Positions 1 through 64,000 of a DNA stretch of 64,000 nucleotides are shown here, one piece after another. The notes under the pieces are model-generated. The model saw only the letters and a list, made by a program, of their open reading frames with translations, searched no databases and was not told where the DNA came from. Position 1 is the stretch's first letter. Each line of letters opens with the position of its first letter. The position numbers and the translations under genes were made by a program. The DNA comes from Kosakonia radicincitans DSM 16656 (GTDB lineage Bacteria > Pseudomonadota > Gammaproteobacteria > Enterobacterales > Enterobacteriaceae): contig NZ_CP018016.1 of the NCBI RefSeq assembly GCF_000280495.2, positions 4,402,001-4,466,000 of the forward strand, read 5' to 3'.

Positions 1-140
1 AGATCCGCGATCAGAACGAAGATATCGACCGTGAAGATTACGCCCAGCGCTTTGATGCCGATTTTATTCTGATGACCGGCGAGCTGGCGGCATTGATTCA
101 AAATCTGGTGGAAGGTTTGGGCGGCGAAGCTCAGCGCTGA
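1..140 (+). CDS. rdgC: RdgC, C-terminal fragment
   Basis: The window opens inside this gene, and the last 45 codons and the stop are visible (frame begins at base 3). The visible tail ends in [16 protein letters not shown], which matches my memory of the C-terminus of RdgC, a ring-forming, non-specific DNA-binding protein that restrains RecA loading. The call is supported by position: in E. coli rdgC lies convergent to ppnP (yaiE), aroM, yaiA and aroL, exactly as here. Nothing can be said about the N-terminal part or the promoter, which lie outside the window. Confidence 0.85.
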
Positions 141-156
141 GTGTTCAGCAAAAGAG

Positions 157-183
157 AAACGCCCGGGTTTTCCGGGCGTTTTG
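157..183. terminator. bidirectional terminator between rdgC and ppnP
   Basis: AACGCCCGG and CCGGGCGTT form a GC-rich stem around a TTT(T) loop. It is followed by TTTT on the + strand and by an A-rich flank (T-rich on the - strand). It sits between two convergent genes, so it probably ends both transcripts. Confidence 0.85.
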
Positions 184-185
184 CA

Positions 186-479
<294 letters not shown>

Positions 480-556
480 TTATAAAGAAAATGTATGAAA
501 AGCCACTATAGGGGCCGGGATTCACTTCTGTCACGCAAAATTGCACAGCGCTGCGA

Positions 557-1234
557 CTAGACAAGCAGTTCAGATGCGAGGCGCGCCACCAGTACGTTAG
601 ACAATAATACCGGGACATCCAGCGCCTTCTGGAGCAAATCACGGTGCTGCTGATGGAAGCCAAGACAATCCAGCATCAACACATCCGCACCGCGCTCCAG
701 CAACGCTCGCCCGGCATCAATAAATTCTCTTTCTGTCGCGAGGAAAGGATGCGCCAGTTCGTAATAAGGCTCTTTTTCCAGAACCGTCCACTTTTTCTTC
801 TGCTGCGCCATCAGTTCCGGTACCGGAACAATTACCCCCACCTGATGCCCGTCGACAATTGACGCCACCAGCGGCGGAATAATGCGCTGCGGTTCGACTA
901 AAATCGCATTGCGCGTTACAAATCCCCGGATATCGGCGGTGCTCATTAGCAGAATGACATCGTAGCCCTGGTTATCCAGCACTTCGATAACGCTCTGCAA
1001 ATCACGCTCCACCCTGGCACGGGAGACCATGCCGAGGCTGTCATCGCGCAACTGCGTCGGAATCGCGAACTCGCCAGCTTCTGCGCCGTACTCCTCACGC
1101 ACCTCTTGTGGGTCCATCTTCCCCAGCAGGCTGATATGCGTGATCTGCTGCTCTGAAATATGCTCCGTCAGGAGCGGTAAAATTGCTTGCACCGGCACTA
1201 CACCAATGGTCAGGATCGCCAAAGTTGCACTCAT
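557..1234 (-). CDS. aroM: AroM family protein
   Basis: The 225-residue product matches AroM, the third gene of the aroL-yaiA-aroM unit in E. coli. AroM belongs to a family related to Asp/Glu racemase-like folds. Visible motifs include the N-terminal strand [10 protein letters not shown] and the C-terminal stretch [15 protein letters not shown], which carries the conserved cysteine. Its biochemical role is not established; co-regulation with shikimate kinase links it to aromatic biosynthesis. The start at 1234 has GGGAAG about 8 bases upstream. A 219-base gap separates it from yaiA and holds a long perfect inverted repeat (1275-1314), so it may have its own promoter or a processing site. Confidence 0.9.
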
Positions 1235-1274
1235 TTCTACTTCCCGCCTTTCAATACTACTCGTTCTTATTTGC

Positions 1275-1314
1275 TCTCTTTACACGGCAGTACAGCTTAT
1301 GCCGTGTAAAGAGA
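1275..1314. repeat. 14-bp perfect inverted repeat upstream of aroM
   Basis: Arms 1275-1288 (TCTCTTTACACGGC) and 1301-1314 (GCCGTGTAAAGAGA) are perfectly complementary around a 12-base loop. No T-tract follows on either strand, so it is not a standard terminator. Each arm holds TTTACA or TGTAAA, the half-site motif of TyrR boxes, but in everted order. The right arm continues as TGTAAA-N6-ATCACA (1305-1322), a possible weak TyrR box. It could be a protein-binding dyad or a stable hairpin in the yaiA-aroM mRNA. Confidence 0.6.
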
Positions 1315-1453
1315 ACATCACACTCCCGCGTTCAAATAAATTCCAGCAACCATGCAATAGTAACCGTTGAGCGAGGTTAAGCCAGTCAAAAAATGTGATG
1401 TAAGTCCGTTTCTGTAATGTTCAGGCGTTCAGTCAGAATAATCGTCGCCCGAC

Positions 1454-1645
1454 TTAGCTTTTGTCAGGATCTTCATAACGCCTTTTGGCGTCGAGCGCTT
1501 CCTGCTCGGTGGGATGTTCGCTGATCAAGGAATCCGGTTTCGGATGATCGGCGCGTAGTTGATACCAGGTAACGGTCTGGTTTCCCGTGCCTTTTTCAAT
1601 CGCAACAATGCGGGCTTCACGCGGATAAGGCGGTTTTGTCGGCAT
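1454..1645 (-). CDS. yaiA: YaiA family protein
   Basis: This small basic protein of 63 residues matches E. coli YaiA in size, N-terminus ([21 protein letters not shown]) and position directly after aroL. In E. coli it is transcribed with aroL. Function is unknown. The stretch [38 protein letters not shown] suggests one compact domain without membrane segment or signal peptide. The ATG has GGAAG about 6 bases upstream, and the gap to aroL is only 49 bases, which fits one operon controlled by the TyrR/TrpR sites upstream of aroL. Confidence 0.9.
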
Positions 1646-1694
1646 AGCTCTTCCTCATTTTCCGGTCGAGCTATAAGTATAGACAAACGTTTCG

Positions 1695-2219
1695 CTAACT
1701 GGCGCGCGCCAGCTGTAATGCCGCCTCAATATCAGACACCACCTGGTCGGGCGACTGCGCCGCATTCACCATGTGGTGCGCCGCTTCGCGATAGAGTGCA
1801 TCGCGCAGCGCCAGCACTTCGCTAACCTCTTCGCTAATCGGCTTGCCGGTCAGCGTCGGTCGCTGTCCCTCTTCCGGAAAGGCTTCCAGCCTGTCCGCCA
1901 GCACCGCGACAGGCGCGCAAAGGTAAACGACGATGCCTTTTTCGCGCATAAAGTGCCGATTATATTCACTTAAAATAATACCGCCGCCAGTGGCAATCAC
2001 CCGCGCGGGCGCGGTGACGGCTTTCAGCGCGTCGGTTTCCCGGGCGCGGAACGCCTCCCACCCGTCACGGGCAACAATATCCGCGATGGTCTGTTGAGAC
2101 GTTTCCTGTAACCAGAAATCGGTATCGATAAATTGACATCCCTGCGCCAGCGCCAGCGCCTGGCCCACAGTGGTTTTACCGCAACCGCGTGCGCCGACTA
2201 AAAAAATGGGTAGCGTCAT
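1695..2219 (-). CDS. aroL: shikimate kinase AroL
   Basis: Shikimate kinase II phosphorylates the 3-hydroxyl of shikimate with ATP, the fifth step of the chorismate pathway. The length (174 residues) equals the E. coli enzyme. The P-loop GARGCGKT lies at residues 9-16, followed by the DTD motif in FIDTDFW (about 31-36) and the glycine-rich [10 protein letters not shown] segment (about 76-85) that helps bind shikimate. It heads the aroL-yaiA-aroM unit. The upstream 270 bases carry a TrpR-operator-like and a TyrR-box-like sequence, as in E. coli, where tyrosine (TyrR) and tryptophan (TrpR) both repress this isozyme. Confidence 0.96.
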
Positions 2220-2273
2220 GAGCAGGTGTTCCCTCCAGGTCCCACGCGAGGAGGGACGGAAAATAAGACAGCG

Positions 2274-2295
2274 ATGATATCATCAAGCTAGTACA
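2274..2295 (-). promoter_or_regulatory. TrpR operator-like site upstream of aroL
   Basis: Read on the - strand, the site is TGTACTAGCTTGATGATAT followed by CAT. It contains the TACTAG core of TrpR operators and resembles the E. coli aroL operator as I remember it. It lies 55-76 bases upstream of the aroL start and next to a TyrR-like box. TrpR binding is inferred. Confidence 0.65.
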
Positions 2296-2303
2296 ATACT
2301 AAT

Positions 2304-2321
2304 CGTAAAAATAACGTTACA
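2304..2321 (-). promoter_or_regulatory. TyrR box upstream of aroL
   Basis: On the - strand the 18-mer reads TGTAAC-GTTATT-TTTACG, which matches the TyrR consensus TGTAAA-N6-TTTACA at 10 of 12 positions. A further half-site TTTACA lies about 60 bases upstream (near 2381-2386). E. coli aroL also has multiple TyrR boxes beside a TrpR operator. Confidence 0.7.
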
Positions 2322-2489
2322 CATTAAGGTCACTCAGGGCGCGGACTACAAATAAAACCTGATTTGACCCAGGTTCGACCTGTAAAGATTCCGTGGCGAC
2401 AGTGTAGCGGCAACCTTACTGAATCTACTTAAGCCTGGCAAGCCCGCGAAACGGCAAACAGTAGCATATCCTGCCTGCCGGTGCCGAAT

Positions 2490-2951
2490 TTACTCCGGCT
2501 GACGGCGTTTAACCTCCAGCAGCCATTTATCAAGCTGGGCGGCAAACTGCTGCCGATCCCGCTGCGACAGGCTATCCGGGCCACCGGTCTGAATCCCGCT
2601 GGCGCGCAGCGTATCCATAAAGTCGCGCATCGTCAGTTTTTCGCGGATTGTCGCTTCAGTATAGCGTTCGCCACGCGGGTTCAACGCTGCCGCACCTTTG
2701 GCCAGCACTTCCGCCGCCAGCGGAATATCAGCGGTAATCACCAGATCACCAGCCTCGCACAGCCGCACAATTTCGTTATCGGCCACGTCAAACCCCGCCG
2801 GAACGCGCAGCGAGCGGATGATACGCGACGGCGGCACGCGGATATTCTGGTTCGCCACCAGCGTCAGCGGCGTCTGCGTGCGCTCGGCGGCGCGGAATAA
2901 AATTTCTTTAATCACATTCGGACAAGCGTCCGCATCAACCCAAATCGCCAT
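2490..2951 (-). CDS. yaiI: YaiI/YqxD family protein (DUF188)
   Basis: The 153-residue product matches the YaiI/UPF0178 (DUF188) family. It begins [25 protein letters not shown], with the conserved acidic pair and cysteine (D6, D8, C10) of a PIN-like nuclease fold, and has a second conserved acidic block [19 protein letters not shown]. Biochemical activity is not established; similarity to PIN-type folds is a family-level idea. The start at 2951 has GAGGAG 5 bases upstream. The gene is divergent from proC, as in E. coli, and the intergenic space carries both promoters. Confidence 0.92.
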
Positions 2952-3089
2952 TCTCGCTCCTCAGTTGGTGGCGCATTGTCGCTTTAATTTTCCCCAGGGG
3001 AAAGCAGAGATCTTTTAGCTTTAGCCCTGATTGCCATTCCACGTTAAGCTATACGCCACACACAATGACAAGCAAAAGAGACAAACGTG

Positions 3090-3896
3090 ATGGAGAAGAA
3101 AATCGGTTTTATCGGCTGCGGCAATATGGGCAAGGCGATTCTCGGCGGGCTGATTGCCAGTGGGCAGGTGCTGCCAGGACAGATTTGGGTCTATACCCCG
3201 TCGCCAGATAAAGTGGCCGCTCTGCACGATCAGTTTGGTATTAACGCCGCGCAAAGTGCACAGGAAGTGGCGCAGATTGCCGATATCGTCTTCGGCGCGG
3301 TGAAACCGAACATCATGGTGAAAGTGTTGGGCGAAATCGCCTCCAGCCTGAATAAAGAGACGCTGGTGGTGTCGATTGCCGCAGGCGTGACGCTCGATCA
3401 GCTGGCGCGCGCGCTTGGTCACGATCGCAAAATTGTACGTGCGATGCCCAATACCCCGTCGCTGGTTAATGCGGGCATGACCTCTATTACCCCTAACGCG
3501 CTGGTCACGCCGGAAGATACGGCAGACGTGCTGAATATTTTCCGCTGCTTTGGCGAAGCGGAAGTGATTGCCGAAGCGATGATCCATCCGGTTGTCGGCG
3601 TGAGCGGTTCTGCGCCCGCCTATGTCTTTATGTTTATCGAAGCAATGGCCGATGCCGCCGTGCTGGGCGGTATGCCGCGTGCGCAGGCCTATAAATTTGC
3701 CGCGCAGGCGGTGATGGGTTCCGCGAAGATGGTGCTGGAAACCGGAAAGCACCCCGGCGAGTTAAAAGATATGGTCTGCTCGCCTGGCGGTACCACCATT
3801 GAAGCGGTCAAAGTGCTGGAAGAGCGCGGTTTCCGCGCTGCGGTGATTGAGGCGATGGAAGCCTGCATGAACAAGTCAGAAAAACTGAGCAAATAA
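3090..3896 (+). CDS. proC: pyrroline-5-carboxylate reductase ProC
   Basis: ProC reduces 1-pyrroline-5-carboxylate to L-proline with NAD(P)H, the last step of proline synthesis. The N-terminal Rossmann motif GFIGCGNMGKA begins at residue 6. The substrate and dimerisation region carries the family signature VSGSAPAYVFMFIEAMADAA and the C-terminal MVCSPGGTTIEAV motif. I placed the start at the ATG giving MEKKIGFIG, as in E. coli; a GTG one codon upstream (3087) is the only close alternative. The length of 268 residues fits the family. It is convergent with the oxidoreductase gene that follows. Confidence 0.96.
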   Translation: MEKKIGFIGCGNMGKAILGGLIASGQVLPGQIWVYTPSPDKVAALHDQFGINAAQSAQEVAQIADIVFGAVKPNIMVKVLGEIASSLNKETLVVSIAAGVTLDQLARALGHDRKIVRAMPNTPSLVNAGMTSITPNALVTPEDTADVLNIFRCFGEAEVIAEAMIHPVVGVSGSAPAYVFMFIEAMADAAVLGGMPRAQAYKFAAQAVMGSAKMVLETGKHPGELKDMVCSPGGTTIEAVKVLEERGFRAAVIEAMEACMNKSEKLSK

Positions 3897-3901
3897 CCGC
3901 T

Positions 3902-3925
3902 GCCCTCTCCCTGGCAGGAGAGGGC
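3902..3925. terminator. hairpin between convergent proC and oxidoreductase
   Basis: GCCCTCTCC and GGAGAGGGC form a perfect 9-bp stem around a 6-base loop just after the proC stop. No clear T-tract follows on either strand, so termination is likely but not certain. Confidence 0.5.
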
Positions 3926-3934
3926 GCAGTCTTG

Positions 3935-5458
3935 TCAGGCCAGCAGTTCGCTGGCCGTTTTCATGCTGAGGGGCTTTTGCATCTTCAACAGCAATCCCGC
4001 AGTGGCGCTGTTCTCACCGCAGCTCAGCACCGCTTTCAGCATGCCCTCTTCGCCGTACAACACGGCAAAACGTTTGTCGTCAAACGAGCCGAGCATTTTC
4101 ATGCTATCCCACTCGCGGGTGTAACCCAGGTATTCGAAGCGGTTACCGTATTGCATGGTCCAGAAAAACGGTACCCGATCAAACGGACGGTGTTCACCAA
4201 GCATATTGAGGGCGGCCACCCTTCCCTGCTGTTGCGCCACGCGCCAGTGCTCAATACGTCGACGCCCTTCCGGCGCCGGGTAGCTGGCAATATCGCCGAC
4301 GGCCCAGACATCCGGCGCTGCGCTGAGGGTTTCATCCACGGTCAGGCTGCCGTCCTGTTCATGATGCAGATCGTGCGCCAGCCCGGTAGCAGGCTGTACG
4401 CCCGTGGCGAAAACCACCACATGCGCGGGCAACGTGCGGCCATTTTTCAGCGTCACGCCTTGTACGTGGCCGTTGCCTTCCAGCGCCACCGGCTCGCCGG
4501 TGACAAATTTCACGCCGTTTTGTTGATGCAGATTTAAAAAGCGCTGGCCGATCTCTTCGCCAAATTGCGGCACAAACGGCAGAGCATGACGCGACACTAC
4601 CGTGACATCGATATCCTGATTGCGCAGCGCGGCTGCCAGCTCCATCGCAATAAAGCTGTTGCCGATCACCACCAGTTGCTGCTCCTGTTCGACTTCATTG
4701 AGCAGTATCTGCGCCTGGTGGATATCGCGCAGCACATGAACGCCCGCCAGATGGTTGCCAGGGATCTCCGGCCATACTGGCTGCCCGCCGGTGGCCAGCA
4801 GCAATTTGTCGAAAGCAACGTGACGGCCATTCGCCAGCGTCAGTTGATGCCCTTCGCAATCAAGGTCGGTCACCTCTTCGCGCAGGCTTTCCACGCCGGG
4901 CTGGTTGTAAAAGGCATCGTCGAGAATATGCGGGACTTCGCTGATCTTCATCTTCCCGGCGGGGACAAATTTACTGAGCGCCGTGCGGTCATAAGGCGCG
5001 CTGTCCTCTTTATCAATCAGGATCAGATGACCATTAAAGCCGGCATCACGCAGGGTGATTGCCGCCGCGCTGCCTGCCGCGCCGGTACCAAGGATCACCG
5101 CCGTTTGCGGACGATCACCACGGATCAGCGTATGGCTGGCAGGCGAGAGCGCGCGCGGGCTGACCAGTACGCGGTTCCCTTCAAGGGTGACCGGATATTG
5201 TTTGAGGCTTTTCAGCGCCAGCGGCTCGCGCCACTCGCCATTGGTGATATCAAAATTGGCTTTATGCCAGGGGCAAACCAGTTTGCCATCGCACACCGCG
5301 CCCTGCTCCAGCGGCGCGCCAGCATGCGGACATTTACTTTGAAAGGCGCGTACCTGTGCAAGTGTACGGATAAGGATCATTGACGTCCCGGCGACATCAA
5401 CTTTCACCGGCTGGTTTTCCGGCAGGGAATTCAAATCAGTAACGTATTGATAATTCAT
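3935..5458 (-). CDS. Rieske/FAD-dependent oxidoreductase (AIF-like)
   Basis: This 507-residue protein fuses an N-terminal Rieske [2Fe-2S] domain to a pyridine-nucleotide-disulfide-type FAD oxidoreductase, like AIF-like and ferredoxin-reductase-type enzymes. The Rieske ligands are visible as C43-P-H45 and C62-x2-H65. The FAD dinucleotide fold follows near residue 119 (AVILGTGAAGSAAAITL), the NAD(P)H fold near 262 (VVIGNSFIAMELAAAL), and the second FAD-contact motif is DVWAVGDIA. Its partner and substrate are unknown; it may pass electrons to an oxygenase or act as a diaphorase. It occupies the place where dgcC (adrA) lies in E. coli, between psiF and proC. It reads in the same direction as phoA-psiF, 182 bases after psiF. 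Confidence 0.88.
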   Translation of the reverse strand: MNYQYVTDLNSLPENQPVKVDVAGTSMILIRTLAQVRAFQSKCPHAGAPLEQGAVCDGKLVCPWHKANFDITNGEWREPLALKSLKQYPVTLEGNRVLVSPRALSPASHTLIRGDRPQTAVILGTGAAGSAAAITLRDAGFNGHLILIDKEDSAPYDRTALSKFVPAGKMKISEVPHILDDAFYNQPGVESLREEVTDLDCEGHQLTLANGRHVAFDKLLLATGGQPVWPEIPGNHLAGVHVLRDIHQAQILLNEVEQEQQLVVIGNSFIAMELAAALRNQDIDVTVVSRHALPFVPQFGEEIGQRFLNLHQQNGVKFVTGEPVALEGNGHVQGVTLKNGRTLPAHVVVFATGVQPATGLAHDLHHEQDGSLTVDETLSAAPDVWAVGDIASYPAPEGRRRIEHWRVAQQQGRVAALNMLGEHRPFDRVPFFWTMQYGNRFEYLGYTREWDSMKMLGSFDDKRFAVLYGEEGMLKAVLSCGENSATAGLLLKMQKPLSMKTASELLA

Positions 5459-5640
5459 ATTTTTTCTCCCGGATCAGTGTTGCAAAAACGGGCGTAACGC
5501 CGGACAGCGCACAACCACCAAGAGAGACCAAAGCGAAACATTGCTCACTGTTTAAGCCTGGCAGAGATTGAGGAACGGGCAATAAGAACGCGGGAGGAAG
5601 GGTAAAAGGGTGAGCGAAGTGGAACGCCCACCCGGCTAAA

Positions 5641-5961
5641 TTACTGCGTTTTTTTCAGGCAGCCGCTCATGAATTTGCTGCGATCTTCGCCTTTCAGCGA
5701 TTGCTGCGTCGCCTGCGCATTACATTCGCGCATCCGCTGCTGTTGCGGCGTCAGGCTTTTTTGCCCCGGCTCCGTTTTGGTGTTTTTCAGGCAGTTGCTC
5801 ATAAACGTCTTACGGGCATCACCTGTCAGGGTTTGGGTCTTGGCTTGTTGATTACAAAGCGTCATACGTTGTTGTTGCGGGGTCAGTGTTTTTTCCGCCG
5901 CGCTGAGCGCGCCGACAAACAACAGACCAAAGATGAGGGTAACCAGAACTGTTATTTTCAT
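5641..5961 (-). CDS. psiF: phosphate starvation-inducible protein PsiF
   Basis: The 106-residue product matches PsiF, a small secreted or periplasmic protein of unknown function, co-induced with phoA under phosphate starvation in E. coli. Residues 1-21 form a signal peptide ending in GALSA. The mature part is two tandem copies of a PsiF repeat, each starting LTPQQQRM and ending in a C-L-K motif (NCLK, GCLK), with two cysteines per copy (four in all). It follows phoA on the same strand 91 bases downstream, with a terminator-like hairpin in between, so expression probably depends on read-through from the phoA Pho-box promoter. Confidence 0.93.
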   Translation of the reverse strand: MKITVLVTLIFGLLFVGALSAAEKTLTPQQQRMTLCNQQAKTQTLTGDARKTFMSNCLKNTKTEPGQKSLTPQQQRMRECNAQATQQSLKGEDRSKFMSGCLKKTQ

Positions 5962-6010
5962 CGCTCCATCCTTCTGTCAAAGTGACCCTTTAAGGATGGT
6001 CTTAATTACT

Positions 6011-6048
6011 GAAAAAACCACCCGGCAGCAAAGATTTACCGCCGGGCA
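6011..6048 (-). terminator. intrinsic terminator after phoA
   Basis: On the - strand, CCCGGC and GCCGGG pair around a loop and are followed by a TTTTTT run. The site lies between the phoA stop and psiF, so psiF may receive only read-through transcripts. Confidence 0.7.
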
Positions 6049-6052
6049 GCCG

Positions 6053-7468
6053 TTACTTCAGGTTCAGTGCCGATTTCATGGTGTAGAACAGATCGGTCTG
6101 ATCGGTTAACCCCACGACATTACCAGCATGCGGGCCATAAGCCGCAATGCGGACTTGCGTACCGGTGTGCTCCATCGACTCCTCTTCCGAGTTGCCGTAG
6201 GTTATCGCCATCACTGCGCCATCTTTGGTATTCAGCGCCTGGCTCAGCCCCGGCGCTTTGGTATCCGCCGGAATAATCTGGCTGGCGTGCGCATGATCGG
6301 CAGTCACAATCACCAGCGTATTGCCGTCTTTTTTCGCAAATTCCAGCGCCTTCTGTACCGCTTCATCCAGATCGACAGTTTCACCAATCTGACCGCACGG
6401 ATTCGCCGCGTGATCCTGTTTATCGATAGACGCGCCTTCCACCTGCAGGAAGAAGCCCTTCTCGTTTTTGCTCAGCAGATCAATGGCCTTTTCGGTCATT
6501 GCCGCCAGCGTCGGTACGCTGTCGGTACGTTTGGCATTCGGCGTACAGGTCACGGCGGGTTTGTCGAGATTGCCGTGCAGCGACGCTTTCGGCCCTTCCC
6601 AGCGAACCGGCATATTGCCATCGGCGAAGAGGCCGAGCAGCGGTTTATCCTGGTTCGCTTCGCTAATGGCCGCCAGCGCAGAGGCATCGCTCACCATCTG
6701 GTAACCACGGGCCTGAGCCTGCTCGCGCAGCGTTTTCCCTTGCCATTTGCCCGCCGTCGCGGTTTCGCTGAAGGTTTTCGCGCCGCCGCCCAGCGTCACA
6801 TCCGCGCGGGTATTCAGAAATTGCTCGGTGATCGAGCCTTTACCGCCCTTTTCCAGCGCGTTGAGGGCGCATTTTTCGCTGGTCACCGTCGGGCCGTAGC
6901 AGCGACGGGAGATCACATGCGAAACCAGCGCCGCCGGGGTGGCATCCTGCAATTCAGCGGTAGAGACGTTGCCGGTCGCCAGCCCCGCCGCTTTCGCCAT
7001 CTCGAGGATGGTCATATGATCTTTTTCATGAATATCGACGCCGAGCGCGCCGTTGTAGGTTTTGACGCCGGTGCTCCAGGCAGTGGCCGAGGCGGCTGAA
7101 TCCGTCACGTAGTCCGGTTTACCGGTTTTTTTGTCCAGCGCGTAGTGCGTGTACTGGCCGGTTAACGGTAATGCGTCGATCCCTTTGAAATACCCACCAG
7201 CGCCTTCGGCATAATTTCGTGCGGCGGTTATTTCTGAATCGCCCATGCCATCACCAATTAACAAAATAATATTTTTGGCGGGCTTATCGATGAGCGAATC
7301 AAGTAGTGCAGCGGTTTGATCGGCAGTCAGACGACGCGCGCCGCCAGGCGTGGAAATATCGCCCTGAGCAGCACGATGTTCGAGAACGGAGGTATCCGTT
7401 GTTTCTGCATAAATAACAGAGGTAAAAAACACGGGTAATAATGCGAGGTATAATGCGCTCTGTTTCAC
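6053..7468 (-). CDS. phoA: alkaline phosphatase PhoA
   Basis: Periplasmic alkaline phosphatase hydrolyses phosphate monoesters to supply Pi. The GTG start giving [21 protein letters not shown] was chosen because E. coli phoA also begins with GTG-AAA-CAG/A, a GGAG lies 9 bases upstream, and the length becomes 471 residues, the same as the E. coli precursor. Residues 1-21 are the signal peptide. The metal-site motif [11 protein letters not shown], the nucleophilic serine in [13 protein letters not shown] and the metal-binding TADHAHASQ are all present. The promoter carries a near-ideal Pho box. An upstream in-frame TTG/ATG would extend the ORF but would spoil the signal peptide. Confidence 0.97.
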
Positions 7469-7515
7469 TTTAATATTCTCCATGTACAAATACTTAAAGA
7501 AAATAAAACAGAGCG

Positions 7516-7549
7516 ACTATAGGCAGCGCGTATGACAGCCAGATGACAG
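7516..7549 (-). promoter_or_regulatory. Pho box and -10 of phoA
   Basis: On the - strand two perfect 7-mers CTGTCAT are separated by CTGG (7532-7549), an ideal PhoB-binding Pho box. Ten bases further downstream is TATAGT (7516-7521) as the -10 element. PhoB replaces the -35 function, as at the E. coli phoA promoter. Confidence 0.95.
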
Positions 7550-7567
7550 CGGCGGAGGGCCAGAAAT

Positions 7568-7828
7568 TTAGCTACGCGGATGCCTTAAAAGCTTCTTTAG
7601 GTACTGTTGCAGCAACTCCGTGTCCTGATCGGTAACGTGCGTTCCCGGTCTGACTTCGTCCAGCGCGCCTTCAATACTTTGAATCAGCGCCTGTTGCTCA
7701 GAGGCGGCCATTTGACGCAGCAGCGCAGTCACCACAATCTCCAGTGCTTCTACCTGGGCGACCAGCTCTTTCGACTCCTCTTCTTTTTCTGCAAGCTTAA
7801 CCAACAACTCAGCAATGAGATTTTTCAT
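7568..7828 (-). CDS. iraP: anti-adapter protein IraP
   Basis: IraP binds the response regulator RssB and so protects sigma S (RpoS) from delivery to ClpXP, raising RpoS during phosphate starvation. The 86-residue product begins [22 protein letters not shown], essentially the E. coli IraP N-terminus, and is mostly coiled-coil-forming heptads up to about residue 55, with a charged tail [13 protein letters not shown]. In E. coli it lies next to phoA, as here. AAGGAA precedes the ATG by about 8 bases. The 267 bases upstream are AT-rich and must hold its promoter; I could not place a -35/-10 pair with confidence. Confidence 0.93.
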
Positions 7829-8062
7829 AGCGCGATTTCCTTATGTGAGGTGGAAAGACGTTAGCACTCCATTCTGATGTTGCAAAGAAAATACATCTCT
7901 TATTTTTGTGCATTTTTTCACACTCCTTAAACACACAAAAATAAAAGGGATAACGAAACGTTTCTCTGGATATTTAAGCCAAACCAATTAATTTGTTAGT
8001 GGAGCTAAAAAAGAAAACGAAACGGCTGAAGCGTTATTTTATATAAGTAATAATTATAGTAA

Positions 8063-8084
8063 GGCCGAAAAACAATTTTCGGCC
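8063..8084. terminator. hairpin downstream of MdtG-like gene
   Basis: GGCCGAAAA and TTTTCGGCC pair across a 4-base loop 12 bases after the efflux-pump stop codon (the gene is on the - strand). The flanks contain T-rich stretches but no clean run of six, so termination is probable only. Confidence 0.5.
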
Positions 8085-8095
8085 CGTTTGCAGAA

Positions 8096-9286
8096 TTAGC
8101 GTTTCACCCGGCGAAATGCCAGCGCCAGTTGCCAGAAATTAATCAGTACCACCACGGCGGTAGCGATAAATACCCAACGGAAACCCGCCATTGCCGATAC
8201 CGATGCGCCCATTAACGGCCCGGCGACATTTCCCAGATACATAAACGACTGGTTATAACCAAAGATACGTCCGGTCACCTGATCGCTGGAGTATTTTAGC
8301 AACAGCGTCTGCACCGCCGGCAGCATGGCGCCATCGGCAAAGCCGAGCATAAAGCGCAGAATACCAAGCTGTAGCGGCGAGGTGACAAACGACATAGCGA
8401 AGAACAGCACCACCGCGCAAGCCAGCGTGCCCATCAAAATACGTGAAGTGCCTATCCGGTCGCCCAGTTTGCCAAGGCGCGGTGCAGAAAGCAGCGCTGA
8501 AACACCGGGTACAGCAGCGATCAATCCGCTGAGAAAAGCAATATTGGTGGTATGCGGCGACAGCGACTGAATAAACAGGGCGAGGATCGGGCCGATAGAA
8601 CCGTTACACAACTGAATCACCATAGTGGTGATAAACAGACTGATAACCAGCGCCGGATAAGGCAAGGTGGAGAACACCGCTTTACCGCTCAGCCGCTCAC
8701 CCTTTTTCACCGTCGGGCGCACACCCTCTTTAATCAGAAACAGCGTGACCAGAAAGCTCACAATTAACAACAGCGCGGTGATGATAAACACGATGCGCAA
8801 CCCTAAATGGTCAGCCAGAAAACCGCCCATCAGCGGCCCGCCAATCACGCCGCTGATCTGTGCGGTTGAGAGCGTACTCAACGCCCAGCCGCTGCGCTCG
8901 CGCGGGACTTGCGATGCCACCAGCGCCATCGCATTCGGAATATAACCGGAAGTCAGCCCCATGATGCCGCGCAGGATCAGCAACTGCCAGACGTTAGTAG
9001 CAAATGCCTGCAACAGAATGGCGATCGCCATGCCCAATGAGGCGCGCAACAACATCAGCTTGCGCCCTTTGCGATCCGCAAGGCTCCCCCACATCGGCGA
9101 CACAATAGCAGAGACGAGAAAGGTCACGCTGAACGTCAGCCCCGACCACATCGACAGCGCTTCGTGCGAGGTCACGCCCAACTGCGCAACGTATAACGGC
9201 AAAAATGGCAAAATTTGACTGATGGCGAGGCCGGTGAAAAAACAGCCGAACCACACCGAGATAAGATTGACCTTCCAGGATTCCAT
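8096..9286 (-). CDS. MFS multidrug efflux transporter, MdtG-like
   Basis: This inner-membrane major facilitator has about 12 transmembrane helices in 396 residues and resembles E. coli MdtG (YceE). Shared features are the N-terminal [35 protein letters not shown], the MFS signature [20 protein letters not shown] between helices 2 and 3, and [13 protein letters not shown] in the second half. It probably exports drugs by proton antiport; the substrate is unknown. I chose the ATG at 9286 (MESWKVN) because homologues begin near it. An upstream GTG at 9325 would add 13 residues, and neither has a strong ribosome site. The gene is absent from this place in E. coli. Confidence 0.87.
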
Positions 9287-9455
9287 AAGTACGGGTATTT
9301 GTTGAAGTTTTGACAAACAGCGCACAGGTTAACAAGAATGCGCCACGGATGAGTCACCAGAGATGCGGTTACGGCGAATTCGGTGTTTTATCTGTCCCTC
9401 ATCGCTCACCGCCACAGCGTGCGCATAAAAACCCTGCTCTTACAGTGGATTATGC

Positions 9456-10139
9456 TTAGCGACAGAGCCCGAAACCGCGCATCCCAAGATGAAAATGGTT
9501 GGCATGAGCGGCATTGTATTCGGGTCCCAGACTATTGCCATAATAGCCGCAACTGGCGCTCAGCACCGCCCGTAACCACGGCGCTGTTTCAGGCTGCCGC
9601 CAGCCATTGAGCACCGTCACCCGCTGGCCATCCGCCAGGCGAAAGGCACTCAGATCCAGCGCTTCAGCGCTGGCATGCTCGCTACGCCGCGCATCAGCAC
9701 GATTATAGATGTTGCGGCACGCGTAGCTGCCCAGATGGTCGATCTGGCGCAGCGGCTGGCCGGTAAAATGTTCAGTCAGTGGCCGCGCCTGCTGTTCGAT
9801 AAACAACGCGGAACTGAGTGCCAGCGGGCAGCTAGCCAGAAAACTGCTGCTCAGTTTCACCACGCCGAAATCACGCACCCGTACCACATCGGTTAACGGG
9901 CAGTCGCCGCCGCTGTTCGCTACCGCAACAGAGGTCACAAGCCGCTGCTGATTGGCCTGCGCCAGCAGCGCGGCACAGGCAGACGGCGACAGGCGGCGTA
10001 ACTTAAACTGAGTGATGCGTCCCGGCGGATCGCTCAACTGTAGCGGTGCGAAGGGATTGTAATAAGACGGTAAATAGCGATAACCCACCAGCATCAGCGC
10101 CAGCAGAGTACATACAACGATCAGGCTCTTTACGCGCAC
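9456..10139 (-). CDS. extensin-like family protein
   Basis: This 227-residue protein carries the extensin-like C-terminal domain (a D-Ala-D-Ala-peptidase-like metal fold). The sequence shows SEHASAEALDLSAFRLADG at about 155-175 and the C-terminal NAAHANHFHLGMRGFGLCR, whose His and Asp residues would bind a metal. One N-terminal hydrophobic helix (VKSLIVVCTLLALMLVGYRYL) should anchor it in the inner membrane facing the periplasm. A role in peptidoglycan trimming is inferred from the fold only. The GTG start has GAGGGGGAG 3 bases upstream. It is divergent from ddlA, a peptidoglycan-precursor enzyme. Confidence 0.8.
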   Translation of the reverse strand: MRVKSLIVVCTLLALMLVGYRYLPSYYNPFAPLQLSDPPGRITQFKLRRLSPSACAALLAQANQQRLVTSVAVANSGGDCPLTDVVRVRDFGVVKLSSSFLASCPLALSSALFIEQQARPLTEHFTGQPLRQIDHLGSYACRNIYNRADARRSEHASAEALDLSAFRLADGQRVTVLNGWRQPETAPWLRAVLSASCGYYGNSLGPEYNAAHANHFHLGMRGFGLCR

Positions 10140-10245
10140 GTCTCCCCCTCAGTTTTCCTCAAAACATTATGGCAGAAGGCCGCGAATCGTGCGTTTCGTC
10201 GTGCTATGGTATGTGTTTTGTGAATAAGTGTGGGTGAACGTAGAA

Positions 10246-11346
10246 ATGGCAAAACTGCGGGTAGGGGTCGTCTTCGGCGGCAAATCAGCGGAACACGAGG
10301 TGTCGTTACAGTCAGCAAAAAATATTGTCGATGCCATGGATAAGTCGCGCTTTGAGGTTGTGCTGCTGGGGATTGATAAACAGGGTCAATGGCATATCAG
10401 CGATGCGAATAATTACCTGCTTAACGCCAGCGATCCGGCGCGTATTGCGCTGAATCCGTCGCAAAACAGCGTGGCGCTGGTGCCGGGCAACACCGCGCAG
10501 CAGCTTATTCAGGCGCAAAACAGCGCGCCGCTACCGGATGTTGATGTGATTTTCCCTATCGTCCACGGTACGTTGGGCGAAGATGGCACTTTGCAGGGCA
10601 TGCTGCGCCTGGCAAACCTGCCGTTTGTCGGCTCCGACGTGCTCGCTTCGGCGGCCTGCATGGATAAAGATGTCACCAAGCGTTTGCTGCGCGATGCCGG
10701 ATTAGCTGTCGCACCATTTATCACCCTGACGCGAGCCAATCGTCAGCAGATCGCCTTTAGCGACGTCGAAGCGCAGCTCGGCCTGCCGCTGTTTGTCAAA
10801 CCGGCTAACCAGGGCTCGTCCGTTGGCGTCAGCAAAGTGACCAGCGAAGCGCAATATCATGAAGCGGTGCGCCTGGCGTTTGAGTTCGACAAAAAAGTGA
10901 TCGTTGAGAAAGGCATCAAAGGCCGCGAGATCGAATGCGCGGTGCTCGGCAATGACGATCCGCAAGCCAGCACCTGCGGCGAAATCGTGCTGCACAGCGA
11001 GTTCTACGCTTACGACACCAAATACATTGATGAAAACGGCGCGCAGGTGGTAGTGCCTGCGGATATTGCGCCGGAGATCAACGACAAGATCCGTCAGATT
11101 GCGGTACAGGCGTACCAGACGCTTGGCTGTGAAGGGATGGCGCGCGTCGATGTGTTCCTGACGCCGGACAACGAAGTCGTTATCAATGAGATCAACACGC
11201 TGCCGGGATTTACCAACATCAGCATGTATCCAAAACTGTGGCAGGCGAGCGGCATCAGCTATCCTGATCTGATCACCCGCCTGATTGAGCTGGCTATTGC
11301 GCGCCATCAGGTAAACAGCACGCTGAAAATTTCCGTCAACGGTTAA
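10246..11346 (+). CDS. ddlA: D-alanine--D-alanine ligase A
   Basis: DdlA joins two D-alanines with ATP to make the terminal dipeptide of the peptidoglycan precursor. It is a three-lobed ATP-grasp enzyme of 366 residues (E. coli 364). It starts [24 protein letters not shown], with the glycine loop and catalytic glutamate region at the N-terminus. The ATP-grasp parts [17 protein letters not shown] and [18 protein letters not shown] are plain. The start at the internal ATG follows the E. coli N-terminus; the longer frame (from GTG at 10228) adds six unconserved residues. It is followed convergently by yaiZ, only 3 bases past the stop. Confidence 0.96.
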
Positions 11347-11349
11347 GCA

Positions 11350-11571
11350 TCACTTTGGCTTATCCGCCGCCTCCTCCTCTTCCGGGCGGCGGCGGATAAT
11401 TAACCCGGCCAGCCAAAAGCCAATCACCCAGGTCACCAGCCCGACGGCATAGGTTTGCCAGCCTTTGGCCTCAAACCCCAGCAGGCCCACGACCCCATTC
11501 AGAATAAAAATCAACCCAATCGCAAACGCGTAATAGTGCCAGTCACGGCGTATTTTCGCAGGCAGCTTCAT
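11350..11571 (-). CDS. yaiZ: inner-membrane protein YaiZ (DUF2754)
   Basis: The 73-residue protein is nearly identical over its core to E. coli YaiZ: KIRRDWHYYAFAIGLIF and VGLLGFEAKGWQTYAVG are recognisable. Two hydrophobic helices (about 15-33 and 40-60) make it a small integral inner-membrane protein with a charged C-terminal tail rich in Glu and Lys. Function is unknown. Start chosen at the ATG giving MKLPAKIRRDW, as in the homologue; the longer ORF adds six residues. Its tail-to-tail packing with ddlA is conserved with E. coli. Confidence 0.9.
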   Translation of the reverse strand: MKLPAKIRRDWHYYAFAIGLIFILNGVVGLLGFEAKGWQTYAVGLVTWVIGFWLAGLIIRRRPEEEEAADKPK

Positions 11572-11851
11572 GACAACTCCGGCAGTCAAAAAGGCATCAT
11601 CGCATAGCCTGTCTTTCAGGTCTGTGTGATGTATGGAAAATCTGAAATGTTACTTGAGTAATGAAAACGTTACAAAAATGTGAGCACCAACAAAAATCAC
11701 TCAACCGGAATCCTTCCCGGAGGGAAATTATCACCATTCTGATGTTGACAACAGGGCGCAACTGTCACACTTAGCCTGAATTCTGACCAGCGTCCGCTGC
11801 TGCATCACTGAAAGGTAAGCAACAAATTGAGTAAAGAGTACCGGAGGTCTT

Positions 11852-12160
11852 ATGGCTGATTTTTCCCTGTCAAAACCCTTCACGGGCGTGAAAAAACGTG
11901 ATGCCTCAAGGCCAGGCAATATGGCTTATGCCGTGTTTGTCCTGCTCTGCTTCTGGGCTGGCGCGCAGTTGTTGAACCTGCTGGTACACGCGCCGGGTGT
12001 GTTCGAAAGATTGATGCAGGTTCAGGATGCCTCCCGCCCCCACGTTGAACTGGGGTTTGGCGTCGGCACGCTGTTTGGCCTCGTGCCGTTCCTTGTGGGA
12101 AGCGCATTGTTGGGTGTCATCGGCCTTTTCCTGCGCTGGCGGCGACACCACTCACGTTAA
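11852..12160 (+). CDS. yaiY: inner-membrane protein YaiY (DUF2755)
   Basis: The 102-residue product matches E. coli YaiY (MADF-LSK start, [34 protein letters not shown] in the middle). Two transmembrane helices are visible at about 30-50 and 70-92, linked by a periplasmic or cytoplasmic loop, with a basic C-terminus RWRRHHSR. Function unknown. CGGAGG lies 7 bases before the ATG. The 262 bases upstream contain a TTGACA at about 11744 that could serve as a -35, but I saw no matching -10. Its stop overlaps that of the oppositely oriented yaiW. Confidence 0.9.
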
Positions 12161-13266
12161 TTCTGCGCCATACAGGCAGCCCGACGATCGTCGACGCGCT
12201 TCGCAAACCATGCTGTTGTCAGGTTGCGCGTGATCTTCGGGCTTTCTAACTGGATCCCCGGCAAAATCTCTCTCGGCAGCGTTTTCCCGCTTTTCTGTTC
12301 CGCCAGACGATAAACTTCACGGTACAGCTTCGTCTCTTCAAACTTCTGGCTGTCGCCGCGCTCCAGTTGACGGCGAATATCGCGATCGCTCATCCCCAGT
12401 TTCGGCCCGAGCTTTCTTACCGCCTGTTCCGTCGCGCCCGTATCGCTGCTGCCGTAAAGGATCACATCGCCATCCAGCGCCAGTTTCACGCCGGTCGCTT
12501 TGCTGACTGCATTCTGGAACGCCGCATTGCGGCTGGCGTACAGCCCGGCGTTAAAGTCGGCGAAACGGTAAATCGGCGCGCTGTAACTGGCGGGATAATT
12601 CAGGAGATGGTAAGTGCCGAACCACAAACCGCCGCGACGGCTGAAAACTTCCTGGCGTACCGTGCCGTCCATCTTCCACGGATAACCCTCGGTGTGCTGC
12701 TCGGCAAACGCCACGCTGATTTGCATCGGCCCGCCGGTACGCACCGGATTGAAGGAACCAAACAGCTTCTGCCCCATCGGCACCATATTGATAAAGTCGT
12801 CAAAAATGGCGCTCAGCTCTTTTTCCGTTCTGACGTTATCCAGCCGCTCGCTGTAGCTTTTGCCGTTTGGCGAAGGGATTTTCAGGGCGGTATGCACCAG
12901 CAATGGCGGAATGTGCATCCGCTGCGCGCGCTTATCGATCTCTTTCCAGGCGATTTTGTTCAGCCCCGGCACGACCGGATCGGCCTGATAGTTTGATTCC
13001 TGCTGCGCCACCGCCAGCACCGAGCAGATATTCTCCAGCGTCGGCGCCAGCTTCTGGCTGCTAAATGTGGTGGCGATATCCTGCGCCCAGGCATTGCGAT
13101 CTTTCACGCTGGCGGGCATTTTCTGCCGCACCACGCTTGCCACATCCAACGGTTTCTTGCTCTCTTTTTCTTTCTCCGCTTCCCGCTGGGAAACCGGGCC
13201 TTGCGTGCTACAGCCGGCGAGGATCAAGGCCGCCAGCAGCCAGCCAAAACGGGGGACGAAAACCAT
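12157..13266 (-). CDS. yaiW: outer-membrane lipoprotein YaiW (DUF1615)
   Basis: YaiW is a surface-exposed palmitoylated lipoprotein linked in E. coli to SbmA-dependent uptake of proline-rich antimicrobial peptides. The start [19 protein letters not shown] gives a lipobox (LAGC) with the modified cysteine near residue 19; AGGA lies 5 bases before the ATG. The DUF1615 body is well conserved, for example [20 protein letters not shown] and [20 protein letters not shown]. At 369 residues it has the family length. The gap to sbmA is only 13 bases, so both are one operon, the same arrangement as in E. coli. Confidence 0.94.
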
Positions 13267-13279
13267 AACGTTCCTTGTG

Positions 13280-14500
13280 TTAACCAAAACGGTGAGGCAC
13301 AGGCACAATTTCCTGGCCGTTCAGTTCATACTCAAAACTGCGCAAACGTTTGTAGATGGACATCAGCTCCACCAGCGTCGTCCAGGAGGTGATCAAGTAC
13401 TGGAACGAGCTGCGGACCTGATCGAAAACGTTGGTAATCTGATGCATCAGACCCAGCGTAATCGCACCCGCGGCAATAGTCGGAAACAGCATAATCAGAC
13501 CAAAAACCACATCCACTTGCATATAGAGAATACGGGCGATGTTGAAATAGGTGTAGTGAAAATAGAGGCGGAAATAGTTGCGGCGCACGGCGCTGAACAG
13601 TTCGGCAACGGTCGGCGGTTGTGCGCGCGAGGCATCATCTTCGCCGTAGACCAACTCTTTACGGTAGGCAGCTTCAACGCGCTGATTCTTAAATTGTAAT
13701 CCAGGCAGGTTGATACCGATTAAGGCCAGCAACAGGGTGCCGAACAATGCCCAGCCCACGCCCGCAATCACCAGGCCGTAAGGAACATGTCCCACCAGCG
13801 GCAGCTCCTGCACATGTGGCGACAGCGCCACCAGCACCGGCAAAAACGCAATCAGCGTCATAATCGCATTGATAAAGCTGACGCCCATATCTTCCAGCGT
13901 CTGGGCAAAACGCATGGTGTCTTCCTGCACACGCTGCGCAGCCCCTTCGATATGGCGCAGATGCGCCCAGTGCGCCATATAGTATTCGTTCATCGCCGTA
14001 CGCCAGCGGAACACATAGTGGCTAACGAAAAAGTTATTCAGCACCGCCACCGTCACGGCAATCAGCGCGATCCACAAGAAGACGCCAATCTCACTATAAA
14101 GCTGGCTCAAACTGACCTTGTTCGGCGCACTGAGCGCGGTTTGCACCAAATCGAAAAACGGCTGATACCAGGCATTGATGGCAACGTTCACCTCCACCAA
14201 AAACCAGGTCACAAAGACGATCAATGCCGTACCAAGTACCGACCAGTACTGCCAGCGGTGCGGCGAGGCGACAAACCAGCACAGCGCAAACAGACCGACG
14301 CAAACGGCATAATAAGCATAAAAAAGTAAAAAGCTGGGGCACCAGAAACGCGTTGCGCTGATCGGGACTTCCGCCGAAGCGCCGGTTAAGCGCATTAACC
14401 AGCCCTCACCGCCAGCCTGCCAGAATACGACAGCGATCAGCGCCCAAATAAAGGCCGACAAAAAGAACAGCGTCGGCTTAGGAAAGAAAGATTTAAACAT
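13280..14500 (-). CDS. sbmA: peptide antibiotic transporter SbmA
   Basis: SbmA is a homodimeric inner-membrane transporter, driven by the proton gradient, that takes up microcin B17, bleomycin and proline-rich peptides. The 406-residue sequence starts [24 protein letters not shown] and ends [18 protein letters not shown], both typical of SbmA. Seven to eight hydrophobic helices occur along the chain. AGGAGTACC lies before the ATG. It is the promoter-proximal gene of sbmA-yaiW. No ATP-binding cassette follows, in agreement with the SbmA/BacA family, which lacks one. Confidence 0.96.
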
Positions 14501-14576
14501 TGGTACTCCTGCTTACTTCTTATTATTTACAAAGATGCTGTGTAGCGGATTTCTGCCCTGGGTATAGCGCAGTGAT

Positions 14577-14603
14577 AAAAAAGCGCCGCGCAGTGCGACG
14601 CCG
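14577..14603 (-). terminator. intrinsic terminator of cysteine hydrolase gene
   Basis: On the - strand a GC-rich stem (GCGTCGC/GCGGCGC, one mismatch) is followed by six T residues, 31 bases after the stop codon of the cysteine hydrolase gene. Confidence 0.65.
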
Positions 14604-14633
14604 TGTCGTTGTATCAGACCTGAGGGTAACCCC

Positions 14634-15167
14634 TTAGTTCGCTTGCCATTCGTGAAGAATTGTTTCGACCGGTTTCACATACACCGGGTTGCCGGGAACG
14701 GTTAACGTGCGCCACACTTCGTTGTAGTGATCGATCAGGGTTGTGGCCTGCGCAGCCGGGCGATTAGCGGTGGTATGGGCGTCCTGCGCCATGGTGATGG
14801 AATAGCCCCGGCTGGCACCGTTTTTCAGCGTGGTATCCACGCAGTAATCAGTGGCACAACCACACATCACCCAGGCGTTGATATCGTGCTCGCGCAGCAC
14901 CGCTTCAAGCTGCGTTTTATAGAACGCGTCGCAGGCGGTTTTGGTGACGTACAGAGCGTTCGCAGGTTGATGCAGTTCCGGCAGTAGCGCAAAACCTTCG
15001 CTCCCCTCTTCCAGCCCGCCCGCTTCAGCATGCTGAATAAAAATCACCGTATCGGCGGCCTGCGTTAACTGGTTAATGCGGGCGACACACTGCGCACGCT
15101 GAATACGTTCGGTGGCGAACACGCCATTTTGCATATCCACCACCATCACGACCCGTTTACCTGCCAT
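14634..15167 (-). CDS. cysteine hydrolase, isochorismatase family
   Basis: This 177-residue cytosolic enzyme has the isochorismatase-like fold. The catalytic triad of the family is visible: Asp in VVMVVDMQNGVF (about residue 10), Lys in TKTACDAFYKT, and the nucleophilic Cys in WVMCGCATDYCVDTT. Such enzymes hydrolyse amide or vinyl-ether bonds (nicotinamidase, N-carbamoyl hydrolases, YcaC-like); the substrate cannot be told from sequence. I took the ATG at 15167 (MAGKRVVMVVDMQ), which has GGAGAGAGC just upstream, over a longer frame that adds 29 unconserved residues. It is divergent from ampH. Confidence 0.85.
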   Translation of the reverse strand: MAGKRVVMVVDMQNGVFATERIQRAQCVARINQLTQAADTVIFIQHAEAGGLEEGSEGFALLPELHQPANALYVTKTACDAFYKTQLEAVLREHDINAWVMCGCATDYCVDTTLKNGASRGYSITMAQDAHTTANRPAAQATTLIDHYNEVWRTLTVPGNPVYVKPVETILHEWQAN

Positions 15168-15358
15168 CTGCTCTCTCCTGTCAGTGGGAAAGAAGGAGAT
15201 TACCACATCCGGTGAACGCCGTGGTCTGGCGGCAAAATAACCATTTTTACCCATCGTTACGTATTAGGGGGAAAGAATCCGCTATTTGGGTCTTTGCAAC
15301 ACCGCACCAGGTAGTATAAATACGCTCTATCTATCCCATTTATTTATGGATCCCTGCG

Positions 15359-16516
15359 TTGAAACGTTGTCTGCTTTTCTCTGCGCTGCTCTGCGCGCTG
15401 GGCCTGACTTCCGCTCAGGCGGCTGTTCAGTCTCCTGACCCGGTATTTGCATCTGATATTGTTGATCGTTACGCCAACCATATTTACTACGGTAGCGGCG
15501 CAACCGGCATGGCGATGGTGGTGATTGACGGCAACCAGCGCGTGTTCAAAAGCTACGGCGAAACCCGCCCCGGCAGCAACGTTCGCCCGCAGCTCGATTC
15601 GGTGATTCGTATTGCTTCCCTCTCCAAGCTGATGACCAGTGAAATGCTGGTGAAAATGCTCGATCAGGGCAAAGTCCGTCTCGACGATCCGTTAAGTAAA
15701 TATGCACCTCCCGGCACGCGCGTACCGACCTACCAGGGCACGCCAATTACGCTGGTGAACCTGGCGACCCATACCAGCGCCCTGCCGCGCGAACAGCCCG
15801 GCGGCGCAGCGCGACGTCCCGTTTTCGTCTGGCCAACGTACGAACAGCGCTGGAGCTGGCTCTCAACCGCCACGCTGAAAGCCGCACCGGGTACGCAGGC
15901 GGCTTACTCAAACCTGGCCTTTGATCTGCTGGCGGATGCATTGTCGAAGGCGGCAGGCAAGCCTTACCCGCAGCTTTTCGAAGAGCAGATCACCCGCCCA
16001 CTGGGGATGAAAGACACCACCTTTACCCCATCGCCGGATCAGTGCAAGCGCCTGATGATCGCCGAGAAAGGCGCCAGCCCGTGCAATAACACGCTGGCCG
16101 CCATCGGCAGCGGCGGCGTCTACTCCACGCCGGGAGACATGATGCGCTGGATGCAGCAGTTCCTGTCATCGGATTTCTACACCCGCAACAGCCAGGCGGA
16201 TCGCATGCAAACGTTGATCTACCCACGCAACCAGTTAACGCGGGTGATCGGTATGGATGTGCCCGGCAAAGCCGATGCGCTCGGCCTCGGCTGGGTCTAT
16301 ATGGCGCCAAAAGAGGGGCACCCTGGGATCATTCAGAAAACCGGCGGCGGCGGCGGCTTTATCACCTACATTGCGATGGTGCCGCAGCATAATGTCGGCG
16401 TTTTTGTTGTCATCACCCGTTCACCGCTGACGCGCTTTGTCAATATGAGCGACGGCGTTAACGATCTGGTCAGTGCGTTAAGCAGCAACGTGCCGCAGGT
16501 GATCCCCGCCTCCTGA
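15359..16516 (+). CDS. ampH: D-alanyl-D-alanine carboxypeptidase/endopeptidase AmpH
   Basis: AmpH is a class C beta-lactamase-related penicillin-binding protein with carboxypeptidase and endopeptidase activity in the periplasm, involved in peptidoglycan remodelling and recycling. The start is TTG, as in E. coli ampH, and gives MKRCLLFSALLCALGLTSAQA as a signal peptide. The serine active-site motif SLSK (in RIASLSKLM), the tyrosine motif YSN (AAYSNLAFDLL) and KTGG near the C-terminus are all present. At 385 residues it equals the E. coli length. It lies divergent from the cysteine hydrolase and upstream of hemB. Confidence 0.95.
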   Translation: MKRCLLFSALLCALGLTSAQAAVQSPDPVFASDIVDRYANHIYYGSGATGMAMVVIDGNQRVFKSYGETRPGSNVRPQLDSVIRIASLSKLMTSEMLVKMLDQGKVRLDDPLSKYAPPGTRVPTYQGTPITLVNLATHTSALPREQPGGAARRPVFVWPTYEQRWSWLSTATLKAAPGTQAAYSNLAFDLLADALSKAAGKPYPQLFEEQITRPLGMKDTTFTPSPDQCKRLMIAEKGASPCNNTLAAIGSGGVYSTPGDMMRWMQQFLSSDFYTRNSQADRMQTLIYPRNQLTRVIGMDVPGKADALGLGWVYMAPKEGHPGIIQKTGGGGGFITYIAMVPQHNVGVFVVITRSPLTRFVNMSDGVNDLVSALSSNVPQVIPAS

Positions 16517-16522
16517 TAACGC

Positions 16523-16553
16523 CAGAGGCAGGCGGTTTCGCCGTTTGCCTCTG
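16523..16553 (+). terminator. hairpin after ampH
   Basis: CAGAGGCA and TGCCTCTG flank an inner CGG/CCG helix, giving a long continuous hairpin seven bases past the ampH stop. There is no T-tract after it, so it may be a weak or factor-assisted terminator, or an mRNA 3' stabiliser. Confidence 0.5.
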
Positions 16554-16636
16554 CCCTTAACGGCGATTTTGGTAAAACAGAACCTCTACTTTTCGGCTAC
16601 AATGCCGCCATCTGTTCCACAAACATCAGGCATACC

Positions 16637-17608
16637 ATGACCGATTTAATTACTCGCCCGCGCCGCCTGCGCAAATCACCTGCCCTGCGCGCCATGTTTG
16701 AAGAGACAACACTGAGCAAAAACGACCTGGTGTTGCCGATCTTTGTTGAAGAAGAGTTAAACGATTACAAAGCCATTGAGGCGATGCCCGGCGTGATGCG
16801 CATTCCGGAAAAGTATCTCGCCCGCGAAATTGAGCGTATCGCCAAAGCCGGTATTCGCTCGGTGATGACCTTCGGCATCTCTCACCACACTGATGAGACC
16901 GGCAGCGACACCTGGCGCGAAGATGGCCTGGTGGCGCGCATGTCGCGCATCTGCAAAGAAACGGTGCCGGAGATGATCGTGATGTCCGATACCTGTTTCT
17001 GCGAATACACCTCCCACGGCCATTGCGGCGTGCTGTGCGATCACGGTGTCGATAACGATGCGACCCTGATTAACCTCGGCAAACAAGCCGTCGCCGCCGC
17101 TGCCGCAGGCGCGGATTTTATCGCCCCTTCCGCAGCAATGGACGGCCAGGTGCAGGCGATTCGCCATGCGCTGGATGCAGCAGGCTTTACCGATACCGCC
17201 ATCATGTCCTATTCGACCAAGTTCGCCTCTTCGTTCTACGGCCCGTTCCGTGAAGCGGCAGGAACGGCGCTGAAAGGCGATCGCAAAACCTACCAGATGA
17301 ACCCGATGAACCGCCGCGAAGCAATCCGTGAATCGCTGATCGACCAGGCCGAAGGCGCAGACTGCCTGATGGTGAAACCGGCTGGCGCGTACCTCGATAT
17401 CCTGCGCGATATCCGTGAACGCACCGAGTTACCGCTGGGCGCCTATCAGGTAAGCGGTGAATACGCGATGATCAAATTCGCCGCACTGGCGGGCGCAATT
17501 GATGAAGACAAAGTGGTGCTGGAAAGCCTGGGCGCGATCAAACGCGCGGGCGCAGACCTGATCTTCAGCTACTTCGCCCTCGACCTCGCCGAACGCGGCA
17601 TTCTCTGA
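16637..17608 (+). CDS. hemB: porphobilinogen synthase HemB
   Basis: HemB (delta-aminolevulinate dehydratase) condenses two 5-aminolevulinate molecules to porphobilinogen in tetrapyrrole synthesis. The zinc-binding cysteines are visible in [19 protein letters not shown], and the two active-site lysines are in [14 protein letters not shown] and [13 protein letters not shown]. The 323-residue length fits the E. coli enzyme. A possible -10/-35 pair lies in the 120 bases after ampH (TACAAT near 16599). It marks the end of the block that is collinear with E. coli; the next gene differs. Confidence 0.96.
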
Positions 17609-17614
17609 GCCGCC

Positions 17615-17640
17615 TTTCTCTCCCCTGCGGGGGAGAGAAA
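17615..17640. terminator. perfect 11-bp hairpin after hemB
   Basis: TTTCTCTCCCC and GGGGAGAGAAA pair perfectly around the tetraloop TGCG, seven bases past the hemB stop. No T-tract follows on the + strand, so it is a likely but unproven terminator, and it insulates the Pho-box promoter downstream. Confidence 0.6.
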
Positions 17641-17662
17641 CATCCCTTCCGCACCGCTTTTG

Positions 17663-17696
17663 CTGTCATCCAGCCGTCTTGCCGTTGTCATATCTT
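17663..17696 (+). promoter_or_regulatory. tandem Pho-box repeats upstream of OlsF-like gene
   Basis: Three heptamers sit in exact 11-base register: CTGTCAT (17663), CCGTCTT (17674) and TTGTCAT (17685). This is the spacing of PhoB half-sites. With the first two taken as the box, a 10-base gap leads to TATCTT (17691-17696) as the -10, the same geometry as the phoA promoter in this window. PhoB control is therefore a well-grounded inference. Confidence 0.75.
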
Positions 17697-17765
17697 CATT
17701 GTAATGAAATGTAAACGTCATCTTCTCCCGTTACTGTCATCGGCAAGACGGGAGGAGAAAACACC

Positions 17766-19484
17766 ATGTTTAGTCTCGACAACGTACTTGAGGATCTCTG
17801 GCCGCAGGCCAGACCTGCGCCCTGGCAAAAAAACCTGCTGCGGCGCCTGCTTTACGAACAGGAGTTCCAGCAGTTTGCCGCAAGCCATCCCCACCTGAAA
17901 GGGCTGGATATGGTGGAGCAAGTGTTTGAACATCTACAAATCCGCTGCACCGTTCCCGCTCACGACCTCGAACAAATTCCCGAACAAGGCCCACTGGTCA
18001 TTATCGCTAACCATCCGACAGGTACGCTTGACGGGATGGCGCTGATGTACGCCGTTTCGCGCGTACGCCGCGATGTAAAGGTGGTCACTAACCGCATGTT
18101 GACCCACCTTGAACCGCTCAGCTCGCTGTTTATCCCGGTGGATAACATGGGCGGCCGTACGCGGAAATCCTCGCTGCAACAGATGGAAAACCATTTGCAG
18201 GGCGGCGGCGTACTGATCTTCTTCCCGGCGGGAGAAGTCTCACGCATGACGCGTAAAGGCATCCGCGATAAAAGCTGGCATGCCGGGTTTATCAAACTGG
18301 CGGGCAAGTTTCGCGCACCGCTGCTGCCCGCCTGGATCGACGCGCGTAACAGCGCGCTGTTCTATGCCAGCGCGATGGTGTCGGATACGCTGCCCTTCCT
18401 GCTGCTTATGCAGCAGATGTTTCGCCGCCGGGACAGCAACCTGCCGATCAAAATCGGCCAGCGCATTCCCTGGGATAGCTGGCATACGCCGCAACTCGCC
18501 CCGCGCGAACTGGCCAATAAGTGTCGCCAGCATGTGTTGCGTCTGGGTAAAGGACTCCCCGGCCCCTTTAAAACCGAGTGCGCCATTGCGCGCCCGGAAG
18601 AGCGCGTCACGCTGCGCCGCGAACTTAATAATGCCGAGTGCCTCGGCCGCACCGCGGACGGAAAAATCATTTATCTCTGGCAGCGCAACGGGCAGGAAGA
18701 CGCGCCGCTACTGCGCGAACTGGGACGGCTGCGCGAAGTCGCCTTCCGTGCGGTGGGTGAAGGCAGCGGTAAACGTCGTGATACGGATAAATATGACGAC
18801 GATTACCTGCACCTGATCCTGTGGGACGAGGCCGATCTGGAAATTGTCGGTGCATACCGCTTTATGCCGACGTCACTGCAGGTTGAAGCGCGCGGGGTGG
18901 AAGGCTTATACAGTTACAGCCTGTTCCATTACGACGATCGAATGTCCGATGTGCTGCGTCACGGCATCGAACTGGGGCGCAGCTTTATTCAGCCGCGCTA
19001 CTGGGGACGCCGCGGCCTGGATTATCTGTGGTCGGGCATTGGCGCTTACCTGGCGCGTTACCCGCAATACCGTTATCTGTTTGGCCCGGTCTCTATCTCC
19101 GGCGGCCTGCCGCCAGCGGCGCGGGATCTGCTGGTAGCGTTCTACCGCCTGTGGTTCCCGGCGACCTGGCCTCTGGCCTCATCGCGTCGGCCGTGGCCCG
19201 CCACGATGCCGGACGTGCTCGCCCAGTTTAGCGGTGAAGATTACACCGAAGATTTGACCCGGCTGAAATCGCTGCTCGGCAACCTTGGTTGCGGCATTCC
19301 ACCGCTCTACAAGCAGTACTCAGAACTGTGTGAACCGGGCGGCGTGCAGTTTATCGACTTCGGTTGCGATCCCGACTTCAATAACTGTGTCGATGGTCTG
19401 GTGCTGGTGGATTTAACGCGGCTGAAAGCAAACCGCTACGAGCGTTATATCGCCGCGCATCTGCCGGAGCAAAAAGCGGGCTAA
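17766..19484 (+). CDS. bifunctional ornithine-lipid synthase, OlsF-like
   Basis: The 572-residue protein joins two acyltransferase domains in the order reported for OlsF. The N-terminal PlsC-like half (about 60-280) has NHPTGTLDG (82-90), the acyltransferase His/Asp motif in the spacing used by the haemolysin/OlsF group, and FFPAGEVSR in place of the usual EG-S block. The C-terminal half (about 320-560) is a GNAT-like, OlsB/haemolysin-type N-acyltransferase with ELGRLREVAFRAVGEGSGKRRD and LFGPVSISGG. OlsF makes the phosphorus-free ornithine lipid by N- then O-acylation of ornithine, at the inner membrane. The Pho boxes upstream fit a role under phosphate limitation. A plain lysophospholipid acyltransferase remains an alternative. 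GGGAGGAG lies 7 bases before the ATG. Confidence 0.78.
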   Translation: MFSLDNVLEDLWPQARPAPWQKNLLRRLLYEQEFQQFAASHPHLKGLDMVEQVFEHLQIRCTVPAHDLEQIPEQGPLVIIANHPTGTLDGMALMYAVSRVRRDVKVVTNRMLTHLEPLSSLFIPVDNMGGRTRKSSLQQMENHLQGGGVLIFFPAGEVSRMTRKGIRDKSWHAGFIKLAGKFRAPLLPAWIDARNSALFYASAMVSDTLPFLLLMQQMFRRRDSNLPIKIGQRIPWDSWHTPQLAPRELANKCRQHVLRLGKGLPGPFKTECAIARPEERVTLRRELNNAECLGRTADGKIIYLWQRNGQEDAPLLRELGRLREVAFRAVGEGSGKRRDTDKYDDDYLHLILWDEADLEIVGAYRFMPTSLQVEARGVEGLYSYSLFHYDDRMSDVLRHGIELGRSFIQPRYWGRRGLDYLWSGIGAYLARYPQYRYLFGPVSISGGLPPAARDLLVAFYRLWFPATWPLASSRRPWPATMPDVLAQFSGEDYTEDLTRLKSLLGNLGCGIPPLYKQYSELCEPGGVQFIDFGCDPDFNNCVDGLVLVDLTRLKANRYERYIAAHLPEQKAG

Positions 19485-19571
19485 ATGTGACTAAAAAGCG
19501 TAACGCGCCGCAGGCCTGAGCGCTGGCTTTCGTGCCGGAGAAGGCGAAATCCTTTTCCGGCACGCATACAT

Positions 19572-19661
19572 TCAACCCTGCACCAGCCGCAGCTGCGCCC
19601 GCCTGCTGTTCAGACGAGGATTATGCGTCAGGATGACATATAAAATCGGTCGCCAGGCCAT
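19572..19661 (-). CDS. possible 29-residue small protein
   Basis: An ATG at 19661 with a very strong Shine-Dalgarno (AAGGAGGA, 19667-19674, 5 bases spacing) opens 29 codons: MAWRPILYVILTHNPRLNSR, then RAQLRLVQG. The N-terminal part (PILYVILT) is hydrophobic and the C-terminal part is basic, as in small membrane-associated peptides. I do not recognise it. The ribosome site is much better than chance would suggest, but the ORF is too short for codon statistics, and no downstream gene exists on this strand for it to lead. Its 5' leader overlaps a long inverted repeat. Confidence 0.4.
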   Translation of the reverse strand: MAWRPILYVILTHNPRLNSRRAQLRLVQG

Positions 19662-19675
19662 ATATATCCTCCTTT

Positions 19676-19770
19676 GTTAAATATTCCTGGATTTGCCTGA
19701 AACTGTTTTTTTTTCCAAATTAATGGCTGCAAAAAATCAGGTCAATCTATTATCCAGAAGAATATTTAAC
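19676..19770. repeat. long spaced inverted repeat
   Basis: GTTAAATATTC (19676-19686) and GAATATTTAAC (19760-19770) are perfect complements and extend inward through CTGG/CCAG. The inner sequence also has a partly complementary pair (TTGCCTGA near 19693 and TCAGGTCAA near 19737). It begins two bases beyond the Shine-Dalgarno of the 29-codon ORF. It may be a structured leader or a binding region. Confidence 0.5.
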
Positions 19771-20084
19771 ATCAGACATTCACCTGATTAATATGTGTAA
19801 CCGCTCACAAAAAAGAGCCAAATAACGCCATAAAATCAATGTGTTAACTTATTTTGAAAATAAACAAATAAACGTAGCGCCCTTGTATTAATTAAAGCAT
19901 CGAACGCGCAAAGCGACGTAAGAATTATCGGATTTAAATTTCCAGTTATTCCCTATTATATTTCCAAAAACCGCGTTAGCAGCTGTTTCTGTCCGCACTG
20001 AGACACTCAATTTCACCTTAGAAAGTTTCTTCCTCCGCTTTCACCATTGCAGGGCAATCTGCACCCGTTTTCGGTCGTCGGCGG

Positions 20085-20101
20085 TGCACTTTTATTGTGC
20101 A
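20085..20101 (+). promoter_or_regulatory. NtrC-binding-like site upstream of eat
   Basis: TGCACTTTTATTGTGCA matches the NtrC consensus TGCACC-N5-GGTGCA at 10 of 12 positions, with correct spacing and dyad symmetry. It is centred about 85 bases upstream of the expected sigma54 start. A weaker relative (TGCACCCGTTTTCGGTCG) begins at 20060. Confidence 0.7.
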
Positions 20102-20151
20102 TTTAGCGCTGTGTTGCCTGTAACCCCATGAGCCAGAAGGTTTCTTTTTTC

Positions 20152-20167
20152 TGGCACTGACTTTGCA
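20152..20167 (+). promoter_or_regulatory. sigma54 (-24/-12) promoter of eat-eutBC
   Basis: TGGCACTGACTTTGCA carries the invariant GG and GC exactly 10 bases apart and matches TGGCAC-N5-TTGCA fully. Transcription would start near 20178, about 30 bases before the eat ATG. Confidence 0.85.
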
Positions 20168-20208
20168 ACTCTGCCTGCAACTGTATTAATGGCGAGGCAG
20201 TAAAAAGA

Positions 20209-21585
20209 ATGAACACACAAACAACACTAAAAAGAACACTCGGCAGCTTCCGCCTGTGGGGCATTGCCGTCGGACTGGTTATTTCAGGGGAATACTTCGG
20301 CTGGAGTTACGGCTGGTCGCAGGCCGGAACGCTCGGCTTTCTGATTGTCGCGCTGGCGATTGCCGCCATGTACTGCGCCTTTATTTTTAGCTTTACCGAG
20401 CTGACCACCGCGATCCCGCATGCCGGTGGGCCTTTCGCTTACGCCTACCGCGCCTTTGGGCCTACCGGCGGGTTTATCGCCGGGTTTGCCACGCTCATTG
20501 AGTTCGTCTTTGCACCACCGGCGATCGCCATGGCGATTGGCGCCTACCTTAATGTGCAGTTCCCGTCACTCGATCCGAAATGGGTGGCCTGCGGCGCGTA
20601 CGTCATCTTTATGGTGCTTAACATTCTGGGCGTCGGTATTGCCGCCACCTTTGAGCTGATTGTCACCCTGCTGGCGATTTTCGAACTGCTGGTGTTTATG
20701 GGCGTGGTTGCACCGGGTTTCTCGTGGAGCAACTTCACCGCCAACGGCTGGGCAGGCGCGGAAAGCTTCAGCGGCCTCGCGCTGCCGGGCATGTTTGCGG
20801 CTATCCCGTTTGCTATCTGGTTCTTCCTGGCAATTGAAGGCGCATCAATGGCGGCAGAAGAAGCCAAAGATCCGAAACGCACCATTCCGCGTGCGCTCGG
20901 CGGCGGCATTCTGACGCTGACGGTGCTGGCGGTTGGCGTGATGGTTCTTGCGGGCGGTGTTGGCGACTGGCGCACGCTGTCGAACATCAACGATCCGCTG
21001 CCGCAGGCGATGAAAGTGGTGGTCGGCAGCAGCAGCGGCTGGCTGCATATGCTGGTCTGGCTCGGCCTGTTTGGCCTGGTCGCCTCGTTCCACGGCATTA
21101 TTATGGGCTACTCCCGCCAGATCTACTCGCTGGCGCGCGCGGGTTATCTGCCTGCCAGCCTGGCTAACCTGAACCGTAAAACCCGTACACCGATTCTGGC
21201 GATCCTCGCCGGTGGCGTGGTGGGGATTGCGGCGATCTTCTCCGATTCGCTGATCACCATCAGCGGCATGCCGCTCACCGCCTGCATTGTGACGATGTCG
21301 GTCTTTGGCGCTATTGTTATGTATATCATCTCCATGGCCGCGCTGTTCAAGCTGCGCCGTAGCGAGCCGGAACTTGAGCGTCCGTTTAAAGCGCCGTTGT
21401 TCCCGTACGCGCCGGCTTTTGCGCTCGGCATGGCGGTTCTCTGCCTGGTGGCGATGGTCTGGTACAACACCCTGCTGGCGCTGATTTTCGCCGTGATGAT
21501 GCTGGGCGGTTATATGTGGTTTCGTAAAACCGCATCGGCGCGTGAACGTGCCGCGCTGGACCCGCAACTGCGCGCTATCTCCTGA
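20209..21585 (+). CDS. eat: ethanolamine permease Eat
   Basis: This 458-residue APC-superfamily transporter, with about 12 transmembrane helices, matches the ethanolamine permease family. The N-terminus LKRTLGSFRLWGIAVGLVISGEYFGWSYGWSQAGTLGF and the HAGGPFAYAYRAFGPTGGFIAGF segment are typical. It imports ethanolamine across the inner membrane for the ammonia-lyase encoded next. It heads a three-gene operon (eat-eutB-eutC), with only 9 bases to eutB. A sigma54 promoter and an NtrC-like site upstream suggest induction by nitrogen limitation. No EutR-type AraC activator is adjacent. Confidence 0.92.
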   Translation: MNTQTTLKRTLGSFRLWGIAVGLVISGEYFGWSYGWSQAGTLGFLIVALAIAAMYCAFIFSFTELTTAIPHAGGPFAYAYRAFGPTGGFIAGFATLIEFVFAPPAIAMAIGAYLNVQFPSLDPKWVACGAYVIFMVLNILGVGIAATFELIVTLLAIFELLVFMGVVAPGFSWSNFTANGWAGAESFSGLALPGMFAAIPFAIWFFLAIEGASMAAEEAKDPKRTIPRALGGGILTLTVLAVGVMVLAGGVGDWRTLSNINDPLPQAMKVVVGSSSGWLHMLVWLGLFGLVASFHGIIMGYSRQIYSLARAGYLPASLANLNRKTRTPILAILAGGVVGIAAIFSDSLITISGMPLTACIVTMSVFGAIVMYIISMAALFKLRRSEPELERPFKAPLFPYAPAFALGMAVLCLVAMVWYNTLLALIFAVMMLGGYMWFRKTASARERAALDPQLRAIS

Positions 21586-21594
21586 GGAGACGCA

Positions 21595-22983
21595 ATGTAT
21601 AAAACCACTCTGGCGCACCGCACATGGCAGTTCGCCAGCCTGAAAGAGGTCATGGCCAAAGCTTCCCCGGCACGTTCCGGGGATGTACTGGCCGGGGTTG
21701 CGGCACAATCAGCCGAAGAGCGCATGGCGGCAAAAATCGCCCTTGCCGATATACCGCTGCGCGAGATCCTCGACAACCCGCTGGTTCCCTATGAAAAAGA
21801 TGAGGTGACGCGCCTCATCATCGACACGCACGACAGCGCCGCTTTTACGTTAATCGCCCATCTGACGGTGGGCGAATTTCGTGACTGGCTGCTGGCCGAT
21901 ACCACCGACACTGCGCTGCTGAGCCAGGTTGCTCCGGCGATCACCCCGGAAATGGCCGCCGCCGTCAGCAAACTGATGCGCAACCAGGATTTGATCCTTG
22001 CCGCCAGTAAATGCAGCGTCATCACCCGCTTTCGCAACACCATCGGTTTGCCAGGCCACCTCAGCGTGCGCCTGCAACCCAACCACCCGACTGACGATCT
22101 GAAAGGCATTGCCGCCAGCATGCTCGATGGCCTGCTTTACGGCGCGGGCGATGCGGTGGTCGGAATCAACCCGGCCAGCGACAGCCTGCCGGTGCTGCAA
22201 AAGCTGAACCATATGATGGCGGACATCATCGACCGTTTTGCCATTCCCACACAGTCCTGCGTGCTGACGCACGTCACCAACACGTTACAGCTGATTGAGC
22301 GCGGCGCGCCGGTGGATCTGGTATTTCAGTCGGTCGCCGGTACGGAAGCGGCAAACAGCGGCTTTGGAATTAACCTCGCGCTGTTGCAGGAGGCGCACGA
22401 GGCCGCGCTTTCGCTGAAACGCGGCACGCTGGGCGATAACGTGATGTATTTCGAAACCGGCCAGGGCAGTTGCCTGTCGGCGAACGCCCATCATGGCGTC
22501 GATCAGCAAACCTGTGAAGCGCGCGCCTATGCGGTAGCGCGGCACTTTAAACCGCTGCTCGTCAACACGGTAGTTGGGTTTATCGGCCCGGAATACCTGT
22601 ATGACGGCAAACAGATTATCCGCGCCGGGCTGGAGGATCACTTCTGCGGCAAACTGATGGGGCTGCCGATTGGCTGCGACGTCTGTTACACCAATCATGC
22701 TGAAGCGGATCAGGACGATATGGATACGCTGCTGACGCTGCTGTGCACCGCCGGCCTGACCTTCCTGATTGGCGTTCCGGGCGCAGATGACATCATGCTC
22801 AACTATCAGAGCACCTCATTTCATGATGCGCTCTACGCGCGTCGCCTGCTGGGGCTGAAGCACGCGCCGGAGTTCGCCGACTGGCTGACGCGGATGCAGA
22901 TTATCGACACCCACGGCCAGTTACGCCTCACCGGCGCAAACCATCCGTTACTGACCGTGATACCACAAGGAGCGCCTGCATGA
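21595..22983 (+). CDS. eutB: ethanolamine ammonia-lyase large subunit EutB
   Basis: EutB is the catalytic subunit of the adenosylcobalamin-dependent enzyme that splits ethanolamine into acetaldehyde and ammonia. The 462-residue chain has the family TIM-barrel blocks, for example LSVRLQPNHPTDDLKGIAASMLDGLLYGAGDAVVGINPASDS and FETGQGSCLSANAHHGVDQQTCEARAYA. GAGGAG precedes the ATG by about 6 bases. The stop overlaps the eutC start (ATGA), so the subunits are translationally coupled. No shell-protein genes are present, so acetaldehyde handling and cobalamin supply must come from elsewhere. Confidence 0.95.
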   Translation: MYKTTLAHRTWQFASLKEVMAKASPARSGDVLAGVAAQSAEERMAAKIALADIPLREILDNPLVPYEKDEVTRLIIDTHDSAAFTLIAHLTVGEFRDWLLADTTDTALLSQVAPAITPEMAAAVSKLMRNQDLILAASKCSVITRFRNTIGLPGHLSVRLQPNHPTDDLKGIAASMLDGLLYGAGDAVVGINPASDSLPVLQKLNHMMADIIDRFAIPTQSCVLTHVTNTLQLIERGAPVDLVFQSVAGTEAANSGFGINLALLQEAHEAALSLKRGTLGDNVMYFETGQGSCLSANAHHGVDQQTCEARAYAVARHFKPLLVNTVVGFIGPEYLYDGKQIIRAGLEDHFCGKLMGLPIGCDVCYTNHAEADQDDMDTLLTLLCTAGLTFLIGVPGADDIMLNYQSTSFHDALYARRLLGLKHAPEFADWLTRMQIIDTHGQLRLTGANHPLLTVIPQGAPA

Positions 22984-23759
22984 ACTCGCCTGATGCCTGG
23001 TCCCTGCTGCGCGAATTCACCGACGCCCGCATTGCGCTGGGGCGCAGCGGCGCCAGCCTGCCAACCAACGAAGTGCTGAAATTTGGTCTTGCCCACGCCC
23101 AGGCGCGTGACGCCATCCATCAACCCTTCGATAGCGACAGCCTGGCAAGCCAGCTCCACGAACTGGGGCTGAGCACGCTGGAAGCGCACAGTGCAGCGTC
23201 GGACCGACATATCTATCTCAACCGCCCGGATCTGGGGCGCATGCTGAGCGAAGAGAGCCGTGCCGATCTCGCCGCCAGCCGTACGCCCGCGCACGATCTG
23301 CTGCTGGTAATTGGCGATGGCTTGTCATCGCACGCGGTACACCGCCAGTCCGTGGGCTTAATCCGCGCCCTGCTGCCCTACCTTGAAACGCTGGGGATTT
23401 CGCTTGGGCCGATTGTGCTGGCGCACCAGTCACGCGTGGCGCTGGGCGACGATATCGGCGAAACGCTGGGCAGCAAAGCGGTGGCCATTCTGATTGGCGA
23501 GCGGCCCGGTTTGTCCTCGCCGGACAGCCTGGGCGTCTACCTCACCTGGAAACCGCAGCGCGTGCGCATTGAGTCGGAACGCAACTGCATCTCCAACATT
23601 CGCCCGGAAGGGCTGAATTACGAAGCGGCGGCCTTCAAACTGGCGTGGCTGCTGGAACAGGCGTTTTTGCGCCGTCTGACCGGCGTGCACCTGAAAGATG
23701 AGAGTGATAACCCGGCGCTGCATGGCCGTGTTACGCCACGGATTAGCGCAACAAATTAA
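22980..23759 (+). CDS. eutC: ethanolamine ammonia-lyase small subunit EutC
   Basis: EutC is the small, cobalamin-binding partner of EutB. The 259-residue protein begins MNSPDAWSLLREFTDARIALGRSG and contains the conserved QARDAIHQPFD, LNRPDLGR and GDGLSSHAVHRQ blocks, followed by ILIGERPGLSSPDSLGVYLTW. The CAAGGAG ribosome site lies inside the end of eutB. It closes the operon, and a clear intrinsic terminator follows at once (23766-23795). No reactivase gene (eutA) is adjacent. Confidence 0.95.
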   Translation: MNSPDAWSLLREFTDARIALGRSGASLPTNEVLKFGLAHAQARDAIHQPFDSDSLASQLHELGLSTLEAHSAASDRHIYLNRPDLGRMLSEESRADLAASRTPAHDLLLVIGDGLSSHAVHRQSVGLIRALLPYLETLGISLGPIVLAHQSRVALGDDIGETLGSKAVAILIGERPGLSSPDSLGVYLTWKPQRVRIESERNCISNIRPEGLNYEAAAFKLAWLLEQAFLRRLTGVHLKDESDNPALHGRVTPRISATN

Positions 23760-23765
23760 CCCGTT

Positions 23766-23795
23766 GGCAATGCGGTTCCGCGTTGCCACTTTTCT
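23766..23795 (+). terminator. intrinsic terminator of eat-eutBC
   Basis: GGCAATGC pairs with GCGTTGCC (8 bp, one G-U) across a 6-base loop and is followed by ACTTTTCT. It lies 6 bases after the eutC stop. Confidence 0.8.
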
Positions 23796-23915
23796 CCCAC
23801 CGCTCACTGCCCTTCCCCTTCGTCATTCGTCCCTGTCAGGCATAAAAAAGTGCTTACCCCCCGGCAGCACATCGTCTAAGTTGATGGCGTGATGAAAAAA
23901 CCAAACGGGTAACCT

Positions 23916-24872
23916 ATGAAAATTGTCGTGTTAGATGGCGGTATTCTTAATCCGGGCGATCTTAGCTGGCAGGGGCTGGAGCAACTGGGCGAAGTGGCGG
24001 TATATGACAACTCCACGCCGGAGCAAGTGGCAGAAAGGCTGGCGAACGCCGATGTCGCCATCACCAACAAAGTTGCGCTGGGCGAAACGGTGTTCAGCCA
24101 GTGTCCGGCACTGAAATTTATCGCCGTCACCGCCACCGGCTATAACATTATCGATCTGAGTGCCGCGCGTTTACGTGGTATTGCCGTCTCCAATGTGCCC
24201 TCCTACGGCACCGCTACAGTGGCGCAATTCACCACCGCACTGCTACTGGCGCTGTGTAACCGCGTCAGCGAACACAGTATGGATGTTCGCGCCGGTGGCT
24301 GGCAGCAGCGTAACAGCTGGTGTTACTGGCTGAATCCGATGGTTGAACTGGCGGGCAAAAAGATCGGCATTATCGGTTATGGCCGCATCGGCCAGGCGGT
24401 GGGCGCTATCGCCCAGGCGATGGGGATGACGGTGCTGGCCTGCGCGACGGGTTCAGCGAAAAAGGTGGAAAACAGTAACGTGCGGTATGTTGATCCCGAC
24501 ACACTGTACGCTGAAGCTGATGTCATCAGCCTGCATTGCCCGCTGACGCCTGCCACCAAAGGGATGATCAACCACAGCACGCTGCAAAAAATGAAACCCG
24601 GCGTACTGCTGCTGAACGCCTCGCGCGGCGATCTGGTGAATGAAGCGGATCTGGCTGCCGCGCTGAATGAAGGCCATGTCGCCGGCGCGGCGGTGGATGT
24701 ACTCTCCAGCGAACCGCCTGCTGCCGATAACCCGTTGCTGTCCGCCAAAAACTGCCTGATCACCCCGCATATTGCCTGGGCATCGGTGGAAGCGCGCGGG
24801 CGCATTCTTGCGACAACCGTGGAAAACGTCGCTGCGTTTATTACCGGACAACCGCAAAACCGGGTGGATTAA
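23916..24872 (+). CDS. D-2-hydroxyacid dehydrogenase
   Basis: This 318-residue NAD(P)-dependent dehydrogenase of the D-isomer-specific family reversibly reduces a 2-oxoacid. The dinucleotide fold GIIGYGRIGQAVG lies at about 149-161. The catalytic Arg is in LNASRGDLV, the Glu is in VLSSEPP and the His is in LITPHIAWAS, giving the complete R-E-H set. The sequence is close to hydroxypyruvate/glycerate dehydrogenase-type enzymes, so glyoxylate or hydroxypyruvate is a likely substrate, but this is not certain. It stands alone between the eut terminator and the lactone-oxidase pair; no adjacent gene suggests its substrate. Confidence 0.88.
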   Translation: MKIVVLDGGILNPGDLSWQGLEQLGEVAVYDNSTPEQVAERLANADVAITNKVALGETVFSQCPALKFIAVTATGYNIIDLSAARLRGIAVSNVPSYGTATVAQFTTALLLALCNRVSEHSMDVRAGGWQQRNSWCYWLNPMVELAGKKIGIIGYGRIGQAVGAIAQAMGMTVLACATGSAKKVENSNVRYVDPDTLYAEADVISLHCPLTPATKGMINHSTLQKMKPGVLLLNASRGDLVNEADLAAALNEGHVAGAAVDVLSSEPPAADNPLLSAKNCLITPHIAWASVEARGRILATTVENVAAFITGQPQNRVD

Positions 24873-24984
24873 GCGATCGGCGCCCGTTTGATCGCTTGAG
24901 CGAACAACCAGGCGCGATCTGCTTCACACTATTGTCTGATGGGCTACGCTTGGTTAATCCCCCTGATTCAGCAAGGAGCCGCCA

Positions 24985-26367
24985 ATGATTGCCACGCAGA
25001 CCCTGTTTCCGCGCCGACTGCCTCACCCGGACCCAAGCGATCCGGCGATTCTCAACTGGGCGAAAAACGCCACGCTGGCGGCAGAAAATGCCCTGCAAAC
25101 GCCGGAGAACGAAGCGCAATTGCAGGAGATGATCGCCACCGCTGCGGGCAAAATTCGCTTTATCGGCAACCGGATGTCGCCGGGCAGAATGCTGGCGCTT
25201 AGCGGCCCGGAAGATCGGCTTATCGATCTTTCTCGCCTGCGGGGCGTGCTGGAAGTGGACAACGACAGTGTGACCTTTGGCGCGGGAACGCCGTTGCATG
25301 AGATGTTTGAAACACTGACCTCGATGAACCGCATGCTGGCCGCCTCGCCGGGCGTGATTGATGCGCAGACGCTGGCGGGCGCGATCTCCACTGGCACGCA
25401 CGGCCAGGGAATGCAGCAAAGCTCGCTGGCGGATGAAGCGCTACGTATCCGGCTGGTTGATGCCACAGGCAACGTGCATGAGATCGATCGCCAGCATCGC
25501 TGGTTTGGCGCAGCACAGCTTGGTCTGGGCACGCTCGGCGCCATCAGCGCCGTCACACTGCGTACCCGCCCTTTCACCCTTTTTACCTGTTTCAAAAGCG
25601 CCAGCCCTGCCGATACGCTGGCGCAAGATCTGAACGACTGGAACGCAGAATGGGCGTTCAGCAAAGCATGGTGGTTCCCGGATGAAAATAAAGTTCATGC
25701 GTGGAAGTCCCGCGAAGCCACCGCCGAAGAGCAGGCGCGCTGGCACGACAATCACGGCGATCTGGTCGAGATGGAAAGGACGGACACAAAGATGAACGCG
25801 ACCGTCGATAAAACGCTGGAACAGATGCGCGACGACACACAGATTGTCGATGACAACGGCAAACCGTTTCGCACCGTCACGCGCTTTAAAGATTTCACCG
25901 ATGTGATTGGCGACATTTACCAGGTTTTTTGCCGGGGGATTGCCACGCCGCAAATCAATATTGAAATCAGCATTCCCATGGCGCGCGCTCCGGCGGTAAT
26001 AGCGCGGATTAAGGCGTGGCATGAACGCTCGCACCCGCATATGCACTACCCGATTATTTTGCGCTGCACCGGACCTTCACAGGCCTGGCTCAGCCCGGCG
26101 TGGCAGGAACCGACCTGTTTTTTCGGTTTTGTAGTCTATTACGCCGCCGACGGCTCACTCTCTGAAGAGGGGCTGGAATTTCTGCGTGCCGCCGAACGGA
26201 TGCTGGCGGAAGAAGGCAGTAAGCCGCACTGGGGAAAATATTACGACCCAACACTGTACGACTGGCCCACGCTGTATCCGCAGTGGTCGGCGTTTCAGGC
26301 AGTTCGCCAGCAGCTCGATCCGCAGGGGAAATTTCTCAACGCCTTTATGACGGAGCTACTGGCATGA
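24985..26367 (+). CDS. D-arabinono-1,4-lactone oxidase family protein
   Basis: This 460-residue FAD enzyme belongs to the vanillyl-alcohol-oxidase/aldonolactone-oxidase family. The N-terminal FAD domain shows GKIRFIGNRMSPGRMLALSG and the central TLAGAISTGTHGQGMQQSS motif, where the His next to the THG turn sits by the flavin. The C-terminal end FQAVRQQLDPQGKFLNAFMTELL is the family hallmark. Relatives oxidise aldono-lactones (D-arabinono-, L-gulono- or L-galactono-lactone) to ascorbate-like products with O2, but the substrate here is unknown. AAGGAG lies 6 bases before the ATG. The stop overlaps the start of the glycosyltransferase gene (ATGA). Confidence 0.87.
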   Translation: MIATQTLFPRRLPHPDPSDPAILNWAKNATLAAENALQTPENEAQLQEMIATAAGKIRFIGNRMSPGRMLALSGPEDRLIDLSRLRGVLEVDNDSVTFGAGTPLHEMFETLTSMNRMLAASPGVIDAQTLAGAISTGTHGQGMQQSSLADEALRIRLVDATGNVHEIDRQHRWFGAAQLGLGTLGAISAVTLRTRPFTLFTCFKSASPADTLAQDLNDWNAEWAFSKAWWFPDENKVHAWKSREATAEEQARWHDNHGDLVEMERTDTKMNATVDKTLEQMRDDTQIVDDNGKPFRTVTRFKDFTDVIGDIYQVFCRGIATPQINIEISIPMARAPAVIARIKAWHERSHPHMHYPIILRCTGPSQAWLSPAWQEPTCFFGFVVYYAADGSLSEEGLEFLRAAERMLAEEGSKPHWGKYYDPTLYDWPTLYPQWSAFQAVRQQLDPQGKFLNAFMTELLA

Positions 26368-27191
26368 GCGGCGCATTTGCCTGGGTGACGCTGCTGACGC
26401 AGCCTGATTATCTGCGCGGCGTGGAGACGTTGCAGCGCTCGCTGCGCGCCAGCGGCTCGCCGTGGCCGCTGGTGGTCATGGTGACGCCTGCGATTGATGA
26501 CAAAATGCGCCAGCATCTGCAAACGCGGGGCTGCCGGGTGCAGGAAGTCCCGGTCACAGGCCCGGACCCGGCGCTGGCGCACCGCTATGCCAATGAACGT
26601 TTTGCCGAGGTGTGGAGCAAGCTGGCGGTGTGGCGGTTGACGGAATATCAGCGGGTGGCCTTTCTTGATGCCGATATGCTGGTGATTAACAACATGGATG
26701 AGGTGTTTTCGCTGCCACTCGCCGCAGGCACCATTGCTGCCTGTCATGCCTGTCGCTGTAATCCCCAGCGCATTGCCAGTTATCCGGAAAGCTGGCGGCC
26801 GGAAAACTGCTATTACAGCTGGTGTGATGATCCCGGGATGCACGGCCATCCGCCCGCGTCGCTGGATAACTACCTCAACGGCGGTTTTCTGGTGCTGACG
26901 CCGGACGAGGCGATGTATCAGCAGATGATGCAGCGGCTGGCGGAGAAAGCCGATATCTCAGCGTACGTTTTTGCCGAGCAGGATTTCCTCAACGAGGTGT
27001 TCCGCGATCGCTGGCAGCCGTTGCATTACGGCTATAACGCGTTAAAAACTCTGGCGCTCCAGCATCCGCAAATGTGGGATCTCGCACGGGTGAAGAATAT
27101 TCATTACATCATTGATAAACCGTGGGAGAAGACGCCACAGCCGGGAGATAAGTGGTACGAATTACATAAGTTGTGGTGGGAATACGCGTAA
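26364..27191 (+). CDS. glycosyltransferase family 8 (glycogenin/galactinol-synthase-like)
   Basis: The 275-residue product resembles eukaryote-type GT8 enzymes (glycogenin, galactinol synthase). The N-terminus FAWVTLLTQPDYLRGVETLQRSLRASGSPWPLVV, the metal-binding DxD in VAFLDADMLVINNMDEVFSL (about 89-108) and the LNGGFLVLTPDE acceptor-side motif are characteristic. The enzyme should transfer a sugar from a nucleotide donor with retention. Donor and acceptor are unknown. I placed the start at 26364, where ATGA overlaps the oxidase stop, rather than the longer upstream frame. Translational coupling ties the two proteins to one pathway. A REP-like pair follows. Confidence 0.83.
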   Translation: MSGAFAWVTLLTQPDYLRGVETLQRSLRASGSPWPLVVMVTPAIDDKMRQHLQTRGCRVQEVPVTGPDPALAHRYANERFAEVWSKLAVWRLTEYQRVAFLDADMLVINNMDEVFSLPLAAGTIAACHACRCNPQRIASYPESWRPENCYYSWCDDPGMHGHPPASLDNYLNGGFLVLTPDEAMYQQMMQRLAEKADISAYVFAEQDFLNEVFRDRWQPLHYGYNALKTLALQHPQMWDLARVKNIHYIIDKPWEKTPQPGDKWYELHKLWWEYA

Positions 27192-27217
27192 ATCACCGAC
27201 CTGGGGTGGGTTGTTGT

Positions 27218-27311
27218 GCCCGGTGGCGGCTGCGCCTTACCGCCTACGCAGAGGCAAAATCAGCACTCTTTCCCAGGCCGGATAAGCGCAGCGCCATCCG
27301 GTGGATGGCGC
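27218..27311. repeat. REP/BIME-like extragenic palindromes
   Basis: Two REP-like palindromes in inverted order lie between convergent genes: 27218-27247 (GCCCGGTGGCGGCTGCGCC, then TTACCGCCTAC) and 27275-27311 (GGCCGGATAAGCGCAGCGCC, then ATCCGG). Both match the enterobacterial REP pattern of a GCCGGAT stem and a GGCG/CGCC inner stem. Such elements stabilise 3' ends and bind gyrase or IHF. Confidence 0.7.
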
Positions 27312-27318
27312 TAAAACC

Positions 27319-28164
27319 TCACAGCATTTGCAAATAGATCCGCCGCAAAAGCTGGGTGATCGGCCCCGGTTTACCGTCGCCGATGGTCTGCCCGTCAACG
27401 GCAATCACCGGCCAGACAAACGTGGTGGCCGAGCTGATAAACACTTCACGGGCGTTACGCGCCTCTTCCGGAGTGAACAGCCGTTCCTCGATCGTCACGC
27501 CGTGCTCCTCGGCCAGCTTCACCAGCGCTTTGCGGGTGATGCCGTGCAGAATGCTGTTGCTCAGCGGGCGGGTCACCACGGTGTTATCGTCCTGCACGAT
27601 ATAGCAGTTACAGGAACTTCCCTCGGTGATATAGCCGTTTTCCACCAGAAAAGCGTCGTCGGCGCCCTGCGCTTCGGCAAAGGCTTTTGCCAGACAGGGT
27701 GCCAGCAACTGCACGGTTTTGATATCCCGGCGCTGCCAGCGAATATCCGGGCAGGTCACCACACGGATGCCTTTGCTGGCCGCCGGATGATCCACCACCG
27801 CGCGCGCCTGGGTGAATAACACCAGCGTCGGCGGTGTACTGGCAGGCGGAAAATGGAAATCCCGATCGCCTGCGTTACCGCGCGTCAGTTGCAGGTAAAT
27901 GCCCCCTTCCTGCAACGCATTTTCGACAATCAGCCGCTGGTGGATCTCGCGCAGGCCGTTTTCATCCACTGCCAGCGTTAACCCCAGCTCGCCGCAGGAG
28001 CGCACCAGCCGCGCATAATGCCCGGCAAAATCCACCAGCTTGCCATTCACCACGGCGGTCACTTCATACACGGCATCGGCAAACAAAAAACCGCGATCAA
28101 AGATCGATACTTTCGCCGCCGCTTCCGGCAGGTATTCGCCATTCACATACACTGTGCGTGACAT
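27319..28164 (-). CDS. dat: D-amino-acid transaminase
   Basis: This 281-residue pyridoxal-phosphate enzyme of fold type IV moves amino groups between D-amino acids and 2-oxoacids. The N-terminal MSRTVYVNGEYLPEAAAKVSIFDRGFLFADAVYEV and the lysine-containing RRDIKTVQLLAPCLAK (Schiff-base Lys) are typical of D-alanine aminotransferases, and EGSSCNCYIV binds the cofactor phosphate. I took the ATG at 28164, which has AAGGAGAG 6 bases upstream. The gap to dgcA is 23 bases, so dgcN-dgcA-dat is one operon. In that setting the enzyme may feed D-amino-acid nitrogen into D-glutamate, which DgcN/DgcA would then process. Confidence 0.88.
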   Translation of the reverse strand: MSRTVYVNGEYLPEAAAKVSIFDRGFLFADAVYEVTAVVNGKLVDFAGHYARLVRSCGELGLTLAVDENGLREIHQRLIVENALQEGGIYLQLTRGNAGDRDFHFPPASTPPTLVLFTQARAVVDHPAASKGIRVVTCPDIRWQRRDIKTVQLLAPCLAKAFAEAQGADDAFLVENGYITEGSSCNCYIVQDDNTVVTRPLSNSILHGITRKALVKLAEEHGVTIEERLFTPEEARNAREVFISSATTFVWPVIAVDGQTIGDGKPGPITQLLRRIYLQML

Positions 28165-28187
28165 TATTCTCTCCTTACGCTTCGCCA

Positions 28188-29165
28188 TCAGCCCCACAGA
28201 GCCGCTGTCGGTGGAAAAAGTTCGCTGCCATCATAATGCAGCCCGTGCGGGCGATCGTCCGCCAGCAGCAGCGGCCCGTCGAGATCAACAACGCTGGCCT
28301 GCTGCGCGACAACCACGGCGGGCGCCATCGACAACGACGTCGCCACCATGCAACCCACCATGATTTGCAGCCCAAGCTGCTGTGCCTGTGCCCGCACGCG
28401 CAACGCTTCGGTCAGGCCGCCGGTCTTGTCGAGCTTGATATTGATAAACTCATAACGCCCCACCAGTTGCGCCAGCGTGGCGGAATCATGGCAGGATTCA
28501 TCGGCGCACAGCGGCACCGGATGCGGCAACTGCGCCAGTACGGCGTCATGCCCCGCCGCAAGCGGCTGCTCGATTAGCGAGACGCCAAGCGCCGCCAGCG
28601 CCGTCGCCTGCTGTAAATAGATACTCTCGTTCCAGCCTTCGTTGGCATCGACGATCAACCGCGCCTGCGGTGCGCCTTCACGCACCGCCGTCACACGGGC
28701 GATATCCTGCTCATCGGCCAGCTTCAGTTTCAGCAAGGGACGCCAGGCGTTTTCCCGCGCCGCCTGCTGCATCTTCGCTGGCGTATCCAGCGACAGCGTA
28801 TAGGCCGTTTGCAGATGGTGCGGCGTTCCGCTGCCGGTCAGTTGCCAGATGCTCTGCCCGCTGCGTTTGCACTGCCAGTCCCAGAAGGCGCAGTCCAGCG
28901 CATTGCGCGCCGCGCCAGCCGGTAGCCGCTGCTGCAACTGCTCGCGGCTCATTCCGGCAGCGAGCTCGCCGCGCAGCGCCTCAATCTGCGCCATCACGCT
29001 CTCAACAGTTTCGCCGTAGCGGGCGTAAGGCAGGCATTCGCCGCGCCCGGTAATGCCCTGCGCCTGCAATGTTACCGACACCACATCGGCCGCCGTACGG
29101 CTGCCGCGCGAGATCGTAAATGCCTGGCGCAGCGGCCAGCGCTCATGCGCTACCGAGAGTTCCAT
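28188..29165 (-). CDS. dgcA: N-acetyl-D-glutamate racemase DgcA (enolase superfamily)
   Basis: The 325-residue enzyme is of the muconate-lactonising/dipeptide-epimerase group of the enolase superfamily. The metal ligands and acid-base residues are visible: KLKLADEQD (Lys), LIVDANEGW (Asp), SLIEQPL (Glu), LCADESC (Asp) and INIKLDKTGG (Lys). By sequence alone it could be an L-Ala-D/L-Glu epimerase. The adjacent DUF1611 gene makes DgcA the better call: in the D-glutamate route described in marine Proteobacteria, DgcN acetylates D-glutamate and DgcA racemises N-acetyl-D-glutamate. Its start overlaps the dgcN stop by 1 base, so it is coupled. Confidence 0.78.
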   Translation of the reverse strand: MELSVAHERWPLRQAFTISRGSRTAADVVSVTLQAQGITGRGECLPYARYGETVESVMAQIEALRGELAAGMSREQLQQRLPAGAARNALDCAFWDWQCKRSGQSIWQLTGSGTPHHLQTAYTLSLDTPAKMQQAARENAWRPLLKLKLADEQDIARVTAVREGAPQARLIVDANEGWNESIYLQQATALAALGVSLIEQPLAAGHDAVLAQLPHPVPLCADESCHDSATLAQLVGRYEFINIKLDKTGGLTEALRVRAQAQQLGLQIMVGCMVATSLSMAPAVVVAQQASVVDLDGPLLLADDRPHGLHYDGSELFPPTAALWG

Positions 29166-30166
29166 TACAGCGTCGCCAACGCGTCTACCAGCGCGCCAAC
29201 GCCCTGACGGAACGGATCAACCACCGGCAGCCCGGTGCGCTGCTGCAGGGAGGACATCAGCGCAATCGCCTCTGCCTTATCCAGCGCCGAGGTATTGACG
29301 GAAATGCCGATAAATTTCGCTTTCGGGTTCGTCAGTTGTGCCATTTTCAGGTTCAGTGCCATGCAATCGAGAATATCCGGTACAGGATAGTCAACGCCGC
29401 GCATATGTGTGCGGGTCGGTTCGTGGCACAGCACCAGCGCATCCGGCTGCGCGCCGTGGATAAGCCCGGTGGTCACTCCGGCAAAGGAAGGGTGAAACAG
29501 CGAGCCCTGCCCTTCGATGATATCCCAGTGATCGGCGTCGTTATCCGGGGCGAGGGTTTCCACCGCGCCGGAGACGAAGTCCGAGACAACCGCATCTACG
29601 CTGATGCCGCTGCCGCTAATCAGAATGCCGGTCTGCCCGGTTGCGCGGAAGGTGGCTTTGCCGCCACGGGCGAGGATCTCTTTTTCAATCGCCAGCGCCG
29701 TGTACATCTTGCCGCAGGAGCAGTCCGTACCAACCGGCAGCAGACGTTTGCCGCTGCGTTTACGCCCGCTGGCGACAGGATATTGCTGAGTCGGGTGGCG
29801 AACATCAAACAGCGAGCGGCCAAGACGGTCGGCCAGCGCCTTCAATTCCGGGACATCAGCCAGTTTATTATGCAGGCCCGCCGCCAGATCCAACCCACTT
29901 TCCAACGCATGGCTGAGGATGGAAATCCACTCTTTTGAAATAATACCACCGCGGTTAGCGACGCCGACTACCAGCGTTTTTGCTCCCGCTTTTACCGCTG
30001 CGTCAATATCCATATCCGGCAACTGACAATTGGCATGACAGTTCGCCATACGGTATTGCCCGACACAATATTCCGGGTGCCATTGTTTAATTCCTTCCGC
30101 GACTTTCGCCGCCAGTTGATCGTGCGCATCACCTAAAAAAAGCAGATAGGGTTTTTGAATATTCAT
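29165..30166 (-). CDS. dgcN: D-glutamate N-acetyltransferase DgcN (DUF1611)
   Basis: This 333-residue protein belongs to the DUF1611 family. It has a P-loop-like segment LPVGTDCSCGKMYTALAIEKE (about 165-185) and a conserved QTGILISGSGISVDAVVSDFVSGAVE block. DgcN is reported to acetylate D-glutamate, the first step of a D-glutamate catabolic route; the DgcN/DgcA gene pair here has the same order. GAGGGGGA lies 7 bases before the ATG. It is first in dgcN-dgcA-dat and divergent from a Liv-type ABC importer. A possible promoter with two direct repeats lies upstream (30249-30299). The substrate is inferred from the family, not shown. Confidence 0.78.
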   Translation of the reverse strand: MNIQKPYLLFLGDAHDQLAAKVAEGIKQWHPEYCVGQYRMANCHANCQLPDMDIDAAVKAGAKTLVVGVANRGGIISKEWISILSHALESGLDLAAGLHNKLADVPELKALADRLGRSLFDVRHPTQQYPVASGRKRSGKRLLPVGTDCSCGKMYTALAIEKEILARGGKATFRATGQTGILISGSGISVDAVVSDFVSGAVETLAPDNDADHWDIIEGQGSLFHPSFAGVTTGLIHGAQPDALVLCHEPTRTHMRGVDYPVPDILDCMALNLKMAQLTNPKAKFIGISVNTSALDKAEAIALMSSLQQRTGLPVVDPFRQGVGALVDALATL

Positions 30167-30720
30167 TATTTATCCCCCTCAGGATAAGACTGAATAAAAT
30201 AATTAACGCAGAAATAACATTTCTGAAAAATGGAATAATAAACTGACTGCCAATGCAGAATAACAAGGGTTTTATTATTGTCAACCACCGCCAATGCAGG
30301 CCTTAATTACCATATTTATTACAATTATCCAGTTTTTTATGCTGCCAAAGAGTTTGTAAAAAACAACTGAAAATATTTTTATCTTTAAACAAGGCGATTG
30401 CAGACAGCGCAGGCATGAAAATATTTTGCGCGCTACCTCACTTATTTATTCATGCACCACAACGGCGCACCTGCACTATTTTAGGCAACCAAAACAGTGC
30501 TATCACGGCGGGTAAATCTATAAGAAGAATGGATGAGAAAAATCTAATTAATGGATGTATGGTGAAATCGTTATTAACAGGCAAATCCTTTATTAAATAA
30601 ATGCGATAAATCAAAAGCATCAGGCCGTTAATTCCTGTATTCCGGCCGCTTCGTTATTCCAGTGTTGCGCATTAATTGATGGTTAAACATAAACAATCAA
30701 CTGACGGACGTGAGGTAACA
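30167..30720. other. 554-base divergent regulatory region dgcN/liv
   Basis: No supportable gene is present: an ORF at 30415-30600 has no ribosome site or domain. The stretch is AT-rich and holds the proposed dgcN promoter with flanking repeats (30249-30299). I found no convincing -24/-12 element, and no clear sigma70 promoter for the transporter operon. It probably serves both divergent operons. Confidence 0.6.
30249..30299 (-). promoter_or_regulatory. dgcN promoter flanked by direct repeats
   Basis: On the - strand -35 TTGACA (30279-30284) and -10 TATTCT (30257-30262) are 16 bases apart, with an AT-rich spacer. The 10-mer GCCAATGCAG occurs at 30249-30258 and again at 30290-30299. The copies are 41 bases apart, close to four DNA turns. 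One lies at the start site, the other just upstream of -35. They look like an operator pair. Confidence 0.5.
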
Positions 30721-31857
30721 ATGAAGAGTTTTGGTGGGAAAGTCTCTTTAATGGCCGTACTGATTTCCGGCCTGGCGGGCGCACACAGTGCACTGGCAGA
30801 AGAAATTAAAATCGGTGTGGTGTTGCCGCTGAGCGGCGCGCTGAGCGGCTATGGTCAGCCTTCACAAAAAGGTCTGGATCTGATTCAGAGCATCACCCCG
30901 ACGCTGAAAAACGGCGATACCATTAAACTTATCGTCATCGACGATAAGAGTGACAAAGTCGAAGCGGCGAACGCCATGCAGCGCCTGGTGTCCAGCGATA
31001 AAGTGGATGCCGTGATCGGTGAAGTGACCTCTTCGAATACGCTGGCGATGGTGAAAATCGCCGACGACACTAAAACGCCGCTGGTCTCTTCGACGGCAAC
31101 GAACGATCGTGTTACCCGCAACCATCCGTATGTCAGCCGCGTCTGCTTCTCGGACAGCTTCCAGGGCGTGGTCGGCGCGAACCTGGCATCCCGCGATCTG
31201 AAAGCCAAAACCGCCGCCATCGTGTTTGACAGCAGCAACGACTACTCGGTTGGCCTGGCGAAAGCCTTCCGTACCCAGTTCCTGAAAAACGGCGGCACCA
31301 TTCCTATCGAAGTGCAGGCGCCATCGGGCAGCAAAGATTTCAAAGCGCAACTCTCCAGCGTGAAAGCGAAAAACGTCGACATGATCTACATGCCGATTTA
31401 CTACACCGAAGGCGCGCTGATTGCCGTGCAGGCGAAACAGCTCGGTCTCAACAAACCGGTCGTGGGCGGCGATGGCCTGGCGGCGGACCCGGTATTTTTC
31501 GAAGTGGGTAAAGATGCGGTCAACGGCTATATGACCACCGATTACTACTCACCGAACGCCAAAGAGCAGACGCCCGCTGGCGAAGCCTTTATCAAAGCCT
31601 GGGAAGAGAAGTTCAAAACCCCGACCCACACCTGGGGTGCGATGGCGGCCGATGCGTACAACGTGATCGTCAACGCCATGAACCAGTGTAATAACCCGCG
31701 CGATCGCGTCTGTGTTAACGAGAAAATCCGCGCCACCAAAGACTTCCAGGGTGTGACCGGTACGCTGACGCTGAAAGATGGCGATGCGGTACGCAGTGCG
31801 GTGATCAACGAAGTGAAAGATGGCCAGCTCGCCTTTAAAACCGTAGTTAATCCGTAA
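30721..31857 (+). CDS. Liv-type ABC transporter, periplasmic binding protein
   Basis: This 378-residue binding protein has a signal peptide (MKSFGGKVSLMAVLISGLAGAHSALA, cut after ALA at about residue 26) and a class I periplasmic-binding fold of the leucine/LivK type: IKIGVVLPLSGALSGYGQPSQKGLDL and the conserved VSRVCFSDSFQGVVGANLA. It presents an amino acid or amide to the permease encoded next. The ligand is not certain. Position beside dgcN-dgcA-dat suggests D-glutamate, another D-amino acid or a peptide fragment. GAGG lies 6 bases before the ATG. It heads a five-gene import operon. Confidence 0.9.
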   Translation: MKSFGGKVSLMAVLISGLAGAHSALAEEIKIGVVLPLSGALSGYGQPSQKGLDLIQSITPTLKNGDTIKLIVIDDKSDKVEAANAMQRLVSSDKVDAVIGEVTSSNTLAMVKIADDTKTPLVSSTATNDRVTRNHPYVSRVCFSDSFQGVVGANLASRDLKAKTAAIVFDSSNDYSVGLAKAFRTQFLKNGGTIPIEVQAPSGSKDFKAQLSSVKAKNVDMIYMPIYYTEGALIAVQAKQLGLNKPVVGGDGLAADPVFFEVGKDAVNGYMTTDYYSPNAKEQTPAGEAFIKAWEEKFKTPTHTWGAMAADAYNVIVNAMNQCNNPRDRVCVNEKIRATKDFQGVTGTLTLKDGDAVRSAVINEVKDGQLAFKTVVNP

Positions 31858-31889
31858 GCAGTAACCGGCTGTTAATAAGAGGTTTTTTA

Positions 31890-32789
31890 ATGGATGGCGC
31901 CATTTTTCTCCAGCAGGTAGTCAACGGCATGAGTCTGGGCGGCATGTACGCCCTGATCGCTATCGGCTACACCATGGTTTACGGGGTTCTGCGCCTGATC
32001 AACTTCGCGCACGCGGATGTGATGATGGTCGGCGCATTTGCCACCCTGTTTCTGTTTTCCTCGATTGGGCTACCCTTTGGGGTAGCCATTTTTCTGACCC
32101 TCGGTTTGTGCGGCCTGCTGGGCATGTTCATTGACCGGGTCGCCTATCGCCCGCTGCGTCAGGCATCGAAAATTTCGATGCTGATCACCGCCATCGGCGT
32201 CAGTTTTTTTCTCGAAAACCTGTTCAACGTGCTGTTTGGCGGCAGTTCGCGCTTCTTCTCCGCGCCGGACTACTTCAACAAAACGCTGACCTTCGGCCAC
32301 ATCATCATTACCAACGTGGCGTGGATCGTGCCGGTGATCACCGTGCTGCTGTTGCTGGCGATCCTCTGGCTGCTCTATCGCACCCGTTATGGTATGGCGA
32401 TCCGCGCAGTGGCGTTTGACGTTAATACCGTGCGGCTGATGGGCATCGACGCGAACCGCATTATCTCGCTGGTGTTTGCCCTCGGCAGCAGCCTCGCAGC
32501 GCTGGGTGGCGTGTTTTACTCCATCAGCTACCCAACCATTGACCCGTTAATGGGCGTGCTAATTGGCCTGAAAGCCTTTGCGGCAGCGGTGCTTGGCGGT
32601 ATTGGCAGCGTCACTGGCGCGGTGCTCGGCGGCTTTATTCTCGGCTTTACCGAAGTGGTCGCGGTCGCCATTTTCCCCGAGCTTGGCGGCTATAAGGACG
32701 CGTTCGCTTTCATGTTTTTGATTCTGGTCTTGCTGTTCCGCCCGGTAGGCATCATGGGTGACGAACGCCTGGAAAGGAGCCGTTTCTGA
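31890..32789 (+). CDS. branched-chain-type ABC permease LivH-like
   Basis: The 299-residue inner-membrane permease resembles LivH: MDGAIFLQQVVNGMSLGGMYALIAIGYTMVYGVLRLINFAHADVMMVGAFATL opens it, and a second LivH-like block AFAAAVLGGIGSVTGAVLGGFILGFTEV lies near residues 230-257. About eight helices are visible. It pairs with the LivM-like subunit. Its last base overlaps the first base of the next ATG (TGATG), so the genes are coupled. A terminator-like hairpin with a T-tract lies inside the coding region near codon 60. Confidence 0.91.
   Translation: MDGAIFLQQVVNGMSLGGMYALIAIGYTMVYGVLRLINFAHADVMMVGAFATLFLFSSIGLPFGVAIFLTLGLCGLLGMFIDRVAYRPLRQASKISMLITAIGVSFFLENLFNVLFGGSSRFFSAPDYFNKTLTFGHIIITNVAWIVPVITVLLLLAILWLLYRTRYGMAIRAVAFDVNTVRLMGIDANRIISLVFALGSSLAALGGVFYSISYPTIDPLMGVLIGLKAFAAAVLGGIGSVTGAVLGGFILGFTEVVAVAIFPELGGYKDAFAFMFLILVLLFRPVGIMGDERLERSRF
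32068..32093 (+). terminator. terminator-like hairpin inside livH-like gene
   Basis: GGCTACCC and GGGTAGCC form an 8-bp GC-rich stem around TTTG, followed by ATTTTT. The geometry is that of an intrinsic terminator, but it lies inside the reading frame. Ribosomes would normally suppress it, so it may cause polarity when translation is slow. Confidence 0.45.
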
Positions 32790-33835
32790 TGTTGAACCCG
32801 ACCACGACGCTTGCCGCGCAGGGGCGTAACCTGCTGATTATTCTTATCACCATTGCGCTACTGGCAGGGATTAACCTGCTGTTTAACGACTACATTGTGC
32901 GGGTAATCAGCACCGTTTTTGTCTTTATGATCCTCGCTGTCAGCTACAACCTGATTAACGGCGTCACCGGCCAGCTTTCGCTGGAGCCTAACGGATTTGT
33001 CGCCGTTGGCGCATATGTCACCGCGCTGTTTATTCTCTCCAGCGACAGCAAAATGGATATGTTCGAAATGGCGGCGCCCAGCCCGTTTATTATGGTGCTG
33101 CACGCCAGCTTCCTGCCCGCGCTGTTAATCAGCGGCGTGTGCGCGGCCGTGCTGGCGGTGTGTCTGGCGTTTCCGGTCTTCCGCGTGCGCGGCGACTATC
33201 TGGCGATTGTCACGCTTGGCTTCGGTTTTATTATCAAGATCCTCGCCATTAACAACCCGCAAATCACCAACGGCGCGATTGGGCTGAACGATATTCCCCA
33301 GCAGCCGCATCTGCTGTTCTGGTGCGGCCTGTTCGCGCTGGCGGCAACCGGGATGATCCTGCAACTGGTGTGGTCGAAGTACGGTCGCATGATGAAGGCG
33401 ATTCGCGACGATGAAGATGCGGCGATTGCGATGGGCATCAATACCTTCCGCATTAAAACCTGCGCGTTCGCCACCAGCGCTTTTTTTGAAGGGATTGGCG
33501 GCGGCCTGCTGGCCTCGCTGCTGACGACGATCTCGCCGGGGTTGTTCGATTTTATGCTCACCTTCCAGTTGCTGATCATTATTGTGCTTGGCGGTCTGGG
33601 CAGCACCACTGGCGCGCTACTGGGCACCATTGTGGTGGTCGGTAGCGGCGAATGGCTGCGTTTCCTTGACCAGCCGCTGTCGCTGTTCGGTCACGATCTT
33701 GGCTCTTATCCGGGGCTGCGGATGGTGGTCTTCTCACTGCTGCTGTTGCTGATTATGTTGTTCGCCCGTGAAGGGTTGCTGGGGAAAAAAGAGCTGTGGC
33801 AGTTGCGCAGAAGGAGCCGTCATGACAGCAAATAA
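32789..33835 (+). CDS. branched-chain-type ABC permease LivM-like
   Basis: The 348-residue second permease subunit has LivM features: NLINGVTGQLSLEPNGFVAVGAYV near residues 52-75, YLAIVTLGFGFIIKIL at about 136-151, and AFFEGIGGGLLASLL in the second half. AAAGGAGC precedes the start by 6 bases. It overlaps the next ATPase gene by 14 bases. It should form the membrane channel with the LivH-like protein. The C-terminus is strongly basic (LRRRSRHDSK). No charged insertions or truncation are seen. Confidence 0.9.
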   Translation: MLNPTTTLAAQGRNLLIILITIALLAGINLLFNDYIVRVISTVFVFMILAVSYNLINGVTGQLSLEPNGFVAVGAYVTALFILSSDSKMDMFEMAAPSPFIMVLHASFLPALLISGVCAAVLAVCLAFPVFRVRGDYLAIVTLGFGFIIKILAINNPQITNGAIGLNDIPQQPHLLFWCGLFALAATGMILQLVWSKYGRMMKAIRDDEDAAIAMGINTFRIKTCAFATSAFFEGIGGGLLASLLTTISPGLFDFMLTFQLLIIIVLGGLGSTTGALLGTIVVVGSGEWLRFLDQPLSLFGHDLGSYPGLRMVVFSLLLLLIMLFAREGLLGKKELWQLRRRSRHDSK

Positions 33836-34604
33836 CGTCATCCTGCAAGTCGAGGATATTGTGATGCAGTTCGGCGGGTTGCGGGCCATCGATAACGTCA
33901 GTTTTCATGTCGATGAAGCGGAGATTTTCGGCCTTATCGGCCCCAATGGCGCAGGGAAAACCACGCTGTTTAACGTCATCACTGCGAACTACAAACCAAC
34001 CAGCGGCAGCGTGACGCTGGCGGGGAAATCGATCAAAGGGCTGAAGCCCAACCAGGTAGTGAATGCCGGTATTGCGCGAACCTTCCAGAATATCCGCCTG
34101 TTTAACTCCATGACGGTGCTGGAAAACGTGATGGTCGGGCTGGATCACGCCAGCCGCTATTCGCTGCTGGAAGCGGCGTTGCATATTGGCCGCTACTTCC
34201 CGGCTGAACGCGCCGCGCGGGCAAAAGCGATGGAACTGCTGGAGTATATCGGCATTGCCGAGTACGCCGATTTGCAGGCCACCAATTTGAGTTACGGCAA
34301 CCAGCGTAAAGTGGAGATTGCCCGCGCGCTGGCAACGGCGCCGCAACTGCTGTTGCTGGATGAGCCCGCCGCCGGGATGAACCCGAAAGAGACGGAAGAT
34401 CTGGCCGGGCTGATTTTCCGCATGCGCAAGGATTATCAACTGAGCGTGCTGCTCATTGAACATGACATGCCTTTCGTCAACGCATTGTGCGAACGGGTAA
34501 TGGTGCTGGAGTATGGCAAACCGCTGTTTAGCGGGCTGATGTCTGAGGCGATCCAACATCCGGAGGTGATCTCCGCCTACCTGGGGGAGGTACGTTATGC
34601 TTAG
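33822..34604 (+). CDS. ABC transporter ATPase LivG-like
   Basis: This 260-residue nucleotide-binding subunit is LivG-like. Walker A is GLIGPNGAGKTTLFN (about 39-52), the signature motif is LSYGNQRKVEIARAL, and Walker B is LLLLDEPAAGMNP. The long insertion LDHASRYSLLEAALHIGRYFPAE is typical of LivG rather than LivF. I set the start at the ATG giving MTANNVILQVED, with AAGGAG 6 bases upstream, inside the end of the permease gene. The livF-like gene starts 8 bases before its stop. Confidence 0.92.
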   Translation: MTANNVILQVEDIVMQFGGLRAIDNVSFHVDEAEIFGLIGPNGAGKTTLFNVITANYKPTSGSVTLAGKSIKGLKPNQVVNAGIARTFQNIRLFNSMTVLENVMVGLDHASRYSLLEAALHIGRYFPAERAARAKAMELLEYIGIAEYADLQATNLSYGNQRKVEIARALATAPQLLLLDEPAAGMNPKETEDLAGLIFRMRKDYQLSVLLIEHDMPFVNALCERVMVLEYGKPLFSGLMSEAIQHPEVISAYLGEVRYA

Positions 34605-35292
34605 CGCCCGCGAGTTAAAGGTATTTTATGGCGTCATTCAGGGGCTGAAAGGCATCGATATTGAGATCAACGACCGCGAAATTGTGACGCTGATTGGCAG
34701 CAACGGCGCGGGAAAAACCTCGACGCTGAACGGCATCATCAACCTGGTGCGCTCAACCGGGACGGTAAATTTCCTCAATGAGGATATCTCGCGCAGCCAG
34801 ACGCACCATATCGTGCGTAAAGGGCTGGCGCTGGTGCCGGAAGGCCGCAAAATCTTCACTAACCTGACCATCGAAGAAAACCTGCGCATGGGGGCGTATA
34901 ACAACCTCGCAAACTTCACCCGCCTGCGGGACCGCATGTTTACCCTGTTCCCGCGCCTGAAGGAGCGGCGTAAACAGATGGCGGGCACCATGAGCGGCGG
35001 TGAGCAGCAGATGCTGGCGATCGCCCGCGCATTGATGAGTGAGCCGGTGTTGTTGATGCTGGATGAGCCAAGCCTCGGTCTGGCTCCGAAAGTGGTGGGT
35101 GAGCTGTTTACCACCATCCGTCAGTTGCGCGAAGAGAACATCACCATTCTGCTGGTAGAGCAAAACGCCACCGCGGCGCTGACCATCGCCGATCGCGCTT
35201 ATGTGCTGGAGAATGGCAAGATTGTACTTTCCGGCGCGGCGCAGGAGGTGCTCGCCAACCCGGAAGTGAAAAAGATGTATCTCGGCGGGTAA
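34597..35292 (+). CDS. ABC transporter ATPase LivF-like
   Basis: The 231-residue second ATPase is LivF-like. Walker A is LIGSNGAGKTSTLNG, the signature motif is TMSGGEQQMLAIARAL, and Walker B is LLMLDEPSLGLAPK. Its start has GGGGAGG 5 bases upstream and overlaps the previous gene. It ends the importer operon. REP-like palindromes follow, then the convergent LysR gene. As in other Liv systems the two ATPases should form a heterodimer below the LivH/LivM-like pair. Confidence 0.92.
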   Translation: MLSARELKVFYGVIQGLKGIDIEINDREIVTLIGSNGAGKTSTLNGIINLVRSTGTVNFLNEDISRSQTHHIVRKGLALVPEGRKIFTNLTIEENLRMGAYNNLANFTRLRDRMFTLFPRLKERRKQMAGTMSGGEQQMLAIARALMSEPVLLMLDEPSLGLAPKVVGELFTTIRQLREENITILLVEQNATAALTIADRAYVLENGKIVLSGAAQEVLANPEVKKMYLGG

Positions 35293-35311
35293 ACTCTATT
35301 CGTGGCTTGAT

Positions 35312-35385
35312 GCCGGGTAGCGGCTTCGCCTTACCCGGCGCGATAAATGCCATGCCCGATAAGCCTTCGCGCTGTCGGGCATGGC
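35312..35385. repeat. REP-like palindrome pair after livF-like gene
   Basis: Two strong palindromes lie between convergent genes. GCCGGGTAGCGGCTTCGCCT, then TACCCGGC (35312-35339), is a REP-like unit. GCCATGCCCGA (35349-35359) pairs perfectly with TCGGGCATGGC (35375-35385). They probably stabilise or end both 3' mRNA ends. Confidence 0.65.
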
Positions 35386-35392
35386 GGTGCGA

Positions 35393-36292
35393 TCACGGTT
35401 GCGGCCAGCGATGCTCCTCGGAGGCCGCCGTTGCCAGCAGCCAGTCGCGAAAATCCCGGCTCATCCGCTGTAATACGGCGGATTCGTCGTACACCAGGTA
35501 ATAGGCAATCGGTGAAGCGACGGTAATGGCCAGCGGGCAGATCAAACGCCCACGGCTTAATGCCTCCGCCACCAGTACCCGGCGCACCAGCGCAACGCCC
35601 CTGCCCGCCAGTGCGGCTTCAATCACACCGTTTGAATCGATAAATACCGGGCCTTTATCGATATCCACATCATGTATGCCCTGCGTGTCGAACCACAAAC
35701 GCCAGTCCAGCCGGTGTTCATCATGCAGCAGCGGGTAATTCAGTAATTCGCGCGGCGAAGCGGGACGGTTTTCCGCCAGCAGCGCCGGGCTGCACACCGG
35801 CAACAGATGGTCGTTCACCAGACAGTGCGACTGAAGCCCCGGATACACACCCGCGCCGTGACGTACGGCAAAATCGATCCCTTCATTGCTCAGATTGACC
35901 ACCCGGTTAGTGGTATTAATCTGCACCTCCACGCCGGGATGCAGTTTTTCGAAAGCGCCCAATCGCGGCAACAACCACTGAATGGCGAAGCCGGGCGTGC
36001 AACTGACGGTGACTTTGCTCTGGCTGGCGTTATCCATTAGCCGCTGCGTGGCCTGTGATATCTGGTTAAACGCAGGCTGAATAGCGCGCAGGTAAATGTG
36101 CCCTTCCGCCGTCAGCGCCAGAAAGCGCGGCCCGCGCATAAACAACCGGACATTCAGCCACGCCTCAAGCCTGGCGATTTGCTGGCTCACGGCACTGGCG
36201 GTAATGCATAACTCCTCGGCCGCCGCTTTCATACTCATATGTCGGGCGACGGTAGCAAAACAGATTAACGCCTGCAGGGGCGGTAGGGTCAT
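35393..36292 (-). CDS. LysR-family regulator, GcvA-like
   Basis: This 299-residue regulator has an N-terminal winged helix-turn-helix (MTLPPLQALICFATVARHMSMKAAAEELCITASAVSQQIARLE) and a C-terminal effector-binding domain of the GcvA type (DFAVRHGAGVYPGLQSHCLVND). I chose the ATG at 36292 (MTLPPLQ), with GGAG 8 bases upstream, over the longer frame. It is divergent from the EamA exporter across 116 bases; that arrangement usually means the regulator controls its neighbour. The intergenic space contains GTGCAACTAAA (36314-36324) and the complements TTTAGTT (36376) and AGTTGCAC (36400), possible LysR sites. Confidence 0.88.
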   Translation of the reverse strand: MTLPPLQALICFATVARHMSMKAAAEELCITASAVSQQIARLEAWLNVRLFMRGPRFLALTAEGHIYLRAIQPAFNQISQATQRLMDNASQSKVTVSCTPGFAIQWLLPRLGAFEKLHPGVEVQINTTNRVVNLSNEGIDFAVRHGAGVYPGLQSHCLVNDHLLPVCSPALLAENRPASPRELLNYPLLHDEHRLDWRLWFDTQGIHDVDIDKGPVFIDSNGVIEAALAGRGVALVRRVLVAEALSRGRLICPLAITVASPIAYYLVYDESAVLQRMSRDFRDWLLATAASEEHRWPQP

Positions 36293-36408
36293 CGCGGCTC
36301 TCCGCATAATTAAGTGCAACTAAACTGTAGCAAAAATGCTGGTTTGTCAGCCTGATGCCACCGGGGTAAAACATTTTTAGTTAAAAACGCAACACAAGGA
36401 GTTGCACA

Positions 36409-37302
36409 ATGCGGGCCATTGATTACCTGAGATTAATGATGCTGGCGGCCATCTGGGGCGCGAGCTTTCTGTTTATGCGGATTGCCGCACCGGAATTCGG
36501 TGCCATTAACACCGCTTTTCTCCGCGTGCTGTTTGGCTTTCTTGGCCTGGCGGCACTGCTGGCGCTATTTCGCCATACGTTTCAGTTTTCCGGTAAGCTG
36601 CGCGCGGCCCTGCTGCTTGGAGTGATTAACTCCGGGCTGCCGTTTTTGATGTACTGCCTGGCCGCGCGTTGGCTGCCTGCCGGGTATTCCGCTGTTCTCA
36701 ATGCCACCACGCCGTTGATGGGCGCGCTGGCGGGCGTGGCGTTTTTTGGCGAACACCTGAGCGGGAAAAAGTGGGCGGGCGTGGTACTCGGGCTGGTGGG
36801 GATTTTGACGATTACCACGCTCGGTGAAATGCGCAACGTGCAGGAGGTCGCCGCTGGCGTGGCGGCGTGCCTGGTGGCGACCGGCTGTTATGGCGTTGCC
36901 GGTTTTCTCACCCGCAACTGGATAACGGCGCGCGGCGGGCTGGATCCGACGCTGGTCGCCTTCGGCAGCCAGGCGGGCGCCACGCTATTTTTGCTGCCGT
37001 TCTGCGCTTGGTCGATTAGCAGCGGCGCAACCATCAACTGGGCGCAGCCGTCAGTGTGGGCCTGCGTGCTGGCAGTCGGCCTGCTCTGCACCGCCGTGGC
37101 GTATATTCTCTATTTTCGCCTGATTGCCGATATCGGGCCGCTGCGCAGCCTGACTGTTACCTTTCTTATCCCGCCGTTTGCCGTGCTGTGGGGCTACCTC
37201 GTGCTGGGCGAAACGCTGAACGGTGGGTTTCTTATCGGCGCGCTGATTGTCTGCCTGGCAGTATGGCTGGTGGTCAGCCCGACGGCCGCGAAACGCCGTT
37301 AG
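36409..37302 (+). CDS. EamA/DMT-family exporter
   Basis: A 297-residue inner-membrane protein with ten hydrophobic helices and two EamA repeats, typical of drug/metabolite exporters. The first repeat starts LMMLAAIWGASFLFMRIAAPEFG; the second ends with the family pattern RSLTVTFLIPPFAVLWGYLVLGETL. AAGGAG lies 7 bases before the ATG. It may export amino acids or related metabolites; the substrate is unknown. It is divergent from a LysR regulator, which probably controls it. The Anbu operon begins 170 bases downstream, on the same strand but with its own promoter. Confidence 0.89.
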   Translation: MRAIDYLRLMMLAAIWGASFLFMRIAAPEFGAINTAFLRVLFGFLGLAALLALFRHTFQFSGKLRAALLLGVINSGLPFLMYCLAARWLPAGYSAVLNATTPLMGALAGVAFFGEHLSGKKWAGVVLGLVGILTITTLGEMRNVQEVAAGVAACLVATGCYGVAGFLTRNWITARGGLDPTLVAFGSQAGATLFLLPFCAWSISSGATINWAQPSVWACVLAVGLLCTAVAYILYFRLIADIGPLRSLTVTFLIPPFAVLWGYLVLGETLNGGFLIGALIVCLAVWLVVSPTAAKRR

Positions 37303-37357
37303 CACAGGTTCTGCTACGCTTATCTTCACACCACTTTAGCGCGCTGCCGCTGCGCTT

Positions 37358-37374
37358 CGCCTCAAAATGGTGCA
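37358..37374 (+). promoter_or_regulatory. possible NtrC half-site upstream of Anbu operon
   Basis: CGCCTCAAAATGGTGCA keeps the right half (GGTGCA) and spacing of the NtrC site TGCACC-N5-GGTGCA perfectly, but the left half matches only 3 of 6. It lies about 77 bases upstream of the expected sigma54 start. Another enhancer protein is equally possible. Confidence 0.35.
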
Positions 37375-37416
37375 TTTGCGCCTGTACTCACCACGAAAAC
37401 GCATTGCCAGCCATGC

Positions 37417-37432
37417 TGGCATGCTTTCTGCA
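37417..37432 (+). promoter_or_regulatory. sigma54-type promoter of Anbu operon
   Basis: TGGCATGCTTTCTGCA has GG and GC exactly 10 bases apart and differs from the TGGCAC-N5-TTGCA consensus at two positions. The start would fall near 37443, about 30 bases before the first gene. Confidence 0.7.
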
Positions 37433-37472
37433 TTTTTACAGAATCTTCACACGCGCAATGCAGGGGATGACA

Positions 37473-38906
37473 ATGATAAAAATAACGCTTCCGACAGCAC
37501 CTTACTACGATGAGATGCTCAGCGCAGAGGGCAGTCAACGCCAGCATTACGATGCCTGGTGGCAGTGGCTTCAACAGACCGACCAGCACGCCATCCATCA
37601 AAAGAAAGAACAGGCAGAACTGTTATTTCACCGGGTGGGCATTACCTTCAACGTTTATGGTGAAGAGGGAGGCACCGAACGCCTGATCCCCTTTGACAGC
37701 GTACCGAGAATTATCCCGGCCCATGAGTGGCGCACTCTCGATCAAGGCATCCGCCAGCGCGTCAAAGCGCTGAACGCTTTCCTGTACGATATCTACCATC
37801 AGCAAAATATCCTTAACGCCGGTATTGTTCCGCGCGAGCAGGTTCTGGCGAACGAGCAGTACCAGCCCTGCATGCAGGGCGTGGATCTGCATAACAATAT
37901 TTACGCTCACATCACCGGTATCGACATGGTACGTAACAGCGATGGCCGCTATTACGTGCTGGAAGATAACCTGCGCACTCCGTCCGGCGTCTCCTATATG
38001 CTGGAGAACCGCAAGATGATGATGCGCCTCTACCCGGATCTCTTCGCCAGCCAGCATATTGCGCCGGTGGAGCGCTACCCCGGTTACCTGCTGCAAACCC
38101 TGCGTGAAAGTACCCCGGTGGACGATCCCACGGTGGTGGTGATGACGCCAGGGCGTTTTAACAGCGCCTATTTTGAGCACAGTTTTCTGGCACAGCAGAT
38201 GGGTGTTGAGCTGGTAGAAAGCGCCGACTTGTTCGTCAAAGGCGGCGCGGTCTATATGCGCACCACTGAAGGCCCGTGCCGGGTGGATGTCATCTACCGC
38301 CGCATTGACGATGCGTTTCTCGATCCGCTGGCGTTTCGCGCCGATTCGATGCTCGGTGTTCCGGGCCTGCTGTCGGTCTACCGGTCGGGCGGCGTGGTGC
38401 TGGCGAACGCGATTGGCACCGGCGTGGCCGATGATAAATCCATTTACCCCTATGTGCCGGACATGATCCGCTTCTACCTCAGCGAGGAGCCGATTCTCGG
38501 CAATATCGCCACCTGGCAGTGCCGCAAGCCCGACGATCTTAACTATGTGCTCGCCCATCTCGACAGCATGGTAGTGAAAGAGGTTCACGGTGCGGGCGGG
38601 TACGGCATGCTGGTCGGCCCGAAATCGACCCGCCAGCAGATTGAGGATTTCCGCAAGCGGCTGCTGGCGAACCCCGGCAACTATATTGGCCAGGAGACGC
38701 TGGCGCTCTCCACCTGCCCGACCTTTGTCGAAGAGGGGCTGGCGCCGCGCCATATCGATCTGCGCCCGTTTGTGCTCTCTGGCGAAGAGGTTCGCCTGGT
38801 GCCGGGCGGCCTGACGCGCGTGGCGCTGAACGAAGGTTCGCTGGTGGTGAACTCGTCGCAGGGCGGCGGCACCAAAGATACCTGGGTGATGGAGGAGGAT
38901 GAATGA
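37473..38906 (+). CDS. circularly permuted ATP-grasp protein (DUF404/DUF407)
   Basis: This 477-residue protein belongs to the circularly permuted type 2 ATP-grasp family. The blocks are clear: RVKALNAFLYDIYHQQNIL (about 90-108), YVLEDNLRTPSGVSYMLENRKMM (about 161-183), VDVIYRRIDDAFLDPLAFR, and the loop VVKEVHGAGGYGMLVGP with a downstream DLRPFVL. It should activate a carboxylate with ATP and join it to an amine, giving an amide or peptide bond. The start is the ATG at 37473, with AGGGG 6 bases upstream; earlier in-frame ATGs at 37458 and 37467 are less well placed. First gene of a four-gene operon; stop and next start overlap by 4 bases. Confidence 0.85.
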   Translation: MIKITLPTAPYYDEMLSAEGSQRQHYDAWWQWLQQTDQHAIHQKKEQAELLFHRVGITFNVYGEEGGTERLIPFDSVPRIIPAHEWRTLDQGIRQRVKALNAFLYDIYHQQNILNAGIVPREQVLANEQYQPCMQGVDLHNNIYAHITGIDMVRNSDGRYYVLEDNLRTPSGVSYMLENRKMMMRLYPDLFASQHIAPVERYPGYLLQTLRESTPVDDPTVVVMTPGRFNSAYFEHSFLAQQMGVELVESADLFVKGGAVYMRTTEGPCRVDVIYRRIDDAFLDPLAFRADSMLGVPGLLSVYRSGGVVLANAIGTGVADDKSIYPYVPDMIRFYLSEEPILGNIATWQCRKPDDLNYVLAHLDSMVVKEVHGAGGYGMLVGPKSTRQQIEDFRKRLLANPGNYIGQETLALSTCPTFVEEGLAPRHIDLRPFVLSGEEVRLVPGGLTRVALNEGSLVVNSSQGGGTKDTWVMEEDE

Positions 38907-39835
38907 TGCTAAGCCGCACAGCCAGCGAACTGTACTGGATGGCCCGCTACCTGGAGCGGGCAGAGAGCTTTGCCCGGGTGCTGGATGTTACCTGGAAGCT
39001 GTCAATGATGCCGCGCCACCGCCAGCAGCAACACGATTTGGCGCTGCCGCTCAATCTCACCTTTTCCCATGAGCTGTTTCAGCAGCGTTACGCCCGCTTT
39101 TCCATGAACAACCTGCTGAACTTCTTCGCCCTTGATAGCCACAACCCGAGCAGCATTTATAGCTGTATTGAAATGGCGTGGAATAATGCCCACGCGGTAC
39201 GCGGCAGCCTGTCGTCAGAAGTGTGGGAGTGCATCAACACCACGCGTATCGACATCCGCAATCTGCGTCAGTCCGGGGTGGATAAAATCGGTATTGATAC
39301 CTTTTTTGACTGGGTAAAAGAGCGCTCGCATCTGTTTCGAGGCGCGATGTTCGGCACGTTGTTGCGCAACGATGCGCAGTGTTTTATTCGTGTCGGTACG
39401 CTGATTGAGCGCGCCTACGCCACCGCCCAACTGCTGGCGCTTAAAGATCAGCAACTGAACAACGATCCGGATCCAGTGCGTGAATATTATCGCCTCGACA
39501 CCCTGCTGCGCGCGGTGAGCGCCCGCGAGGCCTATCACAGTATTTACCGCCAGCCGATCAGCCGGGAAACCGTCAGCGAACTGCTGGTGTTCCGTAATGA
39601 TGTGCCCCGTTCGCTGCATGCCTGCGTGGCGGATCTGGTACAGCAACTGGAGATGATCGGTAATACGCGGGCGCATGTTCCGCTGCGACGGGCGCACCTG
39701 CTGCATGTGGAGCTGCGCTTTGGTTCCCTCGACGAGGTGATGGAGCAGGGGCTGCAAAACTGGCTGAACCACTTCCTCACTCAAATTAACGAACTGGCCG
39801 ACAGCATTCGCCAGACTTATCTGGAGGCGATATGA
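38903..39835 (+). CDS. alpha-E domain protein (DUF403)
   Basis: The 310-residue, almost wholly helical protein is of the alpha-E (DUF403) family. It starts MMLSRTASELYWMARYLERAESFARVLDV, with glutamates and arginines repeating along the helices, and has the internal motif RNLRQSGVDKIGIDTFFDWVKERSHLFRGAMFGTLLR. No catalytic site is known. In genomes it travels with the permuted ATP-grasp and transglutaminase genes, so it may act as a scaffold or carry the product. It overlaps both neighbours by 4 bases, which suggests equal expression of a complex. Two ATGs stand side by side at 38903 and 38906. Confidence 0.85.
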   Translation: MMLSRTASELYWMARYLERAESFARVLDVTWKLSMMPRHRQQQHDLALPLNLTFSHELFQQRYARFSMNNLLNFFALDSHNPSSIYSCIEMAWNNAHAVRGSLSSEVWECINTTRIDIRNLRQSGVDKIGIDTFFDWVKERSHLFRGAMFGTLLRNDAQCFIRVGTLIERAYATAQLLALKDQQLNNDPDPVREYYRLDTLLRAVSAREAYHSIYRQPISRETVSELLVFRNDVPRSLHACVADLVQQLEMIGNTRAHVPLRRAHLLHVELRFGSLDEVMEQGLQNWLNHFLTQINELADSIRQTYLEAI

Positions 39836-40653
39836 AACTCACCATCAACCATTTAACGCATTACCAGTACGATGAAGAGGTGAAATTCAGCACCCAGTAT
39901 CTGCGGCTAACGCCGCAAAACTCCGCGCGCCAGCAGGTTAGCGAGTGGAAACTGACGCTGCCCGCCTCGGCCGTCGCCACCCATGATGCTTATGGCAACC
40001 TGATGCATGTGCTGACGCTGGACAGCCCGCACCAGGAGATTTTTATCCACGCTCAAGGGGTGGTGGAAATCGCCGATAATGTGGAAGAGAGCCAGGATAA
40101 CAGCGATGAAACGTTGTCGCCGCTGGTCTTTTTACGCGTCACGCCGCTGACGGAACCGGACGATCTGATCCGCGGTTTTGCCAGCCGCTATTACCGGGAA
40201 GCAGCGCCCGAAGAGAGCCTCACATCGCTGATGGCGGAATTACAGCTAAAAATGCCGTATACTCCCGGCGCGACGCATGTGCAGGACAGCGCAGCGGACG
40301 CATTCGCCAAAGGGAAAGGCGTCTGCCAGGATCATACCCATGTGTTTCTGGCCTGCTGCCGTAGCCTGAAGATCCCGGCGCGCTATGTCAGCGGTTATGT
40401 CTATAGCCGGGATACCGAGCACGTGGCGATGCATGCCTGGGCGGAAGCCTGGATCAACGACCGCTGGCACAGTTTTGATATCACCAACAATACCCGCCTG
40501 CTCAACCAGCATCTGCGGCTGGCGGTGGGGATGGATTATCTGGATGCCTGCCCGGTGCGCGGCAGCCGTTTGGGCGGCGGCTGCGAAGAGCTGTTTTCCA
40601 CCGCTGAAGTGAATCTGTTTACGCAACAGCAGCAACAGGTTCAGCAGCAATAG
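39832..40653 (+). CDS. transglutaminase-like protein
   Basis: The 273-residue protein has an N-terminal beta-sheet domain (MKLTINHLTHYQYDEEVKFSTQYLRLTP) followed by the transglutaminase core. The catalytic triad is readable: Cys in GVCQDHTHVFLACCRSL, His in VAMHAWAEAWIN, Asp in WHSFDITNNTR. Such bacterial enzymes act as cysteine proteases or acyl-transferases. The C-terminus ends in a run of glutamines (TQQQQQVQQQ), which may be a flexible tail or even a substrate-like segment. No signal peptide is visible, so it is cytosolic like its operon partners. Its real substrate is unknown. Confidence 0.86.
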   Translation: MKLTINHLTHYQYDEEVKFSTQYLRLTPQNSARQQVSEWKLTLPASAVATHDAYGNLMHVLTLDSPHQEIFIHAQGVVEIADNVEESQDNSDETLSPLVFLRVTPLTEPDDLIRGFASRYYREAAPEESLTSLMAELQLKMPYTPGATHVQDSAADAFAKGKGVCQDHTHVFLACCRSLKIPARYVSGYVYSRDTEHVAMHAWAEAWINDRWHSFDITNNTRLLNQHLRLAVGMDYLDACPVRGSRLGGGCEELFSTAEVNLFTQQQQQVQQQ

Positions 40654-40682
40654 CGTTAACTGTTATGTAGAAAGGTGAGGTA

Positions 40683-41417
40683 ATGACCTACTGTGTGGCC
40701 ATGCGTTTGTGCGACGGGCTGGTCTTCGCTTCTGACTCCCGGACCAATGCGGGCGTCGATCACATTGCGACGTTCAAAAAACTTCACGTTTTTCAGCGTG
40801 AAGGCGAACGGGTGCTGGTGATCCAGTCCGCCGGTAATCTGGCAACCACGCAGAGCATTATCAGTCTGCTGACCTCGCGTATCGAGAGCCAGCAGACGCC
40901 CAACCTGATGCAGGCCGAAACCATGTACGATGCCGCAACGCTGATCGGCGAAACGGTGCGGGAAGTTATCCACCGCGACAGCAAGGCGCAGCAAAACGGC
41001 AGCAACACCAACTTTGGCTGCAATATGCTGCTGGGCGGACAGATTGGCAACGAAGAGCACCGGCTGTTTCATATCTATCAGGAAGGGAATTTTATCGAGT
41101 CGACCAACGACACGCCCTACTTCCAGATTGGCGAAAGCAAGTACGGAAAACCGATTATCGATCGGGTGTTAACGCCAGATACGCCGCTGGAGCAGGCGAT
41201 GTGCTGCGCGCTGATCTCGATCGACTCCACGCTGCGCAGCAATCTCTCCGTCGGCATGCCGCTGGATGTGATGATCTACCGCCGCGAAAGTTTTCACGCC
41301 CGCGAACAGCAACGGATTATTGAAAGCGATCCCTATTTTATTGCCATCCGCAAAGCCTGGTCCGAAGGGCTGCTCAACACCTTCCGCCAGTTAACGCCCT
41401 TCCCCACTCAACCCTGA
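40683..41417 (+). CDS. Anbu, proteasome-like peptidase
   Basis: Anbu is a bacterial relative of HslV and the 20S proteasome beta subunit. After removal of Met1 the chain begins T1-YCVAMRLCDGLVFAS-D17, and Lys32 is in FKKLHVF, so the N-terminal Thr nucleophile and its Asp and Lys helpers are all in place. At 244 residues it is longer than HslV. AAAGGTGAGG precedes the ATG. No unfoldase gene (hslU, clpX) is adjacent. It closes the operon of ATP-grasp, alpha-E and transglutaminase genes, a group that recurs with Anbu. Peptidase activity is likely; the natural substrate is not known. Confidence 0.87.
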   Translation: MTYCVAMRLCDGLVFASDSRTNAGVDHIATFKKLHVFQREGERVLVIQSAGNLATTQSIISLLTSRIESQQTPNLMQAETMYDAATLIGETVREVIHRDSKAQQNGSNTNFGCNMLLGGQIGNEEHRLFHIYQEGNFIESTNDTPYFQIGESKYGKPIIDRVLTPDTPLEQAMCCALISIDSTLRSNLSVGMPLDVMIYRRESFHAREQQRIIESDPYFIAIRKAWSEGLLNTFRQLTPFPTQP

Positions 41418-41439
41418 TCCCGGTACGCCGCCGGGCGGT

Positions 41440-42219
41440 TTATGCGCAGAGGAAAACGTGCGGCGCATCGCCGCCTGGATGCGCACTCACCTGCACATCG
41501 GCACCGTACCACTGCGCAATCACCGGCGTCTGGATCACCTGCTGCGGCGAACCCTGCGCCACCAGCCTTCCCTTATGCAACAGCAGAATACGATCGGCCC
41601 ACAGTGCCGCCAGATTCAGATCGTGCAGCACCACGCAGACATGTAATTTGCCGCTGGCGATGAGCTTTTTCAGCAGCCGCAGCAACTGTTGCTGGTGGTA
41701 AAGATCCAGCGCCGATGTGGGTTCGTCGAGAAACAGCCAGCCTTCCGGCGCGCTGTCGCGCCACAGTTGCGCCAGGCAGCGCGCCAGTTGCACGCGCTGT
41801 TGCTCGCCGCCGGAGAGCGTGGCATAGCGCCGATGCGCAAGCTCATCGCAGCCAGTCAGCGTCAACACTTCACGCACAACGTCGGCTTCGCGCTGCGATC
41901 CCCACGGCGCGCGCCCCATCGCAACAATCGCCGCCACTGGCCAGTCAAACCGCAACTGCGTTTGTTGCAGCATCACCGCCCGACGGCGGGAGAGCGTCTC
42001 TGCTGGCCACTGAGCCAGTGCGCGCCCGGCCAGTTGACACGTACCCGCATCGGCGGGCAGATAACCGGTCAGCAACCGCAGCAGCGTTGATTTTCCCGCG
42101 CCATTCGGGCCAATCAGCGCCACCAGTTCACCACCGTTCAGCGTTAACGACACATCATCAATCACCCAGCGCTGCCCGCGTTGCAGGCGTAAATGCGCGG
42201 CGGTTAAGGTGTTATCCAT
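41440..42219 (-). CDS. hmuV: haem ABC transporter ATPase HmuV
   Basis: This 259-residue ATPase drives haem import with HmuU and HmuT. Walker A is ALIGPNGAGKSTLLRLL, the signature motif is TLSGGEQQRVQLARCLAQL, and Walker B is GWLFLDEPTSALDLYHQ; these match HmuV/FhuC-type subunits. Its start overlaps the end of hmuU by 8 bases. It is the last gene of the hmu operon and faces the Anbu gene across only 22 bases, so transcripts of the two operons may overlap at their 3' ends. I saw no clear terminator there. Confidence 0.94.
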   Translation of the reverse strand: MDNTLTAAHLRLQRGQRWVIDDVSLTLNGGELVALIGPNGAGKSTLLRLLTGYLPADAGTCQLAGRALAQWPAETLSRRRAVMLQQTQLRFDWPVAAIVAMGRAPWGSQREADVVREVLTLTGCDELAHRRYATLSGGEQQRVQLARCLAQLWRDSAPEGWLFLDEPTSALDLYHQQQLLRLLKKLIASGKLHVCVVLHDLNLAALWADRILLLHKGRLVAQGSPQQVIQTPVIAQWYGADVQVSAHPGGDAPHVFLCA

Positions 42220-43207
42220 GCGCGGCTCCTCGTTGTCGAAAAATCAGCCATAAAAACCACGGTGCGCCGAGCAGGCTGGTAATCAGCCCTACCGGCATCT
42301 CCGCCGGTGCCACCAGCGTACGGGCGGCGGTATCGGCAATCAGCAGCAGTATCGCCCCGGCTAGCAGAGAACCGGGCACCAGCGCGCGATGATCCGGCCC
42401 CAGCCACATGCGCATCAGGTGCGGCACCACCAGGCCGAGAAAACCGATGATCCCGCTGATGGCGACCGATGCTGCCACCAGCAGCGCGCTGCACAGCAGC
42501 ATCACCCGTTGCAGCGCCGGAACGTTGACGCCGAGATAGTGCGCCTCTTCATCGCCCAGTTGCAGCAGATTGAGCTGACGGGCAACGCGCCACACCACCA
42601 GCGATGACGGCACAATCAGCGTGGCGGCGATGGTAAACGTAGACCACTGCGCCTGGCCGAGGCTGCCCATTCCCCACTGTGAAAGCTGGCGAAGCTGGGC
42701 GTCATTACTCAGCCAGGAGAGCACCCCGACAGCCGCGCCGCACAGGGCGTTAATGGCGATGCCGACCAGCAGCAAGCGCGACAGCGTGTTGTCGCGAGCT
42801 TTGCTGAGCAGGAAGATCACCACCATCACCGCCAGGCTACCGATAAAGGCCGCCACCATCGGTGCGTAGAGCGCCACCAGCGCAGGCACCGGCAGCGGCA
42901 ATACCAGCCAGCAGGCCACCGCCAGCGCGCTGCCGCTGCTGATCCCCAGCAAACCAGGGTCGGCGAGCGGGTTGCGAAACAATCCCTGCATCACGCAGCC
43001 GGAGAGCGCCAGCGCCGCGCCGACCACCAGCGCCAACAGCACGCGCGGCAGGCGAATGGTCAGCCAGATTTGGCGCAGACCTTCGTCGCCCGCCTGCCAC
43101 AAACTGGTGAGCGGCAGATGCATGGCACCCTGCGTGCTCGCCAGAAACGTCAATCCAAGCAGCAGCAACAGCATTCCCCACAGCGCGCGAATAACAGCGC
43201 GGCTCAT
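42212..43207 (-). CDS. hmuU: haem ABC transporter permease HmuU
   Basis: HmuU is the inner-membrane channel for haem, a FecCD-family permease of 331 residues with about ten helices. Conserved FecCD segments are LPRVLLALVVGAALALSGCVMQGLFRNPLADPGLLGISSGSAL near the N-terminus and GIIGFLGLVVPHLMRMWLGPDHRALVPGSLLAGA in the second half. Start and stop overlap those of hmuT and hmuV, so the subunits are made together. It works with the periplasmic HmuT and the ATPase HmuV. Confidence 0.94.
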   Translation of the reverse strand: MSRAVIRALWGMLLLLLGLTFLASTQGAMHLPLTSLWQAGDEGLRQIWLTIRLPRVLLALVVGAALALSGCVMQGLFRNPLADPGLLGISSGSALAVACWLVLPLPVPALVALYAPMVAAFIGSLAVMVVIFLLSKARDNTLSRLLLVGIAINALCGAAVGVLSWLSNDAQLRQLSQWGMGSLGQAQWSTFTIAATLIVPSSLVVWRVARQLNLLQLGDEEAHYLGVNVPALQRVMLLCSALLVAASVAISGIIGFLGLVVPHLMRMWLGPDHRALVPGSLLAGAILLLIADTAARTLVAPAEMPVGLITSLLGAPWFLWLIFRQRGAAHG

Positions 43208-44025
43208 CAGGGTAATTGCTCCGCTTTTTTACGCAGATCCCGCAGCGCCTGCGGCGTGCGCAGACCAAAGCCAAGCAGCGCCATATCATCGACAATCAGC
43301 AACTGTTTATGCCGTCCGGCGGGCGTCTGCACCAGGCCTGGCAGTTTCCACAGGTTCGCTTCGCCGCCCATGCTTTTCACGCCATCGGCGGAGATGACAA
43401 TCAGATCCGGCTGACTCGCTATCACCCCTTCCTGCGAAAGAGCGCGATAGTGGGCAAAGCCTTGCATCGCATTCTGTAAACCCGCCGCGCGGATCGCGCC
43501 GTCTGCCGCCGTCTCCTGCCCGGCAACCATCGTGCCCATCCCGCCGTGGCTTAACAGAAACAGCACCCGCTTATTGAGCGCCGTTTTCGGTAGCGCGGCG
43601 ATTTGCGCCGCCACTTTTTGCCGCAACTGTTCGCCTTCGGCAGTTTTACCGAGCGCGGCGGCAATCACCGCCACTTTGTTATCAATGGCTGCAGGTGTAT
43701 ATCCGCCCGGAACCGGGATCACTTTGACGTTGTTCCCGGCGACGTTTTGCAACACCGTTGACGGCTGCGCCTGTTCGCTGGCCAGCACGATGGTCGGGCG
43801 CAGCGACAGGATGCCTTCGGCGTTGAGCTGGCGGACATAACCAACATCCGGCAGTTTGCTCGCCTCCGGTGGCCAAGTGCTGGTGGTGTCGCGCCCCACC
43901 AGTTGCGACTGTGCGCCCAGCCCGTAGACGATTTCGGTGACATCACCGCCGAGCGTCACCACTCTTTCCGCAGCGGCACTCGCCATCAGCGGCAGCGCCG
44001 CCAGCAGCATCAGTAATTTTTTCAT
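43207..44025 (-). CDS. hmuT: haem-binding periplasmic protein HmuT
   Basis: HmuT receives haem from the outer-membrane receptor and delivers it to HmuUV. The ATG at 44025 gives the signal peptide MKKLLMLLAALPLMASAAAE; the longer frame adds seven basic residues and is less likely. The mature fold is a class III binding protein with VVTLGGDVTEIVYGLGAQSQLVGRDTTSTWP at its start, containing conserved haem-site surroundings, and ends with VDDMALLGFGLRTPQALRDL. At 272 residues it has the usual length. The start overlaps the hmuS stop (ATGA). Confidence 0.93.
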   Translation of the reverse strand: MKKLLMLLAALPLMASAAAERVVTLGGDVTEIVYGLGAQSQLVGRDTTSTWPPEASKLPDVGYVRQLNAEGILSLRPTIVLASEQAQPSTVLQNVAGNNVKVIPVPGGYTPAAIDNKVAVIAAALGKTAEGEQLRQKVAAQIAALPKTALNKRVLFLLSHGGMGTMVAGQETAADGAIRAAGLQNAMQGFAHYRALSQEGVIASQPDLIVISADGVKSMGGEANLWKLPGLVQTPAGRHKQLLIVDDMALLGFGLRTPQALRDLRKKAEQLP

Positions 44026-45074
44026 GCGGTTTGTCCTTCGTTGCACAGCGCATCAATTTGCCTGCGCCACTGGCTCTGTTCCGGCTGCCCTTCGCTACGC
44101 TGGCCGTAAAGCTGCGCGATTTGCGTACCATCGGCAGCGAACAGTTCAAGGCTGGTGACATGACCATCGGCAGTTGGTTTACGGGTGACCCAGCTTTCGG
44201 CGATCCCTCTCTCAAGCAGGTGCAGCGTGAAGTGTTCGTTGAAGATGTTGATCCAGCCTTTCATCGGCGTCAGCTTCTCCAGCGCGCCGGTGAAGATCTG
44301 CACACAGCCGCGGTTGCCGACGAAGATCATGATTTCATTGCCTTGCTGTAACACCGTCTCCAGCAGGCGCGGCAGTGCGTCGTTGCTGACCTGGCAGGCC
44401 AGATCGTCGCCCACCAGGCGAAACGCCTGCTGGCGCGAGAGGTTATGTTTTTTCAGCAGGCCGAAGAACTGATGGACATCGGTCATCGCCCGCCATGCCT
44501 GATCCAGCGCGACGCCATCGGCGCTTTCAGCGTGCGGTTCGGCAACCGCTTTGCTAATTGCTAACGGCAGATCGGCCTGCGCCGTGAAACGGGTCACCAC
44601 CTCGTTCCACGCCGCCATATCGGTCTGTTCGCTGGCGTAGACTTTCAGCACCGCATCGCCCTGCTGGTCGAAGAACTGAATGCTTTGATGTTCGCCGCGC
44701 GGGCTTTGCTCACGCAGGCTAAAGGCGCTGGCCCACTGATTAATAAACAGGCGCAGATCGAGCGCGCGCGGGTTGAGCACCAGCCCGGCATGTTCGCCGA
44801 TATGCAGGTTGGTGAAACGGCCCATCTGTTCATGCACCGCATACTCGTTGCGGCAGATGCATTTGGTGTCACCGACGAGTTCCAGCGCGGCGAGAAGCCC
44901 GCGCATATCGTCGTTCAGGCGCACGGCATCATGCCCGACGCGTGATTGGGTTAATTCGGCTTCGCTGATCGCCATCCCGGTGGCAATATCGCGGGCATAC
45001 TTAGCAGGCTCCTGCGATTTAATTGTCTGATATTGCTGCCAAATTGCGAGAAAATCGTTTGACGAAACAGGCAT
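44022..45074 (-). CDS. hmuS: haem-degrading/haem-transport factor HmuS
   Basis: HmuS is the cytoplasmic protein that takes up imported haem and frees the iron, of the ChuS/HemS family. The 350-residue chain is two structural repeats with the hallmark ETLVG-like TKCICRNEYAVHEQMGRF and NEIMIFVGNRGCVQIFTGALEKLTPMKGWINIFNEHFTLHL segments; the second holds the haem-facing His/Arg surface. I set the start at 45074 (MPVSSND), by likeness to ChuS. In-frame ATG 45095 is also possible, but the only good Shine-Dalgarno (AAAGGA) lies between the two. A terminator-like hairpin separates it from the receptor gene. Confidence 0.92.
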   Translation of the reverse strand: MPVSSNDFLAIWQQYQTIKSQEPAKYARDIATGMAISEAELTQSRVGHDAVRLNDDMRGLLAALELVGDTKCICRNEYAVHEQMGRFTNLHIGEHAGLVLNPRALDLRLFINQWASAFSLREQSPRGEHQSIQFFDQQGDAVLKVYASEQTDMAAWNEVVTRFTAQADLPLAISKAVAEPHAESADGVALDQAWRAMTDVHQFFGLLKKHNLSRQQAFRLVGDDLACQVSNDALPRLLETVLQQGNEIMIFVGNRGCVQIFTGALEKLTPMKGWINIFNEHFTLHLLERGIAESWVTRKPTADGHVTSLELFAADGTQIAQLYGQRSEGQPEQSQWRRQIDALCNEGQTA

Positions 45075-45098
45075 AGCATTCGCTTCCTTTATCATGTT

Positions 45099-45124
45099 AA
45101 AAACCCCGGCAGCGATACCGGGGG
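45099..45124 (-). terminator. attenuating terminator between receptor and hmuS
   Basis: On the - strand, CCCCGG and CCGGGG form a stem across an 8-base loop and are followed by TTTTT. It lies 26 bases after the receptor stop and just before the hmuS ribosome site. Partial termination would give more receptor than transporter. Confidence 0.75.
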
Positions 45125-45149
45125 ATGAAGACCTGGACCGCATGCGCGA

Positions 45150-47522
45150 TCAGAAATCGACGTTGACGCCCAGTTGCCAGGTACGGCCCGGCATGACGGC
45201 CAGCGCTTTGTCGTAGACATCCTGATTGGTGGACTCCTCAATGGTGCGGCTGCTCAGGTAGTCCCAGTATTTGCGGTCGGTAATGTTGTAAACGCCGCCG
45301 TTGATCTTCACGTGTTTCGCCACTCGCCAGTAGGCCGTCCAGTCCAGCAGTCCGTAACCCGGCACGCGCATATACTCGGTGCTGGAGTCATTAATCGCGG
45401 AGCCGGTATTGGTGTAAGACTCGCGGCTGGTGGCGGTGGCGCGTTTACCTTTCACAAAGGTGGCTGTCAGCGCAGTACCGTAGCGTTTCGCCGGATCGTC
45501 CCAGGCGACGCCCACGATCGCTTTCATCGGCGCGACGCTGTCGAGATCGATGTATTTGTCGCCCATATAGCTGGATTTCGATTTCCCTTCGGTGTAGCCG
45601 TAAGCCAGCGTGGCGCTCAGACCATCGACCTGCTCAAACCAGGTGCCAAAGTTAAATTTCGCGCTGATTTCGCCGCCGTAGATAAAGGCTTTATCACGGT
45701 TTTCCGCCTGATAAGTGGTGTAGATGTTCGACGGAACGTTGGTGAATTTATCCGGGTTATTGGCACGCGTATAACGGGTATATGCGATAAAGTTTTTGTA
45801 GCTGTTGTAGAACAGCGCGGTATGCAGCGTAACGCCTTCGGTGACCTCCCCTTTCATGCCCCATTCAACGTTATTGCTGGTTTCGGTTTTCAGATCGGTG
45901 TTGCCGATCAGCGCATACTGCTGGCGACCCGCATAGCTGGAACCCAGGTTCCAGGAGCCGTAAAGCTGGCTGGCATTCGGGAACTCGGCACCGCGTTTGT
46001 ATTGCAGGTAGGTCATCAGGCGCGGCGTGATGTCGTACTGGAAGGTTAACGACGGCAACAGTTGGGTGTCGGAATTTTTTCCGTACAGAGTGGAGACTTC
46101 GGACTCATCCAGCGCGGTACTGTTGGTCGTCAGACTGGAGAGGTTATCCGGTTTCATTGATTGATGAACAACGCGCGCGCCAGGAATGATGGCAAAATGG
46201 TGGCCATCTGCATCGAAGTTAATCTGATCCTGCACGAATGCGCCCAGCGTGTAACTTTTGCTGTCCGCTTCCGGCTGCATGATTTCGCTGTAGATACTCG
46301 GCACCGGCGACTGGTTAAACGGACGTTTGGTTTTGGTGGTGCTGGCGTTGAAACCGGCGCTCAGATCGTGGCGGCCAAGGGTTTTCGCCAGCGCATTCTG
46401 TATGCCCCAGGTATCGGTATCGTAATTGGAGTACACCGTTTCCATGGTGGCGGTGGTGCTGTCCGGCATGTAAGTGCGGTCATGCGCTTCGGTGTGCTGG
46501 TAATAAACTTTGCTGGACATGCTGTCCAGCCAGTCGTTCATTGGCGTCCAGTCATCTTTCAGGCTGACGCCCCAGCGGCGGGTCTGGCTGGTTTGCTGTG
46601 CGTCGCCGAGGATGGTGCTGCCGCTGCTGTTCCATGAGTCGTAATGGGTGTGATTGGTTTTGTGGTAGTAATCCAGCGTACCGGTCAGTTTATGCTCATC
46701 GTTTGGCTGCCAGATACCGGAGGCCATCATCGCATCGGAGTGCCAGTTCGCCGGGTACGCATCAATGGAGCCGCTGTTGTTGCGGGTTTGCTGACCATCG
46801 CGGCGGCTATAAACAAAGATACCGCGCAGGGTTTCATCCCCTGCCGCGCCGGTCACGCCGTTGTGCCAGCTACGATCGGCGGAGTCATAATCGCTCTGGT
46901 AACCAAAGTAGCTGTTTTTACCCGGGTGCAGATAATCGTCCGGTGATTTCGGGCGGAAGGAGACGTTGCCGCCAATCGAGGTGTTTGCTTGATCGGTGGG
47001 CGTCGCGCCGGACTGAATATCCACATTGCCGTACATGTACGGATCGATATAGTCACGGCCAATGCCGAAGGTGTTCAGGCCCGCGCGGCTGACGTAGCTA
47101 CGGCCGGTTGCATCCGGCTGCGGAATGCCATCAACATCAATTCCCACGCGGTTACTTTCCAGGCCGCGAATGTTGTAACCGGTGTAACCACCACGGTCAA
47201 AACCACTTTTGCCGTTACCAGAACCGCCGCTTGCGCCGGTCGCGCTAATCAGCGGCTCGTAACGCATGATAGAGCCGAAATCTTTCGCGCCTTTGTTTTG
47301 TAAATCCTGTGCGCTAACGGAATGGCTACTTCCTGCTTTCAGCACCGGTGCAGGCGCCGTAACGACCATCTGTTCGGCCGTATCCTGTTTCGCATTCGTT
47401 GCGGTAGTCGTCGAGGTATCGGTATCCGCTGCCAGCGCGGTGTTCTGATACAGGGCTGCGAGTAATGAAGTCACCACCACGCGCTTCCTGAAGCGACGCG
47501 GAGAAAGTTGCGATTTACACAT
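45150..47522 (-). CDS. TonB-dependent haem/haemoglobin receptor
   Basis: This 790-residue outer-membrane receptor imports haem or haemoglobin-bound haem. The signal peptide ends near residue 31 (ALYQNTALA), followed by the TonB box EQMVVTAP and a plug domain (GAKDFGSIMRYEPLISATG ... YNIRGLESNRVGIDVDGIP). The rest is a 22-strand barrel ending in the canonical aromatic residue (GVNVDF). The receptor motif reads AEFPNASQLYG instead of the usual FRAP/NPNL. It is longer than HmuR (about 660 residues) and closer in size to HmbR-type haemoglobin receptors. It is the first gene of the hmu operon and has a Fur box inside its promoter. Confidence 0.9.
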   Translation of the reverse strand: MCKSQLSPRRFRKRVVVTSLLAALYQNTALAADTDTSTTTATNAKQDTAEQMVVTAPAPVLKAGSSHSVSAQDLQNKGAKDFGSIMRYEPLISATGASGGSGNGKSGFDRGGYTGYNIRGLESNRVGIDVDGIPQPDATGRSYVSRAGLNTFGIGRDYIDPYMYGNVDIQSGATPTDQANTSIGGNVSFRPKSPDDYLHPGKNSYFGYQSDYDSADRSWHNGVTGAAGDETLRGIFVYSRRDGQQTRNNSGSIDAYPANWHSDAMMASGIWQPNDEHKLTGTLDYYHKTNHTHYDSWNSSGSTILGDAQQTSQTRRWGVSLKDDWTPMNDWLDSMSSKVYYQHTEAHDRTYMPDSTTATMETVYSNYDTDTWGIQNALAKTLGRHDLSAGFNASTTKTKRPFNQSPVPSIYSEIMQPEADSKSYTLGAFVQDQINFDADGHHFAIIPGARVVHQSMKPDNLSSLTTNSTALDESEVSTLYGKNSDTQLLPSLTFQYDITPRLMTYLQYKRGAEFPNASQLYGSWNLGSSYAGRQQYALIGNTDLKTETSNNVEWGMKGEVTEGVTLHTALFYNSYKNFIAYTRYTRANNPDKFTNVPSNIYTTYQAENRDKAFIYGGEISAKFNFGTWFEQVDGLSATLAYGYTEGKSKSSYMGDKYIDLDSVAPMKAIVGVAWDDPAKRYGTALTATFVKGKRATATSRESYTNTGSAINDSSTEYMRVPGYGLLDWTAYWRVAKHVKINGGVYNITDRKYWDYLSSRTIEESTNQDVYDKALAVMPGRTWQLGVNVDF

Positions 47523-47640
47523 AATATTTTGTAAGCCTTAGAATTTATTAGTATCAGGCTCACGTCTTACTTCCAGTCGTTCCACGAAACGAGAATACGT
47601 CAGGACAAAAATGCAGGTTATCGTTATGTTATGAGCTCAG

Positions 47641-47669
47641 ATAGTAATGATAATGATTATCACTTGCAA
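47641..47669 (-). promoter_or_regulatory. Fur box within receptor promoter
   Basis: TGATAATGATTATCA (47648-47662) is a perfect 7-1-7 Fur box. On the - strand it fills the 17-base spacer between TTGCAA (-35, 47664-47669) and TACTAT (-10, 47641-47646). Iron-loaded Fur would therefore block the haem receptor operon, and probably the divergent gene as well. Confidence 0.92.
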
Positions 47670-47750
47670 TGAATTCATAAATTTCTCACCTTTGTGTCCG
47701 CACTTTGCATACACTTTGCTGTCTGATTCGCCTTTTGGAGGGACGAGAAA

Positions 47751-48035
47751 ATGAACAAACCGGCGATTACTTTACATTATTGCTCGCAGTGTAACTGGAT
47801 GCTGCGCGCCAGCTGGATGGCGCAAGAACTGCTACATACGTTCAGTACCGATCTCGGATCGGTGCGTCTGATCCCCGGCACAGGCGGAATTTTTGTGATT
47901 GATATCGATGGCACAGTCATCTGGGATCGTAAGCAGGAAGGCGGTTTTCCCGATGCTGCAGAGTTAAAACGCCGCGTGCGCGACTACTGCTTCCCGGAAA
48001 AACCGCTCGGGCACGTAGAGAAAAAAAGCGATTAA
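47751..48035 (+). CDS. SelT/SelW/SelH family protein
   Basis: This 94-residue thioredoxin-fold protein belongs to the selenoprotein W-like (Rdx) family. The redox motif is Cys-Ser-Gln-Cys in HYCSQCNWMLRA (residues 11-14), with normal cysteine codons and no UGA. The segment IFVIDIDGTVIWDRKQEGGFPDAAELKRRVRD is the second family block. It may act in a small redox exchange. The start follows GGAGGGACGAGAAA. It lies divergent from the haem receptor across a region with a perfect Fur box, so iron control is possible. No partner gene is adjacent. Confidence 0.87.
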   Translation: MNKPAITLHYCSQCNWMLRASWMAQELLHTFSTDLGSVRLIPGTGGIFVIDIDGTVIWDRKQEGGFPDAAELKRRVRDYCFPEKPLGHVEKKSD

Positions 48036-48099
48036 GCGTCAAGCTGCGCAGGCAGTCATTGATGATGCGCATTGCGACCAATAAAAAGTTTTAGCAGGT

Positions 48100-48127
48100 A
48101 AAAAAAAGCCGCCCGCAAGGGGCGGCT
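48100..48127 (-). terminator. intrinsic terminator on - strand
   Basis: AGCCGCCC and GGGCGGCT pair around a GCAAG loop, with eight A residues on the + strand at the left flank (eight T on the - strand). It serves transcription coming from the right, for example from the orphan gene at 48460-48801. Confidence 0.8.
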
Positions 48128-48334
48128 GCAAATGCGACACCAGGGTTTCAAACGTCAGAATGGATGAAATATGTTCAGATTATCAATAATTTCAATGTGT
48201 TAACGATGAAAATATTCATTCACAAAGATCTTTTATTTTCATTACAAATCCCTGTTTTACAGGGATATTCTGATCATCGTTTTACAATTTGTTAGCACGC
48301 TCATTGTTAGTAACGAAGATGCACTTGCATGCCT

Positions 48335-48376
48335 TCAGACACAGAGCGGATTTCCTGTGTCTGAGGGTTCTTTTTT
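48335..48376 (+). terminator. intrinsic terminator on + strand, possible sRNA 3' end
   Basis: TCAGACACAG and CTGTGTCTGA form a perfect 10-bp stem, followed by GGGTTC and TTTTTT. No + strand gene ends nearby: the SelW-like gene stops 300 bases earlier. It may end a small RNA or a long 3' UTR. Confidence 0.65.
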
Positions 48377-48459
48377 CGGGTTTTTCATTCAATTACGGGC
48401 AGTACATTGAGCGTTCGCTGCACTGCCAGTAAATTTATTTTTACATTCAGTAATGGAAG

Positions 48460-48801
48460 TTATTGAGTGCTATTTTCGGCAGGTGGTTTGCGATTCGCCA
48501 TAATTGAAATAAAATATTTTTGATACGGCGAAAACTCAAAATTAATCGTGTCAGTCGCATCAAAATTAATAATTTTCACATACGTATAGCGCTCAATCAT
48601 TTCATGGCCAGAAGTGTCACCTCTGAAAAAATCGTGCATTCCGTAACTCTCTTGCTCTTTGCCCATCAACCACTCCAGACTCACATGTAAATGGCGAAAA
48701 ACCTGGCCTGCGAACCGTTCTGGCTTACCGTTTCCCGGCAAGCCAAATAAAACAAAAAAATCAAAAATATAATATTTTCTGCTATCAGATTTTTCCACCA
48801 A
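48460..48801 (-). CDS. hypothetical protein, AT-rich orphan
   Basis: An ORF of 113 codons opening at TTG or the adjacent GTG, with no ATG before codon 46, and a stop four codons upstream. The residues look protein-like (YYIFDFFVLFGLPGNGK, GHEMIERYTYVKIINFDATDTINFEFSPYQKYFIS) but I recognise no domain. The C-terminal half is rich in aromatic and beta-strand residues, the N-terminus lacks a good ribosome site. It may be the 3' remainder of a larger horizontally acquired gene, or a real small gene. The local AT richness supports foreign origin. Confidence 0.45.
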   Translation of the reverse strand: MVEKSDSRKYYIFDFFVLFGLPGNGKPERFAGQVFRHLHVSLEWLMGKEQESYGMHDFFRGDTSGHEMIERYTYVKIINFDATDTINFEFSPYQKYFISIMANRKPPAENSTQ

Positions 48802-49038
48802 CTGATATTGCTAAAGCGCTTATTCTTAATAATTATTACGGGCTATATCGTGCATGTCCGTTGCGTCAATGTTCCTAATTCTGCTTATTTAGTGGCATTA
48901 GTCAATACTCACTCATAGCGCCATTAAAAAAATAGGAAAAAACATCTTCGCAAGATTAAAATAAAAATGTTGCCAATAGTCCTGGTATTTTTACGGTTAA
49001 AGAGAGGGGAAGATATTTACCTTCCCCTGCATACAGTC

Positions 49039-49416
49039 TCAATACAGTGCGTTAATCAGCGTAAAACCCAGCGCCGTCATCAGCAACGAGCCCAGTACGT
49101 GCACCAGCACGGAGGTCATTGCCCACAGATAATTTCCCGTTTGCAACTGCGCGAAAATCTCCAGCGAGAAGGTTGAAAAAGTTGTCATGCCGCCGCACAG
49201 GCCCGTGGTGATCAGCAATCGCCAGGTGGGATCGAGATGCGGCTGGCGCGTAAAGAACGCCAGCGCGCCACCAATGATCATGCCACCCAGCAGGTTAACC
49301 AGCAGCGTACCCGGCGGCAGATTGGGAAAAAGCGCATTTAAACGTAGAGAGAGCAGCCAGCGGATAACGCAGCCTGCGGAACCACCCACAATGACGGCAA
49401 ATAAAGACTTCAGCAT
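49039..49416 (-). CDS. crcB: fluoride channel CrcB/FluC
   Basis: CrcB (FluC) is a small dimeric membrane channel that lets toxic fluoride leave the cell. The 125-residue chain has four helices. Family motifs are SAGCVIRWLLSLRLN near the N-terminus, GTLLVNLLGGMIIGGALAFF (about 35-55) and TTGLCGGMTTFSTFSLEIF (about 70-88). The start is the ATG giving MLKSLFAVIVGG; longer in-frame starts add hydrophilic residues with no support. Upstream on the same transcript is a fluoride-responsive riboswitch (49499-49565), so fluoride itself should switch the gene on. Confidence 0.95.
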   Translation of the reverse strand: MLKSLFAVIVGGSAGCVIRWLLSLRLNALFPNLPPGTLLVNLLGGMIIGGALAFFTRQPHLDPTWRLLITTGLCGGMTTFSTFSLEIFAQLQTGNYLWAMTSVLVHVLGSLLMTALGFTLINALY

Positions 49417-49498
49417 GTTTTTCCTCATCAATACATCACGTTGAGGCATGCGGGAGGGACAAAAGAAAAACGCCCGACATGCCTCCATTTAAGAGTCA

Positions 49499-49565
49499 TA
49501 TCAGGCGTCATCAGCTTCTCCAGGAAGCGGTTGGGTAAGGTGGAACGCCATCACCTTCTGGCGCA
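49499..49565 (-). ncRNA. fluoride riboswitch (crcB motif)
   Basis: On the - strand the leader has the conserved aptamer core: GGTGATGGCGTTCCACC, then about 20 bases, then AGCTGATGACGCCT. The GATGG-GTTC and CTGATG segments form the pseudoknot and ligand pocket of the crcB motif. It ends about 83 bases before the crcB start. A GAGGCATG/CATGCCTC pairing between aptamer and gene may be part of the switch. Confidence 0.93.
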
Positions 49566-49594
49566 TTGTTAATGATTTTGCCCCTGCAGGCAAG

Positions 49595-50164
49595 TTACAG
49601 TAAGCCTAAGTGCTCAACCAGAATTAAACTGCCGATACCCATCAGCACCACGCCGCCGAGCACTTCCGCCCATTTGCCGATCGCCGCGCCAAGAAAACGC
49701 CCCAGCAGCATACCCGTAGTCGCCATAATCGTTGTCGCAAGGCCAATCATCAGCGCAGTCACCACGATATTCACGTTGAGAAACGCCAACCCGACACCCA
49801 CGGCCATCGCATCCAGACTGGTGGCAATGGCGGTGGTCACCAGCAGCCAAAAACCGTGACGGCGCGGGGCTTCAACGTTTTCGTCAGGCGATTTGCTCAC
49901 CCCCTCTTTCACCATCCGCGCGCCAAGCGCCAGCAGCAGCACAAAGGCGATCCAGTGATCCCAGTGCATGATGTACTGGCTGGCGGCCAGCCCCGCAGCC
50001 CAGCCAATTACCGGCGTGATAGCCTCAATGACGCCGAAGATCAACCCTGTTCTCAGCGCTTCGCGAACGGGCGGACGTTGTAACACCGCGCCCTTGCCAA
50101 TGGCAGCAGCGAAGGAATCCATCGACATCCCAAAGGCCAGAATAATCATTGCATAGAAACTCAT
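49595..50164 (-). CDS. mntP: manganese efflux pump MntP
   Basis: MntP exports Mn2+ from the cell. The 189-residue protein has six helices with the paired family motifs [16 protein letters not shown] (about 11-26) and [20 protein letters not shown] (about 113-132); the Asp residues in MDSF and LDAM are thought to bind Mn. AAAGGG lies about 6 bases before the ATG. The 5' region is short. I could not find the yybP-ykoY manganese riboswitch that precedes E. coli mntP; a candidate MntR site lies about 110 bases upstream. It stands between crcB and zinT, not in its E. coli setting. Confidence 0.93.
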
Positions 50165-50274
50165 TGCTCACCCTTTAAAACCGCCTCAACAGAGGGGAAA
50201 AACACTGCGCTGCGAAAAGAGCGGCAATGGTGCCACAGCAACGACAAAAAGGCAAAAATTACTTATTTATCATC

Positions 50275-50296
50275 AACATATAGATGATGCTATGTT
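50275..50296 (-). promoter_or_regulatory. possible MntR site upstream of mntP
   Basis: AACATA (50275-50280) and TATGTT (50291-50296) form the outer arms of an MntR-type dyad, which in E. coli reads roughly AACATAGC-N4-GCTATGTT. Here the centre is 2 bases longer and the left inner bases differ. A second GCTATGTT lies at 50308. Confidence 0.35.
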
Positions 50297-50339
50297 TTAT
50301 AACCGAAGCTATGTTGCACACATTGATGATTTCTAATAT

Positions 50340-50354
50340 TGTTATATTATAACA
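50340..50354 (+). promoter_or_regulatory. Zur box upstream of zinT
   Basis: TGTTATATTATAACA is a perfect 7-1-7 inverted repeat matching the Zur core TGTTATANTATAACA. It lies 35 bases upstream of the zinT start. Zinc-loaded Zur would repress zinT. Confidence 0.9.
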
Positions 50355-50388
50355 TTTCATCACATAACAAATCATCAGGGAGCGCAGT

Positions 50389-51033
50389 ATGATCATGAAG
50401 AAATCCGCCTTTGTTCTGGGTATGGGCGTATTACTGGGTAGTACACAGAGCATGGCTCACGATCATCACCACGGAAAGCCGCTGACAGAGGTGGAACGCA
50501 AAGCCAGCGAAGGCATTATCGACGATAAAGATGTCAAGGATCGGTCACTGTCCGACTGGGACGGGATCTGGCAATCGCTGAACCCATATCTGCTGAATGG
50601 CGATCTCGATCCGGTGCTGGAGAAAAAAGCGCAGCACGGCGACAAAACGGTGGAGGAGTACCGCACTTACTACAAAAAAGGCTATGCGACCAACATCGAT
50701 ACCATCGGCATTGAAAATAATGTGATTGAGTTTCACACCGGCAAAACGGTCACCCGCTGCCGCTATGACTACGCCGGTTATAAAATTCTGACCTACACCT
50801 CCGGCAAGAAAGGCGTGCGCTATCTGTTTGAATGCAATGACGCGCAGTCAAAAGCACCGAAATTTGTGCAGTTCAGCGACCACATTATTGCGCCGCGCCA
50901 GTCGCTGCATTTCCATATTTTTATGGGCAACGAATCCCAGCAAGTGCTGCTGAAAGAGATGGATAACTGGCCGACCTTCTATCCGTACAATTTGAACAAA
51001 GCGCAGATCGTAGACGAAATGCTGCACCATTGA
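50389..51033 (+). CDS. zinT: periplasmic zinc/cadmium-binding protein ZinT
   Basis: ZinT (YodA) is a periplasmic, calycin-like protein that binds zinc and cadmium and helps ZnuA during zinc shortage. The 214-residue precursor has a signal peptide ([23 protein letters not shown]) and then the His-rich HDHHHGK. The calycin body includes [28 protein letters not shown] and the metal-site region ending [17 protein letters not shown]. The ATG at 50389 has GGGAG 6 bases upstream; the ATG at 50395 is too far. The Zur box just upstream explains its control. It does not lie next to znuA genes here. Confidence 0.94.
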
Positions 51034-51056
51034 TGCCTGCGGGTGATTCAGCCTGT

Positions 51057-51977
51057 TTACGCCAGATGTGCCTGCAACCAGCCTTTAACGTCCTGCGTCG
51101 CTATCTGATGCCGGGCGTTCCAGGTCTGCTCCATCGGCCACCAGACCCCTTCGCCGCGGGCGAAAGCGGTGCGATAGCGGCACATTTGATCCTCCGGTTG
51201 CAGGCGCAATGCATCCGTTAACGCGGGCAGCGTATAAACGCCTCTTTTAAATGCCTGCCCTGTTACGGCTTCAACGGTATCCGCAAGCGTGGCATACGAG
51301 AGCGTTTCCCCGGCAATCAGTACCACCTCATTCATAATGCGTGGTTGATGCAGATAGATAGTGGTAGTCAGCCGACCAATATCGGCAGGCGAAGTCACCG
51401 TCACCCGCGTCTCCCATCCGCCCAGCGCATTTATCGTTTTTTGCTCCAGATTCACCACATCGAATGCTGGTTCAAACAGGAAACTGGTAAACATACCGGT
51501 CGACACGATCACCCATTCGGTGCCGGTTTGCGCCCGCAACAGTTCCCGGACATCATACTGCTCGTCCCACACCGGCTGGCCGCTGCCTTTTCCCACCACG
51601 TCGTAATCCACACCAAACTGCCATGGAAAATAGCGGCGTATACCTGCAGCCAGCACTGCACGGGTGATTTTAAGCTGCGTACCCGTTCCGGCGACAAAGC
51701 CCATGCAATTGATCACCGTATCAAACTGCGCCAGCAGCGGGATGAGCGAGTCAACCGTGCTGGTCGCAATATCGACAGCGATAAATCTCGCACCGCGATC
51801 CACCCATTTTTGGTGTGCCGCCGATCGCAAATAGCCACATTCATCCCACGCGCCTGGCGAAACCACAACCGTAACTGTGCCCTGCGCCTGCGTCACGGCA
51901 GGTACCAGCATGTTCAGCACCGCCGCGCCGAGTTGTCCCGCCCCAAGCACCAATACGTTTTCGTTCTGTATAGCCAT
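51057..51977 (-). CDS. NmrA-family NAD(P)-binding oxidoreductase
   Basis: The 306-residue protein is of the NmrA/isoflavone-reductase-like group of atypical short-chain dehydrogenases. The N-terminal dinucleotide fold is VLVLGAGQLGAAVLNMLV (about 8-25) and the conserved block RRYFPWQFGVDYDVVG follows in the middle. The TVINCMGFVAGTGTQLK region lacks the classic YxxxK pair, as in this family. It may reduce an aromatic alcohol or aldehyde or act as a redox sensor. It lies divergent from a LysR regulator, which probably controls it. The C-terminus resembles members called aromatic alcohol reductase. Confidence 0.8.
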   Translation of the reverse strand: MAIQNENVLVLGAGQLGAAVLNMLVPAVTQAQGTVTVVVSPGAWDECGYLRSAAHQKWVDRGARFIAVDIATSTVDSLIPLLAQFDTVINCMGFVAGTGTQLKITRAVLAAGIRRYFPWQFGVDYDVVGKGSGQPVWDEQYDVRELLRAQTGTEWVIVSTGMFTSFLFEPAFDVVNLEQKTINALGGWETRVTVTSPADIGRLTTTIYLHQPRIMNEVVLIAGETLSYATLADTVEAVTGQAFKRGVYTLPALTDALRLQPEDQMCRYRTAFARGEGVWWPMEQTWNARHQIATQDVKGWLQAHLA

Positions 51978-52117
51978 TTCACGTCCTCATTCAATCAGAT
52001 GGCAGTTTTACTGCACTGCGAAAAGATTACGGCGAAGGCGTGATTTCGATAAGGTACAAAATTCAGGTTAGACTGTTCGTTAAAATGGGATAATCGAAAA
52101 AAAGCGGAGGGGGAAAA

Positions 52118-53011
52118 GTGGATAAACTGGAATCGATGCGCGTCTATGTGCAGGTGGTGGAAACGCGCAGTTTTGCCCGCACTGCAGAAGCACTCGGCCT
52201 GCCGCGCTCCACCGTCTCACGGGTAATTAAAGAGCTGGAAAACGGGCTGGGCTTGCAGCTTTTACAGCGCACCACACGCAAACTCAGCGTGACGGCGGAA
52301 GGAAGCCGCTACTACGAGGCGAGCAAAAGGATACTGGATGATATCACTGCGCTGGAGTCCTCTTTCCCCGGCACTCACGGCCAGCCCGCAGGTCGCCTGA
52401 AAATCGGCATGCCGCAATCGCTGGCGCGACACTGCATCCTGCCCCGGCTGGGTGAATTTTTGCACCGCTACCCGCAACTGGCGGTGACGCTGTGCTCCAG
52501 CGATAACGTGGAGGATGTGATCCAGGAAGGGTACGACTGCGTGATTCGTACCGGCAGAGTGGAGGATTCCACCACGCTGGTGGCACGCTCACTGGCGAAG
52601 TTTAGCTGGGTGGTGCTGGCTTCCCCGCAGTACATCGCGCAGTATGGCAATCCCGCTGATTTACAGGCGTTACGCCAGCATAAAGCCGTGGGTTATCTGA
52701 ATCACCGTACCGGGCGCACCACCGACTGGCTGCTGAGCCACGCAGGCGACGATCATGAAATTCGCCTCAGCGAGACGCTGATCGTTGACGATACGGATGC
52801 CTATATTCAGGCCGGGATACAAGGGTTGGGGCTGATTCGCGTCGCCAGTTATCTGGCGCAACCCTGGCTGGCAAGCGGAGCGCTGGTGCGCTGTATGGAG
52901 AACTACACCTTTGACTTGCCCCTGTCACTGGTTTACCCGCAAAGCCGCTATTTACCCCCCTCAGTGCGGGCATTTTATGACTGGAGCAAAGCGGTGCTCA
53001 ATCAGCAATAA
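52118..53011 (+). CDS. LysR-family transcriptional regulator
   Basis: This 297-residue LysR protein has the N-terminal winged helix-turn-helix (MDKLESMRVYVQVVETRSFARTAEALGLPRSTVSRVIKELENGLGLQLLQRTTRKLSVT) and an inducer domain starting AGRLKIGMPQSLARHCILPRL. It is of the CrgA/aromatic-responsive sort, as members with VRTGRVEDSTTLVARSL usually are. GGAGGGGG precedes the start. It is divergent from the NmrA gene across 140 bases, so the two form a probable regulator-target pair. The palindrome CCGGGC-AATC-GCCCGG just past the stop may end its transcript. Confidence 0.88.
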   Translation: MDKLESMRVYVQVVETRSFARTAEALGLPRSTVSRVIKELENGLGLQLLQRTTRKLSVTAEGSRYYEASKRILDDITALESSFPGTHGQPAGRLKIGMPQSLARHCILPRLGEFLHRYPQLAVTLCSSDNVEDVIQEGYDCVIRTGRVEDSTTLVARSLAKFSWVVLASPQYIAQYGNPADLQALRQHKAVGYLNHRTGRTTDWLLSHAGDDHEIRLSETLIVDDTDAYIQAGIQGLGLIRVASYLAQPWLASGALVRCMENYTFDLPLSLVYPQSRYLPPSVRAFYDWSKAVLNQQ

Positions 53012-53036
53012 ACCGGGCAATCGCCCGGCGGTTCAC

Positions 53037-53678
53037 TCAGCCTTTCCACGGCGACTGGCGGATGATGCGACAGAAGTTCAGCGGCGCAAAGTGCGGATCT
53101 TTATCGGCTAACACATCGGCTTTAACGTTGCCAAACGTGGTCGCAGGCCGGTGTTTAATGCCGTCATAAAAGGCCTGGATGATCTCCTCTTTAAAACGGG
53201 CCGGGCGTGGATATTGACCAACCACGGCTTCACGTTCCGCCTCGTCAAAACCGTTATAGCCAATGCCCAGCACATCCATTTCCACACCTGCGGTGACCAG
53301 CGCAATTTCCGGCGCCATAAATTCCGGAATACCCGGCGTGGTGTGCAGTGCAATGGCCGTCCACACCTTGTCCATATCCTGTTGCGTCACGCCATAGTGC
53401 TGCATAAATTCGCGCGCCGCATTGGCTCCATCCACTTCGAAACGCTTATCACAACTGCAATGTTCGTGGGTTAACCCCATGTCGTGAAACATACAACCGA
53501 CATAGAGTAATTCGTGGTCAACCTTGATATCGCGCTGCCTGCCCGCTAATGCCGCCCAGTAGTAAACGCGGCTGGAGTGGTTAAACAGCAGGTCTGATTC
53601 AGTATCGCGAACCAGGGCGGTGGCGTCGCGCGCCATCTGGCTATCAGGGATGCGAATACCTTGTACGTTGAAGCTCAT
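53037..53678 (-). CDS. HD-domain protein, cyanamide-hydratase-like
   Basis: The 213-residue protein has an HD metal-dependent hydrolase fold. His in NHSSRVYYWAALAG, the HD pair in VGCMFHDMGLTHEH and the Asp in EMDVLGIGYNGFDEAEREAVV are visible. The layout resembles fungal cyanamide hydratase and similar HD enzymes. The natural substrate is unknown; it may act on nitriles, nucleotides or small amides. Start chosen at the ATG giving MSFNVQGIRIPD, with GGAGAGAAAAC upstream. It lies divergent from a GlxA-type regulator, which could control it. Confidence 0.8.
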   Translation of the reverse strand: MSFNVQGIRIPDSQMARDATALVRDTESDLLFNHSSRVYYWAALAGRQRDIKVDHELLYVGCMFHDMGLTHEHCSCDKRFEVDGANAAREFMQHYGVTQQDMDKVWTAIALHTTPGIPEFMAPEIALVTAGVEMDVLGIGYNGFDEAEREAVVGQYPRPARFKEEIIQAFYDGIKHRPATTFGNVKADVLADKDPHFAPLNFCRIIRQSPWKG

Positions 53679-53795
53679 GTTTTCTCTCCGGCTGGAATGT
53701 GTGTGGGTCATTCTAGAAGAGAAAAGTTGTGTCTATAACAGCTCAAAACAGGCAATATCGGACATAACGTTATCCGCAGACTCCAGAGGTGAAAG

Positions 53796-54758
53796 ATGCT
53801 GCATACCATCGTCATACTGGCTGTTCCTGGCGTGCAATTGCTGGATGTTGCCGGGCCTTTTGATGCGTTTGCCGAAGCCAACCGCCTGCTGCATCGCCAG
53901 GTTTACCAGCCGGTATTGATGTCGCTGGAAGGAAAGCACCTTCACTCCTCTTCCGGCGTGGCGCTTAATGCAAATGCCAGGCTTACTGATTTTTCACCGC
54001 CAGAGAATGTTTCCTTCCTGATTGCTGGTGCGCCGGACATCGACGCGCGTGCGCTGACGGAACGGCAAATCGCCGCCGTTACTGCCCTTTGCCGCCAGAG
54101 CGTGCGCTATGGCTCGGTCTGTACCGGCGCGCTGCTGCTGGCGCAAACCGGGCTGCTGCATCAGCGCCAGGTGGCGACGCACTGGTCGGTCGCGGAGCAA
54201 CTCGCCAGGCGCTATCCGGATATCGCGGTTGATGCGGATGCGTTGTACGTCGCGGACGGGCCGGTCAGAACGGCGGCGGGCGTCACCTCCGGCATGGATC
54301 TGGCGCTGCGTTTTATCGAAGAAGATCTCGGTCGCGACGTCGCCCAGGACGTTGCGGCCAATCTGGTGATGTTTTTTCGTCGTCCCGCCGGGCAGGGGCA
54401 TTTTGTGCGTAAGCAGCAGATCTCCGTTGGCGGGCGTTCGGCGTTGCAGGACTTACAGCGCTGGGCATTGCAGCACCTGGCGCAGGTAAAAAATGTCACG
54501 CAGATGGCGGAGCATATTCATCTCAGCGAGCGCCACCTCAATCGCCTGTTTCAGCAGGAGATGGCAAAGAGCACCGGCGAGTGGCTGGAAGAAGCGCGGA
54601 TTGCGCAAGCACGGGAACTGCTGGCCAGCGGCCTGGCGATTAAAACGGTTGCCGCACGCTGCGGCTACAGCAGCGGTGATGTCCTGCGCCGGGCATTTAT
54701 TAAAGTCACCGGTTTAACTCCCACGGTGTACCGCAAAATCTATGGCAGCCGCCTGTAG
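53796..54758 (+). CDS. GlxA-family AraC regulator
   Basis: This 320-residue regulator has an N-terminal DJ-1/PfpI-like domain (residues about 1-185), with the usual nucleophile-elbow region SVCTGALLLAQTGLL (the cysteine lies in a non-catalytic setting), and a C-terminal AraC helix-turn-helix pair: NVTQMAEHIHLSERHLNRLFQQEMAKSTGEWL and AIKTVAARCGYSSGDVLRRAF. It binds a still unknown ligand. It is divergent from the HD gene and upstream of two short-chain dehydrogenases. A second member of the same family lies 3 kb downstream. Confidence 0.88.
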   Translation: MLHTIVILAVPGVQLLDVAGPFDAFAEANRLLHRQVYQPVLMSLEGKHLHSSSGVALNANARLTDFSPPENVSFLIAGAPDIDARALTERQIAAVTALCRQSVRYGSVCTGALLLAQTGLLHQRQVATHWSVAEQLARRYPDIAVDADALYVADGPVRTAAGVTSGMDLALRFIEEDLGRDVAQDVAANLVMFFRRPAGQGHFVRKQQISVGGRSALQDLQRWALQHLAQVKNVTQMAEHIHLSERHLNRLFQQEMAKSTGEWLEEARIAQARELLASGLAIKTVAARCGYSSGDVLRRAFIKVTGLTPTVYRKIYGSRL

Positions 54759-54880
54759 CGAAACGCGTTTGCAGGCCAGATTGCAAATGTCCTGAATTAG
54801 CACCATCAACGTCATTTAAGACATCCCTGACTCACTTATGATGCTTCCATCGCATCCATTGTTGAACCAGGGAGTCTGCT

Positions 54881-55696
54881 ATGAACATCGCTACACAACA
54901 TCACAAAGGCACTGCCGTTATTACCGGCGCATCGACCGGTATCGGCGCGATTTACGCCAACCGCCTGGCCCGTATGGGCTACGACCTGATTATCGTTGCC
55001 CGCAATCATAACCGCCTGAACCAGATGGCCAGCCACATTACCGCAGATACGTCGCGTAACGTGGAAGCGATCGCCGCCGACCTTAACGATCCGCAACAGC
55101 TCCGTGCGCTGGAAGCCAGACTGCGCGAAGACGCCAGCATCACACTGCTGGTCAACAACGCGGGCGTCGGCACGCATACGCCGCTGCTGGGAAGCGAAAT
55201 CGATCGCATGGAAGCGATGATTAACCTGAATGTCACCGCCCTCACCCGCCTCACTTACGCGGTAGTGCCCGGCTTCGTTGCCCGTGGTACAGGCGCAGTT
55301 ATCAACATTTCGTCCATCGTCGCCATCGCCCCCGAAGTGCTGAACGGCGTATACGGCGGGACAAAAGCCTTTGTGCTGGCGTTTAGTCAGTCACTGCATC
55401 ACGAACTGGCCGATAAAGGCATTCAGGTGCAGGCCGTACTGCCTGGCGCAACGGCAACACCATTCTGGGACAACGGCGGCCTGCCGCTGGAACAGCTCGA
55501 CAAAGCCATTGTCATGAGCGCTACGGACATGGTGGATGCGGCGCTGGTGGGCTTTCTGCAGGGCGAGCTGGTGACCATTCCTTCCCTGCATAACGACGCC
55601 GACTGGCAGGCACTGGAACAGCATCGCCGGGCGCTGATACCGCAACTCTCCACAAACGTACCGGCAGAGCGCTATCGCGCAACCGTCACCCACTAA
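54881..55696 (+). CDS. short-chain dehydrogenase/reductase
   Basis: A 271-residue SDR enzyme. The NAD(P) motif TGASTGIGAIYANRL lies at about 15-30, NNAG at about 91-94, and the catalytic Tyr/Lys pair in VYGGTKAFVLAFSQSL (about 155-170). The Ser is in VINISSIVA. All catalytic residues are present. The substrate is unknown. The CAGGGAGTC Shine-Dalgarno lies 5 bases before the ATG. It starts a run of four genes in one direction (SDR, SDR, MFS, GlxA-type regulator) with gaps of 26, 42 and 9 bases, so they are probably one transcript. Confidence 0.88.
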   Translation: MNIATQHHKGTAVITGASTGIGAIYANRLARMGYDLIIVARNHNRLNQMASHITADTSRNVEAIAADLNDPQQLRALEARLREDASITLLVNNAGVGTHTPLLGSEIDRMEAMINLNVTALTRLTYAVVPGFVARGTGAVINISSIVAIAPEVLNGVYGGTKAFVLAFSQSLHHELADKGIQVQAVLPGATATPFWDNGGLPLEQLDKAIVMSATDMVDAALVGFLQGELVTIPSLHNDADWQALEQHRRALIPQLSTNVPAERYRATVTH

Positions 55697-55722
55697 CCGT
55701 TAACAGAACAAAGGATGAGATC

Positions 55723-56484
55723 ATGAAACTGACAGGCAATACGATTTTTATTACCGGCGGCACCTCTGGTATTGGCCGTGCGATGGCTGAAAAATTCCAC
55801 CAGCTTGGCAATCAGGTAATCATTTCCGGACGGCGCCAGGCGCTACTGGATAGCGTCACCGCCGCTAATCCCGGCATGGGCGCAGTCGTGCTGGATGTAA
55901 CCCGCGCGGACAGTATCAACGCCGCAGCCAAAGAGGTGTTATTACGCTATCCGGCGCTGAACGTGGTGATCAACAACGCAGGTATTATGCCGTTTGATAA
56001 CGCCGCCGGTGAGCTGGATGACGAAATGGCAGTCACGCTGCTTAACACGAATCTGCTGGGGCCAGTGCGCGTCAGCGCCGCGTTTATCGAACATCTGAAA
56101 AAGCAGCCGGATGCGGTGCTGATCAATAACAGTTCGATTCTGGCGTTCCTGCCGCTCGCGGCGAATGCGCTTTACTCCGCAACGAAGGCGGCCATTCACT
56201 CCTACACCCTGTCGCAGCGTTTCCTGTTGCGCGACAGTAGCGTCAAAGTGATTGAAATTTCGCCGCCGTGGGTAGATACCGATCTGATTTATAAAAGCGG
56301 CGATCCGCGCGCGATGCCGTTGCAGGACTTTATTCAGCAGACCTTCGACAAACTGGGCACCGATACCCTTGAAGCGATTGTGGACAGCGTACTGCCCGCG
56401 CGTGACAACCCCGGAGCGAATGAGCATGTGATGGTTAACGCGTTCAACCAGTCCCTCGTCGATAACCCCATTCCTGTTGCATAA
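55723..56484 (+). CDS. short-chain dehydrogenase/reductase, DltE-like
   Basis: This 253-residue SDR has the cofactor loop TGGTSGIGRAMAEKF at about 11-25, NNAG at about 88-91, catalytic Ser in INNSSILAFLP, and Tyr/Lys in ALYSATKAAIHSYTL. It is close to the DltE-like branch, with the C-terminal ending (GANEHVMVNAFNQSLVDNPIP). Function unknown. It is the second gene of the four-gene run and differs enough from the first SDR to suggest a different step, not a recent duplicate. AAAGGATGAG precedes the ATG by 6 bases. Confidence 0.87.
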   Translation: MKLTGNTIFITGGTSGIGRAMAEKFHQLGNQVIISGRRQALLDSVTAANPGMGAVVLDVTRADSINAAAKEVLLRYPALNVVINNAGIMPFDNAAGELDDEMAVTLLNTNLLGPVRVSAAFIEHLKKQPDAVLINNSSILAFLPLAANALYSATKAAIHSYTLSQRFLLRDSSVKVIEISPPWVDTDLIYKSGDPRAMPLQDFIQQTFDKLGTDTLEAIVDSVLPARDNPGANEHVMVNAFNQSLVDNPIPVA

Positions 56485-56526
56485 ACGATGACGGGGCAGC
56501 CCGCTGCCCCTTTGCTGGAGTTGATA

Positions 56527-57729
56527 ATGCAGAACCCAATCCCCCCTTCGCAAAGACGCGCCCTGTGGGCGCTGAGCCTGGCCTATTTTGTTCAGGCGAC
56601 GGGCGCACTGTCGGTTGCGGGCAGCCTGGCCGCAGTCTCCCATGAATGGGGATTAAGTGACGGGCAAAGCGCCCGTCTGCTCTCCATTTTTGGTTTAACC
56701 TTCGCGTTGGCCGCTCCGCTGGCGCAGATCTTTTTCGGTCACCTGATGCGTAAATATCAGGTACTGGCCGGGATGCTGGTATTTGGCCTCGGCGCACTTC
56801 TCTTTGCGATGGCAGCAGATTACCCGATGCTGATCGCTTCTCGCATTGTGATGGGGCTTGGCGCTTCGCTGATTGGCCCGGTACTGGTGGCGCTCGGCGC
56901 GGAGTTAGTGGCGCAGCACGATCGCGGCAGTGCTATCGCCATGATATTGCTTGGTGTCTCGATGGCGAGCATGGTGGGGATCCCGCTGGCCGCCTGGATT
57001 GCTACGACATGGGGGGCGCGTGAACTGTTTGCGCTGGTCGCCTTGTTCAGCCTGTTTACGGCGCTGGCGGTGTGGTTAAGCGTGCCAAACATCGTTAAAG
57101 GCGCGGATATCCACTTTCGCCAGTTGGTCGCTGTGCTGGCGGAGGGTAAATCGTTGGCGGCGTTCCTGGTGGTATTTTTTATCACCTCCGGCGTCTACGA
57201 CATGTACGCGTTTATCTCTCCGCTGATCCGCGATAACTGGCACGGCACAGCCACCAGCGTTTCTGTTGCCTTAGCGGTGATTGGCGTCGCCGGGATTTTT
57301 GGCAACCTGTTTGTTGGTCGCGCAGCGCGTCGCTACAGCGCCGAGCGTTTACTGGTGGTGGGCATCACGCTGCTGATTGTGGATATGCTGGCGATGATGA
57401 TCCTGCCCGCAAAACTGATGCTGCTTTATCTGCTGCTGGTACTGTGGGCTTTCTCTACGGATCTGCTATGGCCGTCCCAGCAGCGGCGAGTGGTGGAAAT
57501 CGCCACGGCCGAAACGCGCGGGATTTCGCTGGCGTTAACCAGCGCCTTTATGTTCTGTGGGATTGGTTTTGGCTCGGCCGTCGCATCGTGGATCTATCCG
57601 CTGTGGGGTTTTTATGGTGTGATGCTCAGCGCTGTTCTGTTCTTATTACTGGCGTTAATCAGCCTGCTGATTTCGGAGCGATTACGCGTTCGCTGCCCGA
57701 CGCTCCAGCCCGCCAGCCTGCGATCTTAG
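56527..57729 (+). CDS. MFS transporter
   Basis: A 400-residue inner-membrane MFS protein with about 12 helices. The loop between helices 2 and 3 reads FFGHLMRKYQVLAGML, a relaxed form of the MFS A-motif, and the second half contains GRAARRYSAERLLVVGITLLIVDML. It resembles the arabinose-efflux/YdhP-type exporters. I chose the ATG at 56527 (MQNPIPP), with GGAG 8 bases upstream, over a longer frame. As third gene of the SDR run it may export the product of the two dehydrogenases or their toxic substrate. The substrate is unknown. Confidence 0.85.
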   Translation: MQNPIPPSQRRALWALSLAYFVQATGALSVAGSLAAVSHEWGLSDGQSARLLSIFGLTFALAAPLAQIFFGHLMRKYQVLAGMLVFGLGALLFAMAADYPMLIASRIVMGLGASLIGPVLVALGAELVAQHDRGSAIAMILLGVSMASMVGIPLAAWIATTWGARELFALVALFSLFTALAVWLSVPNIVKGADIHFRQLVAVLAEGKSLAAFLVVFFITSGVYDMYAFISPLIRDNWHGTATSVSVALAVIGVAGIFGNLFVGRAARRYSAERLLVVGITLLIVDMLAMMILPAKLMLLYLLLVLWAFSTDLLWPSQQRRVVEIATAETRGISLALTSAFMFCGIGFGSAVASWIYPLWGFYGVMLSAVLFLLLALISLLISERLRVRCPTLQPASLRS

Positions 57730-57738
57730 GGAGTCGCG

Positions 57739-58674
57739 ATGCATAAAATTGGCTTAATCATTGCCGACCATTTCCAGATGCTGGCGATCTCCACGCTGAC
57801 CGTGTTTGAGTTTGCCAACATGGCCACCGGCAAAGCCTTTTACCAGCCGGTGGTCTACTCCGAATTTGGCGGCACGGTACGCTCATCATCAGGTATTGGC
57901 GTGGATTCGCTGCCGCTTTCGGATGATACGCAGGTGGATAGCTGGCTGGTAGCGGGCGTACTGACACCGGTTGAAGAACCGGCATCAGCTGGCATCGTCC
58001 ATTTTCTGCAAACCACGGCGCTCCAGGCACGCCGCATTGCGGGGGTCTGCACCGGCGCCTTTGTGCTGGCGCAGGCCGGATTACTGGATAAAAAACGCGC
58101 GACCACGCACTGGGCGCACGCCCGCAGTTTGTTGCAGTTGCATCCCGACATTCAACTTGAAGATGATCGCATTTTTATCATTGATGATCGGGTCTGGACC
58201 TCCGCAGGCATGACCGCCGGGCTGGATATGGCGCTCGGCATGGTGGAAAAAGATCTGGGTGCGGAGATCGCCCGCGCAGTGGCGCACAATCTGGTGATGA
58301 ACCAGCGGCGCTCCGGCGGGCAAACGCAGCATTCGGAGATGCTGGCGCTGGCACCGCGCTCCGATCGTCTGCAAAGCGCGCTCGAATATGCCCGCAGTAA
58401 TCTGAGTAAAGCGCTGACGGTGGAACTGCTGGCCGATGCCGTCCATCTGAGCGCCCGCCAGCTTAGTCGCCTGTTTCGCCAGGAGACGGGGAAATCGCCG
58501 GCCAAGGCGATTGAGGGATTACGTCTGGAAGCTGCGCGGCTGATGATTGAGCAAAGCCGTTTGTCGCTGGATGCCATCGCCCGCGAATCCGGTTTTCGCG
58601 ATCGCCGCCATATGCGGGAAGTCTTTATTCGCGGCTATGGCATTCCGCCGCAGTCGTTGCGTACCGGGCGCTGA
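57739..58674 (+). CDS. GlxA-family AraC regulator (second copy)
   Basis: A 311-residue regulator of the same domain plan as the gene at 53796: DJ-1/PfpI-like N-terminus (GVCTGAFVLAQAGLLDKKRATTHWAHA) and a C-terminal AraC pair (TVELLADAVHLSARQLSRLFRQETGKSPAKAIE, LDAIARESGFRDRRHMREVF). It starts 9 bases after the MFS stop and so belongs to that operon. It probably controls the run of dehydrogenase and transporter genes by feedback. Its sequence is only distantly like the first GlxA-type protein here, so the two answer different signals. Confidence 0.86.
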   Translation: MHKIGLIIADHFQMLAISTLTVFEFANMATGKAFYQPVVYSEFGGTVRSSSGIGVDSLPLSDDTQVDSWLVAGVLTPVEEPASAGIVHFLQTTALQARRIAGVCTGAFVLAQAGLLDKKRATTHWAHARSLLQLHPDIQLEDDRIFIIDDRVWTSAGMTAGLDMALGMVEKDLGAEIARAVAHNLVMNQRRSGGQTQHSEMLALAPRSDRLQSALEYARSNLSKALTVELLADAVHLSARQLSRLFRQETGKSPAKAIEGLRLEAARLMIEQSRLSLDAIARESGFRDRRHMREVFIRGYGIPPQSLRTGR

Positions 58675-58783
58675 GCCCTATTTTCTCTTTGCGCATGAAA
58701 GTGCTGTCGCCCGAAAGGGGATTATTTGTTCGCACAGGCGGCGTAGACTGAGCACAGTTTTATACGCTTAAAGGAGCAGAAAA

Positions 58784-59074
58784 ATGCAGGAAAAAATCAC
58801 TATTGTCGCCACCATTACCGCCCATGCAGGCGCCCGCGACAAAGTAGCTCAGGCGCTGAAAACCGTGGAACGGGACGTTCAGGGCGAGCCGGGATGTGAG
58901 CAGTACCAGTTGCATGTCAACAGCAAAAACGATCATCAGTTCGTGATGATTGAGCGCTGGCAATCGGCGCAAATGCTGGCGCAGCATGAACAGGCCGCGC
59001 CGTTCAAAGCGCTGGTCAGCGCCATTGACGGCTTAGCCGATTTACAGGTCACGACGCTGACCGCCGTCGCCTGA
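58784..59074 (+). CDS. antibiotic-biosynthesis-monooxygenase family protein
   Basis: A 96-residue protein of the ABM dimeric ferredoxin-like fold: KITIVATITAHAGARDKVAQALKTVERDVQGEPGCEQYQLHVNS and the later HQFVMIERWQSAQMLAQHEQA. Relatives such as YgiN are quinol monooxygenases; many others have no proven activity. AAAGGAGC precedes the ATG by 7 bases. It has its own 109-base upstream gap and a strong terminator behind it, so it may be transcribed alone. Its chemistry fits the oxidoreductase genes upstream, but the link is only by position. Confidence 0.85.
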   Translation: MQEKITIVATITAHAGARDKVAQALKTVERDVQGEPGCEQYQLHVNSKNDHQFVMIERWQSAQMLAQHEQAAPFKALVSAIDGLADLQVTTLTAVA

Positions 59075-59079
59075 CGACC

Positions 59080-59110
59080 AAACCCAGGCATTCTGGCCTG
59101 GGTTTCTTGT
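59080..59110. terminator. bidirectional terminator between monooxygenase and comR
   Basis: AAACCCAGGC and GCCTGGGTTT form a perfect 10-bp stem around a 6-base loop, with T-rich flanks on both strands. It lies between two convergent genes. Confidence 0.8.
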
Positions 59111-59112
59111 CT

Positions 59113-59748
59113 TCACGCTTTCACCAGCTCCGGCCATAAGCGCAGTGTGGTGTCGATAATCTCCATCAGCTTTTCCCGCGTCGCGCCTTCCCGCGCGCTG
59201 ACCGCCATCCCCTGCACAATGCACATTAAAAAATGCGCAATCACCGGCAGATCGCTGTGTGGCGGGATCTCACCGCGCAACTGGCGCTGCTGCAAAAATG
59301 TCAGCAGGGTCTGTTCCTGCGAAGCATGCTTTTCCCGGATCGTCTCGACGATAGGCGCAGCCGACGATGACACCGTGGCAGAGGTGTTGATCAAAAAGCA
59401 GCCCGCTGGCGTGTCGCTTTGGGTAAAACAGCCGACTACTGCGGTGAAATAATCCCGCAACGCCTGGGTTACGCTCTTCTCATCACAAAACAGCGTCGCC
59501 TGGTGTTTCGCAATAAAGCGCGCCATGTAGCGGTCGAGAACCGCCATGAATAACCCTTCTTTATTGGTGAACTCCGCATACAGCGTTGGCGCTTTCGCGC
59601 CGGTGGCTTCCGCCAGCTCGGCCAGCGATGTGGCTTCATAGCCATGCTGCCAGAACAGCATCATCGCTTTGTCCATCATCTCCGCTCTGTCGAAGACTTT
59701 TGGTCGTCCACGACTTTTTTTCGTACAGCATGTGACATCGGTTGTCAT
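59113..59748 (-). CDS. comR: TetR-family regulator ComR
   Basis: This 211-residue TetR repressor matches E. coli ComR (YcfQ), the copper-responsive repressor of bhsA. The start MTTDVTCCTKKSRGRPKVFDR and the helix-turn-helix DKAMMLFWQHGYEATSLAELAEATGAKAPTLYAEFTNKEGLF are close to ComR. The paired cysteines at its N-terminus (C7, C8) could sense metal or thiol. GGGAGG lies 5 bases before the ATG. It is divergent from bhsA, the same arrangement as in E. coli, though the surrounding genes differ, so this may be a moved or second copy. Confidence 0.82.
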   Translation of the reverse strand: MTTDVTCCTKKSRGRPKVFDRAEMMDKAMMLFWQHGYEATSLAELAEATGAKAPTLYAEFTNKEGLFMAVLDRYMARFIAKHQATLFCDEKSVTQALRDYFTAVVGCFTQSDTPAGCFLINTSATVSSSAAPIVETIREKHASQEQTLLTFLQQRQLRGEIPPHSDLPVIAHFLMCIVQGMAVSAREGATREKLMEIIDTTLRLWPELVKA

Positions 59749-59902
59749 GGTTCCTCCCTTGTCCACATGGATTTAATTACTAATCATTATAAAAACATTG
59801 CAAGGGCGATGACCAGCGAAGATTTTTAAAAAAATTTCACCACTCAATGCATTGAATAACAAAACATTTATATTTATTTTAATGATCACTATAAAAATAA
59901 TA

Positions 59903-59932
59903 TTGACGAGTGATGCAGATCACACTTATGAT
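59903..59932 (+). promoter_or_regulatory. bhsA promoter with CRP-like site
   Basis: TTGACG (59903-59908) and TATGAT (59927-59932), 18 bases apart, form a good sigma70 promoter. The spacer contains AGTGA-N6-TCACA (59909-59924), a near-consensus CRP site inside the promoter, where it would repress. ComR is expected to bind nearby. Confidence 0.55.
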
Positions 59933-59998
59933 TTACCTATCGATCGTTAAGTTAATACTTACGACGCCCAAACAAACCATTTTAGAAAGGTAAATCAC

Positions 59999-60256
59999 AT
60001 GAAAAGCATTCAGTCCCTGATCGCCGTTGCAGTTCTTAGCTCCCTCTCTTTCGCCAGCATGGCTGCGGTAGAAGTTCAGTCTTCTCCGGCCGACCAGCAG
60101 AAAGTGGGCGTGATTTCCGCCAATGCCGGTACCAACCTCTCTTCGCTGGAAAGTGAACTGGCGCAGAAAGCCGATGAAATGGGTGCGAAATCGTTCCGTA
60201 TCACCTCAGTGACCGGCCCGAACACCCTGCACGGCACCGCGGTTATCTACAAATAA
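59999..60256 (+). CDS. bhsA: stress-resistance protein BhsA (DUF1471)
   Basis: BhsA is a small outer-membrane or periplasmic DUF1471 protein induced by copper, acid, peroxide and other stresses, affecting envelope permeability and biofilms. The 85-residue product is nearly identical to E. coli BhsA over its mature part (AVEVQSSPADQQKVGVISAN, QKADEMGAKSFRITSVTGPN). Residues 1-22 are the signal peptide ending ASMA. AGAAAGG lies about 8 bases before the ATG. It is divergent from comR. The neighbouring 60345 gene is a second DUF1471 member. Confidence 0.92.
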   Translation: MKSIQSLIAVAVLSSLSFASMAAVEVQSSPADQQKVGVISANAGTNLSSLESELAQKADEMGAKSFRITSVTGPNTLHGTAVIYK

Positions 60257-60344
60257 GACGTTGGCTGGTCACCAGCCACAACAGAAGATTTTTAGATTCG
60301 GGCAATAACGCCCAACACGAATGAGAAATTTAAGGAATAACACC

Positions 60345-60554
60345 ATGAAAACTTTCAATACTATCGCTATCGCTGCTGCTCTTTCTGCTCTCTCTTTTGG
60401 CGCTTTCGCACAGACCGTTACGGCTACCGGCCGCACACTGGATGATGCAGAATCCGTGATTGCCGCCCAGGCGCAGAAAGAAGGTGCGTCTTACAAAATT
60501 ATTGAAGCCAATACCAATAACAACGTACACATGACAGCCGAACTGACCAAATAA
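60345..60554 (+). CDS. DUF1471 (YdgH/BhsA/McbA-like) secreted protein
   Basis: This 69-residue protein has a signal peptide (MKTFNTIAIAAALSALSFGAFA) and a short DUF1471 domain (TGRTLDDAESVIAAQAQKEGASYKIIEANTNNNVHMTAEL). It starts 88 bases after bhsA, at the ATG preceded by AAGGAATAACACC; the longer frame from 60321 is not supported. It may be co-transcribed with bhsA or have its own promoter in the gap. Function unknown; relatives affect stress resistance and biofilm. The terminator directly behind it closes the unit. Confidence 0.86.
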   Translation: MKTFNTIAIAAALSALSFGAFAQTVTATGRTLDDAESVIAAQAQKEGASYKIIEANTNNNVHMTAELTK

Positions 60555-60578
60555 GTTTGTTGCGATGTTCTGTGTGAG

Positions 60579-60601
60579 AGGCGCCTTCGGGCGCTTTTTT
60601 T
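60579..60601 (+). terminator. intrinsic terminator after DUF1471 gene
   Basis: GCGCC-TTCG-GGCGC (UUCG tetraloop) is followed by seven T residues. It ends the bhsA/DUF1471 unit, close to the end of the convergent MarR-GNAT gene. Confidence 0.9.
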
Positions 60602-61571
60602 ATGCCCGCGAAGGCGAACCCGCATGGTTGTAACGGGTGAATTGCTGTTCCAGCATCGGGCGTCCCCACTGATCGCCCTGCCACTCTTTGCTGAGTGTAA
60701 AGCCACAGGATTCATACAGGCTGCGGGCCGCATGCAATCCGCTGAAGGTCCAGAGCTGTACCGCGTCGAACTGTTGCTCGTCGCAAAATGCCATCGCACG
60801 GGCCAGCAGTTCTCGCCCGATGCCGCTGCCTCTGCACTCTTCGTCAAGAATAAACCAGCGCAGATGCGCCTCGTTATTTCCCAGATCTTCCCCGTCAATA
60901 GCCACCGAACCTACAATGCGCCCGTGACGAACGGCAAGCCAGATGCCGTTACGCGGATTGTCCAGCCGCCCGGCAAACTCCGCCAGCCCGGCAGCGACTT
61001 TTGCTTCAAAAAAATAGCCAAAATCATAGTGCTGCGAATAATAGCTGGCATGCATTTCGCTGATCCGGCCAATCATCCCCGGCAGATAACCGCTGACAAT
61101 TTCCGGTTTTGCACCGCCCAGTTGCGCCACCCCGTTGCGGCAACTTTCCAGCGCAAAGGCGTAAGCGGATAATCCACGGGCGACCACTTCACGCTGCGCA
61201 TCGCTCAGATGCTCCATCGCCTCACGCACGCGCATCGCGCCATAGCGGTTAATGCGGGCAACGCTCTCTTTCCCTTTTGCAGTCAATTGCAGTGTCTTAA
61301 AGCGCGCATCGTCAGTGGCCTGAACTTCCTGTAACTCCCCCGCTTTAATCAGCCTGGCCAGCATGCGGCTGACGCTGGATTTTTCCAGCCCCAGAATATT
61401 GACCAGTTGCGCAGCGGTGATGGCGCCGTGATGTTCAACTTCCAGCAAGGTATGCACAGCGGAGGGCGAGTAATCCGTGGCGGCAAGCGTCGAATTCATA
61501 AAGCCAAGTTCACGAACCATCAGCCGGGAGGCGACACGAATGTCATTAATCAGGTTGGGCGCTGTCATCAT
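60600..61571 (-). CDS. MarR regulator fused to GNAT acetyltransferase
   Basis: This 323-residue protein has a MarR-type winged helix domain (ITAAQLVNILGLEKSSVSRMLARLIKAGELQEVQA, about 50-85) and a C-terminal GNAT domain with the acetyl-CoA motif EECRGSGIGRELLARAMAF (about 245-265). The middle resembles the linker of such bifunctional proteins. It may sense and acetylate a small toxic amine or antibiotic, controlling its own or neighbouring genes. Substrate and operator are unknown. TGTACT and AGTTGTACTATACAACC repeats in the upstream 60 bases (61594-61620) could be the MarR site. Confidence 0.86.
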   Translation of the reverse strand: MMTAPNLINDIRVASRLMVRELGFMNSTLAATDYSPSAVHTLLEVEHHGAITAAQLVNILGLEKSSVSRMLARLIKAGELQEVQATDDARFKTLQLTAKGKESVARINRYGAMRVREAMEHLSDAQREVVARGLSAYAFALESCRNGVAQLGGAKPEIVSGYLPGMIGRISEMHASYYSQHYDFGYFFEAKVAAGLAEFAGRLDNPRNGIWLAVRHGRIVGSVAIDGEDLGNNEAHLRWFILDEECRGSGIGRELLARAMAFCDEQQFDAVQLWTFSGLHAARSLYESCGFTLSKEWQGDQWGRPMLEQQFTRYNHAGSPSRA

Positions 61572-61672
61572 GTTTCCGCTACAGGATAGTTAGTTGTACT
61601 ATACAACCACCTGCAGTACATCCTGTCAATGCAACAGACTGACGCTCACGGGAAAGCACTGACGCCGCGCAT

Positions 61673-61697
61673 AAAAAAGGCTGCCAGGCAGCCTTTA
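61673..61697 (-). terminator. intrinsic terminator of carbonic anhydrase gene
   Basis: On the - strand AAAGGCTG and CAGCCTTT form an 8-bp stem followed by TTTTTT, 42 bases after the stop of the carbonic anhydrase gene. Confidence 0.75.
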
Positions 61698-61738
61698 CGT
61701 ATTTATCGGGGCTGACGCTTCAGCCACGCAATAAAGTT

Positions 61739-62374
61739 TTATTCAAAATACACCGTCGGATTTTCGGCCAGCGAAACGTATTTTTTGCTGTTTTTATCCA
61801 GCGTACGGATTTCGCCGCTTTCAATATCGTAAACCCACCCGTGCAGACGCAGCGCGTTGTCACGAAGCCCGACGGCCACAGAAGGATGCGTTTTGATATT
61901 GTTCAGTTGCGCAATCACGTTCTCTTCGACCATCGCATTGACTTTGTCGGTCTCGTTTTCAAAAGTTCTCTTCTCAACAACGGCTCTTGCTGCATCTGAA
62001 TAGTGCAGCCAGTGGGCCACCGCAGGCATTGGCTCCAGGCTCTGAGCGGTAGCGATCGCTTTCATCGCGCCGCAGTTGGAGTGACCACAAATCACGATAT
62101 CCGTCACGCCCAGCGCCACAACCGCATATTCGATTGTCGCTGATACACCGCCCGGCTCCGGCCCGAACGACGGCACGATATTACCGGCATTGCGGATAAC
62201 GAAAAGCTGGCCCGGCTCCTGTTGCGTCACCAGTTCCGGCACCAGACGGCTGTCTGAGCAGGAAATAAACAAGGCTTTCGGGTTCTGACTGGAGGCCAGG
62301 CTACGGAAAAGCTCTTTACGTTGCGGGAAAATTTCTTTCTGGAAGCTGAGGAAGCCTTCAATGATATGTTGCAT
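61739..62374 (-). CDS. beta-carbonic anhydrase, CynT-like
   Basis: Beta-class carbonic anhydrase hydrates CO2 to bicarbonate with a zinc bound by two Cys and one His. The ligands and the Asp/Arg pair are visible in [16 protein letters not shown] (Cys, Asp, Arg) and [15 protein letters not shown] (His, Cys). The sequence is closer to CynT (for example [16 protein letters not shown] and [18 protein letters not shown]) than to Can. No cyanase gene (cynS) lies in the window, so a cyanate role is uncertain. Length 211 residues is typical. It may serve to raise bicarbonate for anabolic carboxylations. Confidence 0.93.
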
Positions 62375-62490
62375 AGCACGTTCTCTTTTTTTCGGTATTC
62401 ATTTCGGTTTGAGAAAAACCTCACGCCAAAAGTCCCGCATCTTGACGTAAATTGCAATAGTTCTCTGTCTGCATCTCTTTTTGCGTCCCG

Positions 62491-63450
62491 TCAGTTCACG
62501 GCGAGCCGCAGGCCAAGATTGGCGGGATAAGGCGCGAAATAGCTCTGTGTTTGCAGGTAACTGTCTGGATATTCCGCCAGATAGTGTTGCAGCAATGTTA
62601 ATGGCGCAAGCAGCGGCAATAACCCAAGCCGGTAGTTGGTGATCACCGACAGCAGTTCAGCACGCTGCCGACTGGTGAGGTGCCGGGTAAAATAGCCCTG
62701 AATATGCATCAGCACGTTGGTGTGATTCTTGCGCGAAGCGACATGTTTAAGGAGCGCCATAAACTGCTCGCGATAAGCGACAAAGAAAGCATCCAGATCC
62801 TTCCACTCGCCGAGCCGGGCAACAAAGGGACCGATTTTGCGGTACCCCGCCTGGTGATGAGCCAGCAACTGAAGTTTGTAGCGGCTGTGAAACGCCAGCA
62901 GATTGCTGCGGGTTAACCCCTCTTCACGTAGCGCATTCAGCTCATGCAACGCGAAGATCCGCGCGACAAAGTTTTCGCACAGCTGCGGATCGTGCAAGCG
63001 CCCATCCTCTTCTACCGGCAGCCACGGGTATTTTTTCAGCAGCGCAGCGGTAAACAGCCCGATGCCCGCTTTACGTCCGCGATGGCCCTGCTCATCATAC
63101 AGCCGTACGCGTTCCATCCCGCAACTGGGCGATTTAGCGCAGACAATAAAGCCGGATAAGTTACTGACGGAAGGCAGAAAACGTTCGGCGAAAGCAGCCA
63201 TTTTGTCCGTCACATCTTCCTGCGGATCGTGGCTAAAACGCATGCGGGTGTCGCCATCGGTCGTCTGGATCAGGCGCAACGCCGGGCGAGGAACCGGCAG
63301 ACCGATGGCCATCTCCGGGCAGACAGGCTTAAACGTGACCCACTGCGCCAGTTCATCCATGACAAACCCCATGCGTTTATGTCCCCCGTCGAAGCGCACT
63401 GCGGAGCCCGTCAGACATCCGCTAATCCCAATCGTGGGTTGATGGTTCAT
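62491..63450 (-). CDS. DUF523/DUF1722 protein, YbgA-like
   Basis: The 319-residue protein has an N-terminal DUF523 domain with conserved cysteines (ISGCLTGSAVRFDGGHKR, CPEMAIGLPVPRPALRL, VCAKSPSCGMERVR) and a C-terminal DUF1722 (YbgA) domain (LLAFHSRYKLQLLAHHQAGYRKIGPFVA). The function is not firmly known; in E. coli ybgA is next to the photolyase gene phr. Related proteins have been tied to tRNA thiolation or to uracil-thiol chemistry, which is uncertain. It is followed upstream by an MlrA-like regulator gene on the same strand, 153 bases away. Confidence 0.87.
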   Translation of the reverse strand: MNHQPTIGISGCLTGSAVRFDGGHKRMGFVMDELAQWVTFKPVCPEMAIGLPVPRPALRLIQTTDGDTRMRFSHDPQEDVTDKMAAFAERFLPSVSNLSGFIVCAKSPSCGMERVRLYDEQGHRGRKAGIGLFTAALLKKYPWLPVEEDGRLHDPQLCENFVARIFALHELNALREEGLTRSNLLAFHSRYKLQLLAHHQAGYRKIGPFVARLGEWKDLDAFFVAYREQFMALLKHVASRKNHTNVLMHIQGYFTRHLTSRQRAELLSVITNYRLGLLPLLAPLTLLQHYLAEYPDSYLQTQSYFAPYPANLGLRLAVN

Positions 63451-63603
63451 AAATGCCCCCTGCGCTTAACGGGTATAAAAAGACCTACCTTAAAAGTTAC
63501 ACAACAGAGTATATTTGTCTAAGTTTTAAAAGATAAAATTTGTTAATGAATAAATATTACAAAGAGTTATTAGTCAGCAAACATCAAGCTACCGGGAACG
63601 TTT

Positions 63604-64000
63604 TTAAAGGGTAATAACGTCAAGGGAGACAACCTGCTGCCACTGCATAATCTGTTTTTTACGCGCGGCGCTCAGCTTTCCGCTGGTCACCAGCAACCAT
63701 TTGCGCTGCGGGAAGATCTCTGGCGCCAGCATTGCCGGAGGAGACGGAAGAATATCAATACGTTGCCCCTGCCCGGTGCGCAGTAACGCTTCAAGCCAGA
63801 TTTCACAGGGATCGTTAAGGTGCCAGCCGGTGAGCAGATAGTTTTCGCCGGGCGCTTTTTTATCCCTTTCCAGACAAAACGCCGTATAGGAAATAATGAT
63901 GCCATCGAGAATTTCCCGCAGGGTCATCATCGCGGCAACATTGGCCGACACCTGACCGCGCAGTGGGCGCAGCACTTCGCGTACCAGCTCACCCCTTGGA
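63604..64000 (-). CDS. MerR-family regulator, MlrA-like, C-terminal part
   Basis: The reading frame is open to the window edge, so only the C-terminal 131 codons are seen; the N-terminal MerR DNA-binding domain must lie beyond base 64000. The visible part matches the C-terminal domain of MlrA (YehV), for example LREILDGIIISYTAFCLERDKKAPGEN and YLLTGWHLNDPCEIWLEALL. MlrA activates csgD and so curli and biofilm. This may be MlrA itself or a paralogue; the ending HxxSLDVITL differs. The frame's first GTG (63975) is internal and not a true start. Confidence 0.72.
   Translation of the reverse strand, partial: PRGELVREVLRPLRGQVSANVAAMMTLREILDGIIISYTAFCLERDKKAPGENYLLTGWHLNDPCEIWLEALLRTGQGQRIDILPSPPAMLAPEIFPQRKWLLVTSGKLSAARKKQIMQWQQVVSLDVITL

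Follow-up and report, generated by a model that had tools for sequence, protein, structure and literature searches.

Two papers on the structure of Anbu (PMC6376114, PMC5666114) have named the operon that carries this proteasome relative in Yersinia bercovieri and Pseudomonas, and proposed a peptide-ligase/peptidase role for it. In the assays described in the available text of these papers, the Y. bercovieri ATP-grasp protein frees phosphate from ATP, Anbu shows no peptidase activity, including on proteasome peptides, and no complex of Anbu with its operon partners was seen. The same papers state, citing Hervas 2008, that Anbu is induced in nitrogen-limited Pseudomonas putida; one of the two describes a moderate constitutive expression, unchanged under various conditions.

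In P. putida the operon corresponds to PP_2685-2688 and the available text of three studies bears on it (PMC7801951, PMC8050072, PMC3325844). Among them, PP_2685 (Anbu) and PP_2688 (ATP-grasp) supplied candidate promoters for a nitrogen-starvation sensor, and a comparison of nitrate with ammonium gave log2 values of 4.44 for Anbu and 3.99 for ATP-grasp. In the first of its two limitation columns, apparently nitrogen versus carbon limitation, an earlier study lists PP2685-2687 as increased 6.6-11.1-fold, with 11.1 for PP2685. The 2020 paper of this set assigns PP_2685-2688 to NtrB/NtrC. A 2025 survey, in the part available, assigns the proteasome-type protease COG3484 to predicted sigma54 regulons in alpha-, beta- and gammaproteobacteria (PMC12316311), and in Burkholderia cenocepacia the transglutaminase-fold genes of I35_5080-83 change by -9.4 and -6.0 fold in an ntrC mutant (PMC5491218).

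Nitrogen control itself is thus not new, the P. putida induction and the sigma54 survey of COG3484 being in print, and it is less novel than the original prediction held, since that induction had already been published. In our literature search, which covered a minority of subscription journals, we found no description of an NtrC/sigma54 promoter of the Anbu operon in enterobacteria, and the main texts of nitrogen transcriptome studies of Paraburkholderia phymatum, Azoarcus and Pseudomonas stutzeri contain none of the names transglutaminase, proteasome, ATP-grasp and alpha-E. The Caulobacter gene hvyA, which is homologous to transglutaminases and has an NtrC peak, was considered and set aside, since according to the available part of its source it is a different gene and rises, rather than falls, without ntrC.

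Results

The Anbu operon of Kosakonia radicincitans

We analysed a stretch of 64,000 nucleotides from Kosakonia radicincitans DSM 16656, hereafter the window. The list of open reading frames and the Pfam matches give four packed genes, all on the + strand. The first encodes a circularly permuted ATP-grasp ligase of 477 aa (37473-38906; CP_ATPgrasp_2, 549 bits), a relative of PDB 3n6x; its start was placed at the ATG at 37473, where the matches of most relatives start, and a mechanical GTG start at 37056 was set aside. It is followed by genes for an alpha-E protein of 310 aa (38903-39835; Alpha-E, 276 bits), a transglutaminase-fold protein of 273 aa (39832-40653; Bact_transglu_N and Transglut_core) and Anbu, an Ntn-hydrolase-fold proteasome relative of 244 aa with its Met (40683-41417; Proteasome, 33.8 bits). 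The ATP-grasp/alpha-E and alpha-E/transglutaminase junctions overlap by 4 nt each and 29 nt separate the transglutaminase gene from that of Anbu, so the coordinates and family matches agree with the original prediction of four tightly packed genes of these families. Judged by its sequence, this locus is the already known Anbu operon.

We then compared the locus with the best 80 of 453 matches. The order ATP-grasp, alpha-E, transglutaminase, Anbu is kept in 78 of these 80 loci, the exceptions being L090, which lies on a short contig and shows no ATP-grasp, and L104, which shows no transglutaminase match. Within this set, the nearest named relatives belong to Kosakonia and the Anbu of K. sacchari is 100% identical to that of the window. 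Anbu is carried by 5/15 Kosakonia genomes, 47/295 sampled genomes of the family and 145/398 genomes of a phylum sample. In the whole K. radicincitans genome, CP_ATPgrasp_2 has a single match, the operon copy.

In addition, a wider set of 88 loci was drawn from the 398-genome sample, taking roughly one locus from each genus and adding L205 as a control from the same genus. No further gene cluster recurred in more than six of these 88 loci as a conserved partner of the operon; the open reading frames checked there were mutS in L125 and members of the ligase/alpha-E/transglutaminase set in L189 and L147.

A sigma54 element conserved upstream of the operon

Promoters of the sigma54 type have GG-N10-GC in a TGGCAC-N5-TTGC context, and this consensus was used for scoring. 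The exact GG-N10-GC element originally predicted before the first gene was found at 37417-37432 on the + strand (TGGCATGCTTTCTGCA, 10/12), with its last base 41 nt upstream of the ATP-grasp ATG. Taken by itself, the pattern does not exceed chance: the 6.12 Mb genome contains TGGCAYGN4YTGCA three times and the reversed form twice. The genome has one rpoN match.

Two tests on which the promoter could fall had been set beforehand, one on transcripts and one on the conservation of the element in an alignment of upstream regions; the second was carried out here. Among the best 80 of 453 matches, a set that leans to close relatives because of this choice, 79 loci were readable (L090 was dropped because the end of its ATP-grasp gene is missing). 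A GG-N10-GC element scoring 9-11/12 was present upstream of the operon in 79/79 of them and in the window, thus in 80/80 regions, versus a mean of 5.5/80 (maximum 9) reaching 9/12 when these regions were dinucleotide-shuffled 20 times; the promoter passed this conservation test, and with far more support than the original prediction had. The elements start 47 to 119 nt upstream of the first gene. When the same scan was carried out on the 350 nt upstream of alpha-E, only 3/79 loci of this set reached 9, and 1/80 did so upstream of Anbu. Several columns that the scan does not demand are nearly fixed in the set, with T at position 1 in 79/80, C at position 4 in 80/80 and, for each of the three positions that end the spacer, T in 77-78/80. 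The GG-N10-GC element in its TGGCAC-N5-TTGC context is conserved, and from these alignments its conservation in close relatives is judged to be beyond chance.

NtrC-type dyads upstream of the sigma54 element

NtrC binds dyads of the consensus TGCACC-N5-GGTGCA. The predicted NtrC half-site is real: TGGTGCA at 37368-37374 makes up the right arm of a degenerate dyad at 37358-37374 on the + strand (CGCCTCAAAATGGTGCA), which scores 9/12 to this consensus. By itself the window dyad is not significant (P 0.18), and its significance comes from the comparison across loci. For this purpose, we retained from the best 80 of 453 matches 60 non-redundant loci, the window included, whose upstream DNA is less than 80% identical. 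A dyad of at least 9/12, the upstream enhancer expected of an NtrC regulon, was present in 49/60 of them versus 2.4 (maximum 7) in 200 mononucleotide shuffles, while 11/60 are without one; over all 80 rows, redundancy kept, the count is 62. At the same place as in the window, Kosakonia arachidis (L035) has a dyad of 11/12, and six loci of the best-80 set have 12/12.

The offset of the best dyad from the -24 element varies between genera from -46 to -124. These offsets are consistent with a 10.5-10.75 bp periodicity, with P 0.0012 on unique offsets treated as independent although the genera are related. Such phasing would be expected if a bound activator keeps to one face of the helix in order to reach the polymerase, and as evidence for a helical face it is suggestive only.

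The K. radicincitans genome encodes NtrC (816 bits). As a check on the dyad consensus, TGCACYN5RGTGCA was scanned for in this genome and occurs at five places versus none for the reversed pattern; these perfect dyads precede hisJ, nac, glnH, ntrB (which adjoins glnA) and one LysR-like gene unnamed by NCBIfam at the threshold applied. Within the 250 nt that follow, the best sigma54 scores are 11 of 12 for nac, 10 for hisJ and the LysR-like gene and 6 for glnH; for ntrB the best score is 9, inside ntrB itself.

The element beyond close relatives

In 59 of the 88 wider loci the ligase is linked to Anbu and the upstream region is readable. An element of 9/12 is reached in 21/59 of these versus 10% in shuffles, and one of 10 in 14/59 versus 1.6%. 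By class, 9 is reached in 10/16 loci of the window's class (L205 included), in two of which the element lies more than 200 nt away, and in 11/43 loci of other classes. We also compared genomes with and without rpoN, leaving out the genome G004 of L205: at threshold 9 the element is found in 3/10 rpoN-less genomes versus 17/48 with an rpoN match, and at threshold 10 in 1/10 versus 12/48, 5 of the 48 rpoN matches being under the family cut-off. Since 3/10 rpoN-less genomes also reach 9, the elements of other classes are weak evidence, and we did not count the part of the wide set beyond gammaproteobacteria as strong support.

Some named records illustrate this range. Elements occur in Aeromonas caviae (11/12 at -54), Caballeronia (11/12 at -112) and Acinetobacter (10/12 at -170). 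In Klebsiella the sigma54 score of 8/12 is not clear and the dyad scores 10/12; B. cenocepacia has 8/12 at -241 and no clear element, and the Anbu gene of Azospirillum stands alone, without a sigma54 element.

In another group of 29 loci, no same-strand ATP-grasp match ends within the 2.4 kb upstream of Anbu; in L191 and L171 of this group all four genes are present further apart, and several others have the ligase on the other strand or further off. Of these Anbu genes, 1/29 has an element scoring 9 within the 300 nt upstream of it. Because the element is so rare there, the nitrogen switch seems tied to the ligase set, which suggests that it may belong to the ligase operon and not to Anbu itself, in a comparison that lineage confounds.

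Active sites and the duplicated alpha-E protein

The intact T1/D17/K32 site that had been ascribed to Anbu is present. Its sequence starts M-T1, and T1, D17 and K32 are at least 98.5% conserved in 147 length-filtered Anbu sequences. Anbu matches PDB 5nyw with E 1.3e-109, and it has the Ntn-hydrolase fold with T1, D17 and K32/33 after Met removal by which Anbu (COG3484) is recognized. In the transglutaminase-fold protein, C165, H201 and D216, which we take to be its Cys-His-Asp triad, show a conservation of at least 98.5% across 138 length-filtered sequences. The ATP-grasp protein has long invariant motifs in 137 length-filtered sequences, and PF14403/PF04174 match above their cut-offs.

Alpha-E (PF04168) also matches above its cut-off, with a conserved ER motif, and no sequence relative was found among solved structures at E 0.1. 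Its predicted model is all helical (pLDDT 91.8, pTM 0.91). A structure comparison of this model, tried as a way to identify the fold, matched generic helical bundles only and was not retained. When the profile of residues 1-152 was compared with that of residues 153-310, the two aligned over 124 columns with 98.8% probability and E 5e-17, versus less than 5% in ten column shuffles and 0.16% with the reversed profile. Both tandem halves carry Y/F-x-ERA-x-N-x-AR-x-LDV, in which the pairs E18-R19 and E169-R170 are invariant. The simplest reading of alpha-E is a domain that was duplicated and so carries two similar motifs, and this twin repeat would offer a structural way into the operon partner that is least understood. 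Locus L189 encodes, opposite Anbu, an 864-aa protein in which ATP-grasp and alpha-E are naturally fused; because of it, we argue that the two proteins may act together.

Discussion

From its conservation in close relatives, the reading of this promoter as a nitrogen-controlled one is strongly supported, and it agrees with the induction in P. putida. We regard it as likely that the Anbu operon is under the control of NtrC~P and sigma54 in nitrogen shortage, with the ligase and alpha-E making an amide that the transglutaminase-fold protein and Anbu exchange or cut. When nitrogen is short, NtrC~P would bind the conserved dyad and loop to the sigma54 polymerase at the conserved element, which it would activate. 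Family knowledge and the phosphate release by the Yersinia enzyme suggest that ATP-grasp most likely activates a carboxylate with ATP and joins an amine to it; alpha-E would be its partner, in view of the operon order and the natural fusion. With their intact active sites, the transglutaminase-fold protein (of the cysteine type) and the Anbu ring (of the threonine type) may then exchange or cut the amide bond. From these active sites and the known families it can fairly be inferred that the operon would make, move or cap an amide or peptide before cutting it. The combination of a ligase with two folds that cut amides, in a single operon under nitrogen control, would fit a make-and-cut cycle that moves nitrogen, and its purpose may be nitrogen recovery or re-routing in starvation.

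The main evidence against a strict sigma54 dependence is the behaviour of a P. putida rpoN mutant under nitrogen limitation, in which, according to the available part of the 2020 paper, PP_2686-2688 are still induced 14.2-, 16.0- and 19.6-fold; in the same table PP_2685 (Anbu) is induced only 1.12-fold in the wild type. Together with the moderate constitutive expression of Anbu stated in one paper, this would fit a real sigma54 element accompanied by another promoter, of the sigma70 type with NtrC or another nitrogen regulator, from which nitrogen induction would mainly arise independently of rpoN. However, the element is found in 80/80 upstream regions and NtrC dyads in 49/60 among the best 80 of 453 matches, and urtA-D, also assigned to NtrB/NtrC, likewise stay induced in that mutant, so the surviving induction may reflect the mutant or the sampling; we consider such a second promoter quite improbable as the main source of induction. 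The original reading of nitrogen control through sigma54 is thus partly supported: it gains from conservation and from the P. putida induction, and a strict need for sigma54 is the part of it that the rpoN mutant speaks against. We hold it to be very improbable that the promoter answers to a sigma54 activator other than NtrC. Kosakonia is a diazotrophic genus, which could make NifA such an activator, the genome has other activators of the sigma54 type (partial TIGR01818 matches below cut-off) and 11/60 loci have no clear NtrC dyad; but control by NifA was rejected, as NifA-type sites are not enriched and occur in 1/60 loci versus a shuffle mean of 3.1, while 49/60 have NtrC dyads, and the text of one paper assigns the P. 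putida operon to NtrB/NtrC.

As to function, an idea already in print is that Anbu is a general protease which degrades proteins for nitrogen in starvation, the ligase and the transglutaminase tagging its substrates. The proteasome fold and the nitrogen induction in P. putida would suit it. Yet the operon has no AAA ATPase, the published assays in their available text report neither activity on proteasome peptides nor partner binding, and Anbu genes without a close upstream ligase mostly have no sigma54 element, a comparison confounded by lineage; we find a general protease possible but unlikely. A more specific and clearly speculative proposal, to which we give somewhat less credit, is a dedicated nitrogen-scavenging conjugation route, in which the ligase would turn an amine or amino acid into a capped amide. 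Alpha-E would hold this amide in its two like sites, and the transglutaminase-fold protein and the Anbu ring would cut it and so release nitrogen. The Anbu of such operons would be a small-molecule amidase and not a protease, which would explain the missing peptidase activity and a nitrogen control tied to the ligase set.

Returning to the operon under NtrC~P and sigma54, a conserved switch on the ligase operon would tell when to seek the substrate of Anbu, a question since 2008, namely in nitrogen starvation, and where, in enterobacteria with good genetics. This defined condition makes the substrate question testable. In addition, its link to the ligase points to a single nitrogen-related pathway shared by the four proteins.

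Comparison with known systems

The window operon shares with that of Y. bercovieri and Pseudomonas (PMC6376114, PMC5666114) the four families, their order and the catalytic residues of Anbu. There is no difference in kind between them; in their available text these papers mention nitrogen induction and describe no promoter. PP_2685-2688 of P. putida (PMC7801951, PMC8050072, PMC3325844) are the same operon, induced by nitrogen limitation and assigned to NtrB/NtrC in one paper; there the induction survives in an rpoN mutant, whereas the control of the window operon was read from its sequence alone. In B. cenocepacia, the transglutaminase-fold genes of I35_5080-83 are common targets of sigma54 and NtrC (PMC5491218); unlike the window operon, this cluster is given no Anbu, ATP-grasp or alpha-E by name in the main text of that paper, and it is probably a parallel one. 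The sigma54 survey (PMC12316311) shares with our analysis the presence of COG3484 in a sigma54 regulon and differs from it, in the part available, in that it gives no operon or NtrC sites and sees the protease in protein quality control. Compared with these systems, the switch of the Anbu operon is a well-defined and conserved example of something partly known.

Internal duplication of alpha-E and the transporter preceding the operon

The alpha-E gene of the Anbu operon (window 38903-39835) encodes a protein with twin ER motifs. When we compared its two halves (residues 1-152 and 153-310) with hhalign, we observed that they match each other with 98.8% probability (E 5e-17); judged from its sequence, the protein is internally duplicated, each repeat carrying one ER motif pair. 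In a Klebsiella locus (L225), the alpha-E match is split into two pieces in different frames and has no entry in the gene table; the record that holds it (CP125156.1) is labelled a plasmid although the replicon measures 5.37 Mb.

The operon is preceded by an EamA-type transporter gene (window 36409-37302). Full-length matches with at least 92% identity were detected in 4 of the 15 genomes of the genus, all four of which also carry Anbu. In G006, the fifth Anbu carrier of the genus, only fragments were found, and G011, which lacks Anbu, has a match at 69%.

A further candidate NtrC target

Elsewhere in the genome of the window, a perfect NtrC dyad (L220, C1:1102071-1102087) is accompanied by a sigma54 element matching the consensus at 10 of 12 positions, upstream of a gene that looks LysR-like by eye and that NCBIfam left without a name. 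From this arrangement, the gene is possibly an additional NtrC target.

Anbu and the ligase in other genomes

At six loci (L125, L127, L129, L130, L132 and L133), Anbu has no neighbouring ligase and is preceded by a large same-strand ORF belonging to one sequence cluster, which in L125 is mutS; these genomes do encode the circularly permuted ATP-grasp ligase, at other sites. We searched for CP_ATPgrasp_2 in 25 genomes, 23 of them with Anbu apart from the ligase, and only G681 (L149) gave no match; by this sequence search it is an Anbu carrier without any ligase of this type.

In L189, L147 and L144, the ATP-grasp and alpha-E proteins, assigned by Pfam in the first two loci and by sequence cluster in L144, are encoded on the strand opposite to Anbu, as one fused gene in L189, so that the neighbourhood is kept without a common operon.
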